51,083 bases of DNA from a virus. Made by a program: the position numbers and the translations under genes. Numbering within the stretch: position 1 is the stretch's first letter; each line of letters begins with the position of its first letter. Location of the stretch: positions 1-51,083 of IMG/VR virus record IMGVR_UViG_3300042988_002169, one strand, 5' to 3'. The notes beneath the pieces were generated by a model, which was not told where the DNA came from, made no database searches, and worked only from the letters and a program-made list of their open reading frames with translations. This document shows, in pieces, positions 1 to 51,083 of this stretch.

Positions 1-561
1 AATAATTCAGTTAATGAAATATGTGAATTTATAACACAATATAATTATAAACCTATTATTTCATCAATATTTAAAAATACTTCAGAAAAAAATATAAATA
101 TTCTTGATTTTGAGGATATTTTAAATAGTAGTGGATTATCTCAAAGTAGAATATCAGTTGAATATTTAATAAATTCTATTCAAAATAGAGTTGAATTATT
201 ACAAGGAATTATGGATGGATCTGGATATTGCGATACATCTGGTAGATGTGAATTAAAACATTCAAATCTGACATTATTATTTGATATAAAACAATTACTA
301 TCTTCATTGGGTATAAAAAATAAGTTAAGTAGAAATAAAAATATTTATACTAGAAAGTATGGATTAGCATTTTCAACTAAAGATTTTGATGTATTTAGAG
401 TTAAATTAAAAAAAGATCGCCAAAAATTATTAAAAGGTACTCGTTATAATAGACATTATATAAAAAGTATCGAAAAGATAGAATCCGTCCCAGTTAAATG
501 TATCCAAGTAGATAATGAGGATAAGATGTTTTTAGCTGGTGAATATATTCCTACTCATAAT
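1..561 (+). mobile_element. Intein (C-terminal part) with LAGLIDADG motif, in terminase
   Basis: The segment ends in a classic C-terminal splice block: hydrophobic VPVKCIQVDNEDKMFLAGEY, then IPTHN followed by Ser (codon 562), giving the His-Asn|Ser junction needed for splicing. Around base 190-235 lies the second LAGLIDADG helix, LLQGIMDGSG, which keeps an aspartate, followed by a TLLFDIKQLLSSLG segment typical of these endonucleases. Both splicing and homing therefore look intact in the visible half. The N-terminal splice block is outside the window. Confidence 0.9.
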
Positions 562-2115
562 AGTACTATTGCTGCTGTTATAATTGAATATATGCTCAAT
601 TTTTTTCCAAAAAATAGAGCTATTATTATTAATATGAAAAAATCTGCCGCTTTAGAAAATCTTAGTAGAATTAAATTTATTCATGAGATGCTTCCAGATT
701 TTTTAAAACCTTGTATTTCAAATAAAGTATTAGCAGATAGAAAAACATATTTAGAATATGAAAATGGAAGTAAGGTAGATGTATTTTATCCTAGTTCAAT
801 ATCTGGACCTGAACAAATAGCGCGTTCATTAACCAGTCCAATATTATATATAGATGAATCGGCGTTTATTAATCATATTCATTCTGCTTATGGTGCGGCC
901 CAACCTATTTTAAGTAAAGCTCGTATCCAGGCAAAGAAGCATGGGTATCCTACGCTTCTTTTAATGACATCTACTCCTAATGGGGTAGAGGGTACTGGTA
1001 AATTCTTCTATGATATGTGGAATAAGTCTGTTGATTCAGACGAAATATATGATGAAGAAGAAAAATTAGCTAATAATCATCTTCATTATATTAATGATGC
1101 ATCTACTAATGGATTTATTTCAGTTAAATTTCATTGGTCTGAAATATATGATGATAAATGGTATAATGAACAAGTTAGAGAATTAAATTTTGATTCAAGG
1201 AGAGTAAATCAAGAATTAGATTTGATGTTTGTTGCTGGTTCTAATTGTATATTCAGTGATGAATATTTAACGCAATTACGTCCAAGTAAACCTGTTGATG
1301 TTTTCGATTTACCTCATATGTGTAAATTGAAAATATATAGAGAACTCGATCCAAATGACTTTTATTTGGTTGGTGTAGATACAGCTCGTAGTTTAGTTGG
1401 AGATCTTTGTGCAATTGAAATATATAAATATAGTAATTTTGAACAAGTTGGAGAATTTATTTCAAGAATAGGATCATTAACTAAATTTTCTGAAGTAGTG
1501 AAATCAGTTATAAAATTTTTATATACTCAAGTTGGAAAAAAATTTATAGTTGGAGTAGAAAATAATTCAATGGGAATTGCTATAGTCGAATCATTAGATA
1601 ATGACAATGAATTTGATTATATGCAATTTTTGTATAAAGAGGAACAAAAAAGAAATAGTAAAGTAGAAAAACCATATGGAATTTATACAAGTCAAAAATC
1701 AAAAGATAAAATGGTTGCTTTATTTTATGATGAAATAACAACCGACCCTACTTTATTACATTCAGGCGAATTAATTTCTCAATTAAGTATTATTGAAAAA
1801 GATTCAATGGGACGAGTTGCAGCTCAAAAAGGGCAACATGATGATCTATTTATGGCTTCTTGTTTTTGTGCATTAGTTAAAAAAGATAGGCAATTTGAAA
1901 TTGAACCGCAGATTAATGTTAATAGTCAAAAGTTTTTAAAAGATCAAGAAGATTTAATTCAAAATATTATAAATATTGAATCGAAAAATAAACATGCGAA
2001 TATAACTGATTATTTTCAAGATAGTGAAATAAGTAGATTTGAAATACCAATTATAAAAGATGATAAAGATATAGATCGAGATTTTTCAAATATTCCATTT
2101 CCAGAATTTTTTTAA
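1..2115 (+). CDS. Large terminase subunit, interrupted by an intein; 5'-truncated
   Basis: The reading frame is open from base 1, so the gene begins upstream; the first in-frame ATG (211) lies inside an intein and is not the gene start. Codons up to 561 are the C-terminal part of the intein, and 562 onward (517 aa) is the C-extein. The extein begins STIAA, i.e. the S/T of a Walker A GK[S/T]T, so the intein sits inside the ATP-binding loop. Further motifs follow in terminase order: Walker B ILYIDESAF (about 850), the coupling motif TSTPNG (about 967), and nuclease acidic residues in VGVDTARS (about 1370), VGVENN (about 1551) and HDDLFMA (about 1837). This is the ATPase/nuclease that packages DNA through the portal. 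It directly precedes the tape-measure-like gene (3 nt gap). Identification as a T4 gp17-like terminase is secure; the N-extein is outside the window. Confidence 0.93.
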   Translation, partial: NNSVNEICEFITQYNYKPIISSIFKNTSEKNINILDFEDILNSSGLSQSRISVEYLINSIQNRVELLQGIMDGSGYCDTSGRCELKHSNLTLLFDIKQLLSSLGIKNKLSRNKNIYTRKYGLAFSTKDFDVFRVKLKKDRQKLLKGTRYNRHYIKSIEKIESVPVKCIQVDNEDKMFLAGEYIPTHNSTIAAVIIEYMLNFFPKNRAIIINMKKSAALENLSRIKFIHEMLPDFLKPCISNKVLADRKTYLEYENGSKVDVFYPSSISGPEQIARSLTSPILYIDESAFINHIHSAYGAAQPILSKARIQAKKHGYPTLLLMTSTPNGVEGTGKFFYDMWNKSVDSDEIYDEEEKLANNHLHYINDASTNGFISVKFHWSEIYDDKWYNEQVRELNFDSRRVNQELDLMFVAGSNCIFSDEYLTQLRPSKPVDVFDLPHMCKLKIYRELDPNDFYLVGVDTARSLVGDLCAIEIYKYSNFEQVGEFISRIGSLTKFSEVVKSVIKFLYTQVGKKFIVGVENNSMGIAIVESLDNDNEFDYMQFLYKEEQKRNSKVEKPYGIYTSQKSKDKMVALFYDEITTDPTLLHSGELISQLSIIEKDSMGRVAAQKGQHDDLFMASCFCALVKKDRQFEIEPQINVNSQKFLKDQEDLIQNIINIESKNKHANITDYFQDSEISRFEIPIIKDDKDIDRDFSNIPFPEFF

Positions 2116-2118
2116 TTT

Positions 2119-5100
2119 ATGGCACTTGAAAATGAACAATTACGAAGATTAGAACAAGCAACATTACAACAAAATAGCAATATTGGAAGATTTAATAGTT
2201 CAGTAGCTAGTTTATTACAACAATCTAATAAAAATGTTGAAAAAACAGTAAATGTCAATGCTGGAACTGGAAATACATTATCAAAATATTTTCAGACTTC
2301 ATTAAAAATACAAACGGAACAAACTAATATTTTACGTCAAATAGCTGAAATATTATCTGTTTCTAATAAATCTAAAAAAGGTAGTAGAGAAGATTTTTTA
2401 AGATCTGCATCTAAACAAGGAATGGAATTTGATATTTCTAAAGAAACTCCAAGGAAAGGATTTTTTAGAAATATGTGGACACAATCTGCTAAAGTTAGTA
2501 TTGATAAAAAAATTAAAGATTCGAATAGAAAATTAGCTAAATCGATGGGTTTAAGTATGAGTCTAACCTCAGCTTTAACCACACCAGCTAGTTCGAAATT
2601 TCGAGGAATAGTAGCAGAAAACGAATTAGATTTTAGTATTGTTCAAACTAATATATTAATGGGGATGTATGAACTACAAAGATTCTCGTTAATGCAATTA
2701 GTCGATATTAATAAATCTACTTCTAAGGATAAATCTTCATCAGTTACAGAACAGCAAAGAAGATTAGAAAAAAATAAAACTTCTAATTATACATCAGATT
2801 TTGATTCTAATGAAGATCCTAGAACCTTTATGCAAAAGGTAGGAAATGTTCCTCTTGTTGGTGGCTTAATGCAAGCAACATTAGCTCCAATAAAAGAACT
2901 TTTGACTATTCCAAGTCTTCCAAATCGATTAAAAAAATGGTGGGGAGATTATAAAGAAAGTGCAGGACTTCAGAAAAAAGATAAAACTGAAGCTTTAAAA
3001 GCTACAAATTTATATAGAAGTAATCAAGATCGTGCATATGATTTTTTAGGTGGTGAGTTTATAACAATTGTTGAACGTATAAGAGCTGATGTAGCCGCCG
3101 TTCGATATAATATTACAGGTGAAAAACCTGGTACTGATCCAAAGACTGGTATATCTTTAACTAAGTCTCGCGAAGATGTATATGATACCATATTTGGAAA
3201 ATTCATTGAGGCTCAAAGAGATGAAAAAGGAAATATAACTCAAACCGCATCTCAAAAGAAATTCCAAATTGAAGAATTAAGAAAAAAGAAATTGGATCAA
3301 TATTATCAGGAAGAAATGCAAGGAACATTTTCTGGGATGTTTGTTTCTACTATAACTTCAGTTCTACCTAAAATTATAAAGGATAAATTAGGTATAGAAG
3401 AACAGGAACAAATGGTACAAGGAAGTTTAAAAGCAATGAATAATTTAAATGAAGCAGAATATGAAAATGCAGAGTGGTTAAGACGACAAAATGAAGTTTT
3501 ACCTACATTAATTGAATCTCAAGATATGTTCAGCACTTTATTAGGTGTTGGCATACCAGCATTAGCAGGATTAGCAACAGTATTAACTGGAGGAGGAGCT
3601 GCTTTAGGAGCAGGTGCAGCTATTTTAGGAGTAAAAGGAACTTTATTAGCAGGTGCAGCTACTAGTGGTGGTGTAATAGGCGCATTACGAGGATTTATAG
3701 ATAGTTTTTCTAATGCTAATACACAATTTGAAATTGAAAGGTTAGAAGCTGCTAAATCACAAGCTGATTTTTTAGATATATTAAAAGATCAGAAAGATTT
3801 TGAGTCAATAAATAAAAGAAAAGAAGATTTAGAAAAAAAATTTAGAGGTGTCGAAACCCCAGGTTTTTCATCACCTACACAAACAACAAATAATCTATTA
3901 ACAGATATAAAACAACAACTAATTGATGGTATAACTATTAGATCATATGTAGCAGATGCTAATGGAGTACCAATAAATTTACAGTATTTAGCAGATTTTT
4001 TTAAAAATAATTATGTAGAATTTACTCAAAGACAACAGGAAATATTAATTAGACAGGATTCTATAATTCCAGAACCTGTTTATTTAGTAGATGGTCCTGC
4101 TGGTAATTTACTTAAGAAACACGCTAAAGGTGGTATTGCTAAACAAGGAATAGTTGGAGAAAATGAAAGACCTGAATTAATGGGTAGAGCGATAATTAAA
4201 TCACCTACTGCATTCTCTTCATTAACTTCTCAAAAAATTACTAGTGAAGATGATACTGCAGATATATTACAAAATTTATCATCTACAATTGAAAAGTTAT
4301 CGGGTATTTTAGAAACTTTTCATAAAGATAAGGTTATTGAATTACAAGATAAAAAAGAAGTTTCTATTATTGAACAGATAAAAATAGAAGCTGATGATGC
4401 GAAAGCTAGGGATGAAGCTGAAGATAGAGATATCCAAATAAAAGAATCTAAAGAAATAAAGGAAAATATATCTCAACTTTTAGGAGTAGTTTCTCCATGG
4501 TATAAAATGGAGAAGAAAAATGATGAAGAAGAGAAAAAGAAAAATAAAAAAGGATTTTTCAGTACATTATTTTCTTTTTTAGGTTCTCCATTAAAACTTC
4601 TTCCACTTATTGGAGGTGTTCTTGCTTCTATCGGTGGAGTAGCTAAAACTGTAGGTGCTCTTACTGGAACGACTTCAACTTTATTAAAATTAGGTCTTGT
4701 ATTAGCTCCAGTAGTAAAAGGTATTGCGTCTGGTGTTGTCAGTTTATTAAATTATTTTGGTTTACACCCTATTGTAGAATTAGGTAAAAAAGCAGTAAAA
4801 GGAACTGGAACTCTTTTTGGTAAAATTAAAGATTTATTTACTAAAAAAGGTACTGGAACTGTTGTAGGAGATGTAGCAGGAGCAGCTGCTAAAGGTGCAG
4901 CATCAGAAGCGGCTGGAACAGTAGCAAAAGGCGCAGCTGGAACAGTAGCAAAAGGTGTTCAAAGAAATGCTGCAAAAGCAGCACTAGAAGAATTAGCTGC
5001 CAAACAAGCAGCTAAAGGAGTAGCTGAAAAAGTAGTAGGTGAGGCAGCATCTTCAACTTTAGGTACTGGTTTATTTAAAAATAAATCTTTAGCTAAATTT

Positions 5101-8100
5101 TTACCTAAGGTAGGATTAAAAAGTATTGCTAAAGTTGCAGGTCCATTATTAATTGTTGATGGATTAATTGAAATGTTTAGTGACTACCAAGATACTGGTA
5201 GTATAATTGAATCTGTTTTTGGTAATATGAAAGGAGGTCTTTCTGATGCATTCAAAGGAATGGGTAAATATGGAGCTATGGGAGCTACAATTGGATTAGT
5301 TGGTGGTCCAATTGGAATGGGTATTGGAGCTCTTATAGGAAGTGCAATTGGAGGATTATTAGGATTATTTGGAACAGATAATCTTAAAAGCATGGATGCA
5401 TTTAAAGCTAGAACTGGTGAATTTAATCAAACAATATCTCAATTTTTTATTGATCATTTTGGTAAATTTGCAGCTAGAGGAGCATATTTTTTTGCAGATA
5501 GTCCTATTCCTATTATACCGCCAATATTAGGAGGATTAATAGGTTCAGTTGTAGATGGTATAGTTGGTATATTTAGTCTTATTGGAGATATTGGACAAAA
5601 TATTGGACCATTTATAACATCTGCAAATACTTCGATTGCAGAATTTTTCTCTAGTGCTGGTAAGTATGGATCTCGAATATCTGCTTTTTTTAGTGATGGT
5701 ATTCCAATAATAGGTCCTTTATTAGGAGGACTTGTTGGGACCATGATTGACGGAGCAGTATCATTATTTGATTTTGGTATTGATATAGCTAAAGCTACTG
5801 GTCCATTATTAGATTCAGTAAATGGATCAATTATAGGATTTTTTAAAGATTATAGTGGAGAATATTCTGTTAAATTAGCAACTAGTGCATCCTCATGGAG
5901 ATTTCCAGGAATTACTCTTTTAGGTGGTTTAGTTGGCACAGCAGTTGATGGAATAGCTGCATTAATTGGATCTATTTCTAATTTTAAAATGGATGATTTT
6001 GTTACTAAAACGATGAACATGAGTGATTCGTTAGTTGATTTATTTAAGGGAGAATATTCTCATAAATTTGCAGAAAAAGGAGCAGGTATAGCAGCATTTA
6101 TAGGACCACTCCTCGGTGGAATAGGAGGAATGGTATTTGACTTTATAAATTCAGTCTTTTTTGATGGTAATTTAGATGAGCAGTTTAAATTAATAAGTGC
6201 GGAAATATCTTATTTCTTTTCTGATTTATGGATTAAATTTAGAAAGAAAATATTTTTTACACCTCTTTTAGGTGAGTTATTACCTGATGATTGGAAAGCA
6301 GCTCTTGAAAAAGAGGAAGAAGCATTAAAAACTAAAAAACAAGAAATAGAACAGCTTAAACAAGCAGTTAAAGACGCTACTATGCCAATGGAAATACCAG
6401 CTAGAAGTATTCCTGAGTCTCCTAAAGCATCTGAATTACCAGATACTACTATGCCAGCAGGTACACCTTCAGCGCCTCCTACACAGCAAACAATAGATCC
6501 TCAATCTACTGGTGGTGGAGTACAAGGAGCGGCAGTTGGTGCTTGGAATGCGGCTAAATCTGGTGCTGGAGCAGCATGGAATGCGGCTAAAGGTGCGGCC
6601 AGTACAGCTGGTGGATGGGCTACATCTGCAGCTAGTGCGGCTGGTATGACTGGAGGGTCTGCTAAAGATGTAATTAAAAAAATTTTAACCATTGGAAAAG
6701 GATTTAATATAGTTCAAACAGCAGATGGTTCTACAGTAAAGCGAGAAGGGAATAGAAATTGGAGAAATAATAATCCTGGTAATATTGAGTTTGGTTCTTT
6801 TACTAGAGGATTAGGTGCTTTAGCTGGAGATCCAAGATTTGCAATATTTCCATCTTTAGCAGCTGGACGAAAAGCTAAAGAGCATTTATTATTTGAAGGA
6901 AAAAATTATAGAAATGTAACACTAACTCAAGCAATACATAAATGGGCCCCACCATCAGAAAATGATACAGGTTGGTATCAGAGATCAATGCTTGCCGCGG
7001 TTGGAGGTGTTGATAAAAAAATGAGTGAATATACTTCTGCTGAAAGAACTGCATTAATGAATACTATGCAGAAGGTAGAAGGTTTTAAACCAGGAAAACT
7101 TACAATATTATCTAAAGGTAATATTCCAGTTAATAATTCTGAAACTTCAGAAGAATCTTCTAGTTTTATGGATAAAACTAAAGATATCTTAAATAAAACA
7201 AAACAAATGGCGTCTAAATTTAATCCTATGGGAACAGCACAAGCATCCACAGAAACTCCAAATCTTCCTACTAGTAGTGGGGGTTTTGGTGGTGTTGGTC
7301 CATTAAAAGATCTTGAAAATCCACAAACTACTACACCAATTGGAACTCCAACTGGAGCAACAACTAATACAACTCCCGTTGCACCATCTGAAACTGAAAT
7401 TAAAGAGCCTACTGAAACTGGTGTGATGGGTTTACCTATTGATCTTAGTAATAAACATAAAAGTGTAGGTGGATTAAAATTTGCACCAGGAGTCGATCCG
7501 GGTATTGGAGATGGAATAGCATCTAAAGTAAAAACAATTCAAGATACATTTGGGCAACAATTAATTATCACTTCAGGATATAGAAGTCCGGAAAGAAATA
7601 AACGAGTCGGTGGTGCAAAAAATTCTGCACATATGAGAAGAAATGCTGTTGATATTAAAACTGGTCATCTTAATAAGGATGATAGACTTAAAATAATAAA
7701 AATTGCAAGTCAAGCTGGGGTAGGTGGGGTTGGAATTTATAGTAATGATTTACATTTTGATGTTGAAGGACGCCGAGCTTGGGGTCCAAGTTTTAGTAGA
7801 GATTCTATACCTGCTTGGGCAAGAGAAGCTGCAGCTGCTCATATGGCTAATAAAACTTCTGTTGGAGATAATGGTGCTTGGGATAAAGTTAAAGGGATGG
7901 CTAATAAAGCTAAGGATGCTGCAGTAGGTGCATATCAAACTGTAAAAGGTGCTGCGAGTGGAATGTTTGGTGGTGGATCAGATTCGCAATCAAATACTGG
8001 TTCAGCTGAACAGCCAGTTGAAGGGGAACAAGGTGAAGGAAATAAAAAAGGATTTACATTACCATCAAAAGAAGAGATAGCAGCTAAATTAAAATCTGGG

Positions 8101-8766
8101 GTATCTGAATTTGGTTCTATGATGGGATCTTTTTTTGGAGATATGAAAGAGGCTACTTCACTTAGTGATTCGGATAAAATGTCTAAACAAATATTATATG
8201 GAGATGCTAATGCATCGTCATATAAATCGACAGATTTATCTAAATTTGGTGTTACACCAATGAAAAATCAATCACTTGCTGATTTTACAGTAACCAATAC
8301 TGGTTTGCGTGATGCATATGCTTCAATTAATTCCCATCAACCAATAAGTGATGGTTTTGCTTTATCTTCTAGATTTAAAAATTTTATTGATCAAATATCA
8401 CCTTTTAATAAAGGGGTAAATATAAATTCTCCAACATTAAGAGATCAAAGTATACTTGCTAAAAAAGTTACGGATCAAGTCTCTCAACAAACTGGTGAAG
8501 AAAAACCAAATACTGATCAATCTACTAATATTCCAGTTGTTAATAGTAAACAAACAAGTAATGCTCCTCCAGTTATTAATATGCCATCGAATATTAATAA
8601 CATAAATCAAACAAAACAATCAGCCGAAGATAATTTTGATAAAAAATTTGATGCGGATACTGATAAATTTATATGGCAATTATTATCTGCCGTTCCTGAT
8701 TTATTAAAAAAAGATACATATTTATTTGGAACAGGTATAGATTTCGGAACAGCAACTAATCAATAA
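2119..8766 (+). CDS. Tape-measure-like tail protein with two peptidoglycan-hydrolase modules (2215 aa)
   Basis: A very long protein with helical, Gln/Lys-rich N-terminal regions, several hydrophobic Gly/Ala-rich stretches (residues about 470-530, 830-900 and 1010-1400, the last made of repeated IxGPLLGGLxG-type units), and a tape-measure-like GGIAKQGIVGENERPELMG segment near residue 675. These fit a tail-length/DNA-injection protein. Two enzymatic modules follow. NWRNNNPGNIEFG at about 1546 resembles lytic-transglycosylase-like domains of phage virion proteins. SGYRSPERN (about 1818), SAHMRRNAVDI (about 1837) and LHFDVEGRRAW (about 1877) match the zinc-binding SxHxxxxAxD and HxD pattern of M15 D-Ala-D-Ala/L-Ala-D-Glu peptidases. 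The tail probably carries these for local wall digestion during injection. The ATG is 3 nt after the terminase stop and has no strong RBS. An alternative label is a large baseplate-hub/internal virion protein. Confidence 0.8.
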   Translation: MALENEQLRRLEQATLQQNSNIGRFNSSVASLLQQSNKNVEKTVNVNAGTGNTLSKYFQTSLKIQTEQTNILRQIAEILSVSNKSKKGSREDFLRSASKQGMEFDISKETPRKGFFRNMWTQSAKVSIDKKIKDSNRKLAKSMGLSMSLTSALTTPASSKFRGIVAENELDFSIVQTNILMGMYELQRFSLMQLVDINKSTSKDKSSSVTEQQRRLEKNKTSNYTSDFDSNEDPRTFMQKVGNVPLVGGLMQATLAPIKELLTIPSLPNRLKKWWGDYKESAGLQKKDKTEALKATNLYRSNQDRAYDFLGGEFITIVERIRADVAAVRYNITGEKPGTDPKTGISLTKSREDVYDTIFGKFIEAQRDEKGNITQTASQKKFQIEELRKKKLDQYYQEEMQGTFSGMFVSTITSVLPKIIKDKLGIEEQEQMVQGSLKAMNNLNEAEYENAEWLRRQNEVLPTLIESQDMFSTLLGVGIPALAGLATVLTGGGAALGAGAAILGVKGTLLAGAATSGGVIGALRGFIDSFSNANTQFEIERLEAAKSQADFLDILKDQKDFESINKRKEDLEKKFRGVETPGFSSPTQTTNNLLTDIKQQLIDGITIRSYVADANGVPINLQYLADFFKNNYVEFTQRQQEILIRQDSIIPEPVYLVDGPAGNLLKKHAKGGIAKQGIVGENERPELMGRAIIKSPTAFSSLTSQKITSEDDTADILQNLSSTIEKLSGILETFHKDKVIELQDKKEVSIIEQIKIEADDAKARDEAEDRDIQIKESKEIKENISQLLGVVSPWYKMEKKNDEEEKKKNKKGFFSTLFSFLGSPLKLLPLIGGVLASIGGVAKTVGALTGTTSTLLKLGLVLAPVVKGIASGVVSLLNYFGLHPIVELGKKAVKGTGTLFGKIKDLFTKKGTGTVVGDVAGAAAKGAASEAAGTVAKGAAGTVAKGVQRNAAKAALEELAAKQAAKGVAEKVVGEAASSTLGTGLFKNKSLAKFLPKVGLKSIAKVAGPLLIVDGLIEMFSDYQDTGSIIESVFGNMKGGLSDAFKGMGKYGAMGATIGLVGGPIGMGIGALIGSAIGGLLGLFGTDNLKSMDAFKARTGEFNQTISQFFIDHFGKFAARGAYFFADSPIPIIPPILGGLIGSVVDGIVGIFSLIGDIGQNIGPFITSANTSIAEFFSSAGKYGSRISAFFSDGIPIIGPLLGGLVGTMIDGAVSLFDFGIDIAKATGPLLDSVNGSIIGFFKDYSGEYSVKLATSASSWRFPGITLLGGLVGTAVDGIAALIGSISNFKMDDFVTKTMNMSDSLVDLFKGEYSHKFAEKGAGIAAFIGPLLGGIGGMVFDFINSVFFDGNLDEQFKLISAEISYFFSDLWIKFRKKIFFTPLLGELLPDDWKAALEKEEEALKTKKQEIEQLKQAVKDATMPMEIPARSIPESPKASELPDTTMPAGTPSAPPTQQTIDPQSTGGGVQGAAVGAWNAAKSGAGAAWNAAKGAASTAGGWATSAASAAGMTGGSAKDVIKKILTIGKGFNIVQTADGSTVKREGNRNWRNNNPGNIEFGSFTRGLGALAGDPRFAIFPSLAAGRKAKEHLLFEGKNYRNVTLTQAIHKWAPPSENDTGWYQRSMLAAVGGVDKKMSEYTSAERTALMNTMQKVEGFKPGKLTILSKGNIPVNNSETSEESSSFMDKTKDILNKTKQMASKFNPMGTAQASTETPNLPTSSGGFGGVGPLKDLENPQTTTPIGTPTGATTNTTPVAPSETEIKEPTETGVMGLPIDLSNKHKSVGGLKFAPGVDPGIGDGIASKVKTIQDTFGQQLIITSGYRSPERNKRVGGAKNSAHMRRNAVDIKTGHLNKDDRLKIIKIASQAGVGGVGIYSNDLHFDVEGRRAWGPSFSRDSIPAWAREAAAAHMANKTSVGDNGAWDKVKGMANKAKDAAVGAYQTVKGAASGMFGGGSDSQSNTGSAEQPVEGEQGEGNKKGFTLPSKEEIAAKLKSGVSEFGSMMGSFFGDMKEATSLSDSDKMSKQILYGDANASSYKSTDLSKFGVTPMKNQSLADFTVTNTGLRDAYASINSHQPISDGFALSSRFKNFIDQISPFNKGVNINSPTLRDQSILAKKVTDQVSQQTGEEKPNTDQSTNIPVVNSKQTSNAPPVINMPSNINNINQTKQSAEDNFDKKFDADTDKFIWQLLSAVPDLLKKDTYLFGTGIDFGTATNQ

Positions 8767-8772
8767 CTATTT

Positions 8773-8810
8773 ATAGGTGAGAAATTATATATTAATAATT
8801 TCTCACCTAT
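8773..8810. terminator. 16-bp perfect hairpin after the tape-measure gene
   Basis: ATAGGTGAGAAATTAT pairs perfectly with ATAATTTCTCACCTAT around a 6-nt ATATTA loop, followed by a short T tract (TTTC). It lies in the only sizeable gap between the tape-measure-like gene and the next gene. It could be a weak terminator or an mRNA-processing/stability hairpin. Confidence 0.65.
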
Positions 8811-8834
8811 TTTCATATAAGAGGTCTAAACAAA

Positions 8835-10118
8835 ATGGCAGGTGGTATTTTACCAGTCGATTTATTAAACCATTCTGGAGATGCTGGAGCTGGCACGGAT
8901 ATATTGGATATAGGATTACCAGTTCAATTAGATAGAAATGCAGATAATTTTCATAGAATTTCTACGAAAATGAAAACTTACATGAATAAAATGGATTTGA
9001 TTCCTGTAAGATGGGAACTAAATTATCCCAAATTATTTAAAGAACCAGATGCATATGCAAATAAAGGAGTAATGAATCTTAAATTTGAAAATGCAATTGA
9101 AGATTATCAAGCTAGATGTGTACAATTAAATTTAGATCCTATTAAAGGAATTAGATTGTGGACAGTCGCATCTCTTGAATATTCAGAATCATATGAAAAT
9201 CGTTTTGATCAAAATACAGTCGAAAAGAAAATTAATGATTGGACTGGCAATATGAAAGAGTTTGTTAAAACTGCTAGATCTATGGGATTCAATATTGATG
9301 GTATTACTAATGTAGTAGCAGAAGCAGGATCTAAAGCAGCCGGTTCAATGGATATAAATTTTGATCAATTAAAACAAAATAATAGAGATCTACTTAATTC
9401 AGCTACTCCACTTCTTGATCTAGGGAAAAATATAATTTTACATGGTAAACAAATGGCTTTACCTAAAATATGGACAGAATCTGTTTTTAATCCATCTCTA
9501 AATGTAAGAATTAAATTAGTTAGTCCATATGGAACACCAGAATCTATAAAAAAACATGTTTTAGAGCCATTATTATATATATTATTATTAGCTGCCCCTA
9601 CATCTGATGATGGTATGACTTATGGTGAAGCAGGATATGTTCATGTTCATGCATATGGACAGGCTCATATGAATTTAGCATTTATTTCAGCAATGAATGT
9701 TTCGAGATCTGGTCCAGAAATAACATATAATAAATATCAACAACCATTATCGGTTGATGTTCAATTAACTATTACTCAAGCTCTAGATGGATTTGCATCA
9801 TTAAAAAATCCAGTATTAGATAGACAAATATTAAAAGTTGAGGAAATGTTAAATGATGATCCGCATGAAGTGAATGATGTGACTGGAGAATTTGCAATAA
9901 CAACAACTAATGATATTATTAAATCATTTAAAAAATTACCAGGTACAGATGTTCCATATTTACCACCTTTTTTTCAACAAGTTTTACCACCAGGCCTAGA
10001 TTCTGCAATGGTGACTGATGCAATAGATACTCTTAATACAGGTCTATCTGATGCTTTTGGTACTATCGGTGATACTTTAAATGCTGGATTATCTGGAGCA
10101 ACATCTATTTTCTCATGA
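8835..10118 (+). CDS. Putative baseplate/tail-tube-associated virion protein (427 aa)
   Basis: The start is supported by GAGG 9-10 nt upstream of ATG. The region after residue 270 (VHVHAYGQAHMNLAFISAMN, then a GPEITYNKYQQPLSVDVQLT-type strand segment) resembles the beta-rich half of T4 gp48/gp54-type baseplate proteins that cap the hub and start the tube; this is a weak resemblance judged by eye. The C-terminus has a Gly/Ala/Leu-rich tail. It lies between the tape-measure-like gene and an overlapping large unknown gene, all likely co-transcribed with tail genes. Virion role is likely; the exact identity is uncertain. Confidence 0.5.
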   Translation: MAGGILPVDLLNHSGDAGAGTDILDIGLPVQLDRNADNFHRISTKMKTYMNKMDLIPVRWELNYPKLFKEPDAYANKGVMNLKFENAIEDYQARCVQLNLDPIKGIRLWTVASLEYSESYENRFDQNTVEKKINDWTGNMKEFVKTARSMGFNIDGITNVVAEAGSKAAGSMDINFDQLKQNNRDLLNSATPLLDLGKNIILHGKQMALPKIWTESVFNPSLNVRIKLVSPYGTPESIKKHVLEPLLYILLLAAPTSDDGMTYGEAGYVHVHAYGQAHMNLAFISAMNVSRSGPEITYNKYQQPLSVDVQLTITQALDGFASLKNPVLDRQILKVEEMLNDDPHEVNDVTGEFAITTTNDIIKSFKKLPGTDVPYLPPFFQQVLPPGLDSAMVTDAIDTLNTGLSDAFGTIGDTLNAGLSGATSIFS

Positions 10119-12151
10119 AAACGTATTTTACATATCATTTTTTAAATTATATATTAAATAATTATAAAATATATCAAGATTCTAATTTTATTCGAAAAAA
10201 TTTTACTAATTTATTAAATCAATTAAATGATAACTCATTATCTTTTTTATTAGATAAAGAGTTCATAACTATTAATCAATTTCCATTTTACGATTTTCAT
10301 TTTTTACGAGATAAACGAATAATTACAAATGAAAGTGTTTCTATTGCTTATGGTGTAAATGAATTTAGTATTCGTGAAACGGCATATGAACCGAAAAATT
10401 TAATTCCAAAAATCAATAATGATTATACATATATACTTAATAATTTAAAATATATTTATAAGTATATAAATCCATCATTTTATAAAATAAAATTACTTCA
10501 ATTATTCGAATTAAATTATACAACACCTGTTCTTAATAATTTATATTTTAAATATTTATCGCGCGCATATTATACAATAGATACAGACATATCCAAAAGT
10601 ATACAGAAATCTGCCGTTACATTAATTATTTTTGAAAAATTATTAGATAGATTATTTAGAAACTTTTTTATTGATTTAGAATCTACTATTTCACAAAAAA
10701 TAGATTTTATAAATAAACAAAACAATCTAGATTTAAATTTAACAAAGCTTAGTTTAATTAATAATATTAATTTAATTGAAGACACAAATTTTTCAAATCG
10801 TTTAACTTCATTATTGATTAAAACTATATTTGCAACCAGAGATTTAACTCAAGAATCAGAATATTATAGAATAGTATTAGATATCTTTAATCCACAGCAT
10901 ATAACATCTGAACAATTACAGACTTTATATACAAGTGCCGTTATACCAAATTTAGATAATAAAAATTTATTAGAGGATGGGTTGCCTTCATTTATAGATA
11001 ATAATTTAAATGTTGAAATAATAGATAAAAATAATGTTTTATCTATTAAAAAAATATATGAAATACGACAGATATTTATTAGTGAAGGACATACTACTCG
11101 AATAGAGAATTTATTTAAGCAATTTTTAACAACTTTAATAGATGAAAAATATTATAGATTTATAATTTATAATTTTAGAGAACATCTTCATAATTATTTA
11201 ACTGCACATTTTTCCTCTGCTGATTATAATTTAATCCCATCTACATATTTAGAACCAATTGATGAATTTATTATTTATTCTTTTATTCGTACTAGATTAA
11301 CAAATTTAAATCCACACATATTTAATCAATTAGAATATATATGTACGCAATTTAATACAGATGCCATACATTTTTTCAATTCTCATTTTTATATTTATAG
11401 TGAGTTTTTAAAAGAATTTAAAGATATCTTACAATTACCAGATAATTTAAATGATAGTGAAGTAGCAACTGCTAGTTTATTAAACGAGAATATTGAATAT
11501 ATTATTCTAAATTTAACATTAGATAATGAAATATCTCCATATAGTAATGGAAAGTCTAATCGAACAAAATTTTTTGAATTATTACGCGGTATTTCTGATG
11601 AATTAAGAATATCAGATGAAAGTAAAGATATTAAAGAATTAATAAATAATAAATTATTAGTTGAACATACTTGTTATTTACAGTTTACTGATTGGATAGA
11701 TAAATTTATTAATTCAGAATTATTTACAAATTATCTATTATTTGATTTTATTCCAGATTTAATTAATATATCAAAAGAAAATAATATTTCAGCAGAGCAT
11801 CAATTAATAGGAAAAATTGATATTATTAGAAAGTATATAAAAGCTTCGCTCATTGAAGGTTTTATGGATGGTGATCTATTTAAAGAAGAAATAAATAATA
11901 TAAAAAATATTGTATTATATAGTTTTGGTCATGATTTTGGAGATACTTTTTCTGGTTTACTAAAAAATGAAAATTTTGAAAATTTTGTTATAACAGAAAA
12001 CCATGAAAAATATATAGATAAAACTTTGGATTCATTTAAATCGTTTTCACCATTAGATATAGATATATATAGAGAAAATATCTATGATTTTTATATATCA
12101 TCGTTATTTTCAAATATACTTTTATCTGTTTTAAATCGTTACATGATCTGA
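10115..12151 (+). CDS. Unknown 678-aa protein, Asn/Ile/Tyr-rich
   Basis: The start overlaps the previous stop as ATGA, so translation is probably coupled. The protein is rich in Asn, Ile, Phe and Tyr, mostly predicted helical from its Leu/Ile spacing, with no signal peptide, Cys pairs or catalytic motif that I recognise. Its place between a baseplate-like protein and the portal-side genes suggests a virion or assembly protein. The gene is followed by a probable promoter, so it ends the upstream operon. Function unknown. Confidence 0.75.
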   Translation: MKTYFTYHFLNYILNNYKIYQDSNFIRKNFTNLLNQLNDNSLSFLLDKEFITINQFPFYDFHFLRDKRIITNESVSIAYGVNEFSIRETAYEPKNLIPKINNDYTYILNNLKYIYKYINPSFYKIKLLQLFELNYTTPVLNNLYFKYLSRAYYTIDTDISKSIQKSAVTLIIFEKLLDRLFRNFFIDLESTISQKIDFINKQNNLDLNLTKLSLINNINLIEDTNFSNRLTSLLIKTIFATRDLTQESEYYRIVLDIFNPQHITSEQLQTLYTSAVIPNLDNKNLLEDGLPSFIDNNLNVEIIDKNNVLSIKKIYEIRQIFISEGHTTRIENLFKQFLTTLIDEKYYRFIIYNFREHLHNYLTAHFSSADYNLIPSTYLEPIDEFIIYSFIRTRLTNLNPHIFNQLEYICTQFNTDAIHFFNSHFYIYSEFLKEFKDILQLPDNLNDSEVATASLLNENIEYIILNLTLDNEISPYSNGKSNRTKFFELLRGISDELRISDESKDIKELINNKLLVEHTCYLQFTDWIDKFINSELFTNYLLFDFIPDLINISKENNISAEHQLIGKIDIIRKYIKASLIEGFMDGDLFKEEINNIKNIVLYSFGHDFGDTFSGLLKNENFENFVITENHEKYIDKTLDSFKSFSPLDIDIYRENIYDFYISSLFSNILLSVLNRYMI

Positions 12152-12152
12152 A

Positions 12153-12169
12153 CCAGGAATATATAAATA
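12153..12169 (+). promoter_or_regulatory. Candidate late promoter (CCAGGAATATATAAATA)
   Basis: Contains TATAAATA at 12162-12169, identical to the T4 late consensus core, about 50 nt before the helicase GTG start. The 17-bp block recurs almost exactly at 23559-23575 in front of another plus-strand virion gene. No -35 element is evident. Confidence 0.5.
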
Positions 12170-12219
12170 TAATTTTATCAGATAGCTAATTTTAAACGAT
12201 AATTAAGGGCTATTTAATA

Positions 12220-14046
12220 GTGACACCAGAAACCTTCTTATTTAATCCAGTCTCATCGCAAAATTTACAAATTTTAGATGACAACGTAGGGATATACGAT
12301 ACATTTTTAAGTAAATTTTTAGATACGGATTTTTTTACAAAATTAATAAATGTAAGTTTATATCAAGCAGATTTTTCGGTACCTTTTACTACTCTAAAAG
12401 AATCAGATATCATTAAATTCATACGAGAATTTCTAATTGATATTGGTAATGAACTCAAGGTATCTACTAAATTACCTTCTAATATAAATATAAAAACTTA
12501 TCACTCATTTATTCAATTAGTAAAACAAATCCTACAAGCTAAAGAGGAAGTCACGTCACGATTAGTTAATTACGATAATGTCGAAAAACATTTTCAAAAT
12601 TTAGATCCTTCGACAGTAACATTAATTAATCAAGTAAAAAATGAAAGAATTACTGATTTAACACAATTTAGAGACCAATTAGAAGAAGTTTTAACAATAG
12701 TTGAATCATATAATCAATTAAAACTTATTAAAAGATCAGTTCTCAATCTAGATCAGGTTAAAATTGATAGTTATAAAACAGATGTTCCAGTTTTAAATTT
12801 AATAAAAAATTATAAGGATGCAGTTTTAGAAGCTTATAATGGTCTATCTAATCTAAAAGTTTTAGATAAACATGAGCAAGCGACAGATTATCTTATATTT
12901 AATAATAAGCAAAGTGTAGAGACAGTTATAGATCATATTAAAACATTTTTCTCTACAAAGTATTCAATATTTAAAACTGGATATGAACTTCTTGATACAC
13001 AATTGAGTGGTATTGAATCTTCTACAGTTACGATCATAACAGGTCCTAGTAATCATGCAAAGAGCTTGTTCATGTTGAACCTTATCCGTAATATGATCAT
13101 TGGAAACAAAGATCAATTGACGGAAAAAGATATGTTCCTAGTGATAACTTTAGAAGACGATATCAATAAACTACTTAGACGTATATTATCAGTTTTTGGT
13201 AATAACGATGCTAAAATAATTAAAAGATTATTTGTTAAAGCTTCAGAAATTTTTAAAGAAAAAACAGAAAGTAATATTAATGAATTAGAAAATATTCTTT
13301 CTGAGGTTATAACTCAATCTATTATTTCCGTTACAAATCAAACTTGTTCTTTAGTCATAAAACATTGTAATGAAAACACATTTTCTGTAGATGATCTCCG
13401 AAAACTTGTAGACAAACACAAGATGGAGGGTTATAACATAAAATGTATCGCAATTGATTATATTGATTGCATGGTTTCAAATTCTCTTAAGCATAGTAAT
13501 TATAATGATTATGATGCTCAAGGACAAATTGTACAAGATTTACGATTAACATCCAGAGTTTATACAGTTCCCGTTATAACGATAACACAAAATAGTAAGT
13601 TAGCTGAAAACTTTATGCAACCAATGAATAATAGCCTCATTGGTGATAGCTATAAGAAGGTAAGGTTCAGTGATACGATTATTATGATACGACAACGGGA
13701 AGATTTGGATTTAATTTCGGATATAGTTAAAAAAGATGTAATAAAAGCAGAAAACACATCAGTAATATCTGCATCTATATCAGATGTGTATTACAAAGAT
13801 ATTATTGCTTTTGAAGTTGCAATTACAAAAGCAAAAGAAGGATCAAGATCTCCGTCAAAATTTCATCTCTTTAGTAGAACAAATTTACGAATATATGATG
13901 AATTTGATAAGCTAAAAAATGATTTAACGGATATAGAAAATAATTCAATTAATTTATTACAAAAGATTGAAATTGCAGGATTTGGTAATGATATTTCAGC
14001 TTCTCTATTTGAAGATAATTTTATAGATGAAATATCTTTAGTTTAA
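12220..14046 (+). CDS. Replicative DNA helicase, DnaB/T4 gp41-like (608 aa)
   Basis: GTG start with AAGGG about 10 nt upstream. The C-terminal half is a RecA-like motor: the lead-in KTGYELLDTQLSG, Walker A GPSNHAKS near residue 275, FLVITLEDD, Walker B CIAIDYIDCM near 410, then VPVITITQNS (motif 3/sensor) and an arginine-containing FSDTIIMIRQRE segment. This order matches hexameric 5'-3' replicative helicases. The N-terminal 240 residues are helical and unlike the usual DnaB N domain, as in T4 gp41. The Walker A is atypical, with GPSNHAKS in place of GxxxxGK[ST]: Ala stands before Lys. The gene sits among virion genes rather than with the polymerase block, which is unusual. Confidence 0.85.
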   Translation: MTPETFLFNPVSSQNLQILDDNVGIYDTFLSKFLDTDFFTKLINVSLYQADFSVPFTTLKESDIIKFIREFLIDIGNELKVSTKLPSNINIKTYHSFIQLVKQILQAKEEVTSRLVNYDNVEKHFQNLDPSTVTLINQVKNERITDLTQFRDQLEEVLTIVESYNQLKLIKRSVLNLDQVKIDSYKTDVPVLNLIKNYKDAVLEAYNGLSNLKVLDKHEQATDYLIFNNKQSVETVIDHIKTFFSTKYSIFKTGYELLDTQLSGIESSTVTIITGPSNHAKSLFMLNLIRNMIIGNKDQLTEKDMFLVITLEDDINKLLRRILSVFGNNDAKIIKRLFVKASEIFKEKTESNINELENILSEVITQSIISVTNQTCSLVIKHCNENTFSVDDLRKLVDKHKMEGYNIKCIAIDYIDCMVSNSLKHSNYNDYDAQGQIVQDLRLTSRVYTVPVITITQNSKLAENFMQPMNNSLIGDSYKKVRFSDTIIMIRQREDLDLISDIVKKDVIKAENTSVISASISDVYYKDIIAFEVAITKAKEGSRSPSKFHLFSRTNLRIYDEFDKLKNDLTDIENNSINLLQKIEIAGFGNDISASLFEDNFIDEISLV

Positions 14047-14067
14047 TTTTTTCAACATAGGTGTTTT

Positions 14068-14274
14068 ATGTCTAGTATTACAGTTCAGGAATTTGTTGCT
14101 GAAGCAGTAAAAGAAGGTATTGCATTAGCTCCGATGGTTTATATGGAAGGTTTGGAGCAGAGTCTCCGAAGTGATGTTATTTTGACAGAAGCAGGTTCTG
14201 CTCAGAATTATTTACAGATGATGATTAATGAAGCTATTGAAAATGCTGAAACTGAAACTGAAGTAGAAGCATAA
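14068..14274 (+). CDS. Small acidic protein, unknown (68 aa)
   Basis: ATG preceded by AGGTG at good spacing, and followed closely by a strong terminator, so this is the last gene of the helicase operon. The product is helical and acidic, with the C-terminal tail ETETEVEA and the hydrophobic core IALAPMVYMEGL. No known domain recognised. Codon usage differs from its neighbours in favouring GAA/GCA/GTT, as in well expressed genes. Confidence 0.6.
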   Translation: MSSITVQEFVAEAVKEGIALAPMVYMEGLEQSLRSDVILTEAGSAQNYLQMMINEAIENAETETEVEA

Positions 14275-14295
14275 TAAATCTAAAAATATTTAAAT

Positions 14296-14334
14296 AAAAA
14301 GGTGACTGATATAATTAGTCACCTTTTTTATTTT
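14296..14334 (+). terminator. Intrinsic terminator
   Basis: AAAAAGGTGACT pairs with AGTCACCTTTTT around a 9-nt loop and runs into a long T tract (14324-14337). It separates the helicase operon from the portal operon. Confidence 0.9.
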
Positions 14335-14347
14335 TTTGGAGTTTTTT

Positions 14348-14662
14348 GTGTCTGAATATAATACTGATCTTGAACCGCTATTTACGATAATAAATATTCA
14401 ATATGAATTTAAAATAATTCCATTTATTAATAAACAACTCTCACAATATTCAGATCAAATATTAGTTAATCCTTCTGCAAAAAAAGAATTAGAAATATTT
14501 CTTAAAGCAATTGTAGAAGAAATAGTTAAAAAATTATTAAGTTCAACTTATATAAAAAAGATATATTCGAGATATCTTTCTGAAGAAGGTTTAAACTTAT
14601 TGATATTCTTTTTAGTTTTTGAAAAAGCAACAGAATATTTAAAAGAGAAAAATATTAAATGA
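14348..14662 (+). CDS. Unknown small protein upstream of portal (104 aa)
   Basis: I place the start at GTG 14348, since GGAG (14338-14341) is 6 nt upstream; an in-frame TTG at 14336 overlaps that RBS and is less likely. The product is helical, with a Lys/Glu-rich central segment and a hydrophobic LLIFFLVF stretch near the C-terminus that is too short and charged-flanked to be a confident membrane span. The end overlaps the portal start (ATGA), so the two are translationally coupled. T4 places small head genes near the portal, but no homology is recognised. Confidence 0.65.
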   Translation: MSEYNTDLEPLFTIINIQYEFKIIPFINKQLSQYSDQILVNPSAKKELEIFLKAIVEEIVKKLLSSTYIKKIYSRYLSEEGLNLLIFFLVFEKATEYLKEKNIK

Positions 14663-16800
14663 GTATATTTTCGAAAATCTTTGGAAAATCAGATAGCTCA
14701 TCTTTAATTGATAAATTAGATGGATTAATTGATCAATTACCTATTACTTCATATACATCTACTGATTCATATGATAATTTAGCATCAAGATCAATTAAAG
14801 AAGTTATTAAATATTCTGATGATCCTAAAGAAAATGAGAAAAATCAATCAGAAATTGAACAAATTTTTAATGGGATTACAGTTCCTAAGGAACGAATCAA
14901 TCGCTATTCTGTTTATGATGAATTATATAAAACTGTTTCTTTAATAAAACGTATATTTAGTGTATATACTGCTAATGTTTTTCAAAAAGATACAGTAACT
15001 AATAAAATATTATATATTCGAGATCGAACTAATTTAAAAGATGATACTGAAATAGAAGTTAATCGAAAAATAGCTAATTTAATAATTGACTATTATGGTT
15101 TAGATGAAAAGCTAAAACATTTTATAGGTCATAATGTATTTAAATATGGTGATTCTTTTATTGAAATTTTGGATTTAGATCAAATCACTATAAAATTTCC
15201 TGTTGTTAATAATAAATTAAAAAATGCTGCGAAATATAGTGCAAAAGAAAAAGCACAATTAGTTACAGAAGCTAGAGAATTAATAAATAATGGAAAAAAT
15301 CTATCAGAAGATAGGTTACTTGATTCACTATATGATAATTTAAAATCTAAAAATAAATATAGACAAACAAATTTAGATTCGCATATAAATGAATTTAGTC
15401 AATTATTTATAGAATTTAGTGATAATATAGAAAATTATTCAGATCTTGAATTTAATCAAAGTATTTTAGAAAGCGAAGATTTTTTAAACCTTAAGAATGA
15501 AAAACCTGAACTATTAGATGAAAATAAATTAAAAAGAATAGCTATAAGATTACATAAACCTCATAAAATAATTCCTTTAATAACACCTTATGGTAATATT
15601 TTAGGATTTATTGAAATGTCAGTTATTGAAAAGTCTATGTCTACTAATAATATTAGTAGATTTTTAGAAATTGCTGATAAAATTTCGTCAATAGTTGGGG
15701 AAGGAACTAAAGAATCGACCGATAGTTTAATTAATAAATTTGTCGATCATACTGTTAAAAAAGTTTTAGAAAAATATAAGATTACTAAATTAGACAATCA
15801 ATCATTTTCAGATTATGAGCAGTCAATTCGTAATACTTTAGATGATGATTTGTTTTATTCTTTAAAACAAGTTTATCTTAGTATTAATAAAGATAGCTTA
15901 TATAGAAATAAAGCTAAAATACGTTTTATTGAACCTAAAAATATTTTTTGGTTTAAAAGTCCTTCCAGCGAGTACTATCCATACGGCCAAAGTTTAATTG
16001 ATCCACTAGTTATTCCTGGTAAATTACTGACATTTACTCAATTAGCAAATGCAGTAATGAAATTATCTAGAGCTAGTTTAATACGTAAATGGACTGTTGA
16101 ATTAGGATCTAGAGAAGATAGTTCCGCATTACTTCAGAAATTAAAACGATCTTTTAAAAATCAACGTGTAACTGCTAGTGATTTAGGGTCGACCAAAGAT
16201 ATTGCCCAAATACTTAGTGATTTTAAAGACCTCGTCGTATTTACAAAGAGAGGCCAAACGTTCGTAGATGTAGATCTTAAAGAAATGGGAAATCCTCAAA
16301 TTAAAATTCAGGATTTAGAGGATCAACGTCGAGAATTAATGGCTCTTAGTGGAGTACCACCTACTTATCTTGGTTATCCAGATGCAGTAGATATGAGAGA
16401 GCAATTAATTCATGCTAATATATCTTTAGCTACTGAAGTATCTAATATACAACATAATTTTAATGAAAATATAAATGGCGTTATTGATAGGATATGCGAA
16501 ATATTTGATTTAGAAAAACCCTCTAAAACTATTGAAATTACTTTATTTCCTCCTACAGTACTCCAACTTCAAATGTTAGAGCTATCAATAACTTCCGTTA
16601 CAAATTTAATAAATATACTTTCAGAAATGAAATCGGTACATATTAACCCGATTACATTACTTAAAAAATACATTCCATTTATTGAATGGGATGAGATTGT
16701 TAAAGAAAGTGATATGTTAAATCAAAAAGAAAAGACAAAACTTGCAAACCAAACATTGGCTTCCATGGGAGGAGTACCTCCTGGTCCAGGTGGGTTATAA
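14659..16800 (+). CDS. Portal protein (T4 gp20-like, 713 aa)
   Basis: Features of gp20-type portals are visible in order: an N-terminal helical domain (SVYDELYKTVSLIKRIFSVY), the HNVFKYGDSFIEI wing strand, a long charged insertion, IRFIEPKNIFWFKSPSSEY, and the conserved ALSGVPPTYLGYPDAVDMRE block near residue 570, followed by helices (EVSNIQHNFNENINGVIDRI) forming stem and crown. It forms the dodecameric DNA channel at one capsid vertex and docks the terminase. The location immediately before the prohead-protease and capsid genes supports it. Residues about 190-300 look poorly conserved and charged. Confidence 0.9.
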   Translation: MSIFSKIFGKSDSSSLIDKLDGLIDQLPITSYTSTDSYDNLASRSIKEVIKYSDDPKENEKNQSEIEQIFNGITVPKERINRYSVYDELYKTVSLIKRIFSVYTANVFQKDTVTNKILYIRDRTNLKDDTEIEVNRKIANLIIDYYGLDEKLKHFIGHNVFKYGDSFIEILDLDQITIKFPVVNNKLKNAAKYSAKEKAQLVTEARELINNGKNLSEDRLLDSLYDNLKSKNKYRQTNLDSHINEFSQLFIEFSDNIENYSDLEFNQSILESEDFLNLKNEKPELLDENKLKRIAIRLHKPHKIIPLITPYGNILGFIEMSVIEKSMSTNNISRFLEIADKISSIVGEGTKESTDSLINKFVDHTVKKVLEKYKITKLDNQSFSDYEQSIRNTLDDDLFYSLKQVYLSINKDSLYRNKAKIRFIEPKNIFWFKSPSSEYYPYGQSLIDPLVIPGKLLTFTQLANAVMKLSRASLIRKWTVELGSREDSSALLQKLKRSFKNQRVTASDLGSTKDIAQILSDFKDLVVFTKRGQTFVDVDLKEMGNPQIKIQDLEDQRRELMALSGVPPTYLGYPDAVDMREQLIHANISLATEVSNIQHNFNENINGVIDRICEIFDLEKPSKTIEITLFPPTVLQLQMLELSITSVTNLINILSEMKSVHINPITLLKKYIPFIEWDEIVKESDMLNQKEKTKLANQTLASMGGVPPGPGGL

Positions 16801-16806
16801 AAAATT

Positions 16807-17478
16807 ATGTACACAGTTTATTTTAGAGATGTAATTTTTGAGCAAACAGACCCAGTTACTGGATACGAAGTGGATCCGAAAACTAATTTATTAGTAGATC
16901 CAGATACAAAATTATTATTCAATTCCCAGACTGGCGCATATTTTGATCCAAAAACTTTACAATTAATAGATCCTGCAACTGGTAAATTTATAGATCCAGA
17001 AACAGGAGAAACTGCAGAGCCAGTAAAAACACAAGATCAAGAACAGACTCCTCCAGTTGAAGATTTGAATCAACCCCCACCAGTTACTGTTGATCCAAGT
17101 CAGTTACAAAGTGATCCACAAACTGGACTATTATTAGATCCTAATACTAATACATATTACGATCCTCAGACATTACAACCTGTAGATCCGAATCAAGTAT
17201 TGGCAGACCAGCAACAACAAACTAATCTTGAAATTATAAAAAATGTTGAGAAATACATTATTTATAATAAATTACTTAATTTGAAAAATATTCTAGACAA
17301 TACTACATATAACAGTAAAAATCGAAAAGAATCTAACGATATAATTTATTATTTGACAATTCTTTTATCTTTTTATGATACATTTGATTATAATCAAGTC
17401 GTTCAAATTAGTAATTATTTAATTTCAAGGATTAATAGCCTTTTACAACCAGAAGAGACGCAATCAACTGATATATGA
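16807..17478 (+). CDS. DPxT-repeat protein between portal and prohead protease (223 aa)
   Basis: The N-terminal 120 residues are built from short repeats of the type (V/I/F)DPxTxxL: about seven or eight copies of DP[KDAENQ]T, often as DPxTG, split by a Pro/Gln-rich linker (residues about 70-95). The pattern resembles plakin-like DPxTG repeats and acidic turn repeats. The C-terminal 80 residues are helical. Position between portal and protease is where T4 has its small prohead-core genes (67/68), so a scaffold/core or capsid accessory role is plausible but not shown. Ends ATGA-coupled to the protease gene. Confidence 0.6.
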   Translation: MYTVYFRDVIFEQTDPVTGYEVDPKTNLLVDPDTKLLFNSQTGAYFDPKTLQLIDPATGKFIDPETGETAEPVKTQDQEQTPPVEDLNQPPPVTVDPSQLQSDPQTGLLLDPNTNTYYDPQTLQPVDPNQVLADQQQQTNLEIIKNVEKYIIYNKLLNLKNILDNTTYNSKNRKESNDIIYYLTILLSFYDTFDYNQVVQISNYLISRINSLLQPEETQSTDI

Positions 17479-18850
17479 TAAATAATATTCATCTTATTAT
17501 GGAAGATTGCACCGTGGCTAGAAATAGTCAAATGCATATTATCCATGAAGAAAAAATAAATTATAAAGATTCTCCCATTAATAAAGTAATTTTTAGAACT
17601 CGATTACAAACTGCAGAGGAAGTAAACGGTAATAATCGTTTTTATCCTAAAAATGTTTGTATGGAAATTGTAAATTCTCTTCGAGAGAAAGCAAAAGGGA
17701 GATCATTATTTCAAGAAATCGATTAATTTTTAGGTCGATGTAAAATTTTGTGAATTCGGTGAAACTCTTTTAAATAGAAGACAATACCGAGCCAAGCTTC
17801 TATTATTCAAAATAATAGTTGAAGGTGTAACGACTAATTGTACACTCAAGTGAGTGGAAGCGCAAAATAATTAATTATTATACCATTTTATATGGTATAT
17901 TGATTAATTAAAGAGATAGTCTACTCTATATAGTAATATATAGCTGGATATAATTCCGAATAAAGCGTAACGAACTTTATTGAATATAAGGCATCCTCTG
18001 ACTGTATCCGCACCTCAAGATGATAGTTTTAAGAAAAGAGCTGCTGTTGTTGAAATAAAAAATTGCGGTAGTTTGATTCGAAATATCTATATGGAAGGTA
18101 AAGATATTGTTGGGGAAATAGAAACTTTAAGTGGCTTGGTTATTTAAGGTCACTCTAAATTTTGTGAATTCGGTGGACGTCCCTATTATGGCTCCTAGTA
18201 GAGGATAATGCCGAGCTTTTTCCAAAATCTTTTTGATTTTAAAAAGTGTAACGACTAGAGAGAAATCTCGTAGACTGCAAGCTATCGGCAGTTGAAGCGC
18301 AAAATAACTTATTTTTTTGAATAAGTTAAAGAGATAGTCTGATCTGCATAGTTGATATGCAGCTGGGAATATATATTAACCTCATTTGCCTTCCTCCCAG
18401 ATGAGATATATTTTTCCGAATAAGAAGTAGCGATTCTTATTGAACATATATGTTAAAGGGCCAGACTTAGCAAATTTAATTAAGGAAGATAAAGCGAATA
18501 TCGGGTTTTCTTGGCGCGGCTTCGCAAATATAAAACCGAAGACAAATAATGGAATTATGGAGGTTGCTACTCCACTGCGTGCAATTACCTACGATATAGT
18601 AAGTAATCCGTCACATGGTAGCGCTAGAATTTTAAGTTTCTTAAACGAAAGTCAATCAATTGAGAATATAAGAGATCTTTTAGTATCAGAATCTAATGAT
18701 GAGATATTATTAGAATCGATGGATTCTATTATATTTGAAAGCGAAAACTATCATCTTCCAGATAGTTCAAAAGAAGAATGCTCTAAATATGTAAAGACTT
18801 TATTATTAGAACATTTTAATTCTTTAAAACTCTTCTCATTAAAAATCTAA
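17475..18850 (+). CDS. Prohead core protease (T4 gp21-like), split by two group I introns
   Basis: Three exons: 17475-17723, 17992-18136 and 18453-18850. Joined they give 792 nt, 263 aa, in one frame. Exon 1 ends with ...SLFQEID and exon 2 begins HPLTVSAPQDD; the His matches the catalytic His of gp21 (T4 has a similar LNHPP). Exon 2 ends ...IETLSG and, with one shared codon (T|TT, Phe), continues FKGPDLANLI in exon 3, where GFSWRGF carries the catalytic Ser (compare SSRG in T4 gp21). The enzyme cleaves scaffold and capsid proteins after [LI]xE during maturation. Unspliced message would stop within each intron, leaving non-functional fragments. The start is the ATGA overlap at 17475; ATG 17499 is an alternative. 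Neighbours: DPxT protein upstream, capsid downstream. Confidence 0.9.
17724..17991 (+). ncRNA. Group I intron 1 in prohead protease (268 nt, no ORF)
   Basis: P1 is exact: exon end AUCGAU (17718-17723) pairs with GUCGAU (17734-17739), with the expected U.G at the splice site. P4 is UCGGU (17756-17760) with ACCGA (17786-17790). P7 is GACUA (17832-17836) with UAGUC (17917-17921) inside the typical GTGTAACGACTA and AAGAGATAGTCT elements. A terminal hairpin AATAAAG/CTTTATT follows, and the intron ends in G (17991). The frame resumes exactly at the next base. Too short for a homing endonuclease gene. Confidence 0.92.
18137..18452 (+). ncRNA. Group I intron 2 in prohead protease (316 nt, no ORF)
   Basis: P1: exon end AGUGGCU (18130-18136) pairs with GGUCACU (18148-18154), again with a terminal U.G. 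P10: intron UUUAA (18143-18147) pairs with the first exon bases UUAAA. P4 is UCGGU (18170-18174) with GCCGA (18210-18214); P7 is GACUA (18253-18257) with UAGUC (18335-18339). The terminal hairpin AATAAGA/TTCTTATT precedes the final G (18452). Core segments are close copies of intron 1. An apparent TTG-start ORF at 18440 is just exon 3 read from inside the intron. Confidence 0.92.
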
Positions 18851-18865
18851 CTAGAGGTATTATAA

Positions 18866-20434
18866 ATGTACAGTGATGTCATTTTTGAAAATTACGAACT
18901 CTTTTTAAAAGAGCACAAAGATGATATTTCGACACCTATGGGTGCAATCGAAATGCTATCTTCTGATGGCGCATTTAGAGCATATGTCGCAGCTATTACT
19001 GAAGGATTAACTCCTACAGCTAAGAGTGTTGTATCTGCTGTTTGTGAGCGTGAGCGTGAAATGCTCTTAGAGGAATCTGCTAATATCGGACCCTCTGCTT
19101 CTGCTATTGGTTATGCTGTAACGTACTTTCCAATTCTTGCAGATATTTATTCTGATCCAATTATTTCAGAAATTGCTACAATTTATCCAGTAAATAAGTC
19201 AATTATTACTATTCCTCGTATTAAGATCCAGGGATCAGTAACTAACGTTGACGGTTCTGTTTCTAAATTCCGTATGCCACGGAGTAATATTTTAGAAAGA
19301 CAGAGTGCAATTACATTAGCATTGCTTCCTAATGCTTCTAACAATTTGTTTAGATTAGCAAATATAGATAATTCAGAAACAATGCGTGTAAATAAGAGAT
19401 ATCTGATTGTAACAGATATTTCTATTGCAGATAATGATACACCTGCAAATAGCCATACAGTTGCATTGTCATTACGTCCAGATGCTCGTGGTCAGATTAC
19501 TAAAGACTTTACTTTTACAGATGCAAATAATGCGGATGCAGTTGTAAGTGGTCGTATTGTTGGTAATGTTGACTTTGATCGTGGTGTAGTTCAATATGGA
19601 TGTACTTTTACATCAACTTCTCCAGCTACTTATAGTGCAGTATCAGTAAATTGCTCCACTATTTTTAGTGCGATTACTAGTGATGTTGGTCGTGTAAAAG
19701 TTAAATTAGAAGTTGATGGTTGGGACGCATCAGTTGATGTTCGTGATGACTTTGAGTTAGAATTAACTACAGAGACATTGCAGGACTACAATGATATTTG
19801 GAATTTAGATTTAGTACGTACTCTTTCCGAAGCAATTCGGTTACAGATGCTTCTTAATAAGGATTATGACTTAGCTTATTTCTTAAAGTCATATGAAGCA
19901 GAAATGGCTGCAAATGGTGCATCATTGAATCTGAATTTAGATGCTTATAAGATGGACGCTAATAAGTATCAACCAAATAATTCATTGGATGTTTTCAAAT
20001 CGATTATTCCAATGATTTCGTCAATTCGTCGTAAAGTTCGTCAGAACTATCGTGCGGATCCACAGTATATCTTGGCTGGGTTGAAGACTGCTTCTATTCT
20101 GGAATCTCTCCAGGAATATGTGGTTAGTTTCTCTGAGACTCGTCGTGGTGAAGCTGGCTTCTCTGGTGATACCAATATTGGTTTCTCAAAGATGAAGATC
20201 CTGCATTCAGATGTATTGGATGAATCTAAGGTATATATTGTTTATAAACCAACTGGTGACGATTTATCTCGTTGCGCATTAATTGATTTGGTTTATAAGC
20301 CACTGTATATGATCGAAGAGATCACTAATAGTGTCAAGCGTACTTTCGTACGTTCGCGTTCAGCTCTTGAAGTTGTTCGTCCAGAAGCATTAGGTGTTAT
20401 TACTGTTTCTGGTTACACTGATATCTTAGGTTAA
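18866..20434 (+). CDS. Major capsid protein (T4 gp23-like, 522 aa)
   Basis: Good RBS (GAGGT) before ATG. The N-terminal 70 residues are charged and helical, then SANIGPSASAIGYAVTYFPI begins the HK97-like body. LLEE|SANI (cut after residue 70) fits the [LI]xE rule of gp21-type proteases and the position of the T4 gp23 cut (residue 65). The body shows IYPVNKSIITIPRIKIQG, beta-rich insertions, and a C-terminal ...YMIEEITNSVKRTFVRSRSALEVV block typical of gp23 relatives. Arg codons are largely CGT/CGC here, whereas most genes in the window use AGA, consistent with selection for high expression. It is followed by a probable terminator. Confidence 0.9.
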   Translation: MYSDVIFENYELFLKEHKDDISTPMGAIEMLSSDGAFRAYVAAITEGLTPTAKSVVSAVCEREREMLLEESANIGPSASAIGYAVTYFPILADIYSDPIISEIATIYPVNKSIITIPRIKIQGSVTNVDGSVSKFRMPRSNILERQSAITLALLPNASNNLFRLANIDNSETMRVNKRYLIVTDISIADNDTPANSHTVALSLRPDARGQITKDFTFTDANNADAVVSGRIVGNVDFDRGVVQYGCTFTSTSPATYSAVSVNCSTIFSAITSDVGRVKVKLEVDGWDASVDVRDDFELELTTETLQDYNDIWNLDLVRTLSEAIRLQMLLNKDYDLAYFLKSYEAEMAANGASLNLNLDAYKMDANKYQPNNSLDVFKSIIPMISSIRRKVRQNYRADPQYILAGLKTASILESLQEYVVSFSETRRGEAGFSGDTNIGFSKMKILHSDVLDESKVYIVYKPTGDDLSRCALIDLVYKPLYMIEEITNSVKRTFVRSRSALEVVRPEALGVITVSGYTDILG

Positions 20435-20451
20435 TACTTAATTATTACAGA

Positions 20452-20490
20452 GGGGAAAAGAGAAGTTTTTTCTCCTTCCATTTTTATTTA
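20452..20490 (+). terminator. Probable terminator after the capsid gene
   Basis: GGGGAAAA (20452-20459) pairs with TTTTCTCC (20468-20475) with one G.U, followed by CATTTTTATTTATT. The stem is short and AT-rich at its base, so partial readthrough is likely. Confidence 0.55.
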
Positions 20491-20518
20491 TTAAATTTGG
20501 ATACCCTCTTTTATACAT

Positions 20519-21001
20519 ATGCACTCAATATTAAACGATATTAATAACTTAATAGAAGAAACCGAGCAATATTATTTAGATGAAGGAATGCTAGATAATA
20601 TTAAAAGTGCATTTAATAAAAAACTTAAAATGGATATTCCTATTAACCCTAGTCGGAGGATCTTTTTAAAGGGGGCGGGGGCGATAGCGAGTGCACCAAT
20701 TATAAAGAAAACAGATAGAGTTATAACAGGCATCAATAAAGGATTAAATACATCTATTCAAAAACATGCATTATATACTCCTGCAGTTTCTAATACTTTA
20801 GCTAAATATGTTCCTAATAATGAAAGAGTAACGAAATTTAATAAAATTGTAAAGAAAGTATCTGAAACTGGTCCAAATATATCAAGACGACAAGCATTAC
20901 CTGCTATTTTATATGGAATTAGAAGAGGTATAATTAGTAATCCAGCAACTGATTTTAAAACTGGATTGACTGTGATTAAACATGGAGCATCACTTTTTTA
21001 A
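20519..21001 (+). CDS. Unknown 160-aa protein with two twin-arginine-like motifs
   Basis: No convincing RBS before the ATG. The first 44 residues are acidic and helical, followed by SRRIFLKGAGAIASAP at residues 45-60, which is a textbook twin-arginine (S-R-R-x-F-L-K) motif plus a short hydrophobic stretch. A second ISRRQALPAILYG occurs near 119. The rest is basic (Lys/Asn/Ile). Location directly after the capsid gene suggests a head accessory protein. If the N-terminus is trimmed by the prohead protease the RR motif could become near N-terminal. Function unknown. Confidence 0.55.
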   Translation: MHSILNDINNLIEETEQYYLDEGMLDNIKSAFNKKLKMDIPINPSRRIFLKGAGAIASAPIIKKTDRVITGINKGLNTSIQKHALYTPAVSNTLAKYVPNNERVTKFNKIVKKVSETGPNISRRQALPAILYGIRRGIISNPATDFKTGLTVIKHGASLF

Positions 21002-21016
21002 TTTTTAGGAGCCATA

Positions 21017-21949
21017 ATGATTTCGAATTCTGCAGATGTTTTTTCAAAACTCGAGCGGTTAAAACAAATTCGTAAACGACAAGCATTTTGTCCAGTTGCA
21101 AAACATCGAGTTTTAGCTTCCCCACTGACTGTTGCAGATGATTTATCGTTGAAAACGATGATTTCATCTCCTGATATTTATGATCGCGAACTTTCGATTT
21201 TAATTTTTGAACATTGTGAGTTTCCAGATTTAGCAACTAGACCAGAATATACTGATTTTATCGAAGCTATGTCGCATTTTGATAAAAAAGTATTATTATG
21301 GGCTATTTTTGACGCTACTTATAAAACATTAGGTGAACAAGAAATTGTTTGTCCTAAATGTTCAGAAAAATTCAAGGATACTATTTTAGCTAAAGAATTA
21401 GTTGTTGAGGATACAATTAAAAATCTTTGGAAAAAACCAGTTCCATTTCAAAAAGATTATGTCGAATATACTTATAATATTGGTGATGAAGAAATAGGAA
21501 TTGATAAATTTGTTTTCCATTTATCTATCCCTACTATTAAAAAACATTTAGATATTTTAAGGATGATTGATGCTGCCACTGTAAAGGACAATATGAATAA
21601 TTTTGGCACATTAATGTCTAAAACAGAAGAACTTTCATTGATCACCACGTCAATTTCTGTTTATTTTTATGCTGATAAAGTTAATGAACAGGAAATAGAA
21701 AAAGATGAAGCTGTGTCAATGGAAATAGCAGAATTGAAAACTGCTAGAGAAGTTCATAAATTAATCGGAACTTATATTCCACTTGATAATGTGAGGGATA
21801 TTGTAGAAGTATTCAATAATGAATATGGATCATTAGATCCTGATTTTAAAAAAATAATGGTATGTCCTTCATGCGATCACAATTTTGAATTTAAGGTGGA
21901 TATGGAGGTCGCCTTATTTAAATCATTTCTTGGGGTCGGAAGTACTTGA
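21017..21949 (+). CDS. T4 gp26-like baseplate hub/assembly protein with zinc-ribbon pairs (310 aa)
   Basis: AGGAG RBS before ATG. Two Cys pairs, CPKCSEKF near residue 113 and CPSCDHNFEF near residue 286, could bind one Zn between them. The N-terminal half has the helical pattern of T4-type gp26 proteins (ADDLSLKTMISSPDIYDREL, LLWAIFDATYKTL). It is followed by an overlapping ORF and then gp25, matching the 26/25 neighbourhood in T4. Probably needed for baseplate hub or tail assembly rather than being a major virion component. The family call is by eye. Confidence 0.6.
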   Translation: MISNSADVFSKLERLKQIRKRQAFCPVAKHRVLASPLTVADDLSLKTMISSPDIYDRELSILIFEHCEFPDLATRPEYTDFIEAMSHFDKKVLLWAIFDATYKTLGEQEIVCPKCSEKFKDTILAKELVVEDTIKNLWKKPVPFQKDYVEYTYNIGDEEIGIDKFVFHLSIPTIKKHLDILRMIDAATVKDNMNNFGTLMSKTEELSLITTSISVYFYADKVNEQEIEKDEAVSMEIAELKTAREVHKLIGTYIPLDNVRDIVEVFNNEYGSLDPDFKKIMVCPSCDHNFEFKVDMEVALFKSFLGVGST

Positions 21950-22169
21950 TGATTATGCATCAGGTGATAGAGCATATTCTAATTTTGTAGAAAACGTATT
22001 ATATTATCAAAGAATATTTGAATATTCTGCAGATATACAATCAATATTAGAAATGCCATATTGTCTTTTTCAAGATTTAATATTACATCAAATAAAATTA
22101 AAAAAGAAAGAAAATCAAGAATTAGAACGGCAAAGAAAAGCTATGGCTAGACCACAAAAGAAAAAATGA
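21885..22169 (+). CDS. Overlapping ORF after gp26-like gene; possible +1 frameshift extension
   Basis: This frame has no ATG start. Candidates are TTG 21885 or TTG 21930, neither with good RBS spacing, and it overlaps the gp26-like gene by up to 65 nt. Conserved-looking sequence begins around DDYASGDRAY, exactly where a +1 shift at the upstream ACT-TGA stop would enter the frame. The product ends in a helical, very basic tail (KLKKKENQELERQRKAMARPQKKK region). This layout is like tail assembly chaperone pairs, where the second ORF is made as a frameshift fusion. It ends ATGA-coupled to gp25. Confidence 0.55.
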   Translation: MNLRWIWRSPYLNHFLGSEVLDDYASGDRAYSNFVENVLYYQRIFEYSADIQSILEMPYCLFQDLILHQIKLKKKENQELERQRKAMARPQKKK

Positions 22170-22696
22170 TAATAAAATTATCTAATTTAGATTCTGAAAT
22201 ATATAAACAAATACCATTATCTATTAGATTAAATAAAGATGAGGTAATTTTAGAAGATTTACCTTTAGAAGTTCAATATATAATTCATAAAGATATTTTC
22301 GAATCTGAACAAAATATTTACACTCCTTCTAATATTTTTGATGCTAAATGTGAGATAAGTCCTTATAATGATTTTACAGTATTAGAAACAAAAAGATCAA
22401 CTATTATAGAATATATTAAAAATTATTTATCTGTAGAAAGAGGAACTTATCCATTTGATCCAGAATTTGGAAATACATTAAAAACACATTTGCAGACAAA
22501 AGATACGTATCTTCGAAAAAAATTAGTTGGTGCAGAATTATATAACATGACTGAAGTTATAAATAATTCTTTCAGATCAGATATTACAATTGAAAAGTCA
22601 ACAGTTGTAACATATAATACTAATGTGAATGTTGAATATGGGTTAGAGTTAAGAATAAAAATTGAAAATGAGATTACAATTTTCAATTTAACTTAA
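22166..22696 (+). CDS. Baseplate wedge protein, gp25-like (176 aa)
   Basis: The C-terminal 110 residues match the gp25/lysozyme-like wedge family: IIEYIKNYLSVERGTYPFDPEFG, then HLQTKDTYLRKKLVGAELYN, and the closing strands VNVEYGLELRIKIENEITIF. gp25 is the conserved wedge core that links the tail hub to the sheath in contractile tails. The N-terminal 60 residues (LSNLDSEIYKQIPLSIR...) are an extra segment. ATG overlaps the previous stop. Ends at a strong bidirectional terminator. Confidence 0.78.
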   Translation: MIIKLSNLDSEIYKQIPLSIRLNKDEVILEDLPLEVQYIIHKDIFESEQNIYTPSNIFDAKCEISPYNDFTVLETKRSTIIEYIKNYLSVERGTYPFDPEFGNTLKTHLQTKDTYLRKKLVGAELYNMTEVINNSFRSDITIEKSTVVTYNTNVNVEYGLELRIKIENEITIFNLT

Positions 22697-22730
22697 AGAT
22701 GCCCAGACATTTTTATATCTGGGCATCTTT
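22695..22730. terminator. Bidirectional terminator between convergent genes
   Basis: A 13-bp perfect stem, AAAGATGCCCAGA with TCTGGGCATCTTT, has A/T runs on both sides. It serves gp25 on the plus strand and the 22746-23546 gene on the minus strand. Confidence 0.93.
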
Positions 22731-22745
22731 ATTAGTTCAGTATTT

Positions 22746-23546
22746 TTAGCAAATACTGAAAGGGGCAGCTATTTTATATTGGTTACTGCCATGATTGTTG
22801 AAAATATAGAAAACATCTCCACTTTTGAAATCAATATTTTCTAGCATCGGACCTATTTTATCACTAACGAGATAAAGATCCATTTTAGTCATTATTGACG
22901 ATACATTTAATTCTGGCCAGAATTTGATAATTCTGGAAATAGCACCAAGATCTATTTTATTACATAGATCTGCTAAAATACTGAATTTTTCTGAACAAAC
23001 ACTATCTTTTTTGTTCTCTACATAAATATAGAGAAGTTTAAATTTTTTGTTGATTATACTAAACAAAAATCCTTTTTTAAAGTTTAGATATAATCTCTCC
23101 TCATATGAAATTACTGTCGGTTTAATACCATCGATTTGTAAAGTTTCATATTTAACAGGATTTCTTTGAAATTGATAAAAGCTATTATTTGGATTATCTT
23201 CTATTTCATATTGAACGATATTATGTAAATTATCAATAATGGATGGATTTATATCCATTATGTTAAATTTTTCAGAAATTAAATCTACCAAGATCTGATT
23301 AGGAACACTTGAAAACCTAATTAAATCTGGTATTACTTGCTGAATTCCATTTACATACCCCATAATCTTATCGTTATTACGTAAAATAATGGTTGGACCT
23401 AATTTTCCATCCGTAATATTAATGTCACATGTTATTTTATTATTATTTATTATAACGAAATTTGATGTGACCACTTGATTTTCATTGTCTTCATTCTTAT
23501 TATATATAACCCTATTTATAGCTTTTTCAATAGTGGTAGTAGACAT
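22746..23546 (-). CDS. Unknown 266-aa protein, isolated minus-strand gene
   Basis: The only minus-strand gene within the plus-strand virion block. It has its own upstream promoter motif (23618-23634) and a shared terminator downstream, so it is an independent transcription unit. Sequence is Asn/Ile-rich with alternating strands; no catalytic motif or membrane segment recognised. Segments such as KLGPTIILRNNDKIMGYVNG and NVSSIMTKMDLYLVSDKIGP suggest an alpha/beta fold. The early-type promoter suggests a non-structural role, perhaps a moron-like insertion. Confidence 0.7.
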   Translation of the reverse strand: MSTTTIEKAINRVIYNKNEDNENQVVTSNFVIINNNKITCDINITDGKLGPTIILRNNDKIMGYVNGIQQVIPDLIRFSSVPNQILVDLISEKFNIMDINPSIIDNLHNIVQYEIEDNPNNSFYQFQRNPVKYETLQIDGIKPTVISYEERLYLNFKKGFLFSIINKKFKLLYIYVENKKDSVCSEKFSILADLCNKIDLGAISRIIKFWPELNVSSIMTKMDLYLVSDKIGPMLENIDFKSGDVFYIFNNHGSNQYKIAAPFSIC

Positions 23547-23558
23547 TTAAGTAAGACT

Positions 23559-23575
23559 CCAGAAATATATAAATA
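23559..23575 (+). promoter_or_regulatory. Candidate late promoter (CCAGAAATATATAAATA)
   Basis: Nearly identical to the block at 12153-12169 and contains the T4 late core TATAAATA (23568-23575), about 60 nt before the next plus-strand virion gene (ATG 23637). Confidence 0.5.
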
Positions 23576-23617
23576 ATATTTAAATAATATAATAACGATC
23601 CTAATTTGAATCGTATT

Positions 23618-23634
23618 CTATATATATCTATATC
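23618..23634 (-). promoter_or_regulatory. Phage promoter motif for the 22746-23546 gene
   Basis: On the minus strand reads GATATAGATATATATAG, a member of the 13-copy TATAGATAT motif family. It lies about 70 nt upstream of the minus-strand ATG and overlaps the region just before the plus-strand gene at 23637. Confidence 0.65.
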
Positions 23635-23636
23635 AA

Positions 23637-24593
23637 ATGTTAGAAAATATTTTACAAGAACAAATTTTAACTCATGATTATTATAATGAATATTTAAATA
23701 CCATTAAAAGATATGAAAATATTACTAGAACTGCGGTTTTTATTCGATATTTAAATATAAATAAAAACATATCTATTTTTAATGACGATACATTAGGCAC
23801 AGATACTAAATTTGAAAGTGGTATATATTTTGATAGTTATGATTATACTCCAGTTATACAATTTGATCAGAATGTAAATTCTCCTGCTGAGAGAAATGAT
23901 TTATCTGGATTTAAGTATGATGGATTAACATCTATTACTATATATACTATAGTTGAACCAAATATTGGTGATTTAGTATTATTTCCATATCCACCATATC
24001 AAGCAGAAACTATTTTTAGAATCAATAATATTTCTACTTCTTTAGAAGTTCGCAATAATAGTATATATACTTATAAATTAGGACTTGAATATGCGCCGTT
24101 AAAAACTATTGGTAATATAAAAATTGCTAATAAATATGCGTATTTAATATCTAAAGAAAAAAATGTATTGGTAGATGAATATATTCAAATAGTAAATAAA
24201 GTAAAAAATATAACGGAATATTTAAAAAATCTTCAGGCTTTTTTTAATGATAAATATGAATTATATTATTATATAATTGGAAACTATATAATAGCACCAA
24301 TTAACATTAATGAAAAAATATATAACTATTTATGTCATGAAATAAATCTTGATAGATATTATGATAGATTTAAAAAACCATTTGGTATATTTAATAAAAC
24401 TTCTATATCCTCTTTAGGTATTGATATTACAACTGGAAATTTCATAAAAGTCGCCGATTCAGGTTTACCATATATAGATTCAAATGGTAAATTAGTATTA
24501 TTTTATGATTCTCAAAATTACGATATTCTTAATTATTCAAATAGTGTAACTCCTTTGGAAATTTCTTTATTACAATTTGAATCTTTAATATAA
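23637..24593 (+). CDS. Putative neck/connector-type virion protein (318 aa)
   Basis: No strong RBS; the ATG follows the divergent promoter region. Residues about 108-150 contain PNIGDLVLFPYPPYQAETIF-like strands ending in LEYAPL, resembling the EGDLIYFPMDNSLFEI strand segment of T4 gp14 (neck). The rest is Tyr/Asn/Ile-rich and unfamiliar. It starts a plus-strand operon running to the tail tube. A connector role is a guess from one short similarity and context. Confidence 0.4.
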   Translation: MLENILQEQILTHDYYNEYLNTIKRYENITRTAVFIRYLNINKNISIFNDDTLGTDTKFESGIYFDSYDYTPVIQFDQNVNSPAERNDLSGFKYDGLTSITIYTIVEPNIGDLVLFPYPPYQAETIFRINNISTSLEVRNNSIYTYKLGLEYAPLKTIGNIKIANKYAYLISKEKNVLVDEYIQIVNKVKNITEYLKNLQAFFNDKYELYYYIIGNYIIAPININEKIYNYLCHEINLDRYYDRFKKPFGIFNKTSISSLGIDITTGNFIKVADSGLPYIDSNGKLVLFYDSQNYDILNYSNSVTPLEISLLQFESLI

Positions 24594-24605
24594 AGGTATA
24601 TTTTT

Positions 24606-26585
24606 ATGAAATTAGACGAATTAAAGGAGTATTTTGAAACTTACATAGTTAGATATGGTCCATATGAAAATAATTTACTGTATTCTAAATTAATTTCATT
24701 TTTATTAGATTATTATCTAACACATTCATACGAACAAATACCTTCGATATTTAAAAAATTATATGAAGATCAGGAAATTCCAACTGAACTATATGATATT
24801 TTATTAACTTCAAATGGATTTCCAAAAGATTTAATTAATAAATTATCATTCATGGATAAGTATATTTTATTATATTCCTTTATGGATTATAATAGATATA
24901 AAGGATCTATTGAATCAATGAAAAAAGTTTGTAATTCTTTTTCTGATAATTTTAATTTATATGAATTATTTATTGATTATAAAGAAGATATTGGGTGGGT
25001 TTTTATACCATATCCAATATATATAAATGATCAGATTTTAGCCTATACAATTGATGATTATTTTCCATTTGATAATGTAGTCAGGTCTGCAAAGCATTTT
25101 TTTATTTCTACAGAATATTTAGATGAATTAAAAGAACAAGGGGATATTATTTTCCCTATTAAAAGTAATTTATTAATAACCGATTATAAAAATATAAATG
25201 AATATAATGAACTAAATAAATTAATTTTTGCAGTAATATTTAATCATTTTAAATATTACAAATTAATAATATATTTTGATCAGGGTGCATATCAAACTAC
25301 ATTTGAAAATTTATATAAAATATGGTACTACATATTTCTTAAAGTAAAACCAATTGAATTTGAATTTATATCAAATGAAATGGGTGTATTACCAGTTTTA
25401 TATGATATGACTCAAGAATTATTTTATTATCCTAATGCAGATTACACAAATAAAAAATCTCTAACTATTGATGATATTCCAGAATTATTAGAACAATATA
25501 ATTCTATAGATAGTAGAGAATCTTTATCAATGTATTATAAAACATATTTTCATGGGTTAAGAAAATATGTTCCAGATAATGCTATTCCGATCGATTTATT
25601 ACTTGAAAAATACGAAAATATATTACCGGAAGATCTTTTAGGATATTTAAATACAAAATTAGACCCTTCATTAAGTAAAGATGATTTATTATATAATGCA
25701 AATAATTTATTAAATTCTTTAAAATCATCTTTAATTACATGGAGTTATTCATTTCAAGATATATCAATATCTAAATATAATAAGTTTTTAGTAAGTTTTG
25801 TCAATCAATTACCATTTATAAGAATAAATTTTAATAATACTGCATCATATCATTTATTAAATTTTTTAAAGCCATATCATGCAGAATTAGTTATTTTGGA
25901 AGATTTTTTATTATCTGTTAAAAGTAAATTAGATTCAATTTTAATAGATCATAAACGTATTTCATTTTCTGTAGATGATAGAGAAGTAACTACATCTTAT
26001 ATTTCTCAATATTATCAACATAATACAATTAAAGAAGAAAATGATAGTTTTCCAATAATTAATTCAAGTATAAATATCATAGATATTCCAATAAAAGAAC
26101 TAAATGTAGCCGGGATTGACAAATATAATTTTATAGTAAAATCATTTTATCATTCATTGATAAATTTATCTAATCTTTATTCATTTGGGATGGATTTAGT
26201 TAATAATAGTCCAGTAGTATTACTTGATAATTTATTATTAGTCTCTGCTATTACAGAACGAGAATTAGAATTAATATTTGGCATAACTAGTAATTATTAT
26301 CAAAAGCTCTTTTCGAATTTATTATGTTATATTTCCGAATATAATAATTTTAATAATATTTATTCTACTACTGTACCGGTCTCTTTAATAGATATAAATG
26401 AAAATATTAGTATTGAAAGCAAATATTATATGTATTCTACATATATTGATGATTTAAAAAATCTTATTTTGAAAAATATAAATACTGATGGATTGAATAT
26501 TTCATTTACTAATAATCATACATTTCTAAATGAAAAAAAATTTGATAGTTTATTTATGCGACATAAGTTTAGAATATATTATTAA
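24606..26585 (+). CDS. Unknown 659-aa virion-region protein
   Basis: AAAGGT RBS before ATG. The sequence is Tyr/Leu/Asp-rich and mostly helical, with a segment around residues 92-125 (YNRYKGSIESMKKVCNSF) that resembles helical repeats in phage baseplate-type proteins. No signal peptide, Cys cluster or enzymatic motif. It lies in an uninterrupted operon with the sheath and tube genes, so it is probably a tail or baseplate component. Not recognised. Confidence 0.6.
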   Translation: MKLDELKEYFETYIVRYGPYENNLLYSKLISFLLDYYLTHSYEQIPSIFKKLYEDQEIPTELYDILLTSNGFPKDLINKLSFMDKYILLYSFMDYNRYKGSIESMKKVCNSFSDNFNLYELFIDYKEDIGWVFIPYPIYINDQILAYTIDDYFPFDNVVRSAKHFFISTEYLDELKEQGDIIFPIKSNLLITDYKNINEYNELNKLIFAVIFNHFKYYKLIIYFDQGAYQTTFENLYKIWYYIFLKVKPIEFEFISNEMGVLPVLYDMTQELFYYPNADYTNKKSLTIDDIPELLEQYNSIDSRESLSMYYKTYFHGLRKYVPDNAIPIDLLLEKYENILPEDLLGYLNTKLDPSLSKDDLLYNANNLLNSLKSSLITWSYSFQDISISKYNKFLVSFVNQLPFIRINFNNTASYHLLNFLKPYHAELVILEDFLLSVKSKLDSILIDHKRISFSVDDREVTTSYISQYYQHNTIKEENDSFPIINSSINIIDIPIKELNVAGIDKYNFIVKSFYHSLINLSNLYSFGMDLVNNSPVVLLDNLLLVSAITERELELIFGITSNYYQKLFSNLLCYISEYNNFNNIYSTTVPVSLIDINENISIESKYYMYSTYIDDLKNLILKNINTDGLNISFTNNHTFLNEKKFDSLFMRHKFRIYY

Positions 26586-26605
26586 TTCACATATGAAGGG
26601 AAAAA

Positions 26606-27367
26606 ATGACCCAAATTCTAACAGTCAATGACCGATTTAATATCAAAGATGTTTTAAAACAACATCAAGATCATATATATAAACAAAAAAGAAAATCTCC
26701 ATTTATTGGGATGGTTAGAATTTATGAAGATGGTGTTTTAAATACTGACCAAAGCGAAGATGGTTGGCTATTTAATATGACCATAGCTGCTGGTCGAGAA
26801 TTCGCTAATCAAGCTATTTTTAAATCATTTTCAGATGTTCTTCCAAGCTCATCACTTGGTGACATATCAGAATATAAAGTAAATGCCTTTTCTGTTGGAT
26901 CAAATGGCAGTACGGTCGATGTTAATGACAATATAACATTATTAGGTCCAAATGTCTGCGATTTAGAATCAACCCGACCTATTGAGTTAAATACTGCATG
27001 TTATAAAAATAGATCTGGCGTTTCTAATATTATTAAATTAATTAAAAGTTCATATTTTGGGGATGTTGGTAATTTAGGAACGATTACTCACGAATATAGT
27101 TCTGATATAGAATTTACAGATTGTGCAAGCACATATTATACAATAACCAAATGTGTCTGTAAAGTAGAATCTGGTGAACCTCTTAATTTATCACCAGGAG
27201 ATGTAGTCAAAATAGATGAAGCTTTTTTATATGCTACTCATCCTGAAATGGACCATACAACTGACTCTACTATTTATAAACCAGTTCCTTTTGCACATAT
27301 TTGTTTTGCCCCCAAATTTGTCGAAAAAGAATCAGTTTTTATTATTGAATGGTTTATAATTTTTTAA
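26606..27367 (+). CDS. Unknown virion-region protein upstream of sheath (253 aa)
   Basis: Clear RBS (AAGGG) before ATG. The N-terminus has a basic stretch (HIYKQKRKSPFIGMVRIYEDG), followed by beta-rich sequence with several cysteines (CDLEST, CYKNRS, DCAS, CKCVC-like). The end FIIEWFIIF is a beta strand rather than a membrane span. The gene directly before tail sheath suggests a tail terminator, tail completion or baseplate component, but no family is recognised. Confidence 0.6.
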   Translation: MTQILTVNDRFNIKDVLKQHQDHIYKQKRKSPFIGMVRIYEDGVLNTDQSEDGWLFNMTIAAGREFANQAIFKSFSDVLPSSSLGDISEYKVNAFSVGSNGSTVDVNDNITLLGPNVCDLESTRPIELNTACYKNRSGVSNIIKLIKSSYFGDVGNLGTITHEYSSDIEFTDCASTYYTITKCVCKVESGEPLNLSPGDVVKIDEAFLYATHPEMDHTTDSTIYKPVPFAHICFAPKFVEKESVFIIEWFIIF

Positions 27368-27384
27368 ATTTTTGAGGTTAAAAT

Positions 27385-29946
27385 ATGGCAATTTTACCTG
27401 CCGTTTATGTTACAATAGAAGATCAAAGTTTTGCATTACCGACTATTGAAGCTGGGCGAGTTGCTTTTACTGTGTTATTAACCGATCGTGGAATCCATAA
27501 TCGGGTTGTTCAACTTAATAGCCCACAGGAATTAGTAGTTAAATACGGTCGTCCTGATTTAACTCGTACAGCACAAAGTCATTACTTAGCAGAAAAATTT
27601 TTACAATATTCTTCAAGATTATATATTGTTAGACCTGTTCTTTTAGATGACCCAATTGAAGCTGATAATGCGTCAATATCCAATATCTATATTAAATATA
27701 ATAAGATAATTGGTAGTTCTCAATTATTCAGTAACCAAGCTTTTAAATTTTTATTTAATGCTGGTGCAGATGCAGATAAAGTAATTGTAAATGCAATTAC
27801 TTATGAGATGATGGAAGTTGGAGATTTAATCTATAGAACAGATGATAGTTCAGAAAATTCTGTTCAAATTATTGATAAATATGTAGATTCCGCTGGAAAA
27901 TATATAATACATCTTGAGAATGCATATGATGGGACTATTAATGTTAATGGAACAAGCATTTATAATAACTATCAAACATATAGATTAACTTTTGTTAAAG
28001 ATAGCGCAGATGTTGTTTGTTCTAATTCAAAAGTCTATGACTATTTTGATATTGGTGATAAAGTAGGCACATCATATGAGAATGCTGAAATTGTCACAAA
28101 TAAGATAAGAACTTCAACACCAGCCGGATATACTTATAAATTAGTATTAGATACTGCTTTTACAGGTGATTCTGCTCCGTTAACTTATGATTTTGTTAAA
28201 GTAATTTTCTGGGAAAAGGAAATTTATAAATATTATCCTGGTCCCGCAGAATTAACTGGTACTGCTTTTAAATTTGTAATGGGAAGTAATCTAGTTGAAG
28301 CAGTAAATTCTACATCTTTTAGTGCAGTACATTTAAAAGATTGGATATATCCAAGTGGCGATAGTGCCAATGTAGATTCCAGTTTTATGCGTCAAGTAAT
28401 AGCTAAATACGTAGAAGATGATATTTATTATATAAATTTAGATTCTGAATATTTAGGATTTACTACTGACGATACAACATATCCGAATGGACAGCCAGTA
28501 AGAATATATCGACCATTTGAAGTCCTTTCTGGTGTTAATATTAGATACCCAAGTCAAATTATGACTACAGATTCGGATAATCTGTGGACATTCTATGCTA
28601 AGGGTGCTGGTAGCTATTACAATAATATCTTTTTAGTAGGCGTTAGAAATATTGCTTACGAAAGTTTATATACAGATGAGACTGGATTACCTCTTTATAG
28701 ATATGCATTTATGGATTTGTATATTTATGAAAGAGATGAAACTACAGGTAATAATAAATTAATCGAAGGGCCATGGACAGTTTCTCTTATTCGTACAACT
28801 CAAAGTGGTCAGGTTGTACGGGATATTAATACTGGTTATGAACTTTATATTGAAAATATTATCAATGTAAATAGTCAATATATCGAGTGTCGTAGTGCAC
28901 TTGGAGTTGATGAATTAGTTTATCATGAAGATTCTGAAGTTTTACGACTTCAGGTACTTTCAATGTTTTCAATAGAACAAGTATATAAAGAAAATACCCT
29001 TGGTGAGAATGGGTTACTTTTGGGTAAAGGTGAAGATGGGTGCCTATATGATGCATATGGAAGAATTCAAACCCAAAATCCTAAAATTGAAGCTTCTGTA
29101 GCCAGAGTATTCGGTGTAATCGCTGCAAGTGAAGATCAATCTATTGAAAATTTACCAAATGTTTTATATCCTTGGTATCAATTAGATTATATTTTCTCTG
29201 GTGGTTTTTCTGCTGCAGTTCAAGCATCTGCTAGAGAATTAGCAGATAGAAGAAATGATTGTATGTTACTTGCTGATACTGGTTATCAAGTTAGTGCAGA
29301 TAATGATTTAGCAGCACGTCGTACTTCGTATACATGGAATACATGGAATGCGATGTTATATGTTGGCTATAGACAGATTTTTGATATTAATACAGGTAAA
29401 TATATTTGGATAACTCCAGTTTTCCATGCAGTAGAAAGACATTTATACTGTGACGCTAAATATTGGATTTCAGAACCTGTAGCTGGTATTGAAAAAGGTG
29501 CTATTTCCGAACCGATTAAATTAGCATATAATGCTCATTTATCGAAATTAGAAGATATGCTATCTGTTGAATTAAATCCTACTATTATTGAGCCAGATGG
29601 CGTTTATATATTGACACAGTTTACTACATGGAAACGTTTATCGATTATGAAACGTGCCCATGCAGTTAAATTTATTCATTATATCCGTAAGCAGATTCCT
29701 CCATTATTGAAGGATATCTTACAGCGTAAAATGACTCCTTATTGGATTAATTTAGCATTCCAAAGATTAAATGGATTCTTACAGCCATTTGTTAGTGTTA
29801 CAAATGGATCAGAAAGATATGCATCAATATCGAAATATGATATTAAAGTTATTCCAGATGAAGCAAGAAATGAATTGAGAGTTCTTTTGACTATTAAGCC
29901 ATTAAGAGTGATCGAAGCAATTCATGTTAATATCATAGTTGTATAA
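27385..29946 (+). CDS. Tail sheath protein (T4 gp18-like, 853 aa)
   Basis: RBS GAGGTT before ATG. The N-terminus AILPAVYVTIEDQSFALPTI and the following GRVAFTVLLTDRG / SPQELVVKYGRPD segment are typical of contractile sheath subunits. The C-terminal domain has the conserved WITPVFHAVERHLYCDAKYW, DGVYILTQFTTWKR and YDIKVIPDEARNELRVLLTI segments that form the inner sheath layer and C-terminal strand exchange. The long middle region (residues about 120-480) is beta-rich decoration. It polymerises around the tube and contracts on infection. The order sheath then tube matches T4 genes 18 and 19. Confidence 0.93.
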   Translation: MAILPAVYVTIEDQSFALPTIEAGRVAFTVLLTDRGIHNRVVQLNSPQELVVKYGRPDLTRTAQSHYLAEKFLQYSSRLYIVRPVLLDDPIEADNASISNIYIKYNKIIGSSQLFSNQAFKFLFNAGADADKVIVNAITYEMMEVGDLIYRTDDSSENSVQIIDKYVDSAGKYIIHLENAYDGTINVNGTSIYNNYQTYRLTFVKDSADVVCSNSKVYDYFDIGDKVGTSYENAEIVTNKIRTSTPAGYTYKLVLDTAFTGDSAPLTYDFVKVIFWEKEIYKYYPGPAELTGTAFKFVMGSNLVEAVNSTSFSAVHLKDWIYPSGDSANVDSSFMRQVIAKYVEDDIYYINLDSEYLGFTTDDTTYPNGQPVRIYRPFEVLSGVNIRYPSQIMTTDSDNLWTFYAKGAGSYYNNIFLVGVRNIAYESLYTDETGLPLYRYAFMDLYIYERDETTGNNKLIEGPWTVSLIRTTQSGQVVRDINTGYELYIENIINVNSQYIECRSALGVDELVYHEDSEVLRLQVLSMFSIEQVYKENTLGENGLLLGKGEDGCLYDAYGRIQTQNPKIEASVARVFGVIAASEDQSIENLPNVLYPWYQLDYIFSGGFSAAVQASARELADRRNDCMLLADTGYQVSADNDLAARRTSYTWNTWNAMLYVGYRQIFDINTGKYIWITPVFHAVERHLYCDAKYWISEPVAGIEKGAISEPIKLAYNAHLSKLEDMLSVELNPTIIEPDGVYILTQFTTWKRLSIMKRAHAVKFIHYIRKQIPPLLKDILQRKMTPYWINLAFQRLNGFLQPFVSVTNGSERYASISKYDIKVIPDEARNELRVLLTIKPLRVIEAIHVNIIVV

Positions 29947-29965
29947 TAAAAGAGGTATATAGATC

Positions 29966-30808
29966 ATGGCTTCATCTTATAGTTTGATGACAAGAATCGA
30001 TGATTCTACTTCTGAATTCGCAGATGGTAAAGATCGTCCAAGGGATTGGAATAGATTTATGGGAGGCAGAAGAAGAACTAATCATCCATATATTAGTGGA
30101 TATTGGTATTTCTTTTTAGAACCACCCAAGTATATCTTTAAAGCAGATTCAGTTTTAGCTACCAATTGGTGGTTTACAACTGCAGAAGGATTTACACCTC
30201 ATTCTTCTACATTATTAAAAGTTGATGTTCCAGGAATGGGTGGACAGGCAAGTTCCTATGCCGCAGGTAGAGAAATTAATAGAACATTTTCTGTTACTTT
30301 TAGAGAGTATCAGAATCTTCCAATTTTAAATTTCTTTAGTATGTGGTCTGCAGCTATTAATGATCCACATTTAGGCCTTAGTATGATGTCTGGATATGAA
30401 TATATTCCGGCTAATTATAAAGGATGTGCATATGTGGCATTATGTAAGCCATCTCATAAAGATCATACCGGTAGTTCTCCATTAAAAGAAGAAGATATAG
30501 AAGTTTTATGGTATTATGATGGTGTATTTCCAGAAAATATTCCAGCTGATACTTTTGCTTCTGATATTTCAGGAAATGATAGCGCACAATTAAGTTTAAA
30601 TTTTAGTTTTGATGGCTATCCTGTTGATGGTAAGAATGAAGATATAGTTCTAGATCATTTTATTGGTAAAGTTCAATCGTCTTACATTAATAAGGCAAAC
30701 AATCTTACAGATCTGTTTACACTTATTACTAAAGATGTTGAAGCTGGTAATGATGCTATGAATTATAACGGCACTCAGAATACGAGTGGCGGCGTCGGTA
30801 CCGTCTAA
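29966..30808 (+). CDS. Tail tube protein (T4 gp19-like, 280 aa)
   Basis: RBS AGAGGT before ATG. gp19-type features: VDVPGMGGQASSYAAGREIN near residue 90, RTFSVTFREYQNLPILNFF, and the C-terminal YYDGVFPENIPADTFASDI followed by DSAQLSLNFSFDGYPVDG, the strand pattern of tube subunits. Position after sheath agrees. It is longer than T4 gp19 (163 aa), with an Arg-rich N-terminal extension (residues 20-40). Last gene of the late block, followed by a strong terminator. Confidence 0.88.
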   Translation: MASSYSLMTRIDDSTSEFADGKDRPRDWNRFMGGRRRTNHPYISGYWYFFLEPPKYIFKADSVLATNWWFTTAEGFTPHSSTLLKVDVPGMGGQASSYAAGREINRTFSVTFREYQNLPILNFFSMWSAAINDPHLGLSMMSGYEYIPANYKGCAYVALCKPSHKDHTGSSPLKEEDIEVLWYYDGVFPENIPADTFASDISGNDSAQLSLNFSFDGYPVDGKNEDIVLDHFIGKVQSSYINKANNLTDLFTLITKDVEAGNDAMNYNGTQNTSGGVGTV

Positions 30809-30821
30809 ATAAAAAAGAAAT

Positions 30822-30858
30822 AAAAAATCCCCTCTGATTAATTTCAGAGGGGATTTTT
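30822..30858. terminator. Bidirectional terminator between late and early blocks
   Basis: AAAAATCCCCTCTGA pairs with TCAGAGGGGATTTTT around a short loop, with A/T runs on both sides. It serves the tube gene (plus) and the minus-strand operon ending at 30865. Confidence 0.93.
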
Positions 30859-30864
30859 ACCGAA

Positions 30865-31122
30865 TTAACAATATTCTAAGTTTAAGAATATTTTTCCATC
30901 TGCATGTGGAAATTCAACTACTTCTTCTAAAGTATATACTACTGAATTGCAAGTTATAGTAGATGGGAAATCAATTGTCCTATCTTTTAATTTAATTTTT
31001 TTTTCACCATCTTTCCAACCGGTTAAAGTAAATCCACCAATTTCAAATGGTTTAAAATCTTTAATATCCATCGATTCATTTAAACCTTCTTCATCTTTTT
31101 GGATAGGATAGTTTACTTCCAT
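30865..31122 (-). CDS. Unknown small acidic protein (85 aa)
   Basis: Last gene of the minus-strand polymerase operon, 2 nt after the 234-aa gene. Contains FKPFEIGGFTLTGWKDGEKK and a beta-rich C-terminus; looks like a small single-domain beta protein. No family recognised. Confidence 0.6.
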   Translation of the reverse strand: MEVNYPIQKDEEGLNESMDIKDFKPFEIGGFTLTGWKDGEKKIKLKDRTIDFPSTITCNSVVYTLEEVVEFPHADGKIFLNLEYC

Positions 31123-31124
31123 TT

Positions 31125-31829
31125 TTATTCTTTATGGATAGTGGCATGAATTTTTAACATCCAAGAATTGCCGTTAATCATAAAACGACAACATTCTAAA
31201 AATGCTTTAACTTGCCATCCAACTAATGTAAATAATAATTGAGTTCCATTTGGTTGTTTTGTATGAATCTCAATTAACTGTTGATTTAAAATAACAAAGG
31301 CAGTCTCATTAGGAGTCCAACTATTATTCCCTAGACTTATAACTCTTTCACAATTATGAATTGTAGATGGGAAGGAAGTAGCTATATTTTCTTTATTTAA
31401 AGATTCAAAAAATGAGATTATTTCTCTACAAGTTTCTGAAAATACATTTACTGAATTTACCCTTCCCCCTGAGGGTAAGGATATAATTTTTGGATTTGAT
31501 TGATCACAATTTAATAAACATAACCGTAGATTTTCAAAATCTGCATTATAACTAATTACTAAAGTATTAATTTCATTAGTACTTAATGCTTGTTTATATA
31601 ATGGTTTTAGATTTTTTAACCAATATAAATCAGATATTATAAATTTTCTTTTTTCAGTTGTATTGTTTTGTGGTTGAACTACTTGTGGAGTTATTGGAGT
31701 TGGGGATGGAGAAGTATTTGGAATATTCCCACCACTATTAATGTCAAATTCAGGTAGTTGTGGGACAGTATTTTCTAAATTTTCTTCTTTGAAACTATCA
31801 ATTGAATTAGGTTCGAACGGGTTTAACAT
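31125..31829 (-). CDS. Unknown 234-aa protein with Pro/Thr-rich linker
   Basis: The ATG is 2 nt after the polymerase stop, so the two are probably translationally coupled. An acidic N-terminus is followed by a disordered Pro/Thr/Gln linker (residues about 35-58) and a globular domain with WLKNLKPLYKQALSTNEINT and WMLKIHATIHKE. Co-transcription with the DNA polymerase half suggests a replication or gene-expression accessory, perhaps a DNA-binding or tethered factor; this is inference from context only. Confidence 0.6.
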   Translation of the reverse strand: MLNPFEPNSIDSFKEENLENTVPQLPEFDINSGGNIPNTSPSPTPITPQVVQPQNNTTEKRKFIISDLYWLKNLKPLYKQALSTNEINTLVISYNADFENLRLCLLNCDQSNPKIISLPSGGRVNSVNVFSETCREIISFFESLNKENIATSFPSTIHNCERVISLGNNSWTPNETAFVILNQQLIEIHTKQPNGTQLLFTLVGWQVKAFLECCRFMINGNSWMLKIHATIHKE

Positions 31830-31831
31830 AA

Positions 31832-33928
31832 TTATTGTTCCAATTCAGTAAGATATTTATTGGTTAAATATTGAGCTAGTTTAATAGTTAATTTTCCACT
31901 AGATGTAATTGATTGTGCTAAGTGATTATTAGAATAACGAAAGGTCTTTAAACCTAACACTCCATACGCCGAGTTCATAAGTACCTTAATAGCTAGCTGA
32001 CGAGTATTATAAAAATTATATTTTTCAGTCCCTCTAACAAAATTAGAGGCTAAACTTCTATATGATTTTCTTAATTGACTCATCTCATTTAAAAAATTAA
32101 CAAAAATTCCCATTTTTGATTCATGTTTTAAATAACAAGCACCATTAATAGTAATTATTAAATCTTTTAATTTATCTAATAAATTTTCTACATTTAATTT
32201 TTCAATGTAAAGATCACTACTTCCAGCATTATTAATTAAATATAATGTTTTATATTTTTCTTTTATATTTGAAAATGGATCGAATATATAATCATATACA
32301 AATTCATTATATGATTCGTGTTGTATATGAATCATATCGATTAAATCAACTAATGGTATTAAATATTGTTTTAATAAAATAGTTTCTTGAATAGATGATG
32401 GTTTATATAATTTTTCTAATTTTATATTTTTCTCTGCGAGAGAATATATATGATGAGATATAATATAAAATAGTTTATTCTTTGCCTTAGTTTTGTTAGC
32501 AGCTCCTTCTCTTTCTATATATTCATCTACAATTGAATATATATTTTGAAATAGATTTGATGGTAATGGTTTTACTCCTATAAATTCTTCTAAAACAGTT
32601 AATGTTTTATATGATAAGGGAGATATTATTCTAGCTTTATATGTATCAAATCCAATATTAAATTGCCGAATCATAGAAGGATATAGACCTGAAGCATCAA
32701 GGTCCATAATTATACCAATATCTATAATTTTAGCATTGGAATCTTTTACATAAGCTCCTTCAAAGCTATATGTAGTTTCTAAATATTCAGATCTAGCTAT
32801 TTTATCAGGTTTAACTTTATTATTTTTTGTAGTTGGTACTGGTATTTTAGATAGAACATCTGGTAATAATTCTTTTCCAGATTCTGTAACTAATCCATGT
32901 CTAATCTTTTTATTGGATTTTAATAATTCATATAATATAAAAGAATCATACAATGCAGATGAACCAATTAATGATTGACTAAAATTTAATTTCATATTTC
33001 TACGAATTAAATTTTGAAGTTCAATATGTCTTAATTTTTCATTTAATTTAACACATAAACACACATCTGCTATATTATATAGTAGATAGTTTATAGGATC
33101 ATTTTCATAAAATTCATGAAGATCTATATTTGTATTTTTATATTCTAATTTTGTTAAACCTAATTCTTCATCAGATATAAAATCTAATGAATAACTAGGT
33201 AATTTTTTACCTAAATTCAATCCTCCGTCGCCACGAATTTTATAACAATATTGAATATCACAGATAGGGTAATCTATAATTTTCATAAATCCATTTGAAT
33301 TAAATTCTATTAACCCAAATTGACTAATTATAGAATCTACTTTTGGCTTATCATCATTATAAAGTTTTAATAATCTTTTATATATATATGGATAATCGAA
33401 ATTATCACTATTAAAACCTGACAAAATAACACAATTAGTGTTTCGGATATATGCCCAAGCATCTAATAATAACTGCAATTCATTATTATATATATTAATT
33501 TCAATATTATCATCGTCATTAACATATTTTTCTTTCAATAACCAAGTTTTATAATTAATAATATGATTGTTAATTACTTCTTGGATATTACAATTTGGGG
33601 TTATTCCAAATTTTTGATAATTAAAATCATATAAAAGATAGAATGATTTAAAAATTTTTAATTCAGTACTATATACGGTTAATGCATTTATTGGATGATT
33701 CGCAACATCAAATTCAAATTTAACATTTTTATCATGCCAATATACTTCAATATCTACAAATAATATATGTAATTTTTGTTCAATATCTGTATTGTCGTCT
33801 GGATTATTTATATAATGTTGTGTTGAATAATATATTGGAGTATTTAAATCACTATTATAAATGTTATAAAAATTTAATTCTTTATTTTTTAGAAATGTAT
33901 CTAGTTCGGAATATTTAATTTCTTGCAT
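31832..33928 (-). CDS. DNA polymerase family B, N-terminal half (exonuclease, motifs A and B; 698 aa)
   Basis: Exo I is FVDIEVYW (D59, E61), Exo II LSGFNSDNFDYP (about 170), Exo III YNIADVC (about 284). Polymerase motif A is DLDASGLYPSMI (about 407) and motif B RQLAIKVLMNSAYG (about 639). The gene stops at TELEQ shortly after motif B and has no motif C. The missing YGDTDS and thumb are encoded separately at 43464-44369 on the same strand. Together 698+301 aa equals a normal T4 gp43-like polymerase. The stop is a clean TAA followed 2 nt later by a new gene, so this is a true split, not an obvious sequencing frameshift. T4-related Aeromonas phages are known to carry split polymerases at a similar place. 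Confidence 0.93.
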   Translation of the reverse strand: MQEIKYSELDTFLKNKELNFYNIYNSDLNTPIYYSTQHYINNPDDNTDIEQKLHILFVDIEVYWHDKNVKFEFDVANHPINALTVYSTELKIFKSFYLLYDFNYQKFGITPNCNIQEVINNHIINYKTWLLKEKYVNDDDNIEINIYNNELQLLLDAWAYIRNTNCVILSGFNSDNFDYPYIYKRLLKLYNDDKPKVDSIISQFGLIEFNSNGFMKIIDYPICDIQYCYKIRGDGGLNLGKKLPSYSLDFISDEELGLTKLEYKNTNIDLHEFYENDPINYLLYNIADVCLCVKLNEKLRHIELQNLIRRNMKLNFSQSLIGSSALYDSFILYELLKSNKKIRHGLVTESGKELLPDVLSKIPVPTTKNNKVKPDKIARSEYLETTYSFEGAYVKDSNAKIIDIGIIMDLDASGLYPSMIRQFNIGFDTYKARIISPLSYKTLTVLEEFIGVKPLPSNLFQNIYSIVDEYIEREGAANKTKAKNKLFYIISHHIYSLAEKNIKLEKLYKPSSIQETILLKQYLIPLVDLIDMIHIQHESYNEFVYDYIFDPFSNIKEKYKTLYLINNAGSSDLYIEKLNVENLLDKLKDLIITINGACYLKHESKMGIFVNFLNEMSQLRKSYRSLASNFVRGTEKYNFYNTRQLAIKVLMNSAYGVLGLKTFRYSNNHLAQSITSSGKLTIKLAQYLTNKYLTELEQ

Positions 33929-34263
33929 TAGTGCATATGTTTATTAAAATCATCATCAGGAAGCATAGGAATTTTATCATATTTTGCAAATCTTAGATGC
34001 ATATCCTCTTCATCTATTTCACGAATAGAGTTTAATAAAGTAAAATGTATCATATATATTGTATCATTTGCTATTAATGTCCCATATCCATGATCACTCA
34101 TTTTAGAACAAAATTCAACACAATCATCATCTGATAGTTTTTCTTCTTTTAATAATTTTGAAAGAATATCTAATTTAAAAACTATACTTCTTCCTTCTGT
34201 ACCAAATTCATCACATAAAAATTCACACAAATTTTGAATTTGATAAGTTTTATCATTTTTCAT
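33928..34263 (-). CDS. Unknown 111-aa protein between folE and polymerase
   Basis: The start overlaps the folE stop by 4 nt and its own stop overlaps the polymerase ATG (TAATG), so the three are tightly coupled. Acidic and helical, with the conserved-looking motif FCDEFGTEGR changed to CDEFGTEGRSIVFKL and several cysteines not arranged as a zinc site. No family recognised. Confidence 0.65.
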   Translation of the reverse strand: MKNDKTYQIQNLCEFLCDEFGTEGRSIVFKLDILSKLLKEEKLSDDDCVEFCSKMSDHGYGTLIANDTIYMIHFTLLNSIREIDEEDMHLRFAKYDKIPMLPDDDFNKHMH

Positions 34264-34826
34264 TTTTTTATAAGATTTAAAAATTCAATTCTTGCATTAT
34301 TTTCTTTTTCTAAAAATACACCTCTCATCGCGGAGGTTATTGTATCAACTCCATGTGATTTAATTCCTCTTGAAGACATACATTGATGATTTGCATTTAT
34401 TATTACACCTACACCTTTGGGATGTAAATTTTGTTCAATAGCATCAGCTATTTGTACTGTCATTCTTTCTTGTACTTGTAATCTACAAGCATATGCTTCA
34501 ACTAATCTAGCAATTTTTGATAAACCTACAATTTTTCCATTAGGAATATAAGCAACGCTACACACTCCTGTTATACTAGCCATATGATGTTCACAAAAAG
34601 AATGAAAAGGTATTTCTTTTAATAATACCATTTCATCGTAATTATTAGCACCATCTTCAAATACTTTAAATAATCCAGGTATATCGATTTTATATCCTTT
34701 AGTCCATTCTTTCCATGCTTTTAAAACACGTTTCGGTGTTTCTAAAAGACCTTCACGAGTAGGATCTTCACCAATAAACCCAATCAGATCCTTTATTATA
34801 TATTCATGTTGTTCAATATCTTTCAT
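34260..34826 (-). CDS. folE: GTP cyclohydrolase I (FolE, 188 aa)
   Basis: Catalyses GTP to 7,8-dihydroneopterin triphosphate, the first step to preQ0 or folate. DPTREGLLETPKRVLKAW (residues 21-38) is the family signature. Zn ligands are C78 (HSFCEHH), H81 and C149 (HQCMSSRG); the catalytic EHH and CMSSRGIKSHG blocks are intact. Length is close to the usual family size. With QueE and QueC in the same region it most likely feeds 7-deazaguanine synthesis. First gene of an operon with a 111-aa unknown and the polymerase N half; a terminator lies just upstream (34847-34878). Confidence 0.95.
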   Translation of the reverse strand: MKDIEQHEYIIKDLIGFIGEDPTREGLLETPKRVLKAWKEWTKGYKIDIPGLFKVFEDGANNYDEMVLLKEIPFHSFCEHHMASITGVCSVAYIPNGKIVGLSKIARLVEAYACRLQVQERMTVQIADAIEQNLHPKGVGVIINANHQCMSSRGIKSHGVDTITSAMRGVFLEKENNARIEFLNLIKK

Positions 34827-34846
34827 TGTAATTATTATTTAAAAAT

Positions 34847-34878
34847 TAAAAAAAGGAGAAGACATACATCTTCTCCTT
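34847..34878 (-). terminator. Intrinsic terminator (minus strand)
   Basis: On the minus strand AAGGAGAAG pairs with CTTCTCCTT around a 8-nt loop and runs into TTTTTTT. It ends the 34907-35119 transcript just before folE. Confidence 0.9.
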
Positions 34879-34906
34879 ATTCTTTATTTATTTAGATTGG
34901 ATATTA

Positions 34907-35119
34907 TTATTCTTCTTCTTCCTCTTCTTCCTCTTCTTCATCATTTTGAAGCTCTGCGAGCTTTGAGAAAAAGTCCAGAACGAATGCTTTATATTTTTCT
35001 GCTTCTGCAGAAGATAAGTTATCCTCGATCTCTCCAAGAATTGCTGTTACCTCATCAAGAGTAACATCAATTACTTCGTCTCCAAACAATTCTTCAATTT
35101 CGTTATTTAAATCAGACAT
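34907..35119 (-). CDS. Small highly acidic protein with poly-Glu C-terminus (70 aa)
   Basis: Monocistronic: a promoter motif about 46 nt upstream, an AGAGG-type RBS, and its own terminator downstream. Sequence is a predicted helical hairpin (EVTAILGEIEDNLSSAEAEKYKAFVLDFF) ending in about ten consecutive Glu. Codon choice (GAA/GAT/GCT rich, few rare codons) suggests strong expression. The charge suggests a DNA mimic or nucleic-acid-binding-protein competitor, but that is speculation. Confidence 0.7.
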   Translation of the reverse strand: MSDLNNEIEELFGDEVIDVTLDEVTAILGEIEDNLSSAEAEKYKAFVLDFFSKLAELQNDEEEEEEEEEE

Positions 35120-35164
35120 GTTTTCCTCTTATTCTATATTTGTGAAATAGAAATCTATTTCAGG

Positions 35165-35184
35165 TTATTTATATCTATATTAAA
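35165..35184 (-). promoter_or_regulatory. Phage promoter motif for the poly-Glu protein gene
   Basis: The minus strand reads TTTAATATAGATATAAATAA, one of the 13 copies of the TATAGATAT motif; about 46 nt to the ATG. It also contains TATAAATA. Confidence 0.7.
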
Positions 35185-35199
35185 TTTTGAAAACCAAAA

Positions 35200-35664
35200 T
35201 CATGATTTTAGTTTTAATAAAAGTTCTTCGATTAAATATTTAAATATATTTTCATCAATATCTATATTATAAAATTGTCTTAATCTTATAAATGCATCTT
35301 CTATAGAAGCAAGCTCATTTTCTTCCCAGGGGAAAATATACCAAGATTGATCCTTTGGATTTTTTTCTTTATCTATTAATGCATAAAATTTAGCATTAGG
35401 ATTTTTAGATAAGCATTTGTTTTTAGTATTCCCAGAATCTATAATATCATCTACTATGATATCAGCGTCTTCAATAACATCAGTAGGTAAAATATGATCT
35501 GGTAGATATCTCAAAATTGCAAATAATGCAGATACTCCACCACGCGGGACCCCATATATTAATTTAATATTATCATCAACTGGAAAATCTTTTTGTATTT
35601 GAATAGCTACAAATTCTGCTGATGATAATATATCAATTGGTTTTAAAAATATTTTATTACTCAT
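35200..35664 (-). CDS. Phosphoribosyltransferase-like protein (154 aa)
   Basis: The PRPP-binding loop IVDDIIDSGNT (residues 70-80) with two acidic residues, and the upstream IYGVPRGGVSAL (PPi loop), are diagnostic of type I phosphoribosyltransferases. Short length and a C-terminal WYIFPWEENE segment resemble the xanthine/hypoxanthine-guanine type. A likely role is nucleobase salvage or handling of a modified purine, given QueE/QueC nearby; the substrate cannot be read from sequence. Overlaps the upstream 208-aa gene by 4 nt. Confidence 0.82.
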   Translation of the reverse strand: MSNKIFLKPIDILSSAEFVAIQIQKDFPVDDNIKLIYGVPRGGVSALFAILRYLPDHILPTDVIEDADIIVDDIIDSGNTKNKCLSKNPNAKFYALIDKEKNPKDQSWYIFPWEENELASIEDAFIRLRQFYNIDIDENIFKYLIEELLLKLKS

Positions 35665-36287
35665 ATAAAGTATTTAAGTTTAATATATTCCCATTCATGT
35701 TTGGATAAAACTCCAGATTTTATAGATTTTATAAAATCTTTGTCTTTATTTAAAAATTCAATAATCATTGTATATGTTTGCGATTGAATATAAGATAGAT
35801 CTAAATAGTTAATATTTTCAATGATAATATTTTCATCTATATCTATAATCGATAGAATTTTTTTATTCTGTAGCATACATTTGATATTAAAATCTGCACT
35901 CTTCAGTTCAGATTTAATATCATAATAATATAAATGATTAAATTTTATTAAATTCAAACAGAGTTCTTCAGTTTGTAAATCTTTATGAATTTCTTTTAAT
36001 GAAAAATCATAGCCCTTAGATAATTCTTCTAATTCTTTTGAAAAACTTCTATTGTATAATTTTTTTACACTATCACTAACGTCACTATTTAATAATAAAT
36101 TATATATAATAAACAATAAATTTAATATTTGCGGTATTGGAGTAGATATGGAATTAACCATAGCAAAAGAATTACTTATCGTATAAATACTTGTATTAGA
36201 GGGGAATATAATTGCCCAATTTGGTAAAATATTATCATTATTATTGAATAGACTATTAACGAATTTTTTTTCTTCGTTGAATTCCAT
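35661..36287 (-). CDS. Unknown 208-aa protein with C-terminal WExIKL tail
   Basis: Helical, Asn/Ser/Leu-rich; no enzymatic motif. The C-terminus SGVLSKHEWEYIKLKYFI closely resembles the C-terminus of the 288-aa protein at 37573-38439 (HGTLTKESWEIIKLKTI). In the same operon as the phosphoribosyltransferase (4-nt overlap) and the next upstream gene (adjacent). Confidence 0.65.
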   Translation of the reverse strand: MEFNEEKKFVNSLFNNNDNILPNWAIIFPSNTSIYTISNSFAMVNSISTPIPQILNLLFIIYNLLLNSDVSDSVKKLYNRSFSKELEELSKGYDFSLKEIHKDLQTEELCLNLIKFNHLYYYDIKSELKSADFNIKCMLQNKKILSIIDIDENIIIENINYLDLSYIQSQTYTMIIEFLNKDKDFIKSIKSGVLSKHEWEYIKLKYFI

Positions 36288-36572
36288 TTATGTCATAATG
36301 GATAGTGTTTTAAAGAAATTATTAAACTTGGAAATGATATCTTTAGACTCGATTAAATTATCTAAAATATGATCATCAATATCACATTGTAGCCCTTTAA
36401 GTTTCATTAATATATTTTTTAGAAAAATATCTTTTGGCTCTGGACAATCATTTAAATACCATCCAATTTCAGATAATATTATAATTTGTTTTAAAATAGT
36501 AGAGCTAAAAGAAATTGCTGGTATATGAGCTTTATTCGTATATTTAACTCGAGAGTAATTTGATATATTCAT
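36288..36572 (-). CDS. Unknown 94-aa protein
   Basis: Overlaps the upstream gene by 29 nt and abuts the downstream one, so it is an operon member. Helical with AISFSSTILKQIIILSEIGW; no membrane or metal motif. The start at 36572 lacks a good RBS, so a later start is possible. Confidence 0.5.
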   Translation of the reverse strand: MNISNYSRVKYTNKAHIPAISFSSTILKQIIILSEIGWYLNDCPEPKDIFLKNILMKLKGLQCDIDDHILDNLIESKDIISKFNNFFKTLSIMT

Positions 36573-36852
36573 ACTTGCATTTAGAAATCTTAAAAGGACC
36601 TAATTCAATATAATTTTCATTATTTCTACTTTTTTTCGAATAATTTTTAACAAAAATTTCTGATCTAATAGATAGTTTTTTATTTGAATGAACTATAATT
36701 CTATCTATAAAATAATTAGACATTCCAAATGACTCTGGAAATTTCATATTTGAAGGAAATATTATTATAATTTGATCTTCTTTTTTATGAAATTTAAGAA
36801 TCTCTAGCTCAAATAGTTCATTAAATCTTTTATTTGTTAATGTAAATTTCAC
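36544..36852 (-). CDS. Unknown 102-aa protein with C-terminal YEYIKL tail
   Basis: Beta-rich basic protein beginning KFTLTNKRFNELFELEIL and ending KISKCKYEYIKLLSS, which shares the [WY]ExIKL tail with two nearby proteins. It sits 12 nt after queE in the same operon. Function unknown. Confidence 0.55.
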   Translation of the reverse strand: MKFTLTNKRFNELFELEILKFHKKEDQIIIIFPSNMKFPESFGMSNYFIDRIIVHSNKKLSIRSEIFVKNYSKKSRNNENYIELGPFKISKCKYEYIKLLSS

Positions 36853-36864
36853 ATTTGCCGTTAA

Positions 36865-37569
36865 TTATTCTACACCTAAATATTTATGAACCTGCAGAGA
36901 AATTCTATATCCATATTTTAAAGAAATATTTTTTATACAGTTTAAATTTTCTTCATTTTTCTCTTTATTATATTCATCCATAGGGGAAATATAGATAGGG
37001 ACACCTTTGGAAATAGGACGAGCTAAAGGAATATATTTATTAGTTTGTGGATTAATAATTGGTAATCCATCATTTTCACTATAATTATTAGAACTAATAA
37101 TATATTTATATGCTTTAATCCATTGTTCTAATTTAGGATGTAATTTCCCAGTTTTTGGAGAACATACAATATGGAAATTAGTATTTGTAACGGGAAGATC
37201 TTCTATCCATACAGAACCAGAGGTTTCAACTTGAACAATATAATGTAAATTTAATAATTCTCTACATAATCTAGAACACAATGGTTGTAGAAAGGGCTCA
37301 CCCCCTGTTATAACAATTAGTCTAGTGTGATCTGGAGTTATTTTTTCTATTTTTTCTAATGCTTCATTAATACTTAAATGACGAATATCTGTTTCGAAAT
37401 CAGTATCACAGAAATTGCATTTAAGAGTACAATGAGCTAATCTAATAAAGGTACTAGGCCATCCACTGAATAGACCTTCACCCTGTATAGTATAGAATAT
37501 ATCCTTTACAAAAAGAACGTTATGATATTTAAAATCTTTTTGTGAATAAATTTTATTTTTTCCAAACAT
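36865..37569 (-). CDS. queE: 7-carboxy-7-deazaguanine synthase, radical SAM (QueE, 234 aa)
   Basis: YTIQGEGLFSGWPSTFIRL is the QueE N-terminal signature. The 4Fe-4S ligands are C47, C51 and C54 (CTLKCNFC, CxxxCxxC), followed by DTDFET and the SAM-binding ITGGEPFLQ. It converts 6-carboxy-tetrahydropterin to 7-carboxy-7-deazaguanine. An AGPI-like SPKTG segment (VCSPKTGKL) is also conserved. Belongs to a minus-strand operon with several unknown genes; QueC lies about 5 kb away. No QueD is visible, so the substrate enzyme is either elsewhere in the genome or supplied by the host. Confidence 0.93.
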   Translation of the reverse strand: MFGKNKIYSQKDFKYHNVLFVKDIFYTIQGEGLFSGWPSTFIRLAHCTLKCNFCDTDFETDIRHLSINEALEKIEKITPDHTRLIVITGGEPFLQPLCSRLCRELLNLHYIVQVETSGSVWIEDLPVTNTNFHIVCSPKTGKLHPKLEQWIKAYKYIISSNNYSENDGLPIINPQTNKYIPLARPISKGVPIYISPMDEYNKEKNEENLNCIKNISLKYGYRISLQVHKYLGVE

Positions 37570-37572
37570 GGT

Positions 37573-38439
37573 TTAAATAGTTTTGAGTTTTATGATTTCC
37601 CAACTTTCCTTAGTTAATGTTCCATGTGGTAATTTAAGTAATTCGTCAATACTAAAATGTTCTAATAATAAAGTATTTATTAAATCTTTTTTTTCAATTG
37701 AATATCTATATGTTGATTTAAATTCTTTTTTCTTTATAATTTGTTTTAAATTATAATCATGAAAATAATCAATTATGCCATATAGATCAAAAAATTGATG
37801 AAACCATATGTCAGATTTATATATTTCATTGATTAAATATGGATTATTTAAAATACATGTTTCTATAAAATAACTAAAATCGTTCTTTAAGTTTATAGAA
37901 AAATGAGTTAATGTGTCTGATATAGTTTTAAAAGAAGAATTTGGGTATTCTTTACAAGTATTTAATATTTTATTATATAGTACTTCTTTTAACTGAATAT
38001 TATAATTATTCCCAACCACACTCATAGATGATAATTGCTGGTTCATATTTGAATTATCTAACCAGGTATTAAAAGTATGAGAAGAAGTTAGAAGTTTTTC
38101 AGAAATTATTTTTTTGATGTCCGTTATTAAAAATACAATATTATAAAGTAAAGAACCAATACTATTTATTTTTATAGTATTAGCGCTAAAATTCATATCC
38201 GTATATGTATTAGATTGTATATCATTTAGTGTTTTTATATATAAATATAGTTGATTTTCTAATTCAATTTGTTTTATTTCATTTTTAAATGATAACGTTT
38301 TAAAATTAGGTGTAAAAACTATATTGTCAAATTTTTTAAAGATAAAACTATTACTATATATGAATTTTTCATAAAAATCTTTAGGAAATATTTTTTGTAT
38401 AAAATCAATCTCATCCTCAAGAGAATTAAAGGAATTCAT
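37573..38439 (-). CDS. Unknown 288-aa protein with C-terminal WExIKL tail
   Basis: Helical, Phe/Asn/Ile-rich. Overlaps the exonuclease stop by 4 nt and lies 3 nt before queE. The C-terminal HGTLTKESWEIIKLKTI resembles that of the 208-aa protein at 35661, and both share a repeated NxxxYNIxLKE-type helix pattern, so the two may be diverged paralogues. Function unknown. Confidence 0.65.
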   Translation of the reverse strand: MNSFNSLEDEIDFIQKIFPKDFYEKFIYSNSFIFKKFDNIVFTPNFKTLSFKNEIKQIELENQLYLYIKTLNDIQSNTYTDMNFSANTIKINSIGSLLYNIVFLITDIKKIISEKLLTSSHTFNTWLDNSNMNQQLSSMSVVGNNYNIQLKEVLYNKILNTCKEYPNSSFKTISDTLTHFSINLKNDFSYFIETCILNNPYLINEIYKSDIWFHQFFDLYGIIDYFHDYNLKQIIKKKEFKSTYRYSIEKKDLINTLLLEHFSIDELLKLPHGTLTKESWEIIKLKTI

Positions 38440-38954
38440 TTAAGTAAATCAATTAGGATTCTAGCGGATTGTCTAGCATCATTTAAAGGATGATGAATTG
38501 GAAGTTCATTTTCTTCCCTTTTAAAAGTAGTTAAAGGATTAATATCTTTAGCTATTAATAAAGAAGATAAATCTAATAATGGATATGGACCAAAAAATTC
38601 ACGAATTTCATTATCTTTAATACATTGAGATAAAAAATTTGTTTCAACTGGCCAGCTACAATCTGCAACTAAATATCCATCAAATCCAAATCTAGATCTA
38701 AATTTTTCCCAATCATCCCAAAAAAGTTTACGAACAATACCTGGATTTAAACAATTATATTCAAAAATTGGTATATTATTTTTAACCCAAGTATGATTTA
38801 TTAATGTTCCACTAGCTTTTTCTGGATTACATGCAATTAATCTTTCATTTATAATTGATAGATCTTTAATAACAACGTATCCTACGGCAAATCCTTCACC
38901 GTGTAAACCAATAGATTCTATATCAAATACCATAAAATTTTTTTTATTATACAT
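38436..38954 (-). CDS. DEDDh-type 3'-5' exonuclease (172 aa)
   Basis: FDIESIGLHGEGFAVGYVVI near residue 10 gives ExoI (DxE), ADCSWPVETNFL near 98 gives the ExoII Asp, and HHPLNDARQSA near 155 gives ExoIII with His and Asp five residues apart (HxxxxD). This is the RNase T/DnaQ fold. Small size indicates a single catalytic domain, perhaps for primer, RNA or DNA-end processing. First gene after the small-RNA array; a promoter for it was not seen nearer than RNA 5. Confidence 0.85.
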   Translation of the reverse strand: MYNKKNFMVFDIESIGLHGEGFAVGYVVIKDLSIINERLIACNPEKASGTLINHTWVKNNIPIFEYNCLNPGIVRKLFWDDWEKFRSRFGFDGYLVADCSWPVETNFLSQCIKDNEIREFFGPYPLLDLSSLLIAKDINPLTTFKREENELPIHHPLNDARQSARILIDLLK

Positions 38955-38982
38955 AATTTTCTTTTAAAAAAAATAAACAAGT

Positions 38983-39135
38983 AAAAAGGCGCCGAACACC
39001 CGTAGGTGCTCAACTATCGAAATCACTGCCAATTCCGCAGGCGCGAACACTCCTTGTCCAGGGGAGCCAATTTACCTCGCCCAATGATATTGCTATCATC
39101 GTATTCTCTAACGGTCCGAAGACTTTCGAGGCGAA
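38983..39135 (-). ncRNA. Small RNA 5 of the array (about 150 nt)
   Basis: Bounded by a promoter motif (39138-39157) and a terminator: GAGCACC (39011-39005) pairs with GGTGTTC (39000-38994) including one G.U that only works in minus-strand RNA, then GGCGCCTTTTT. Internal pairings include CCTCG/CGAGG near the 5' end and ATGATA/TATCAT with a GCAA loop. GC content is far above the surrounding genes. Contains no convincing ORF. Confidence 0.65.
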
Positions 39136-39137
39136 CA

Positions 39138-39157
39138 CTATATTATATCTATATCAA
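39138..39157 (-). promoter_or_regulatory. Promoter motif for small RNA 5
   Basis: Minus strand: TTGATATAGATATAATATAG. Contains TATAAT 7 nt before the predicted start at about 39135. Confidence 0.75.
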
Positions 39158-39175
39158 ATATTTGAAAACACAAAT

Positions 39176-39302
39176 AAAAAAAGTTTCGGAGGGAGTGTGT
39201 TAATCTCCCTCCTAGTCATTCTCCTTCGGATCTCTGGGCTTAAAAACTTAACACTTCATTTTTACACGGATGACTGTCCCAGACGATCATTTGTGTGCGC
39301 AC
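39176..39302 (-). ncRNA. Small RNA 4 of the array (about 127 nt)
   Basis: Promoter motif at 39305-39324; terminator is GGAGGGAG/CTCCCTCC followed by GAAACTTTTTTT. Two long-range helices interleave: TCTGGG (39283-39278) with CCCAGA (39238-39233), extended by GATC/GATC, and AGTCAT (39275-39270) with ATGACT (39219-39214). Order S1-S2-S1'-S2' is an H-type pseudoknot. Confidence 0.68.
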
Positions 39303-39304
39303 CA

Positions 39305-39324
39305 TTATATAATATCTATATAAA
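39305..39324 (-). promoter_or_regulatory. Promoter motif for small RNA 4
   Basis: Minus strand: TTTATATAGATATTATATAA. It follows directly on the T tract of the RNA 3 terminator. Confidence 0.75.
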
Positions 39325-39330
39325 TAAATT

Positions 39331-39550
39331 AAAAATAAAATAGGCCCCACACCCAGGAGAAAAATCTTCTGGGTGTGTACTCTATTATCTCGAACTCTCA
39401 TGCGAGGTACAAGAGAATTCAAAGCCTATGATTTTTCGTTCAGTAGTTATAGACATAATACTGAACCTAGTCAACTTCGGTACTGAAGGAATTGTAAGTT
39501 GACGAACTTACCTCCAGATCCTCCTCATTAGTGGCCACCAACGATTTGGA
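39331..39550 (-). ncRNA. Small RNA 3 of the array (about 220 nt)
   Basis: Promoter motif at 39553-39572; terminator is ACACCCAG/CTGGGTGT followed by a T-rich tail (39340-39331). Strong internal hairpins: GTTCAGTA/TACTGAAC, GAATTCTC/GAGAGTTC, and two mutually exclusive ones sharing AACTT, namely GTAAGTT/AACTTAC (local) and GTCAACTT/AAGTTGAC (longer range). Confidence 0.68.
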
Positions 39551-39552
39551 TA

Positions 39553-39572
39553 CTATATAATATCTATATAAA
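39553..39572 (-). promoter_or_regulatory. Promoter motif for small RNA 3
   Basis: Minus strand: TTTATATAGATATTATATAG, nearly identical to the RNA 4 promoter. Confidence 0.75.
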
Positions 39573-39576
39573 TAAA

Positions 39577-39789
39577 ATAAAAACAAGTAGATTTTTATAT
39601 ACCCAATTGCTTGGATATATAAAAATCTACTTTTGCTCTGATCTTTGTCTGGGTAGAGCAATATCGGACCAGGGTGTATCGCCACCGTCGCCACATTATT
39701 CCTTGAAGGATAGTTATTCTGGCTAATCGCCATGGGAAGTGGTCCCTAACTATCCATTACTGTATAAAATAAACAATTGTATATTTTAT
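39577..39789 (-). ncRNA. Small RNA 2 of the array (about 210 nt)
   Basis: Promoter motif at 39792-39812; the terminator is a very long stem (AAGTAGATTTTTATATA with its complement) followed by GTTTTTATTTT. A clear three-way junction: GGATAGTTA (39755-39747) closes with TAACTATCC (39716-39708) around hairpins GGGA/TCCC and TGGC/GCCA. Further 3' are GGTG/CACC and the 7-bp TTGCTCT/AGAGCAA hairpin. Confidence 0.7.
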
Positions 39790-39791
39790 AT

Positions 39792-39812
39792 TATACTAAT
39801 ATCTATATATAA
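39792..39812 (-). promoter_or_regulatory. Promoter motif for small RNA 2
   Basis: Minus strand: TTATATATAGATATTAGTATA, the most divergent copy 3' of the TATAGATAT core. Confidence 0.65.
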
Positions 39813-39824
39813 TTTTTACAAAAA

Positions 39825-39957
39825 TAAAAAAATTAGATCCGCCTGGAGATCGAAATACCGCAATATTAAGATCTCCAGACTTACCATTTTGTTTAACCAG
39901 GAATAGTCAAAACCTGTCGACCTATGGTCTAACCCAGAAGATTATGCGGTTCTAGGC
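39825..39957 (-). ncRNA. Small RNA 1 of the array (about 133 nt)
   Basis: Promoter motif at 39962-39981; ends in CTGGAGATC/GATCTCCAG (39878-39870 with 39851-39843) and a T tract (39832-39825). The hairpin loop contains TGCGGT, complementary to ACCGCA near the RNA 5' end (39950-39945), a possible pseudoknot. Additional small helices are GACC/GGTC and CAGG/CCTG. Confidence 0.66.
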
Positions 39958-39961
39958 TATC

Positions 39962-39981
39962 TTATTATATCTATATAAAAT
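39962..39981 (-). promoter_or_regulatory. Promoter motif for small RNA 1
   Basis: Minus strand: TTTTATATAGATATAATAAG. It lies just after the terminator of the 40028-40414 gene. Confidence 0.75.
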
Positions 39982-39993
39982 TTTTGAAAATAA

Positions 39994-40023
39994 AAAGGCC
40001 TTCTGTTTTATTAGAAGGCCTTT
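39994..40023 (-). terminator. Intrinsic terminator (minus strand)
   Basis: AAAGGCCTTCT pairs with AGAAGGCCTTT around an 8-nt loop, then TTTTATTTTC on the minus strand. It ends the 40028-40414 transcript. Confidence 0.92.
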
Positions 40024-40027
40024 CATT

Positions 40028-40414
40028 CTATTTTGAAAGTGCTGAAAGTTGTTCTTTCAGTGATTGGTGAGTTTTTATGAGTTCTTTGATTTCAGTTTCA
40101 TTAAAATCATTATTTATTATTTTTTGCACTAAGTATTCTTCAAATTTTAACATTTCTATTGAAGAATTTAATAGGCTTGTTATTGATCCTTGTAATATTT
40201 CTAATTGTCCATCATATCCTTTGATGACTTCTTTATAGAATTCGATAGACGATTCATACATCTTCGAATTCTTTTCCAATAGTTCAGATGCATGTTGATC
40301 CATTAGCTCGTATGGTAACATATATTTTGCACGTTTAGATCTTATCGTATCTATAATTGCAAAAATAACTACCACAATAATAATAAACCAAGCAGGCACG
40401 AAAAAATTTAACAT
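40028..40414 (-). CDS. Membrane-anchored coiled-coil protein, unknown (128 aa)
   Basis: The N-terminus has one clear membrane segment (WFIIIVVVIFAIIDTI, residues 9-24) followed by RSKR, giving N-out/C-in topology by the positive-inside rule. The remaining 100 residues are helical and coiled-coil-like (SSIEFYKEVIKGYDGQLEIL). Monocistronic, with its own promoter motif and terminator. Could be an inner-membrane factor (lysis control, superinfection exclusion), but nothing specific is seen. Confidence 0.75.
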   Translation of the reverse strand: MLNFFVPAWFIIIVVVIFAIIDTIRSKRAKYMLPYELMDQHASELLEKNSKMYESSIEFYKEVIKGYDGQLEILQGSITSLLNSSIEMLKFEEYLVQKIINNDFNETEIKELIKTHQSLKEQLSALSK

Positions 40415-40437
40415 GATAATTTTAAGTTTGATTAAAT

Positions 40438-40456
40438 GATATAATATCTATACTAA
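40438..40456 (-). promoter_or_regulatory. Promoter motif for the membrane protein gene
   Basis: Minus strand: TTAGTATAGATATTATATC, about 24 nt before the ATG at 40414. It overlaps the stop codon of the amidotransferase gene. Confidence 0.72.
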
Positions 40457-41121
40457 TTAGCGAAAAAATATTTATCATCAATATTTTTAAAAGTATCAAC
40501 AACTACAAGTTGTTTTGTAGTAAAATTTAATTGAAAAAGTTTATTTGGGGGAAGTTCAATAGCCTCTTCAAATATTTGTGAAGATATAGTCAGATCATCA
40601 TTATAATAAATTATTGAACTTTTATTTCTAAATAGTAATGCTTCGTTATTTTGTTTAATATATAAACATGCAAAAGAAGCATCTAAAAATTTCAAAGAAC
40701 CTAATAATCCATTTTCAATAATATCTGCTAAAATAGCATATGTGTCCCATTCAAATTTTTGATTTAATAATCTTTCTAGTCTTATCATATCTCTAGTTTT
40801 AACAATACCATTATGGTATAAATAGTGATTTATATTTTTATCTTGAATATGAGCAGGATGTATATAAGCATCGTTCTTTATCAAACCTCCCGTTGGAGCT
40901 TGATTATGCATTACTATATACTTATCATTGAATTCGGAAGAATTTATAAGTTCTGATAATTCTTCAACTTCAAGTTCACCAAAACCTTGTTTTATAATAT
41001 TGAAATCAAGATTTTTTGGATTAATATATCCTATTGAATGACTAAAATTCCCTCTAATCTTATTTAATTGGTATAATCCAATAACATAATCTCTATCAAA
41101 TGATCCAATTATACTACACAT
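40453..41121 (-). CDS. Class II glutamine amidotransferase-like protein (222 aa)
   Basis: MCSIIGS places the nucleophile Cys at position 2, exposed on Met removal, as in Ntn-type (class II) amidotransferases. HNQAPTGG (about residue 71) and the YHNGIV motif near 104, matching the family's HNGxI, are conserved, as is DASFACLYI. Such domains release ammonia from glutamine. Some phages carry this domain joined to QueC for amidated 7-deazaguanine; here it is a separate gene in the same strand and region as queC. Overlaps the YwbE-like gene by 8 nt. Confidence 0.83.
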   Translation of the reverse strand: MCSIIGSFDRDYVIGLYQLNKIRGNFSHSIGYINPKNLDFNIIKQGFGELEVEELSELINSSEFNDKYIVMHNQAPTGGLIKNDAYIHPAHIQDKNINHYLYHNGIVKTRDMIRLERLLNQKFEWDTYAILADIIENGLLGSLKFLDASFACLYIKQNNEALLFRNKSSIIYYNDDLTISSQIFEEAIELPPNKLFQLNFTTKQLVVVDTFKNIDDKYFFAN

Positions 41122-41359
41122 CTGTTATTATCCGTTGAACTCGTCCGACTTTACCATCAGACAGCATTACTTTGATTCCTCTAGTATGTATTTTTCCAGG
41201 AGATAAAATTTTATATACCTCACCTCTAGTTAAAATACCAGTAGGTTGATCTTTTTTTAGGACAATATCAACAACTTGTTTTCTTTTTATATTTTCACGA
41301 ACCATATGTTCGTCTTTGTTTAATTCTAATATTAAGTTATTTATATTATTCAATATCAT
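41114..41359 (-). CDS. YwbE-like (DUF2196) protein (81 aa)
   Basis: The core VDIVLKKDQPTGILTRGEVYKI followed by HTRGIKVMLSDGKVGRVQRI matches the small bacterial YwbE family, here with an extra N-terminal helix (residues 1-20). The family's function is not established. It overlaps both the preceding small membrane gene (14 nt) and the amidotransferase gene, in an operon with thymidylate kinase. Confidence 0.75.
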   Translation of the reverse strand: MILNNINNLILELNKDEHMVRENIKRKQVVDIVLKKDQPTGILTRGEVYKILSPGKIHTRGIKVMLSDGKVGRVQRIITDV

Positions 41360-41498
41360 TGCTGTTACCTATATTTATAGATACTAATAATAGTAGTATT
41401 ATAATTATTAATATTTTAGTATCGATTGGAACTTTATCTAAAAATTTAAATACTTGTTTTTCAATTTCAAATACATTTAAATCATATTTTGGAAACAT
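41346..41498 (-). CDS. Small membrane protein (50 aa)
   Basis: ATG 41498, TAA ending at 41346. The sequence starts MFPKYDLNVFEIEKQVFKFL and carries the membrane segment ILIIIILLLLVSINIG near residues 34-45. It overlaps the tmk stop by 17 nt and the YwbE-like start by 14 nt, filling what would otherwise be a 122-nt gap in a tight operon; this supports it being real. Function unknown. Confidence 0.55.
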   Translation of the reverse strand: MFPKYDLNVFEIEKQVFKFLDKVPIDTKILIIIILLLLVSINIGNSNDIE

Positions 41499-42105
41499 GA
41501 TCGATCATAATTTTTAATCTTTCTTCTACATCAATATAAGGAATTTTAATACCAAGACCCATTTTTTCAAACATATTATATGATGATCTGCAATTATCCA
41601 ATAATTCAAGATCATTTTCTAAAATATCATTCCCTCTTGTCACTTCTCTAAGATTTTTAATTTTTAAATAATTTTCAAGATCAATATCCATTATAAATGT
41701 AATATCTGGCACTGGTAATTCAAATATTTTTGTATTTAAATATACAAGTTGATCGATTACAGTTTCAGATTTCTGAATATTTTTTAATCTGGCGCATGAA
41801 TATGCAATATTCGATAATATATATCTGTCTGCAATAACTATATCATTATTTTCTAAAAGATGTTTGAGAATTATTTTATAATTGAATTTATCACAATCAA
41901 ATAGTGTATTTATTATCCAAGGTTCAAGATCACTTCTATATTCATTATTTAAATATTTTGAAATGATTTGTCCATAAGGAGATTCATATTGAGGAAATTT
42001 TATTCTTATAGTTTTTGCTTTTATAATATCGGTACAATATTTATATAATTCTTTAATTATTGTCGTTTTTCCTGAACCATCAATACCTTCAATTACTATA
42101 AACAT
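41482..42105 (-). CDS. tmk: Thymidylate kinase (207 aa)
   Basis: P-loop GIDGSGKTT (residues 7-15), the DR(Y) motif in IVIADRYILSNIAYS near 95, and LPVPDITFIMDIDLE typical of dTMP kinases. Normal length. It phosphorylates dTMP to dTDP to supply phage DNA synthesis. Located in a minus-strand operon with queC upstream and the YwbE-like and amidotransferase genes downstream. Confidence 0.92.
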   Translation of the reverse strand: MFIVIEGIDGSGKTTIIKELYKYCTDIIKAKTIRIKFPQYESPYGQIISKYLNNEYRSDLEPWIINTLFDCDKFNYKIILKHLLENNDIVIADRYILSNIAYSCARLKNIQKSETVIDQLVYLNTKIFELPVPDITFIMDIDLENYLKIKNLREVTRGNDILENDLELLDNCRSSYNMFEKMGLGIKIPYIDVEERLKIMIDHVSKI

Positions 42106-42107
42106 AA

Positions 42108-42473
42108 TTAGAATGTGAAGTTTTCAAACTGTCCGCGATATAAACTATAGCATTCACATATAAAACGAATATTATGAATATCACCAATATCTTTAATAAT
42201 AATATTAAATCTTTCATCATAAATACTTATAATCTCATTTATTTCAAATATTTCTTTAATATTTGAATCTGAAAATGGTATATAAATTTTATTATTTTTT
42301 AGAATATCTTTTATAACATGATTTATATCACTATAAAAAAATACAGATCCATCATTAGTAATAGGATATCTATTTTCTCCATCTGTATATGTATATAATT
42401 GATATTTATTAAAAACAGATGTCCACTGAAATAGACTAATTATCTCCATCGATTTGTTTACGGATATAATCAA
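42108..42473 (-). CDS. Unknown 121-aa protein
   Basis: Overlaps the upstream 63-aa gene by 38 nt and lies 2 nt before tmk. The first ATG at 42473 may not be the true start; an ATG about 24 nt later (MEIISLFQW) would reduce the overlap. Alpha/beta sequence ending RFICECYSLYRGQFENFTF. No family recognised; in particular it lacks the HHxxH-type metal site of QueD. Confidence 0.6.
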   Translation of the reverse strand: MIISVNKSMEIISLFQWTSVFNKYQLYTYTDGENRYPITNDGSVFFYSDINHVIKDILKNNKIYIPFSDSNIKEIFEINEIISIYDERFNIIIKDIGDIHNIRFICECYSLYRGQFENFTF

Positions 42474-42627
42474 AAGTTTCAGTTAATGACATTTGTGGTA
42501 AATGAGATATTTTTATTATTCTATTATTTGTTAAAATAATTTCTATTTTATTATTATCATAATCAATATTTAATTCATCTATTGAACTACATGCAACAAA
42601 TTTAGTATCAGAAAGTTTTATTAACAT
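42436..42627 (-). CDS. Unknown small protein (63 aa)
   Basis: I choose ATG 42627 because GGAG lies 6 nt upstream, inside the end of queC; an upstream in-frame ATG (42648) has no RBS. It overlaps queC by 7 nt. Beta-strand pattern (KFVACSSIDELNIDYDNNKI) resembling small KTSC-like or PH-like phage proteins, without firm assignment. Confidence 0.6.
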   Translation of the reverse strand: MLIKLSDTKFVACSSIDELNIDYDNNKIEIILTNNRIIKISHLPQMSLTETFDYIRKQIDGDN

Positions 42628-43334
42628 GTTACACTCCATGGGGTCCATGGAATATCAATTTGATATGAAATAGGATCTACTAGATGATTTTCCATAAATG
42701 CTTTAATTCTTTCTGCACAACTAGGACATTTACCACAACTTTCTCCTAGTTCGTTAGGATTATAACAAGTATGGCAATTTTCAAATGGTACATTTAATTC
42801 CTTACCAATTTTAATTTCATCTGCTTTTGATAAATGTACAAAAGGTGCAGATATTTTAATTTCATGCAAACGATTTAATTGAGATATTTCATTTATTTTA
42901 TTGATAAATTCCTGACTATTATCCCAATATGCATATAAATCTTGTGATTGTGATGCAATAAATATTTCATCCGCATCATGTGATTCAGCAAATGATAGAG
43001 TTAAAGCTAGAAATATTAAATTACGATATGGTACATATGTAACTGGTTGAGGATTCCCTAATATTTCTTTAATTGTAGGGACTTCAATTTCACTACCTTT
43101 TATTAAAGAACTAGATGTAGATACTAAATCTCCAAGAAAAGAAATATCAATTATTTTATGTTCAATATTTAACAGATCACATGTTATTTTAGCTTTTTCA
43201 ACTTCAATTGAATGCCGTTGCCCATAATTAAAAGTTAGGGCTTTTACTTTATCTGCTCCAAATTCACTTACTATTTTATAAGTGAGTACAGTAGAATCTA
43301 ATCCACCAGATAAACTAATTGCTTTATTTTTCAT
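42621..43334 (-). CDS. queC: 7-cyano-7-deazaguanine (preQ0) synthase (QueC, 237 aa)
   Basis: ATP-PPase signature SGGLDS (residues 9-14), FNYGQRH near 39, TYVPYRN near 98, and the zinc-binding cysteines HTCYNPNELGESCGKCPSC near 190-207. It converts 7-carboxy-7-deazaguanine and ammonia to preQ0 using ATP. Full length, no fusion to an amidotransferase, unlike the Gat-QueC fusions described in some phages. The start is preceded by an overlapping small membrane gene. Confidence 0.95.
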   Translation of the reverse strand: MKNKAISLSGGLDSTVLTYKIVSEFGADKVKALTFNYGQRHSIEVEKAKITCDLLNIEHKIIDISFLGDLVSTSSSLIKGSEIEVPTIKEILGNPQPVTYVPYRNLIFLALTLSFAESHDADEIFIASQSQDLYAYWDNSQEFINKINEISQLNRLHEIKISAPFVHLSKADEIKIGKELNVPFENCHTCYNPNELGESCGKCPSCAERIKAFMENHLVDPISYQIDIPWTPWSVTC

Positions 43335-43467
43335 ACAAAAGATCTATTTTTTTATTAAAAATATTAAGTAAATACCAAATCATAACGCCGCAATATAGAA
43401 GCTCAGATAATGAACTCGCATTAACTGCTAATATTCCAGTACAAATAATTAAAATAAACTCAGTCAT
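43324..43467 (-). CDS. Small membrane protein (47 aa)
   Basis: ATG 43467 overlaps the polymerase-C stop as ATGA, and its own TAA lies 11 nt inside queC, so it bridges the two genes in a coupled operon. Sequence: EFILIICTGILAVNAS then a second hydrophobic stretch LLYCGVMIWYLLNIF, ending in charged NKKIDLLYEK. Two short membrane hairpins are possible (holin-like size), but function is unknown. Confidence 0.55.
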   Translation of the reverse strand: MTEFILIICTGILAVNASSLSELLYCGVMIWYLLNIFNKKIDLLYEK

Positions 43468-44369
43468 TTTTTTGAAAATTCTTTAATTAAATCTACAACT
43501 TTTTGAATAGTCGTAGCTTCAGTAAATTTACCCCATAAGTTATTCATTATCGATATATTAAATTTTTTAAATAATTCAAATACTTCTTCAGAATTATAAT
43601 TATAAGGTAAACATATAAAATTTAATATGTTTAAATGTTCTGAATTAATTCCATATTTGGTATTTAGATCTAATTCTTTTATTTTTGAAGCATTACTGAT
43701 TTCAATGGGAACTTGTAAAGCACTAGACAATGGTTTAAAAACTTCTGTTCCTATTAATGAATTATATAATCTCATACCTACAACTGATGATGGATCTTTA
43801 ATATAATCTCCATCATTCCATCGTACTGGAACCGCAAAATATTTAAAATTCCCATCTTTTATTTGTTGATTTAAATAATCATTTTTTTCTTGAGCTAATT
43901 TACCTAATTCTTGAATTATATTTTGTTTATTTAATTTTGAATTTAGAGCAATTTTTTCTATAAGATCACGAAGTAATTCTTTACTAAATTCATTAAAATT
44001 ACTTCGGACAATTGGAATACCTGTATATTCTACCGAAGGAGGATCAAAGATCTTACCTTCTTTTGAAATCATACTATATGCATAATTTTTCTTAATATCT
44101 AAAAACATCATTCTATTACATATGAATTCATTTTTGAATTCTGTATAATTATATGTTGGTTGAACATGTAATTTTGGTAATAGTGTTGTATTCAGATAAT
44201 TAGTTATTAAATTATTGATATTAACTGCAATTTCAGATGATTTACGCGAAGAATTTTCAATATCTGAACTATCAAGAGTTGGTAAATGAACGAATAGACT
44301 ATCAGTGTCTCCATAAAGAACATATTTGAGTTTTTTCTCTACAATATGCCAAAAATCTTTTTCAATCAT
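43464..44369 (-). CDS. DNA polymerase family B, C-terminal half (motif C and thumb; 301 aa)
   Basis: Starts only 17 residues before polymerase motif C, LKYVLYGDTDSLFVHLP, which carries the catalytic aspartates missing from the 31832-33928 protein. KNEFICNRMMFLDIKKNYAY, a typical thumb/palm segment with KxY, follows near residue 107, then ARW-like AVPVRWNDGDYIKDPSS. The two halves together make a complete gp43-like enzyme and must assemble non-covalently, since no intein splice blocks flank either break. It lies directly downstream of an intein-like ORF and begins after a terminator/promoter overlap (44390-44437). Confidence 0.92.
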   Translation of the reverse strand: MIEKDFWHIVEKKLKYVLYGDTDSLFVHLPTLDSSDIENSSRKSSEIAVNINNLITNYLNTTLLPKLHVQPTYNYTEFKNEFICNRMMFLDIKKNYAYSMISKEGKIFDPPSVEYTGIPIVRSNFNEFSKELLRDLIEKIALNSKLNKQNIIQELGKLAQEKNDYLNQQIKDGNFKYFAVPVRWNDGDYIKDPSSVVGMRLYNSLIGTEVFKPLSSALQVPIEISNASKIKELDLNTKYGINSEHLNILNFICLPYNYNSEEVFELFKKFNISIMNNLWGKFTEATTIQKVVDLIKEFSKK

Positions 44370-44389
44370 ATTTTTATTTTAGGTTAAAA

Positions 44390-44418
44390 AAAGGAGAAAG
44401 AAAAGATCTTTCTCCTTT
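44390..44418 (-). terminator. Intrinsic terminator downstream of the intein-like gene
   Basis: Minus strand: AAAGGAGAAAG pairs with CTTTCTCCTTT around a 7-nt loop and runs into TTTTTTT. Its 5' arm overlaps the predicted start site of the promoter at 44417-44437. Confidence 0.9.
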
Positions 44419-44437
44419 ATTATATCTATATATTCAA
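44417..44437 (-). promoter_or_regulatory. Promoter motif for the polymerase-C operon
   Basis: Minus strand: TTGAATATATAGATATAATAA. TATAAT at 44424-44419 predicts a start near 44412, within the 5' arm of the adjacent terminator. Confidence 0.65.
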
Positions 44438-45633
44438 TTAGATATTTTCTTTTTGAAATTATTAAAAGGAATAGGAATTGAAGAAATAAATAATCCATTT
44501 CCTATAACAAAACCTTTACAATTAGGTATAAATAAATTATAACCTGTAGAAGTTTTTGTTTTCCTATAGCGATATGGAATATATTGTGGATTAGAGAAAA
44601 ATATTCCAGATGATTTGACTAATAATTCTCTTTTATTTTCATTAAATATATTTTTATAGTTAAATCCACTATCTAATAATCCATATAATTCTTTTGTTAA
44701 TTTTATAGAGATTTTACAAAAACTTTTATCTGGAATAAGTGAAAAAGTTATTAATGAGCCGTATCTATTTGTAAATAGATTAATAATTTCATGAGCGAAA
44801 CTAATCCCAGAAATCTTAAAAGTAACAAATGATTTTGTTGATTCTTTATTAAATGTAACTGTTCCATTAGTTTGAAAAAATCCATGTAAAAATCCATTTA
44901 AAAATGAATATGGTGATGAATAGAACCAATCAGGAATTTTCCGAATATTGAAATGTGTATTAAGAAAATCATTTAATTTTTGGTTTAAAATTGTAAAATT
45001 GTCAATTTTTTCATCGACCTTTTTATGATAATATGAGACATTTAATTTTGAATCTAAAATAGTATGTAAAATTTCAAAATTATCCTTTATACCTAAAATT
45101 ACAGCATTTCCTTTAAGATTTCTATCTTTTTTTTCAAAATATCCTCTGCCTAAAAATACTCCAATGATATAGCCTAAATGATTTGTTAATTCAATATCAT
45201 CAATGCTATCTATTTTATTTCCTAATAACTTGAAATTTCTTTTTATAAGCTTTTCATTTTCATTTTCATAGAAAATAGTTTCTCGATCATTCTTATTATT
45301 TATAAAACTATTAAATGATGATAAATAAAATGGACTCAATGAATAAGGTAAAATTTCAAATAAATTGGATAGATTTTCAAATTCATAAAATCTTGATATT
45401 TTATTTAATTTAACTTCATTATTATTATTTATACAATGAACATATACATTATCTTTAATGAGGTACTCATTTGTTTTTATATTTGTTTTTGAATTAGATA
45501 TTTCATTTATTTTTTTAGATTCTATAACGGATAACATCTTATCGATAGGAATATTTATAGGTTTCCGATCGATATATAAAAGAACGTTTGTATTATTAAC
45601 AGCAGAGAACGAGAATTTTGTTTTTTCGCTCAT
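44434..45633 (-). CDS. Orphan intein-like protein with degenerate LAGLIDADG motifs (399 aa)
   Basis: Intein-like blocks are visible in order: block A-like FSAVNNTNVLLYI...PIDKML at the very N-terminus, block B-like VYVHCINNNNEVKLNKISRF, LAGLIDADG helix 1 LGYIIGVFLGRGYF (residue about 153), helix 2 FLNGFLHGFFQTNG (about 250), and block F-like YNLFIPNCKGFVIGNGLFI near the C-terminus. The usual catalytic acids are replaced (GRG instead of GDG; FQTNG instead of FDTDG), and the terminal His-Asn is replaced by Ile-Ser. There are only about six residues before block A and no extein. It looks like an intein that became a free protein after losing splicing and nuclease activity. It sits next to the polymerase C half, whose motif C is a common intein site. 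Confidence 0.68.
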   Translation of the reverse strand: MSEKTKFSFSAVNNTNVLLYIDRKPINIPIDKMLSVIESKKINEISNSKTNIKTNEYLIKDNVYVHCINNNNEVKLNKISRFYEFENLSNLFEILPYSLSPFYLSSFNSFINNKNDRETIFYENENEKLIKRNFKLLGNKIDSIDDIELTNHLGYIIGVFLGRGYFEKKDRNLKGNAVILGIKDNFEILHTILDSKLNVSYYHKKVDEKIDNFTILNQKLNDFLNTHFNIRKIPDWFYSSPYSFLNGFLHGFFQTNGTVTFNKESTKSFVTFKISGISFAHEIINLFTNRYGSLITFSLIPDKSFCKISIKLTKELYGLLDSGFNYKNIFNENKRELLVKSSGIFFSNPQYIPYRYRKTKTSTGYNLFIPNCKGFVIGNGLFISSIPIPFNNFKKKISN

Positions 45634-45671
45634 TTTGAATTATCCTATGATTGTTGTTTTCTTTTAAAAAA

Positions 45672-45688
45672 AGGTATTTTTTATACCT
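45672..45688 (-). terminator. Hairpin plus T tract in the leader of the intein-like gene
   Basis: Minus strand: AGGTAT pairs with ATACCT around AAAAA, then TTTTTT, about 40 nt upstream of the ATG at 45633. The stem is short. It could be a weak terminator of an antisense or leader transcript, or an attenuator. Confidence 0.4.
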
Positions 45689-45750
45689 AGTTTATAATTT
45701 CTATATTTTTTGTGAGCTGGAGATTGTAAGGATTTTGTTTTCAAAAAAAA

Positions 45751-45768
45751 ATATATAGATATAATAAT
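45751..45768 (+). promoter_or_regulatory. Promoter motif for the glycosylase-SSB operon
   Basis: Plus strand: ATATATAGATATAATAAT, same motif family as the minus-strand copies and correctly oriented for the plus-strand gene at 45800. Confidence 0.75.
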
Positions 45769-45799
45769 TATGTAATTATTTTTTTATGAAAAAATCGAT

Positions 45800-46171
45800 A
45801 TGAGAATGTGGATGATTAATCCAGTAATATTATGTAGACAACATTTACAAGGTCAACATGTAGAGTGTCATATGTTTGCTGGATCGATCAAAAAACGAAT
45901 AGATATGAAAGGATATGTGGATAATAATTTATTAGAATTAAAATCTTTATTCTGGTATCATGATCTATGCGCTGAAGAAATGTTACGGCGAAATTATAAA
46001 CATAAATCGCCGTTAATTACATTCGATTTTAAAAATTATATTAATAATGATTACATTTTAAATTCAGAAGTGAATAAACAAAAAGCATTGAGAAGTTTAT
46101 TATTAAGATGTAAAGATTGTATCAAAAATTACGAAACCTTAGTTGGACCTTTAGATATAAATAATTTATAG
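45800..46171 (+). CDS. Pyrimidine-dimer DNA glycosylase-like protein (123 aa)
   Basis: The N-terminus MRMWMINPVILCRQHLQGQHVECHMF follows the pattern of DenV/Pyr_excise-related phage proteins (L-x-x-x-HL-x-x-E/H...E-x-x-x-FG), and FWYHDLCAEEMLRRNYKHKSP matches their second conserved block. T4 DenV excises UV-induced dimers. Here several key positions differ (Cys and His rather than Glu at some sites), so activity is uncertain. First gene of a plus-strand operon with SSB. Confidence 0.6.
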   Translation: MRMWMINPVILCRQHLQGQHVECHMFAGSIKKRIDMKGYVDNNLLELKSLFWYHDLCAEEMLRRNYKHKSPLITFDFKNYINNDYILNSEVNKQKALRSLLLRCKDCIKNYETLVGPLDINNL

Positions 46172-46185
46172 AGATTTTTTAAATA

Positions 46186-46608
46186 ATGGCTAGACAAACT
46201 TTTAACACATTTGTTATTGAAGGTAATATTGGTCGGGATGCTGAAGTAAAGACAATTGGTCAGCAGAATATGCAATGCGTTACATTTAGTATTGCTGCAA
46301 ATATGGCAAGAAATGGAACTCAACAGGAAAATGTTGTATGGTTCCAATGTAATATGTTTAGAAATGTTAAGCTTGCTGAATATCTGAAAAAAGGATGTCG
46401 GGTATTGGTTAATGGTCAATTAGAAATAAACCCTGGTCAAGAAGGTAAAATCTATTATGCGATTGCAGTAGATAGAGTTCAAATTTTATCAAGACCAGAT
46501 AATCAAAATCAACAACCACAACAAAATAATCAACAAGCACCTAATAATAGAGCAGCAGCACCTTCTGGTCCAATTCAAGGTAATTTTGATCCATTTTCTA
46601 ATATTTAA
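46186..46608 (+). CDS. ssb: Single-stranded DNA-binding protein (bacterial type, 140 aa)
   Basis: OB-fold with FNTFVIEGNIGRDAEVKTIG, VTFSIAANMA, VVWFQCNMF, LKKGCRVLVNGQLEI and YYAIAVDRVQIL, i.e. canonical bacterial SSB domain order in residues 1-100. A Gln/Asn/Pro-rich linker follows (residues 102-125). The tail is FDPFSNI instead of the acidic DDDIPF tip, so docking of partner proteins probably differs from the host's. T4-type phages normally use an unrelated gp32, so this is a distinct choice. Confidence 0.93.
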   Translation: MARQTFNTFVIEGNIGRDAEVKTIGQQNMQCVTFSIAANMARNGTQQENVVWFQCNMFRNVKLAEYLKKGCRVLVNGQLEINPGQEGKIYYAIAVDRVQILSRPDNQNQQPQQNNQQAPNNRAAAPSGPIQGNFDPFSNI

Positions 46609-46626
46609 TTCTTTTTTGGGGGATAT

Positions 46627-46809
46627 TTGAACGCGTTGAAGGTATCCGACAATAATAAATACGATAATGATGAGACAAAAAGAATTGATGAACAAATAAG
46701 AAGTAGGAGAATTATAGCACCACAATATTCAATTAATAAAAGACAGAATGTTACTTCCTCCAAAAGTTTTAAATCAAATAGAATATTACAAGTACGATCT
46801 GAATTCTAA
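46627..46809 (+). CDS. Small basic protein, unknown (60 aa)
   Basis: TTG start preceded by GGGGG at about 5-nt spacing, stronger than the RBS of the overlapping next gene. Charged and Ser/Arg-rich (QIRSRRIIAPQYSINKRQN); probably disordered. Overlaps the next ORF by 62 nt in another frame. Confidence 0.45.
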   Translation: MNALKVSDNNKYDNDETKRIDEQIRSRRIIAPQYSINKRQNVTSSKSFKSNRILQVRSEF

Positions 46810-47194
46810 TGGATCAAAAGATTTATACATTTTATATTATAAATCTTTTTGGAGGTTACCAAAAAAAATTATATTTCAGAGGGTTTTAGTTCCAAGTGAA
46901 AATAACCCAGGATCTTTTGCTTATATAAGTAGTAGTTCATCTTTAGAATTATTAAATCAATTAAGCATATATTTCGATTCGTCGAATAAACTTGTAAAAA
47001 TTACGGAAGATGAATTAGTTAATCTTATTAATTATATATTAACTAAAACATATCGATCTTTTAAATCTTATAATCATCTTATTGAATTTTTAGAGTCTGA
47101 ATATAATTTAGACGTGGAAACGACTGTTTTATCTTCAATAAATAATGAAAATAATAATATAGTATCGTTTCCTAAAAAGCCTCCTCCAAAATAA
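46748..47194 (+). CDS. Unknown 148-aa protein
   Basis: Starts inside the preceding 60-aa gene, with weak RBS, so coupling or a +1 shift is possible. Contains FWRLPKKIIFQRVLVPSEN (beta pattern) and a C-terminal Pro/Lys tail KKPPPK. Ends at a strong terminator. Not recognised. Confidence 0.65.
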   Translation: MLLPPKVLNQIEYYKYDLNSNGSKDLYILYYKSFWRLPKKIIFQRVLVPSENNPGSFAYISSSSSLELLNQLSIYFDSSNKLVKITEDELVNLINYILTKTYRSFKSYNHLIEFLESEYNLDVETTVLSSINNENNNIVSFPKKPPPK

Positions 47195-47210
47195 GTATAA
47201 GAAAGATACT

Positions 47211-47247
47211 AAGGGGGAAGAAATATATTTTTCTTCTCCCTTTTTAT
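47211..47247 (+). terminator. Intrinsic terminator
   Basis: AAGGGGGAAGAA pairs with TTCTTCTCCCTT (one mismatch/bulge) followed by TTTTTATAAT. Confidence 0.82.
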
Positions 47248-47258
47248 AATAAAAAATA

Positions 47259-47495
47259 ATGAATAACCAAGAATTACTAACTCAATATTTAATTAATAAG
47301 TATTTTCAACCTACATTTACAGATTGGTGGAATAATAATTCATTTATATGTAGTGGATTAACTTTAAACGGTAATGGTTGCTATTTCATTATGTTTGGTA
47401 ATATTTTTCAAGGACAGGTGAGTACAAGAATTCAGTTTTTCGAAAAGTTAAATAGATATAATATTAATGAGGAAACTGAAAAAAGGAAAAAATAA
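47259..47495 (+). CDS. Unknown 78-aa protein
   Basis: Follows the terminator closely, with no strong RBS. Aromatic-rich (TDWWNNNSFICSGLTLNGNG) and ends with a basic helix. Its TAA is directly followed by the ATG of the HicA-like gene, so they form a pair. It does not look like a HicB antitoxin. Confidence 0.55.
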   Translation: MNNQELLTQYLINKYFQPTFTDWWNNNSFICSGLTLNGNGCYFIMFGNIFQGQVSTRIQFFEKLNRYNINEETEKRKK

Positions 47496-47702
47496 ATGCC
47501 ATCTAAAGAAATAAATCAAATAAAAAAATATGCAGAATCATTAGGATTCAGCACCAAGATAACAAAAAAAGGTCATATAGTATTCTCAGGATTTGGAAGA
47601 AAAGTATTATCTTCTTCTACTCCGAGTGACTTTAGAGTGATTGTTACTCTTAGAAAAAATCTAAAAAAAATAGCAAATGGACAACCAATTGCTAGATTAT
47701 AG
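47496..47702 (+). CDS. HicA-like small protein (68 aa)
   Basis: The dsRBD-like pattern with GHIVFSGFGRKVLSSSTPSD carries the single catalytic-type His and GRKV strand typical of HicA/YcfA-like mRNA interferases, followed by the helix RVIVTLRKNLKK. No HicB partner is adjacent; lone phage copies of this fold are common, with unclear roles. AAAGGAAAAAATAA upstream provides an RBS. Confidence 0.65.
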   Translation: MPSKEINQIKKYAESLGFSTKITKKGHIVFSGFGRKVLSSSTPSDFRVIVTLRKNLKKIANGQPIARL

Positions 47703-47703
47703 A

Positions 47704-47734
47704 ATTCCCCATTCATTTAGTATGAATGGGGAAT
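47704..47734. terminator. Bidirectional terminator between convergent operons
   Basis: A 12-bp perfect stem, ATTCCCCATTCA with TGAATGGGGAAT, with A/T runs on both sides. Confidence 0.92.
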
Positions 47735-47739
47735 ATTTT

Positions 47740-48129
47740 TTATTTGTTTTCAAAATACCTAATCATTGTGTTAGGTTCACATGCTTTTTTGAATCCAAAT
47801 TTTGAATATATTTCAATTAAATCTTTTAAATCTGGATCTTTTTCATCTCTTTTATATGGATTTATTTCTAATAAAATATTAAATTTATTAGTATCCATAT
47901 AATCTATCATTTTTTTTAATATTTTCTTACCAATACCTTGTCTTCTTAGTTTTGTAGGTACAAGTAATCTACTAAAATAATACCAAGAATGATCCACATA
48001 TTCTTTATCAATATCTAAACCTTTAAGTACATATCTCGGATCAGCTATTAAAGATAATTCACAAACTGCTAGATTGTTATTAACAATTTCATTAAATGAA
48101 ATACTTAAATTATCTATTTGGTTATTCAT
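47740..48129 (-). CDS. GNAT-family N-acetyltransferase (129 aa)
   Basis: The acetyl-CoA-binding motif A is RLLVPTKLRRQGIGKKILKKM (R/QxxGxG) near residue 72, followed by strand ILLEINPY and the IEIYSKFGFKKA helix-strand typical of motif B. The acceptor substrate is unknown. Last gene of a minus-strand operon of small membrane and Zn-ribbon proteins; overlaps the next gene by 8 nt. Confidence 0.85.
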   Translation of the reverse strand: MNNQIDNLSISFNEIVNNNLAVCELSLIADPRYVLKGLDIDKEYVDHSWYYFSRLLVPTKLRRQGIGKKILKKMIDYMDTNKFNILLEINPYKRDEKDPDLKDLIEIYSKFGFKKACEPNTMIRYFENK

Positions 48130-48316
48130 ATTGAATCACATGAACATTATCGTCATTTGAACATTTAAATAATAAATAACTATCTATAAATTTTATAACT
48201 TTACAATCTAAAGGAAGATTTTTTTGTAATTCAAATCTCATATTTTCTTCTTTATTTTGCGTATACATAGCATATAAAGAAAAAATTATCATTACAATAA
48301 ATATTTTAAAATTCAT
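48122..48316 (-). CDS. Small protein with N-terminal membrane/signal segment (64 aa)
   Basis: MNFKIFIVMIIFSLYAMYT is a basic-hydrophobic signal-anchor-like start, and the rest is a small polar domain with two Cys (CKVIKFIDSYLLFKC) that could form a disulfide if exported. No lipobox. Overlaps both neighbours by 4-8 nt. Confidence 0.6.
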   Translation of the reverse strand: MNFKIFIVMIIFSLYAMYTQNKEENMRFELQKNLPLDCKVIKFIDSYLLFKCSNDDNVHVIQYE

Positions 48317-48975
48317 TTTTTATGATCAATAAAATATTGATAATGTTGTGGATTACAAAATTTTGCAATTTCATAGGTAGAATTTTTAATAAATCTACCA
48401 CAATGTAAACATCTTTTTATTTTTTTTCTTTGGTATTCTATTTGTGGCATATCATTTAAAGGTTCACCATCTTGTTCTGCGGCTTTTAAAATTAACCAAT
48501 TAATAAATAATTCAATTGGTATATTAAGAACTTCGGATTGTCGAACTCCTAAACTGCCGCTAAATCGAATAAATTCTTCTAATAAATCACTTGCATTAAT
48601 ATATTTATTAAATTCTCTAAATCGAGATGCTTTATAAACAATTTTAGCATTATCATCTATTATTTTAATATTTCCATTAATATCTATTTCAATAATAGTA
48701 CCATCTGGGGTTTCTACTATCCATCCATGTTTAGCAGTAACTTTTTTATTATCTATATCTATTCCATAATGTTTACAAATATCTTTATAATTATTTTCAA
48801 CTGATGATATAGCACTCGAATCTATATAATCAGTAGTTATAAAATAATTAGGTGATGTTGAAGATGATATGATAATATTAGATGTTGTACTTGTACTATA
48901 TGGATATTTTATGGTTACATATGTTCCTGATGATGTTGAGGTTAAAGGTAAATAAGTACTCATACTACCTGCCAA
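48313..48975 (-). CDS. Unknown 220-aa protein with C-terminal Zn-finger-like motif
   Basis: The N-terminal 50 residues are Ser/Thr/Tyr-rich, beta-like and low-complexity. The middle is helical. The C-terminus has CLHCGRFIK ... FCNPQHYQYFIDHKK, a probable C2-C-H/C-type zinc knuckle (MYM/FCS-like, as in proteins with CxxCG...FCSxxC). Overlaps neighbours at both ends. Possibly nucleic-acid binding. Confidence 0.65.
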   Translation of the reverse strand: MAGSMSTYLPLTSTSSGTYVTIKYPYSTSTTSNIIISSSTSPNYFITTDYIDSSAISSVENNYKDICKHYGIDIDNKKVTAKHGWIVETPDGTIIEIDINGNIKIIDDNAKIVYKASRFREFNKYINASDLLEEFIRFSGSLGVRQSEVLNIPIELFINWLILKAAEQDGEPLNDMPQIEYQRKKIKRCLHCGRFIKNSTYEIAKFCNPQHYQYFIDHKK

Positions 48976-49297
48976 AGTTTAACCATTTATCTCTTAAAAA
49001 ATGAGAAGTCGAAGTGGTTTTCATTTTAAGACTAGTGTCTGTCCAAATTCTTTCTGTCCTATCAGTTATAGAAGAGGACATACTGTCCCATCTAGTTTCT
49101 GTAACTACACCATCATTAATTAATCTACAATGGTGATGACCACAATGTGGACAAATTATAATATGATTTCCATCAATTGAATAGTCAATGATTGCAATAA
49201 ATTGTTTTGAACAATCATGGCAATACATTTCTGATCTGACTATCCCCTCATTTTTTTCAGCTCCATTACTTAATTGTTTAGATCTATTTGACTTCAT
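48965..49297 (-). CDS. Zinc-ribbon protein (110 aa)
   Basis: MYCHDCSKQF and IICPHCGHHHCR give two CxxC knuckles about 20 residues apart, a classic zinc ribbon, followed by ETRWDSMSSS and a basic tail. The fold suggests nucleic-acid or protein docking. Overlaps the upstream 46-aa gene by 14 nt. Confidence 0.75.
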   Translation of the reverse strand: MKSNRSKQLSNGAEKNEGIVRSEMYCHDCSKQFIAIIDYSIDGNHIIICPHCGHHHCRLINDGVVTETRWDSMSSSITDRTERIWTDTSLKMKTTSTSHFLRDKWLNFGR

Positions 49298-49424
49298 CTG
49301 AATGACGAATAATAAAATTTTCTAAGATAAAGCTTATTAATTTACCTAAAAAATATAGAATCCATGGATCTCCAGGATAAATTTCAGCTGGATATTCATT
49401 CCATTTTCGTAATATTATTTTCAT
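49284..49424 (-). CDS. Small protein (46 aa) with hydrophobic helix
   Basis: ATG 49424 overlaps the previous gene as ATGA; TAG ends at 49284 inside the next gene's start. Sequence: MKIILRKWNEYPAEIYPGD then WILYFLGKLISFILENFII. Arrangement in a fully overlapping operon supports coding. Function unknown. Confidence 0.5.
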   Translation of the reverse strand: MKIILRKWNEYPAEIYPGDPWILYFLGKLISFILENFIIRHSDEVK

Positions 49425-49573
49425 ATAGTTGGATCATCTTTATAATATGAACATTCCTTAGTTATAATTTGTTCTAAAACATTTAATTTATCTAGAACTT
49501 TATAATTAATTAATAATAATGAAATAATAAATCCAAAAATAATATAAATTATTGCACTTTGAATCCCATTCAT
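49421..49573 (-). CDS. Small membrane protein (50 aa)
   Basis: ATG 49573, TGA ending 49421. One clear membrane helix AIIYIIFGFIISLLLI (residues 7-22) followed by a short polar, helical cytoplasmic/periplasmic tail (LDKLNVLEQIITKE). 1 nt after the 163-aa gene. Size and topology fit small phage membrane effectors or holin/spanin parts, but no specific match. Confidence 0.55.
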   Translation of the reverse strand: MNGIQSAIIYIIFGFIISLLLINYKVLDKLNVLEQIITKECSYYKDDPTI

Positions 49574-49574
49574 A

Positions 49575-50066
49575 TTATGTTTTTAATTCTTTAATTGCGG
49601 CTTGAATAGCTCTCATTACCCTATTAGAAGTAGTCCCTTTTTTAACTTTATCAACTAAATGATCAAATTGACCAGGATCTAAAACTTTAGATTTAATTCT
49701 AAGAGATCTAGCTACTTTTGCAGCTGCTGAAAGTTGATCTGTTACTGATGCATAATGTAAGCCATCTCTAGCTCCATCTTTTATAACTCGTTCCCATGGA
49801 AATGGAGTTTTATCATGCCATGTCCATCGTATAGAATCTCCTTTTTTAGGATTCCAACTAAATGTTTCTTTGAATCCATTTTCAGGCATTGCGTCTCGAT
49901 ATTCGATAATTGGATTTGCAGCAGTATCGAACATCATATAAACAACTCTTCCATTTTCAGTTGATTGTACAAAAATTAAAGATCCGTCTTCATGTTCTGC
50001 CCAACAACCCATTGATAATTCATCATTGTTTAATGAATTTGCTCCAGGTACATCATGAGTTGACAT
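49575..50066 (-). CDS. Unknown 163-aa protein
   Basis: N-terminal beta domain (GCWAEHEDGSLIFVQSTENG; YMMFDTAANPIIEYRDAM; KGDSIRWTWHDKTPFPWERV) and a helical C-terminal domain with KVARSLRIKSKVLDP. This two-part pattern recurs in uncharacterised phage proteins. Overlaps the 68-aa gene by 14 nt. Function unknown. Confidence 0.65.
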   Translation of the reverse strand: MSTHDVPGANSLNNDELSMGCWAEHEDGSLIFVQSTENGRVVYMMFDTAANPIIEYRDAMPENGFKETFSWNPKKGDSIRWTWHDKTPFPWERVIKDGARDGLHYASVTDQLSAAAKVARSLRIKSKVLDPGQFDHLVDKVKKGTTSNRVMRAIQAAIKELKT

Positions 50067-50259
50067 TTAGAATATTCTCCCGCTCTAACATATGAATAAA
50101 AGTTAATTCACGTAAATTATAAGATAAATTTTGAATAATATTATCTTCTTCTATTTCTTGAATTTGTAATTCAACTCCTTTTAATTTCTTTAATGATAAT
50201 AATATATCATTAATTTGTTGATGATCATCACTAGAAATTTTAAGAGAAACTTTAAGCAT
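50053..50259 (-). CDS. Unknown 68-aa protein
   Basis: First gene of the long minus-strand operon ending at 47740, about 25 nt after a promoter motif. Alpha/beta pattern, KVSLKISSDDHQQINDILLSL at the start, ending with a helix LTFIHMLERENIL. Not recognised. Confidence 0.6.
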   Translation of the reverse strand: MLKVSLKISSDDHQQINDILLSLKKLKGVELQIQEIEEDNIIQNLSYNLRELTFIHMLERENILNVNS

Positions 50260-50282
50260 TTAAATTTAGAAATTAAATTAAA

Positions 50283-50302
50283 ATATATTATATCTATATA
50301 AA
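50283..50302 (-). promoter_or_regulatory. Promoter motif for the 50259-47740 operon
   Basis: Minus strand: TTTTATATAGATATAATATA, about 25 nt before the ATG at 50259. Back-to-back with the plus-strand copy at 50306-50324. Confidence 0.78.
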
Positions 50303-50305
50303 AAA

Positions 50306-50324
50306 ATATATAGATATAATATCA
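50306..50324 (+). promoter_or_regulatory. Promoter motif for the 50349 gene
   Basis: Plus strand: AATATATAGATATAATATC, about 25 nt before ATG 50349. With the minus-strand copy it forms a divergent promoter pair 3 nt apart. Confidence 0.78.
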
Positions 50325-50348
50325 TTTAATAATTTTTTTAATAAAAAA

Positions 50349-50621
50349 ATGTCATCTATAAACGATAAACAAATTATTGTAGATATATTGGAAAATAATG
50401 GATATTATCCTGGTGATCCACAAATAGCAAGAGCATACTCATATTTAAGTATATATCATAATAATCCAGTATATGCTATATATTATGAATATAGACACGA
50501 TACAATTCATGAATCTCCTTATGTTTTAAATCCAATATTATTATATGATAAAAAAATTGGATTGACCGAGGCAGGTGAAAAATTCCTTAAAGATGCACAT
50601 CCATGTGCGCAAGAATTTTAA
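50349..50621 (+). CDS. Unknown 90-aa protein
   Basis: Monocistronic plus-strand gene with its own promoter motif. Helix-rich N-terminus, Tyr-rich middle (YLSIYHNNPVYAIYYEYRHD), then LTEAGEKFLKDA, a winged-helix-like closing helix. The stop overlaps the convergent gene's stop by 4 nt with no terminator between. Confidence 0.6.
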   Translation: MSSINDKQIIVDILENNGYYPGDPQIARAYSYLSIYHNNPVYAIYYEYRHDTIHESPYVLNPILLYDKKIGLTEAGEKFLKDAHPCAQEF

Positions 50622-50941
50622 ATCAGTGGTCGATATCGATATTTTGTTTTAATTTCCTTAGTAAGATTATCAAAATATGGTATAATTTCATGAACATTTT
50701 TTGATCCTACGCCAGATGCAAACGCTTCGAATATTTTTTCCTTTTCTAGTTCATAATAGGTTAAGACAAATTCAAGTCTCGTCTTTTCATCTTTAGATAA
50801 AGTATTATTTAATAATGATTTTATTAAGTCTTCCCTTTCAATAATACGAGAAAGTTTTAATTTTCGAAGTTTAATTTCAGCAGCTGGATCTCCGATTTCT
50901 GCTGGCTTATTTGGACGATATGGCGCAGAGACTTTGTGCAT
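50618..50941 (-). CDS. Unknown 107-aa protein
   Basis: AAGGAG RBS immediately upstream of ATG 50941, and a promoter motif about 65 nt further up. Highly charged, helical (EIKLRKLKLSRIIEREDLIK; YYELEKEKIFEAFASG), reminiscent of small DNA-binding or anti-factor proteins. Converges on the 50349 gene. Confidence 0.68.
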   Translation of the reverse strand: MHKVSAPYRPNKPAEIGDPAAEIKLRKLKLSRIIEREDLIKSLLNNTLSKDEKTRLEFVLTYYELEKEKIFEAFASGVGSKNVHEIIPYFDNLTKEIKTKYRYRPLI

Positions 50942-51004
50942 AAAAATGCTCCTTAAAAAAATAATATTAAGAATATACCCTAAATAATAATTAGGATATT
51001 TCGA

Positions 51005-51023
51005 AATATAATATCTATATTAA
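51005..51023 (-). promoter_or_regulatory. Promoter motif for the 50618-50941 gene
   Basis: Minus strand: TTAATATAGATATTATATT, with TATTAT box; leader of about 55-60 nt to the ATG. Confidence 0.7.
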
Positions 51024-51035
51024 AACATAAAAAAA

Positions 51036-51083
51036 TTAATTATATTCAATCATTTTTTTATTTGCATTTTTAAAATCATCTGT
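51036..51083 (-). CDS. Possible 3' end of a further minus-strand gene (partial)
   Basis: The minus strand is open from the window edge and ends TDDFKNANKKMIEYN then TAA (51038-51036), directly before the promoter motif at 51005-51023. The other two minus frames stop within this stretch. Too short to identify. Confidence 0.35.
   Translation of the reverse strand, partial: TDDFKNANKKMIEYN

Follow-up and report, generated by a model that had tools for sequence, protein, structure and literature searches.

A row of five early, autonomous jumbo-phage genes for non-coding RNAs very probably occupies the 1,073-bp gap at positions 38955-40027 of the DNA analysed here, a 51-kb IMG/VR record (referred to as the window) that covers part of a jumbo-phage genome whose lineage is a distant relative of AR9/PBS1. 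The gap is flanked by two minus-strand genes and contains five minus-strand units (U1 to U5), each of which shows a promoter-like motif at its start and a hairpin followed by a T tract at its end (38983-39981). An original prediction had described an array of five small RNAs in this region, and both its location and its strand proved correct, with U1 to U5 mapped from about 39957 down to 38982. Each unit has its own promoter and terminator and no coding potential, as expected of an autonomous non-coding RNA gene.

The array starts, on the minus strand, directly behind the preceding gene (40028-40414), whose terminator was located by a terminator scan at 39993-40024, immediately before the U1 promoter. 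This promoter (39963-39976) consists of the core ATATAGATATAATA, an exact match to the motif, and the upstream box TTTTCAAAA; it is followed by the non-coding U1 body and terminator (39826-39957; hairpin at about 39841-39880, T tract at about 39826-39832). The U2 promoter (39789-39808) shows the long form ATATAGATATTAGTATAATA and leads into a putative RNA (39578-39790) with a three-way-junction-like domain and a 22-bp terminator hairpin (39585-39632). U3 and U4 share the core ATATAGATATTATA, found by motif match at 39556-39569 and 39308-39321, respectively, with body and terminator at 39330-39550 (hairpin at about 39343-39380) for U3 and at 39174-39303 (hairpin at about 39188-39212) for U4. 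The core of U5 (39141-39154, likewise a motif match) is again ATATAGATATAATA, here with the upstream box TTTTCAAA, and its body and terminator extend over 38982-39135 (hairpin at 38991-39014). Throughout the row, the T tract of each terminator merges into the upstream box of the next promoter. As had been predicted, local GC is high, with about 34-52% per unit (0.52 for U5) compared to about 27.5% across the whole window, and the five bodies differ in sequence: pairwise comparison revealed no convincing homology among them, so that only the promoter segments repeat. A CRISPR-like array or a type III toxin-antitoxin RNA array was ruled out, as there are no near-identical repeated units, and a group I intron or a repeat array was likewise ruled out by the tests made. 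Two neighbouring group I introns are located elsewhere in the window (17714-17943 and 18119-18362, plus strand).

The window carries genes for a terminase (weak T4-type Pfam match), a head protein, a tail sheath, folE, queE and queC. Its family B DNA polymerase is split into two genes 10 kb apart (31832-33928 and 43464-44369), as is also the case in AR9 and in the relatives G038 and G042. Those relatives were obtained by several scans. A promoter scan led to G008 (IMGVR_UViG_3300000216_000003), whose gene order matches the window at 34-44 kb, while split-polymerase and sheath scans led to G038 (285 kb), G042 (315 kb; IMGVR_UViG_3300044712_000810) and the fragments G041 and G043-G046. Hereby, the sheath profile was the productive one; exonuclease and polymerase scans yielded few relatives, and the preQ0-cassette relatives (L035-L059) are without the promoter motif. 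Multisubunit RNA polymerase (RNAP) genes are present in G008, G038 and G042, the latter two of which each have two genes for the beta subunit; the window itself, being a fragment, contains none. Proteins with about 24-35% identity to these RNAP proteins are known from AR9/PBS1, phiR1-37 and jumbo phages of Listeria and staphylococci. Two of three sheath-bearing contigs from the genome collection were binned with Bacteroidota, which provides a weak hint at a host in this phylum. The GTP cyclohydrolase, QueE and QueC genes of the window (34260-34826, 36865-37569 and 42621-43334) are part of the 7-deazaguanine pathway and possibly serve DNA modification.

The promoter motif is strongly enriched in the gap. 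Five copies of its core TATAGATATNA are present on the minus strand and none on the plus strand, compared to a mean of 0.012 and a maximum of 1 in 2000 dinucleotide shuffles of the gap; the core of U2 is the variant TATAGATATTAGTATAAT. Seven further copies are found in the rest of the window, none of them in the virion-gene part (1-34000). Eleven copies of the window lie outside ORFs, six with a coding ORF at most 110 nt away, the remaining five being the array. The leaders of the six gene-associated promoters have a GC fraction of 0.125, whereas those of the five array promoters range from 0.30 to 0.44. Combining the copies of the window and of G008 gave the consensus tTTTT.aa..attttATATAGATATaATA, and the promoters of the units are built from an upstream TTTTC box followed by ATATAGATATNATA. 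The motif could have been a chance product of AT-richness, which is rejected by the shuffles together with reversed controls: G008 contains 23 copies vs one of the reversed motif, and in G038 TATAGAAATAATA is found 33 times vs none.

In AR9, early promoters read by the virion RNAP follow the consensus AAATATATATTAT-6N-G (PMC5312081), and in jumbo phages of the AR9/phiKZ kind an injected virion RNAP generally recognises promoters that are AT-rich, about 10 nt long and centred near -10 (PMC7598289). An AT-rich motif of this type (about 10-13 nt, similar to AAATATATATTAT) is present in the window as ATATAGATATNATA, with variants in G008, G038, G041 and G042; in particular, ATATAGATATTAT of the window, ATATAGAAATAAT of G038 and ATAAAGATATTAT of G041 look like variants of the AR9 early promoter. 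Directly downstream of such a promoter in G008 (73103-73115) follows a tRNA-Met gene at 73122, so that the tRNA starts 7 nt past the motif, compared to a transcription-start spacing of 6-7 nt expected for this class. Given the AR9-like promoter and the multisubunit RNAPs in three relatives, the five RNAs would most likely be early transcripts of an injected phage RNA polymerase.

The evidence for terminators and for RNA structure differs between the units. A simple scanner detects the hairpin and T tract of U2 and U5, and a second detector those of U2, U4 and U5; the terminators of U1 and U3 are visible in the predicted fold only, with internal loops. Together with the motif counts, these hairpins bear out the promoter-body-terminator layout for all five units. 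It had also been claimed that one terminator stem needs a G.U pair that works only in minus-strand RNA, and U2 indeed has one U.G in its 22-bp minus-strand stem, which on the opposite strand becomes an A-C mismatch. Folding of whole units against shuffles yields z values of -3.9 (U1), -7.0 (U2), -5.1 (U3), -1.1 (U4, nested fold, not significant) and -0.4 (U5). When the terminator hairpin is excluded, U2 alone remains significant (z = -3.3; U3 drops to -1.35). Structure beyond composition is thus clear in U2 and, in U1 and U3, mostly due to the terminator hairpin. The many perfect stems of the original prediction were therefore overstated, as U4 and U5 fold no better than shuffles and strong structure in all five bodies is unsupported. 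For U4 a loop-loop pairing GUGUUAA/UUAACAC is possible (loop complementarity p = 0.02), a candidate pairing in U1 is ACCGCA/UGCGGU, and terminator-loop vs body complementarity across U1-U4 gives a Fisher p of 0.002. We treat the latter as a lead only, since this comparison was made post hoc and since the terminators of the relatives mostly end, by inspection, in short tetraloop-like loops.

The layout recurs in related phages. In G038 the long form TATAGAAATTAATATA, which is the same as that of U2, occurs five times, each time ahead of an ORF-less structured unit, and more units are found at 199059, 249899 and 263622/263525, some of them as tandem pairs. G042 has three tandem units (301356, 301581 and 301754), each with a terminator, and the row is immediately followed by a gene for an RNAP beta' fragment; this gene and the adjacent helicase gene have homologues inside the RNA cluster of G038. 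At least two stand-alone units, in addition to the tRNA, are found under the same promoter class in G008. The fold z values of the units in relatives range from -2.0 to -7.4. While the bodies vary from phage to phage, the common layout is a hairpin, a T tract running into the upstream box, the core and the body. According to the original prediction, related phages with intact ORFs over the region would speak against an RNA locus. This is found in part: the syntenic place in G008 holds small protein genes and no array, yet these ORFs are not homologous to the units. Since G008 in addition carries units elsewhere, this argues for a fast-changing locus and not for an artefact.

With promoters of the type found before genes, tandem units in relatives and the G008 promoter placed before a tRNA, the notion of a dedicated small-RNA locus as opposed to decayed genes is well supported. 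The region does allow ORFs of 28-88 aa, and one might take the units for decayed or overlooked short protein genes. We consider this hardly credible: the codon score is negative for every ORF of at least 25 aa in the gap (known genes: +0.07 to +0.32), which agrees with the predicted absence of a credible protein gene; the longer ORFs cross promoters and terminators; and a GC content far above that of the genome is the opposite of what decay in an AT-rich phage would give. Highly improbable, too, is that the units are tRNA, tmRNA or Y-RNA-like genes diverged beyond recognition, even though the relatives have tRNAs, a tmRNA and a Y-RNA-like array. Neither ARAGORN nor Rfam detects a tRNA or tmRNA at the locus, and the window contains no Y stem (GGUA..AGUCC), no match to RF02553 or RF00019 and no TROVE gene. 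In the Rfam comparison, which had been suggested along with the original prediction, no family reached the gathering score or matched the array up to E = 5, apart from chance microRNA-type matches to the long hairpin of U2. Likewise, a blastn search with the array in 50,697 phages gave no match, although these searches may omit records very near the window, so that a lack of homologues does not equal uniqueness. The unit bodies show no convincing homology to the units of G038, G008 and G042, to the L009 array described below or to the G042 Y array; one marginal body match (R2-U1) falls on the opposite strand of U1. These comparisons yielded no homologue of any unit.

The units, U5 above all, could alternatively be cis-acting leaders, i.e. 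attenuators or riboswitch-like elements of the downstream operon (the exonuclease-like gene, the gene at 37573 and queE). For the row as a whole we regard this as unlikely. About 30 nt without a promoter motif separate the U5 terminator from the gene at 38954, and in G038 and G042, too, the last unit of the row borders directly on a gene that has a Shine-Dalgarno sequence, which makes a leader a plausible rival mainly for U5. For U1-U4 it makes no sense, since each of them is terminated and followed by a fresh promoter; moreover, units such as g54 of G008 end against a convergent gene, and no riboswitch family (e.g. preQ1, given the nearby queE and queC) is matched in Rfam upstream of the operon. 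The product of the downstream gene (38436-38954, minus strand, immediately behind U5) may be a DEDD 3'-5' exonuclease-like protein, judging from a structure model (mean pLDDT 72) with Rv2179c (4hec) and RNase AS (4oke) among the best, albeit weak, fold matches, and from a relative in L009.

The likeliest function of the five units is that of trans-acting RNAs, which might either bind proteins or pair with other RNAs. That the units are early RNAs of the antisense type, using exposed loops to pair with mRNAs of the host or the phage, is a possibility we take seriously without favouring it. Unit size, intrinsic terminators and hairpin loops are sRNA-like, and the predicted RNAs of U1 (39932-39943) and U3 (39363-39374) contain a perfect 12-nt complement (p = 0.015 by shuffles; duplex p = 0.03), the U3 side of which sits in the U3 terminator stem. 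On the other hand, no convincing antisense signal emerged for the 47 regions around translation starts in the window (p = 0.03-0.9 over the five units), a comparison that covers targets of the phage itself. We lean towards protein binding as somewhat likelier than base-pairing with host mRNAs, in view of the GC-rich bodies, the stable hairpin loops, the possible post hoc loop-loop contacts and an RNP-type array (TROVE and Y-RNA-like units) in a relative; the evidence does not decide between the two, and the protein-binding role taken alone is a tentative proposal. A sponge for CsrA or an anti-SD sponge was tried and rejected, as GGA is not enriched (16 vs 17.4); AGGAG occurs 4 times vs 1.2 (p = 0.03).

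In the mechanism we propose for trans-acting RNAs that bind proteins, each unit would be transcribed separately from an early promoter of the virion-RNAP type, and the intrinsic terminator would stop each transcript, with its T tract leading into the next promoter. The resulting stable RNAs would then act in trans by binding or occupying host or phage RNA-handling proteins, either as decoys or as RNP scaffolds. More broadly, the lineage may maintain cassettes of structured RNAs that change rapidly and are transcribed by the injected polymerase. Such RNAs would be produced in the first minutes, together with phage proteins or ahead of them, and would bind host RNA-handling or defence proteins, and the terminator-promoter joint would make the cassettes modular; this wider picture is speculative and rather doubtful in its entirety.

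Stand-alone RNA genes are found in at least four members of an uncultured phage lineage, frequently arranged in tandem and under an AR9-like early promoter class, and the array looks like a real, previously undescribed RNA toolkit. Should the units be transcribed early, RNA would rank with the earliest products that the phage makes in the cell, and RNA-based host take-over or anti-defence would become directly testable. With AR9 the window shares, besides the two-gene DNA polymerase, the type of early promoter, one annotated copy of which reads AAATAGATATTAT in AR9. In contrast to the array, the annotated early promoters of AR9 are nearly all placed ahead of protein genes, and tandem ORF-less units are absent. 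Compared to the five units, the T4 tRNA region encodes stable RNAs of similar size and unknown role, RNA C and D, which are processed from the tRNA-cluster transcript and are not known to be separately promoted. Small structured non-coding RNAs of 100-180 nt have been detected by Grad-seq for the RNAP-encoding jumbo phage phiKZ (PMC8545117). Unlike the array, with a promoter per unit and five units in a row, the two described phiKZ RNAs are derived from 3' or 5' UTRs and have no start site of their own (PMC8545117). For phiR1-37, also an RNAP-encoding jumbo phage, ten novel non-coding RNA species were reported, nine of which are, unlike the array, antisense to genes and one of which is an isolated sRNA (PMC4848604). 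Non-coding RNA genes on record for phages are few: by the count of a 2021 paper, 21 had been described (PMC8545117), and a 2026 review of jumbo phages mentions the phiKZ RNAs in passing only (PMC13282480).

Several further observations concern RNA elements and repeats in AR9 and in the relatives. In AR9 (NC_031039, 181705-182060) an annotated early promoter at 181705 precedes an ORF-poor stretch of about 350-360 nt without annotated gene, with hairpins and a terminator-like hairpin, which from its sequence could be an RNA gene in a culturable phage. In G042 (38092-40900), as well as in L085 and L086, a weak TROVE/Ro60 match precedes a tandem series of at least nine Y-RNA-like units (GGUA..UUCAACG..AGUCC), one of which matches YrlA (RF02553, E = 5e-6) and contains a permuted tRNA-like body. 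The G042 array resembles that of the window in that non-coding RNAs stand in tandem in a phage belonging to the same lineage, but its units have a Y stem in common and are preceded by a TROVE gene, whereas the window units share no sequence and have neither. An ORF-poor array of 1.5 kb is also present in L009 (1708-3230), where two tRNA-like elements are combined with repeated linker stems. It is flanked by small genes on one side and an RNA-ligase-like gene on the other, and it lies 1.5 kb ahead of the sole viral relative of the exonuclease-like gene in the window; a TROVE match is found at the other end of the contig. About 4 kb of G046 (IMGVR_UViG_3300028920_000044, 101200-105100) are without long ORFs, GT-rich on the plus strand and show loosely repeated short motifs. 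In the intergenic DNA of G038, G043 and G045, an interspersed palindromic repeat around ATCGGCAAGATC / GATCTTGCCGAT is present in many copies. Finally, G008 encodes a tmRNA (104354-104711) with the tag ANDEFYAPVALAA.
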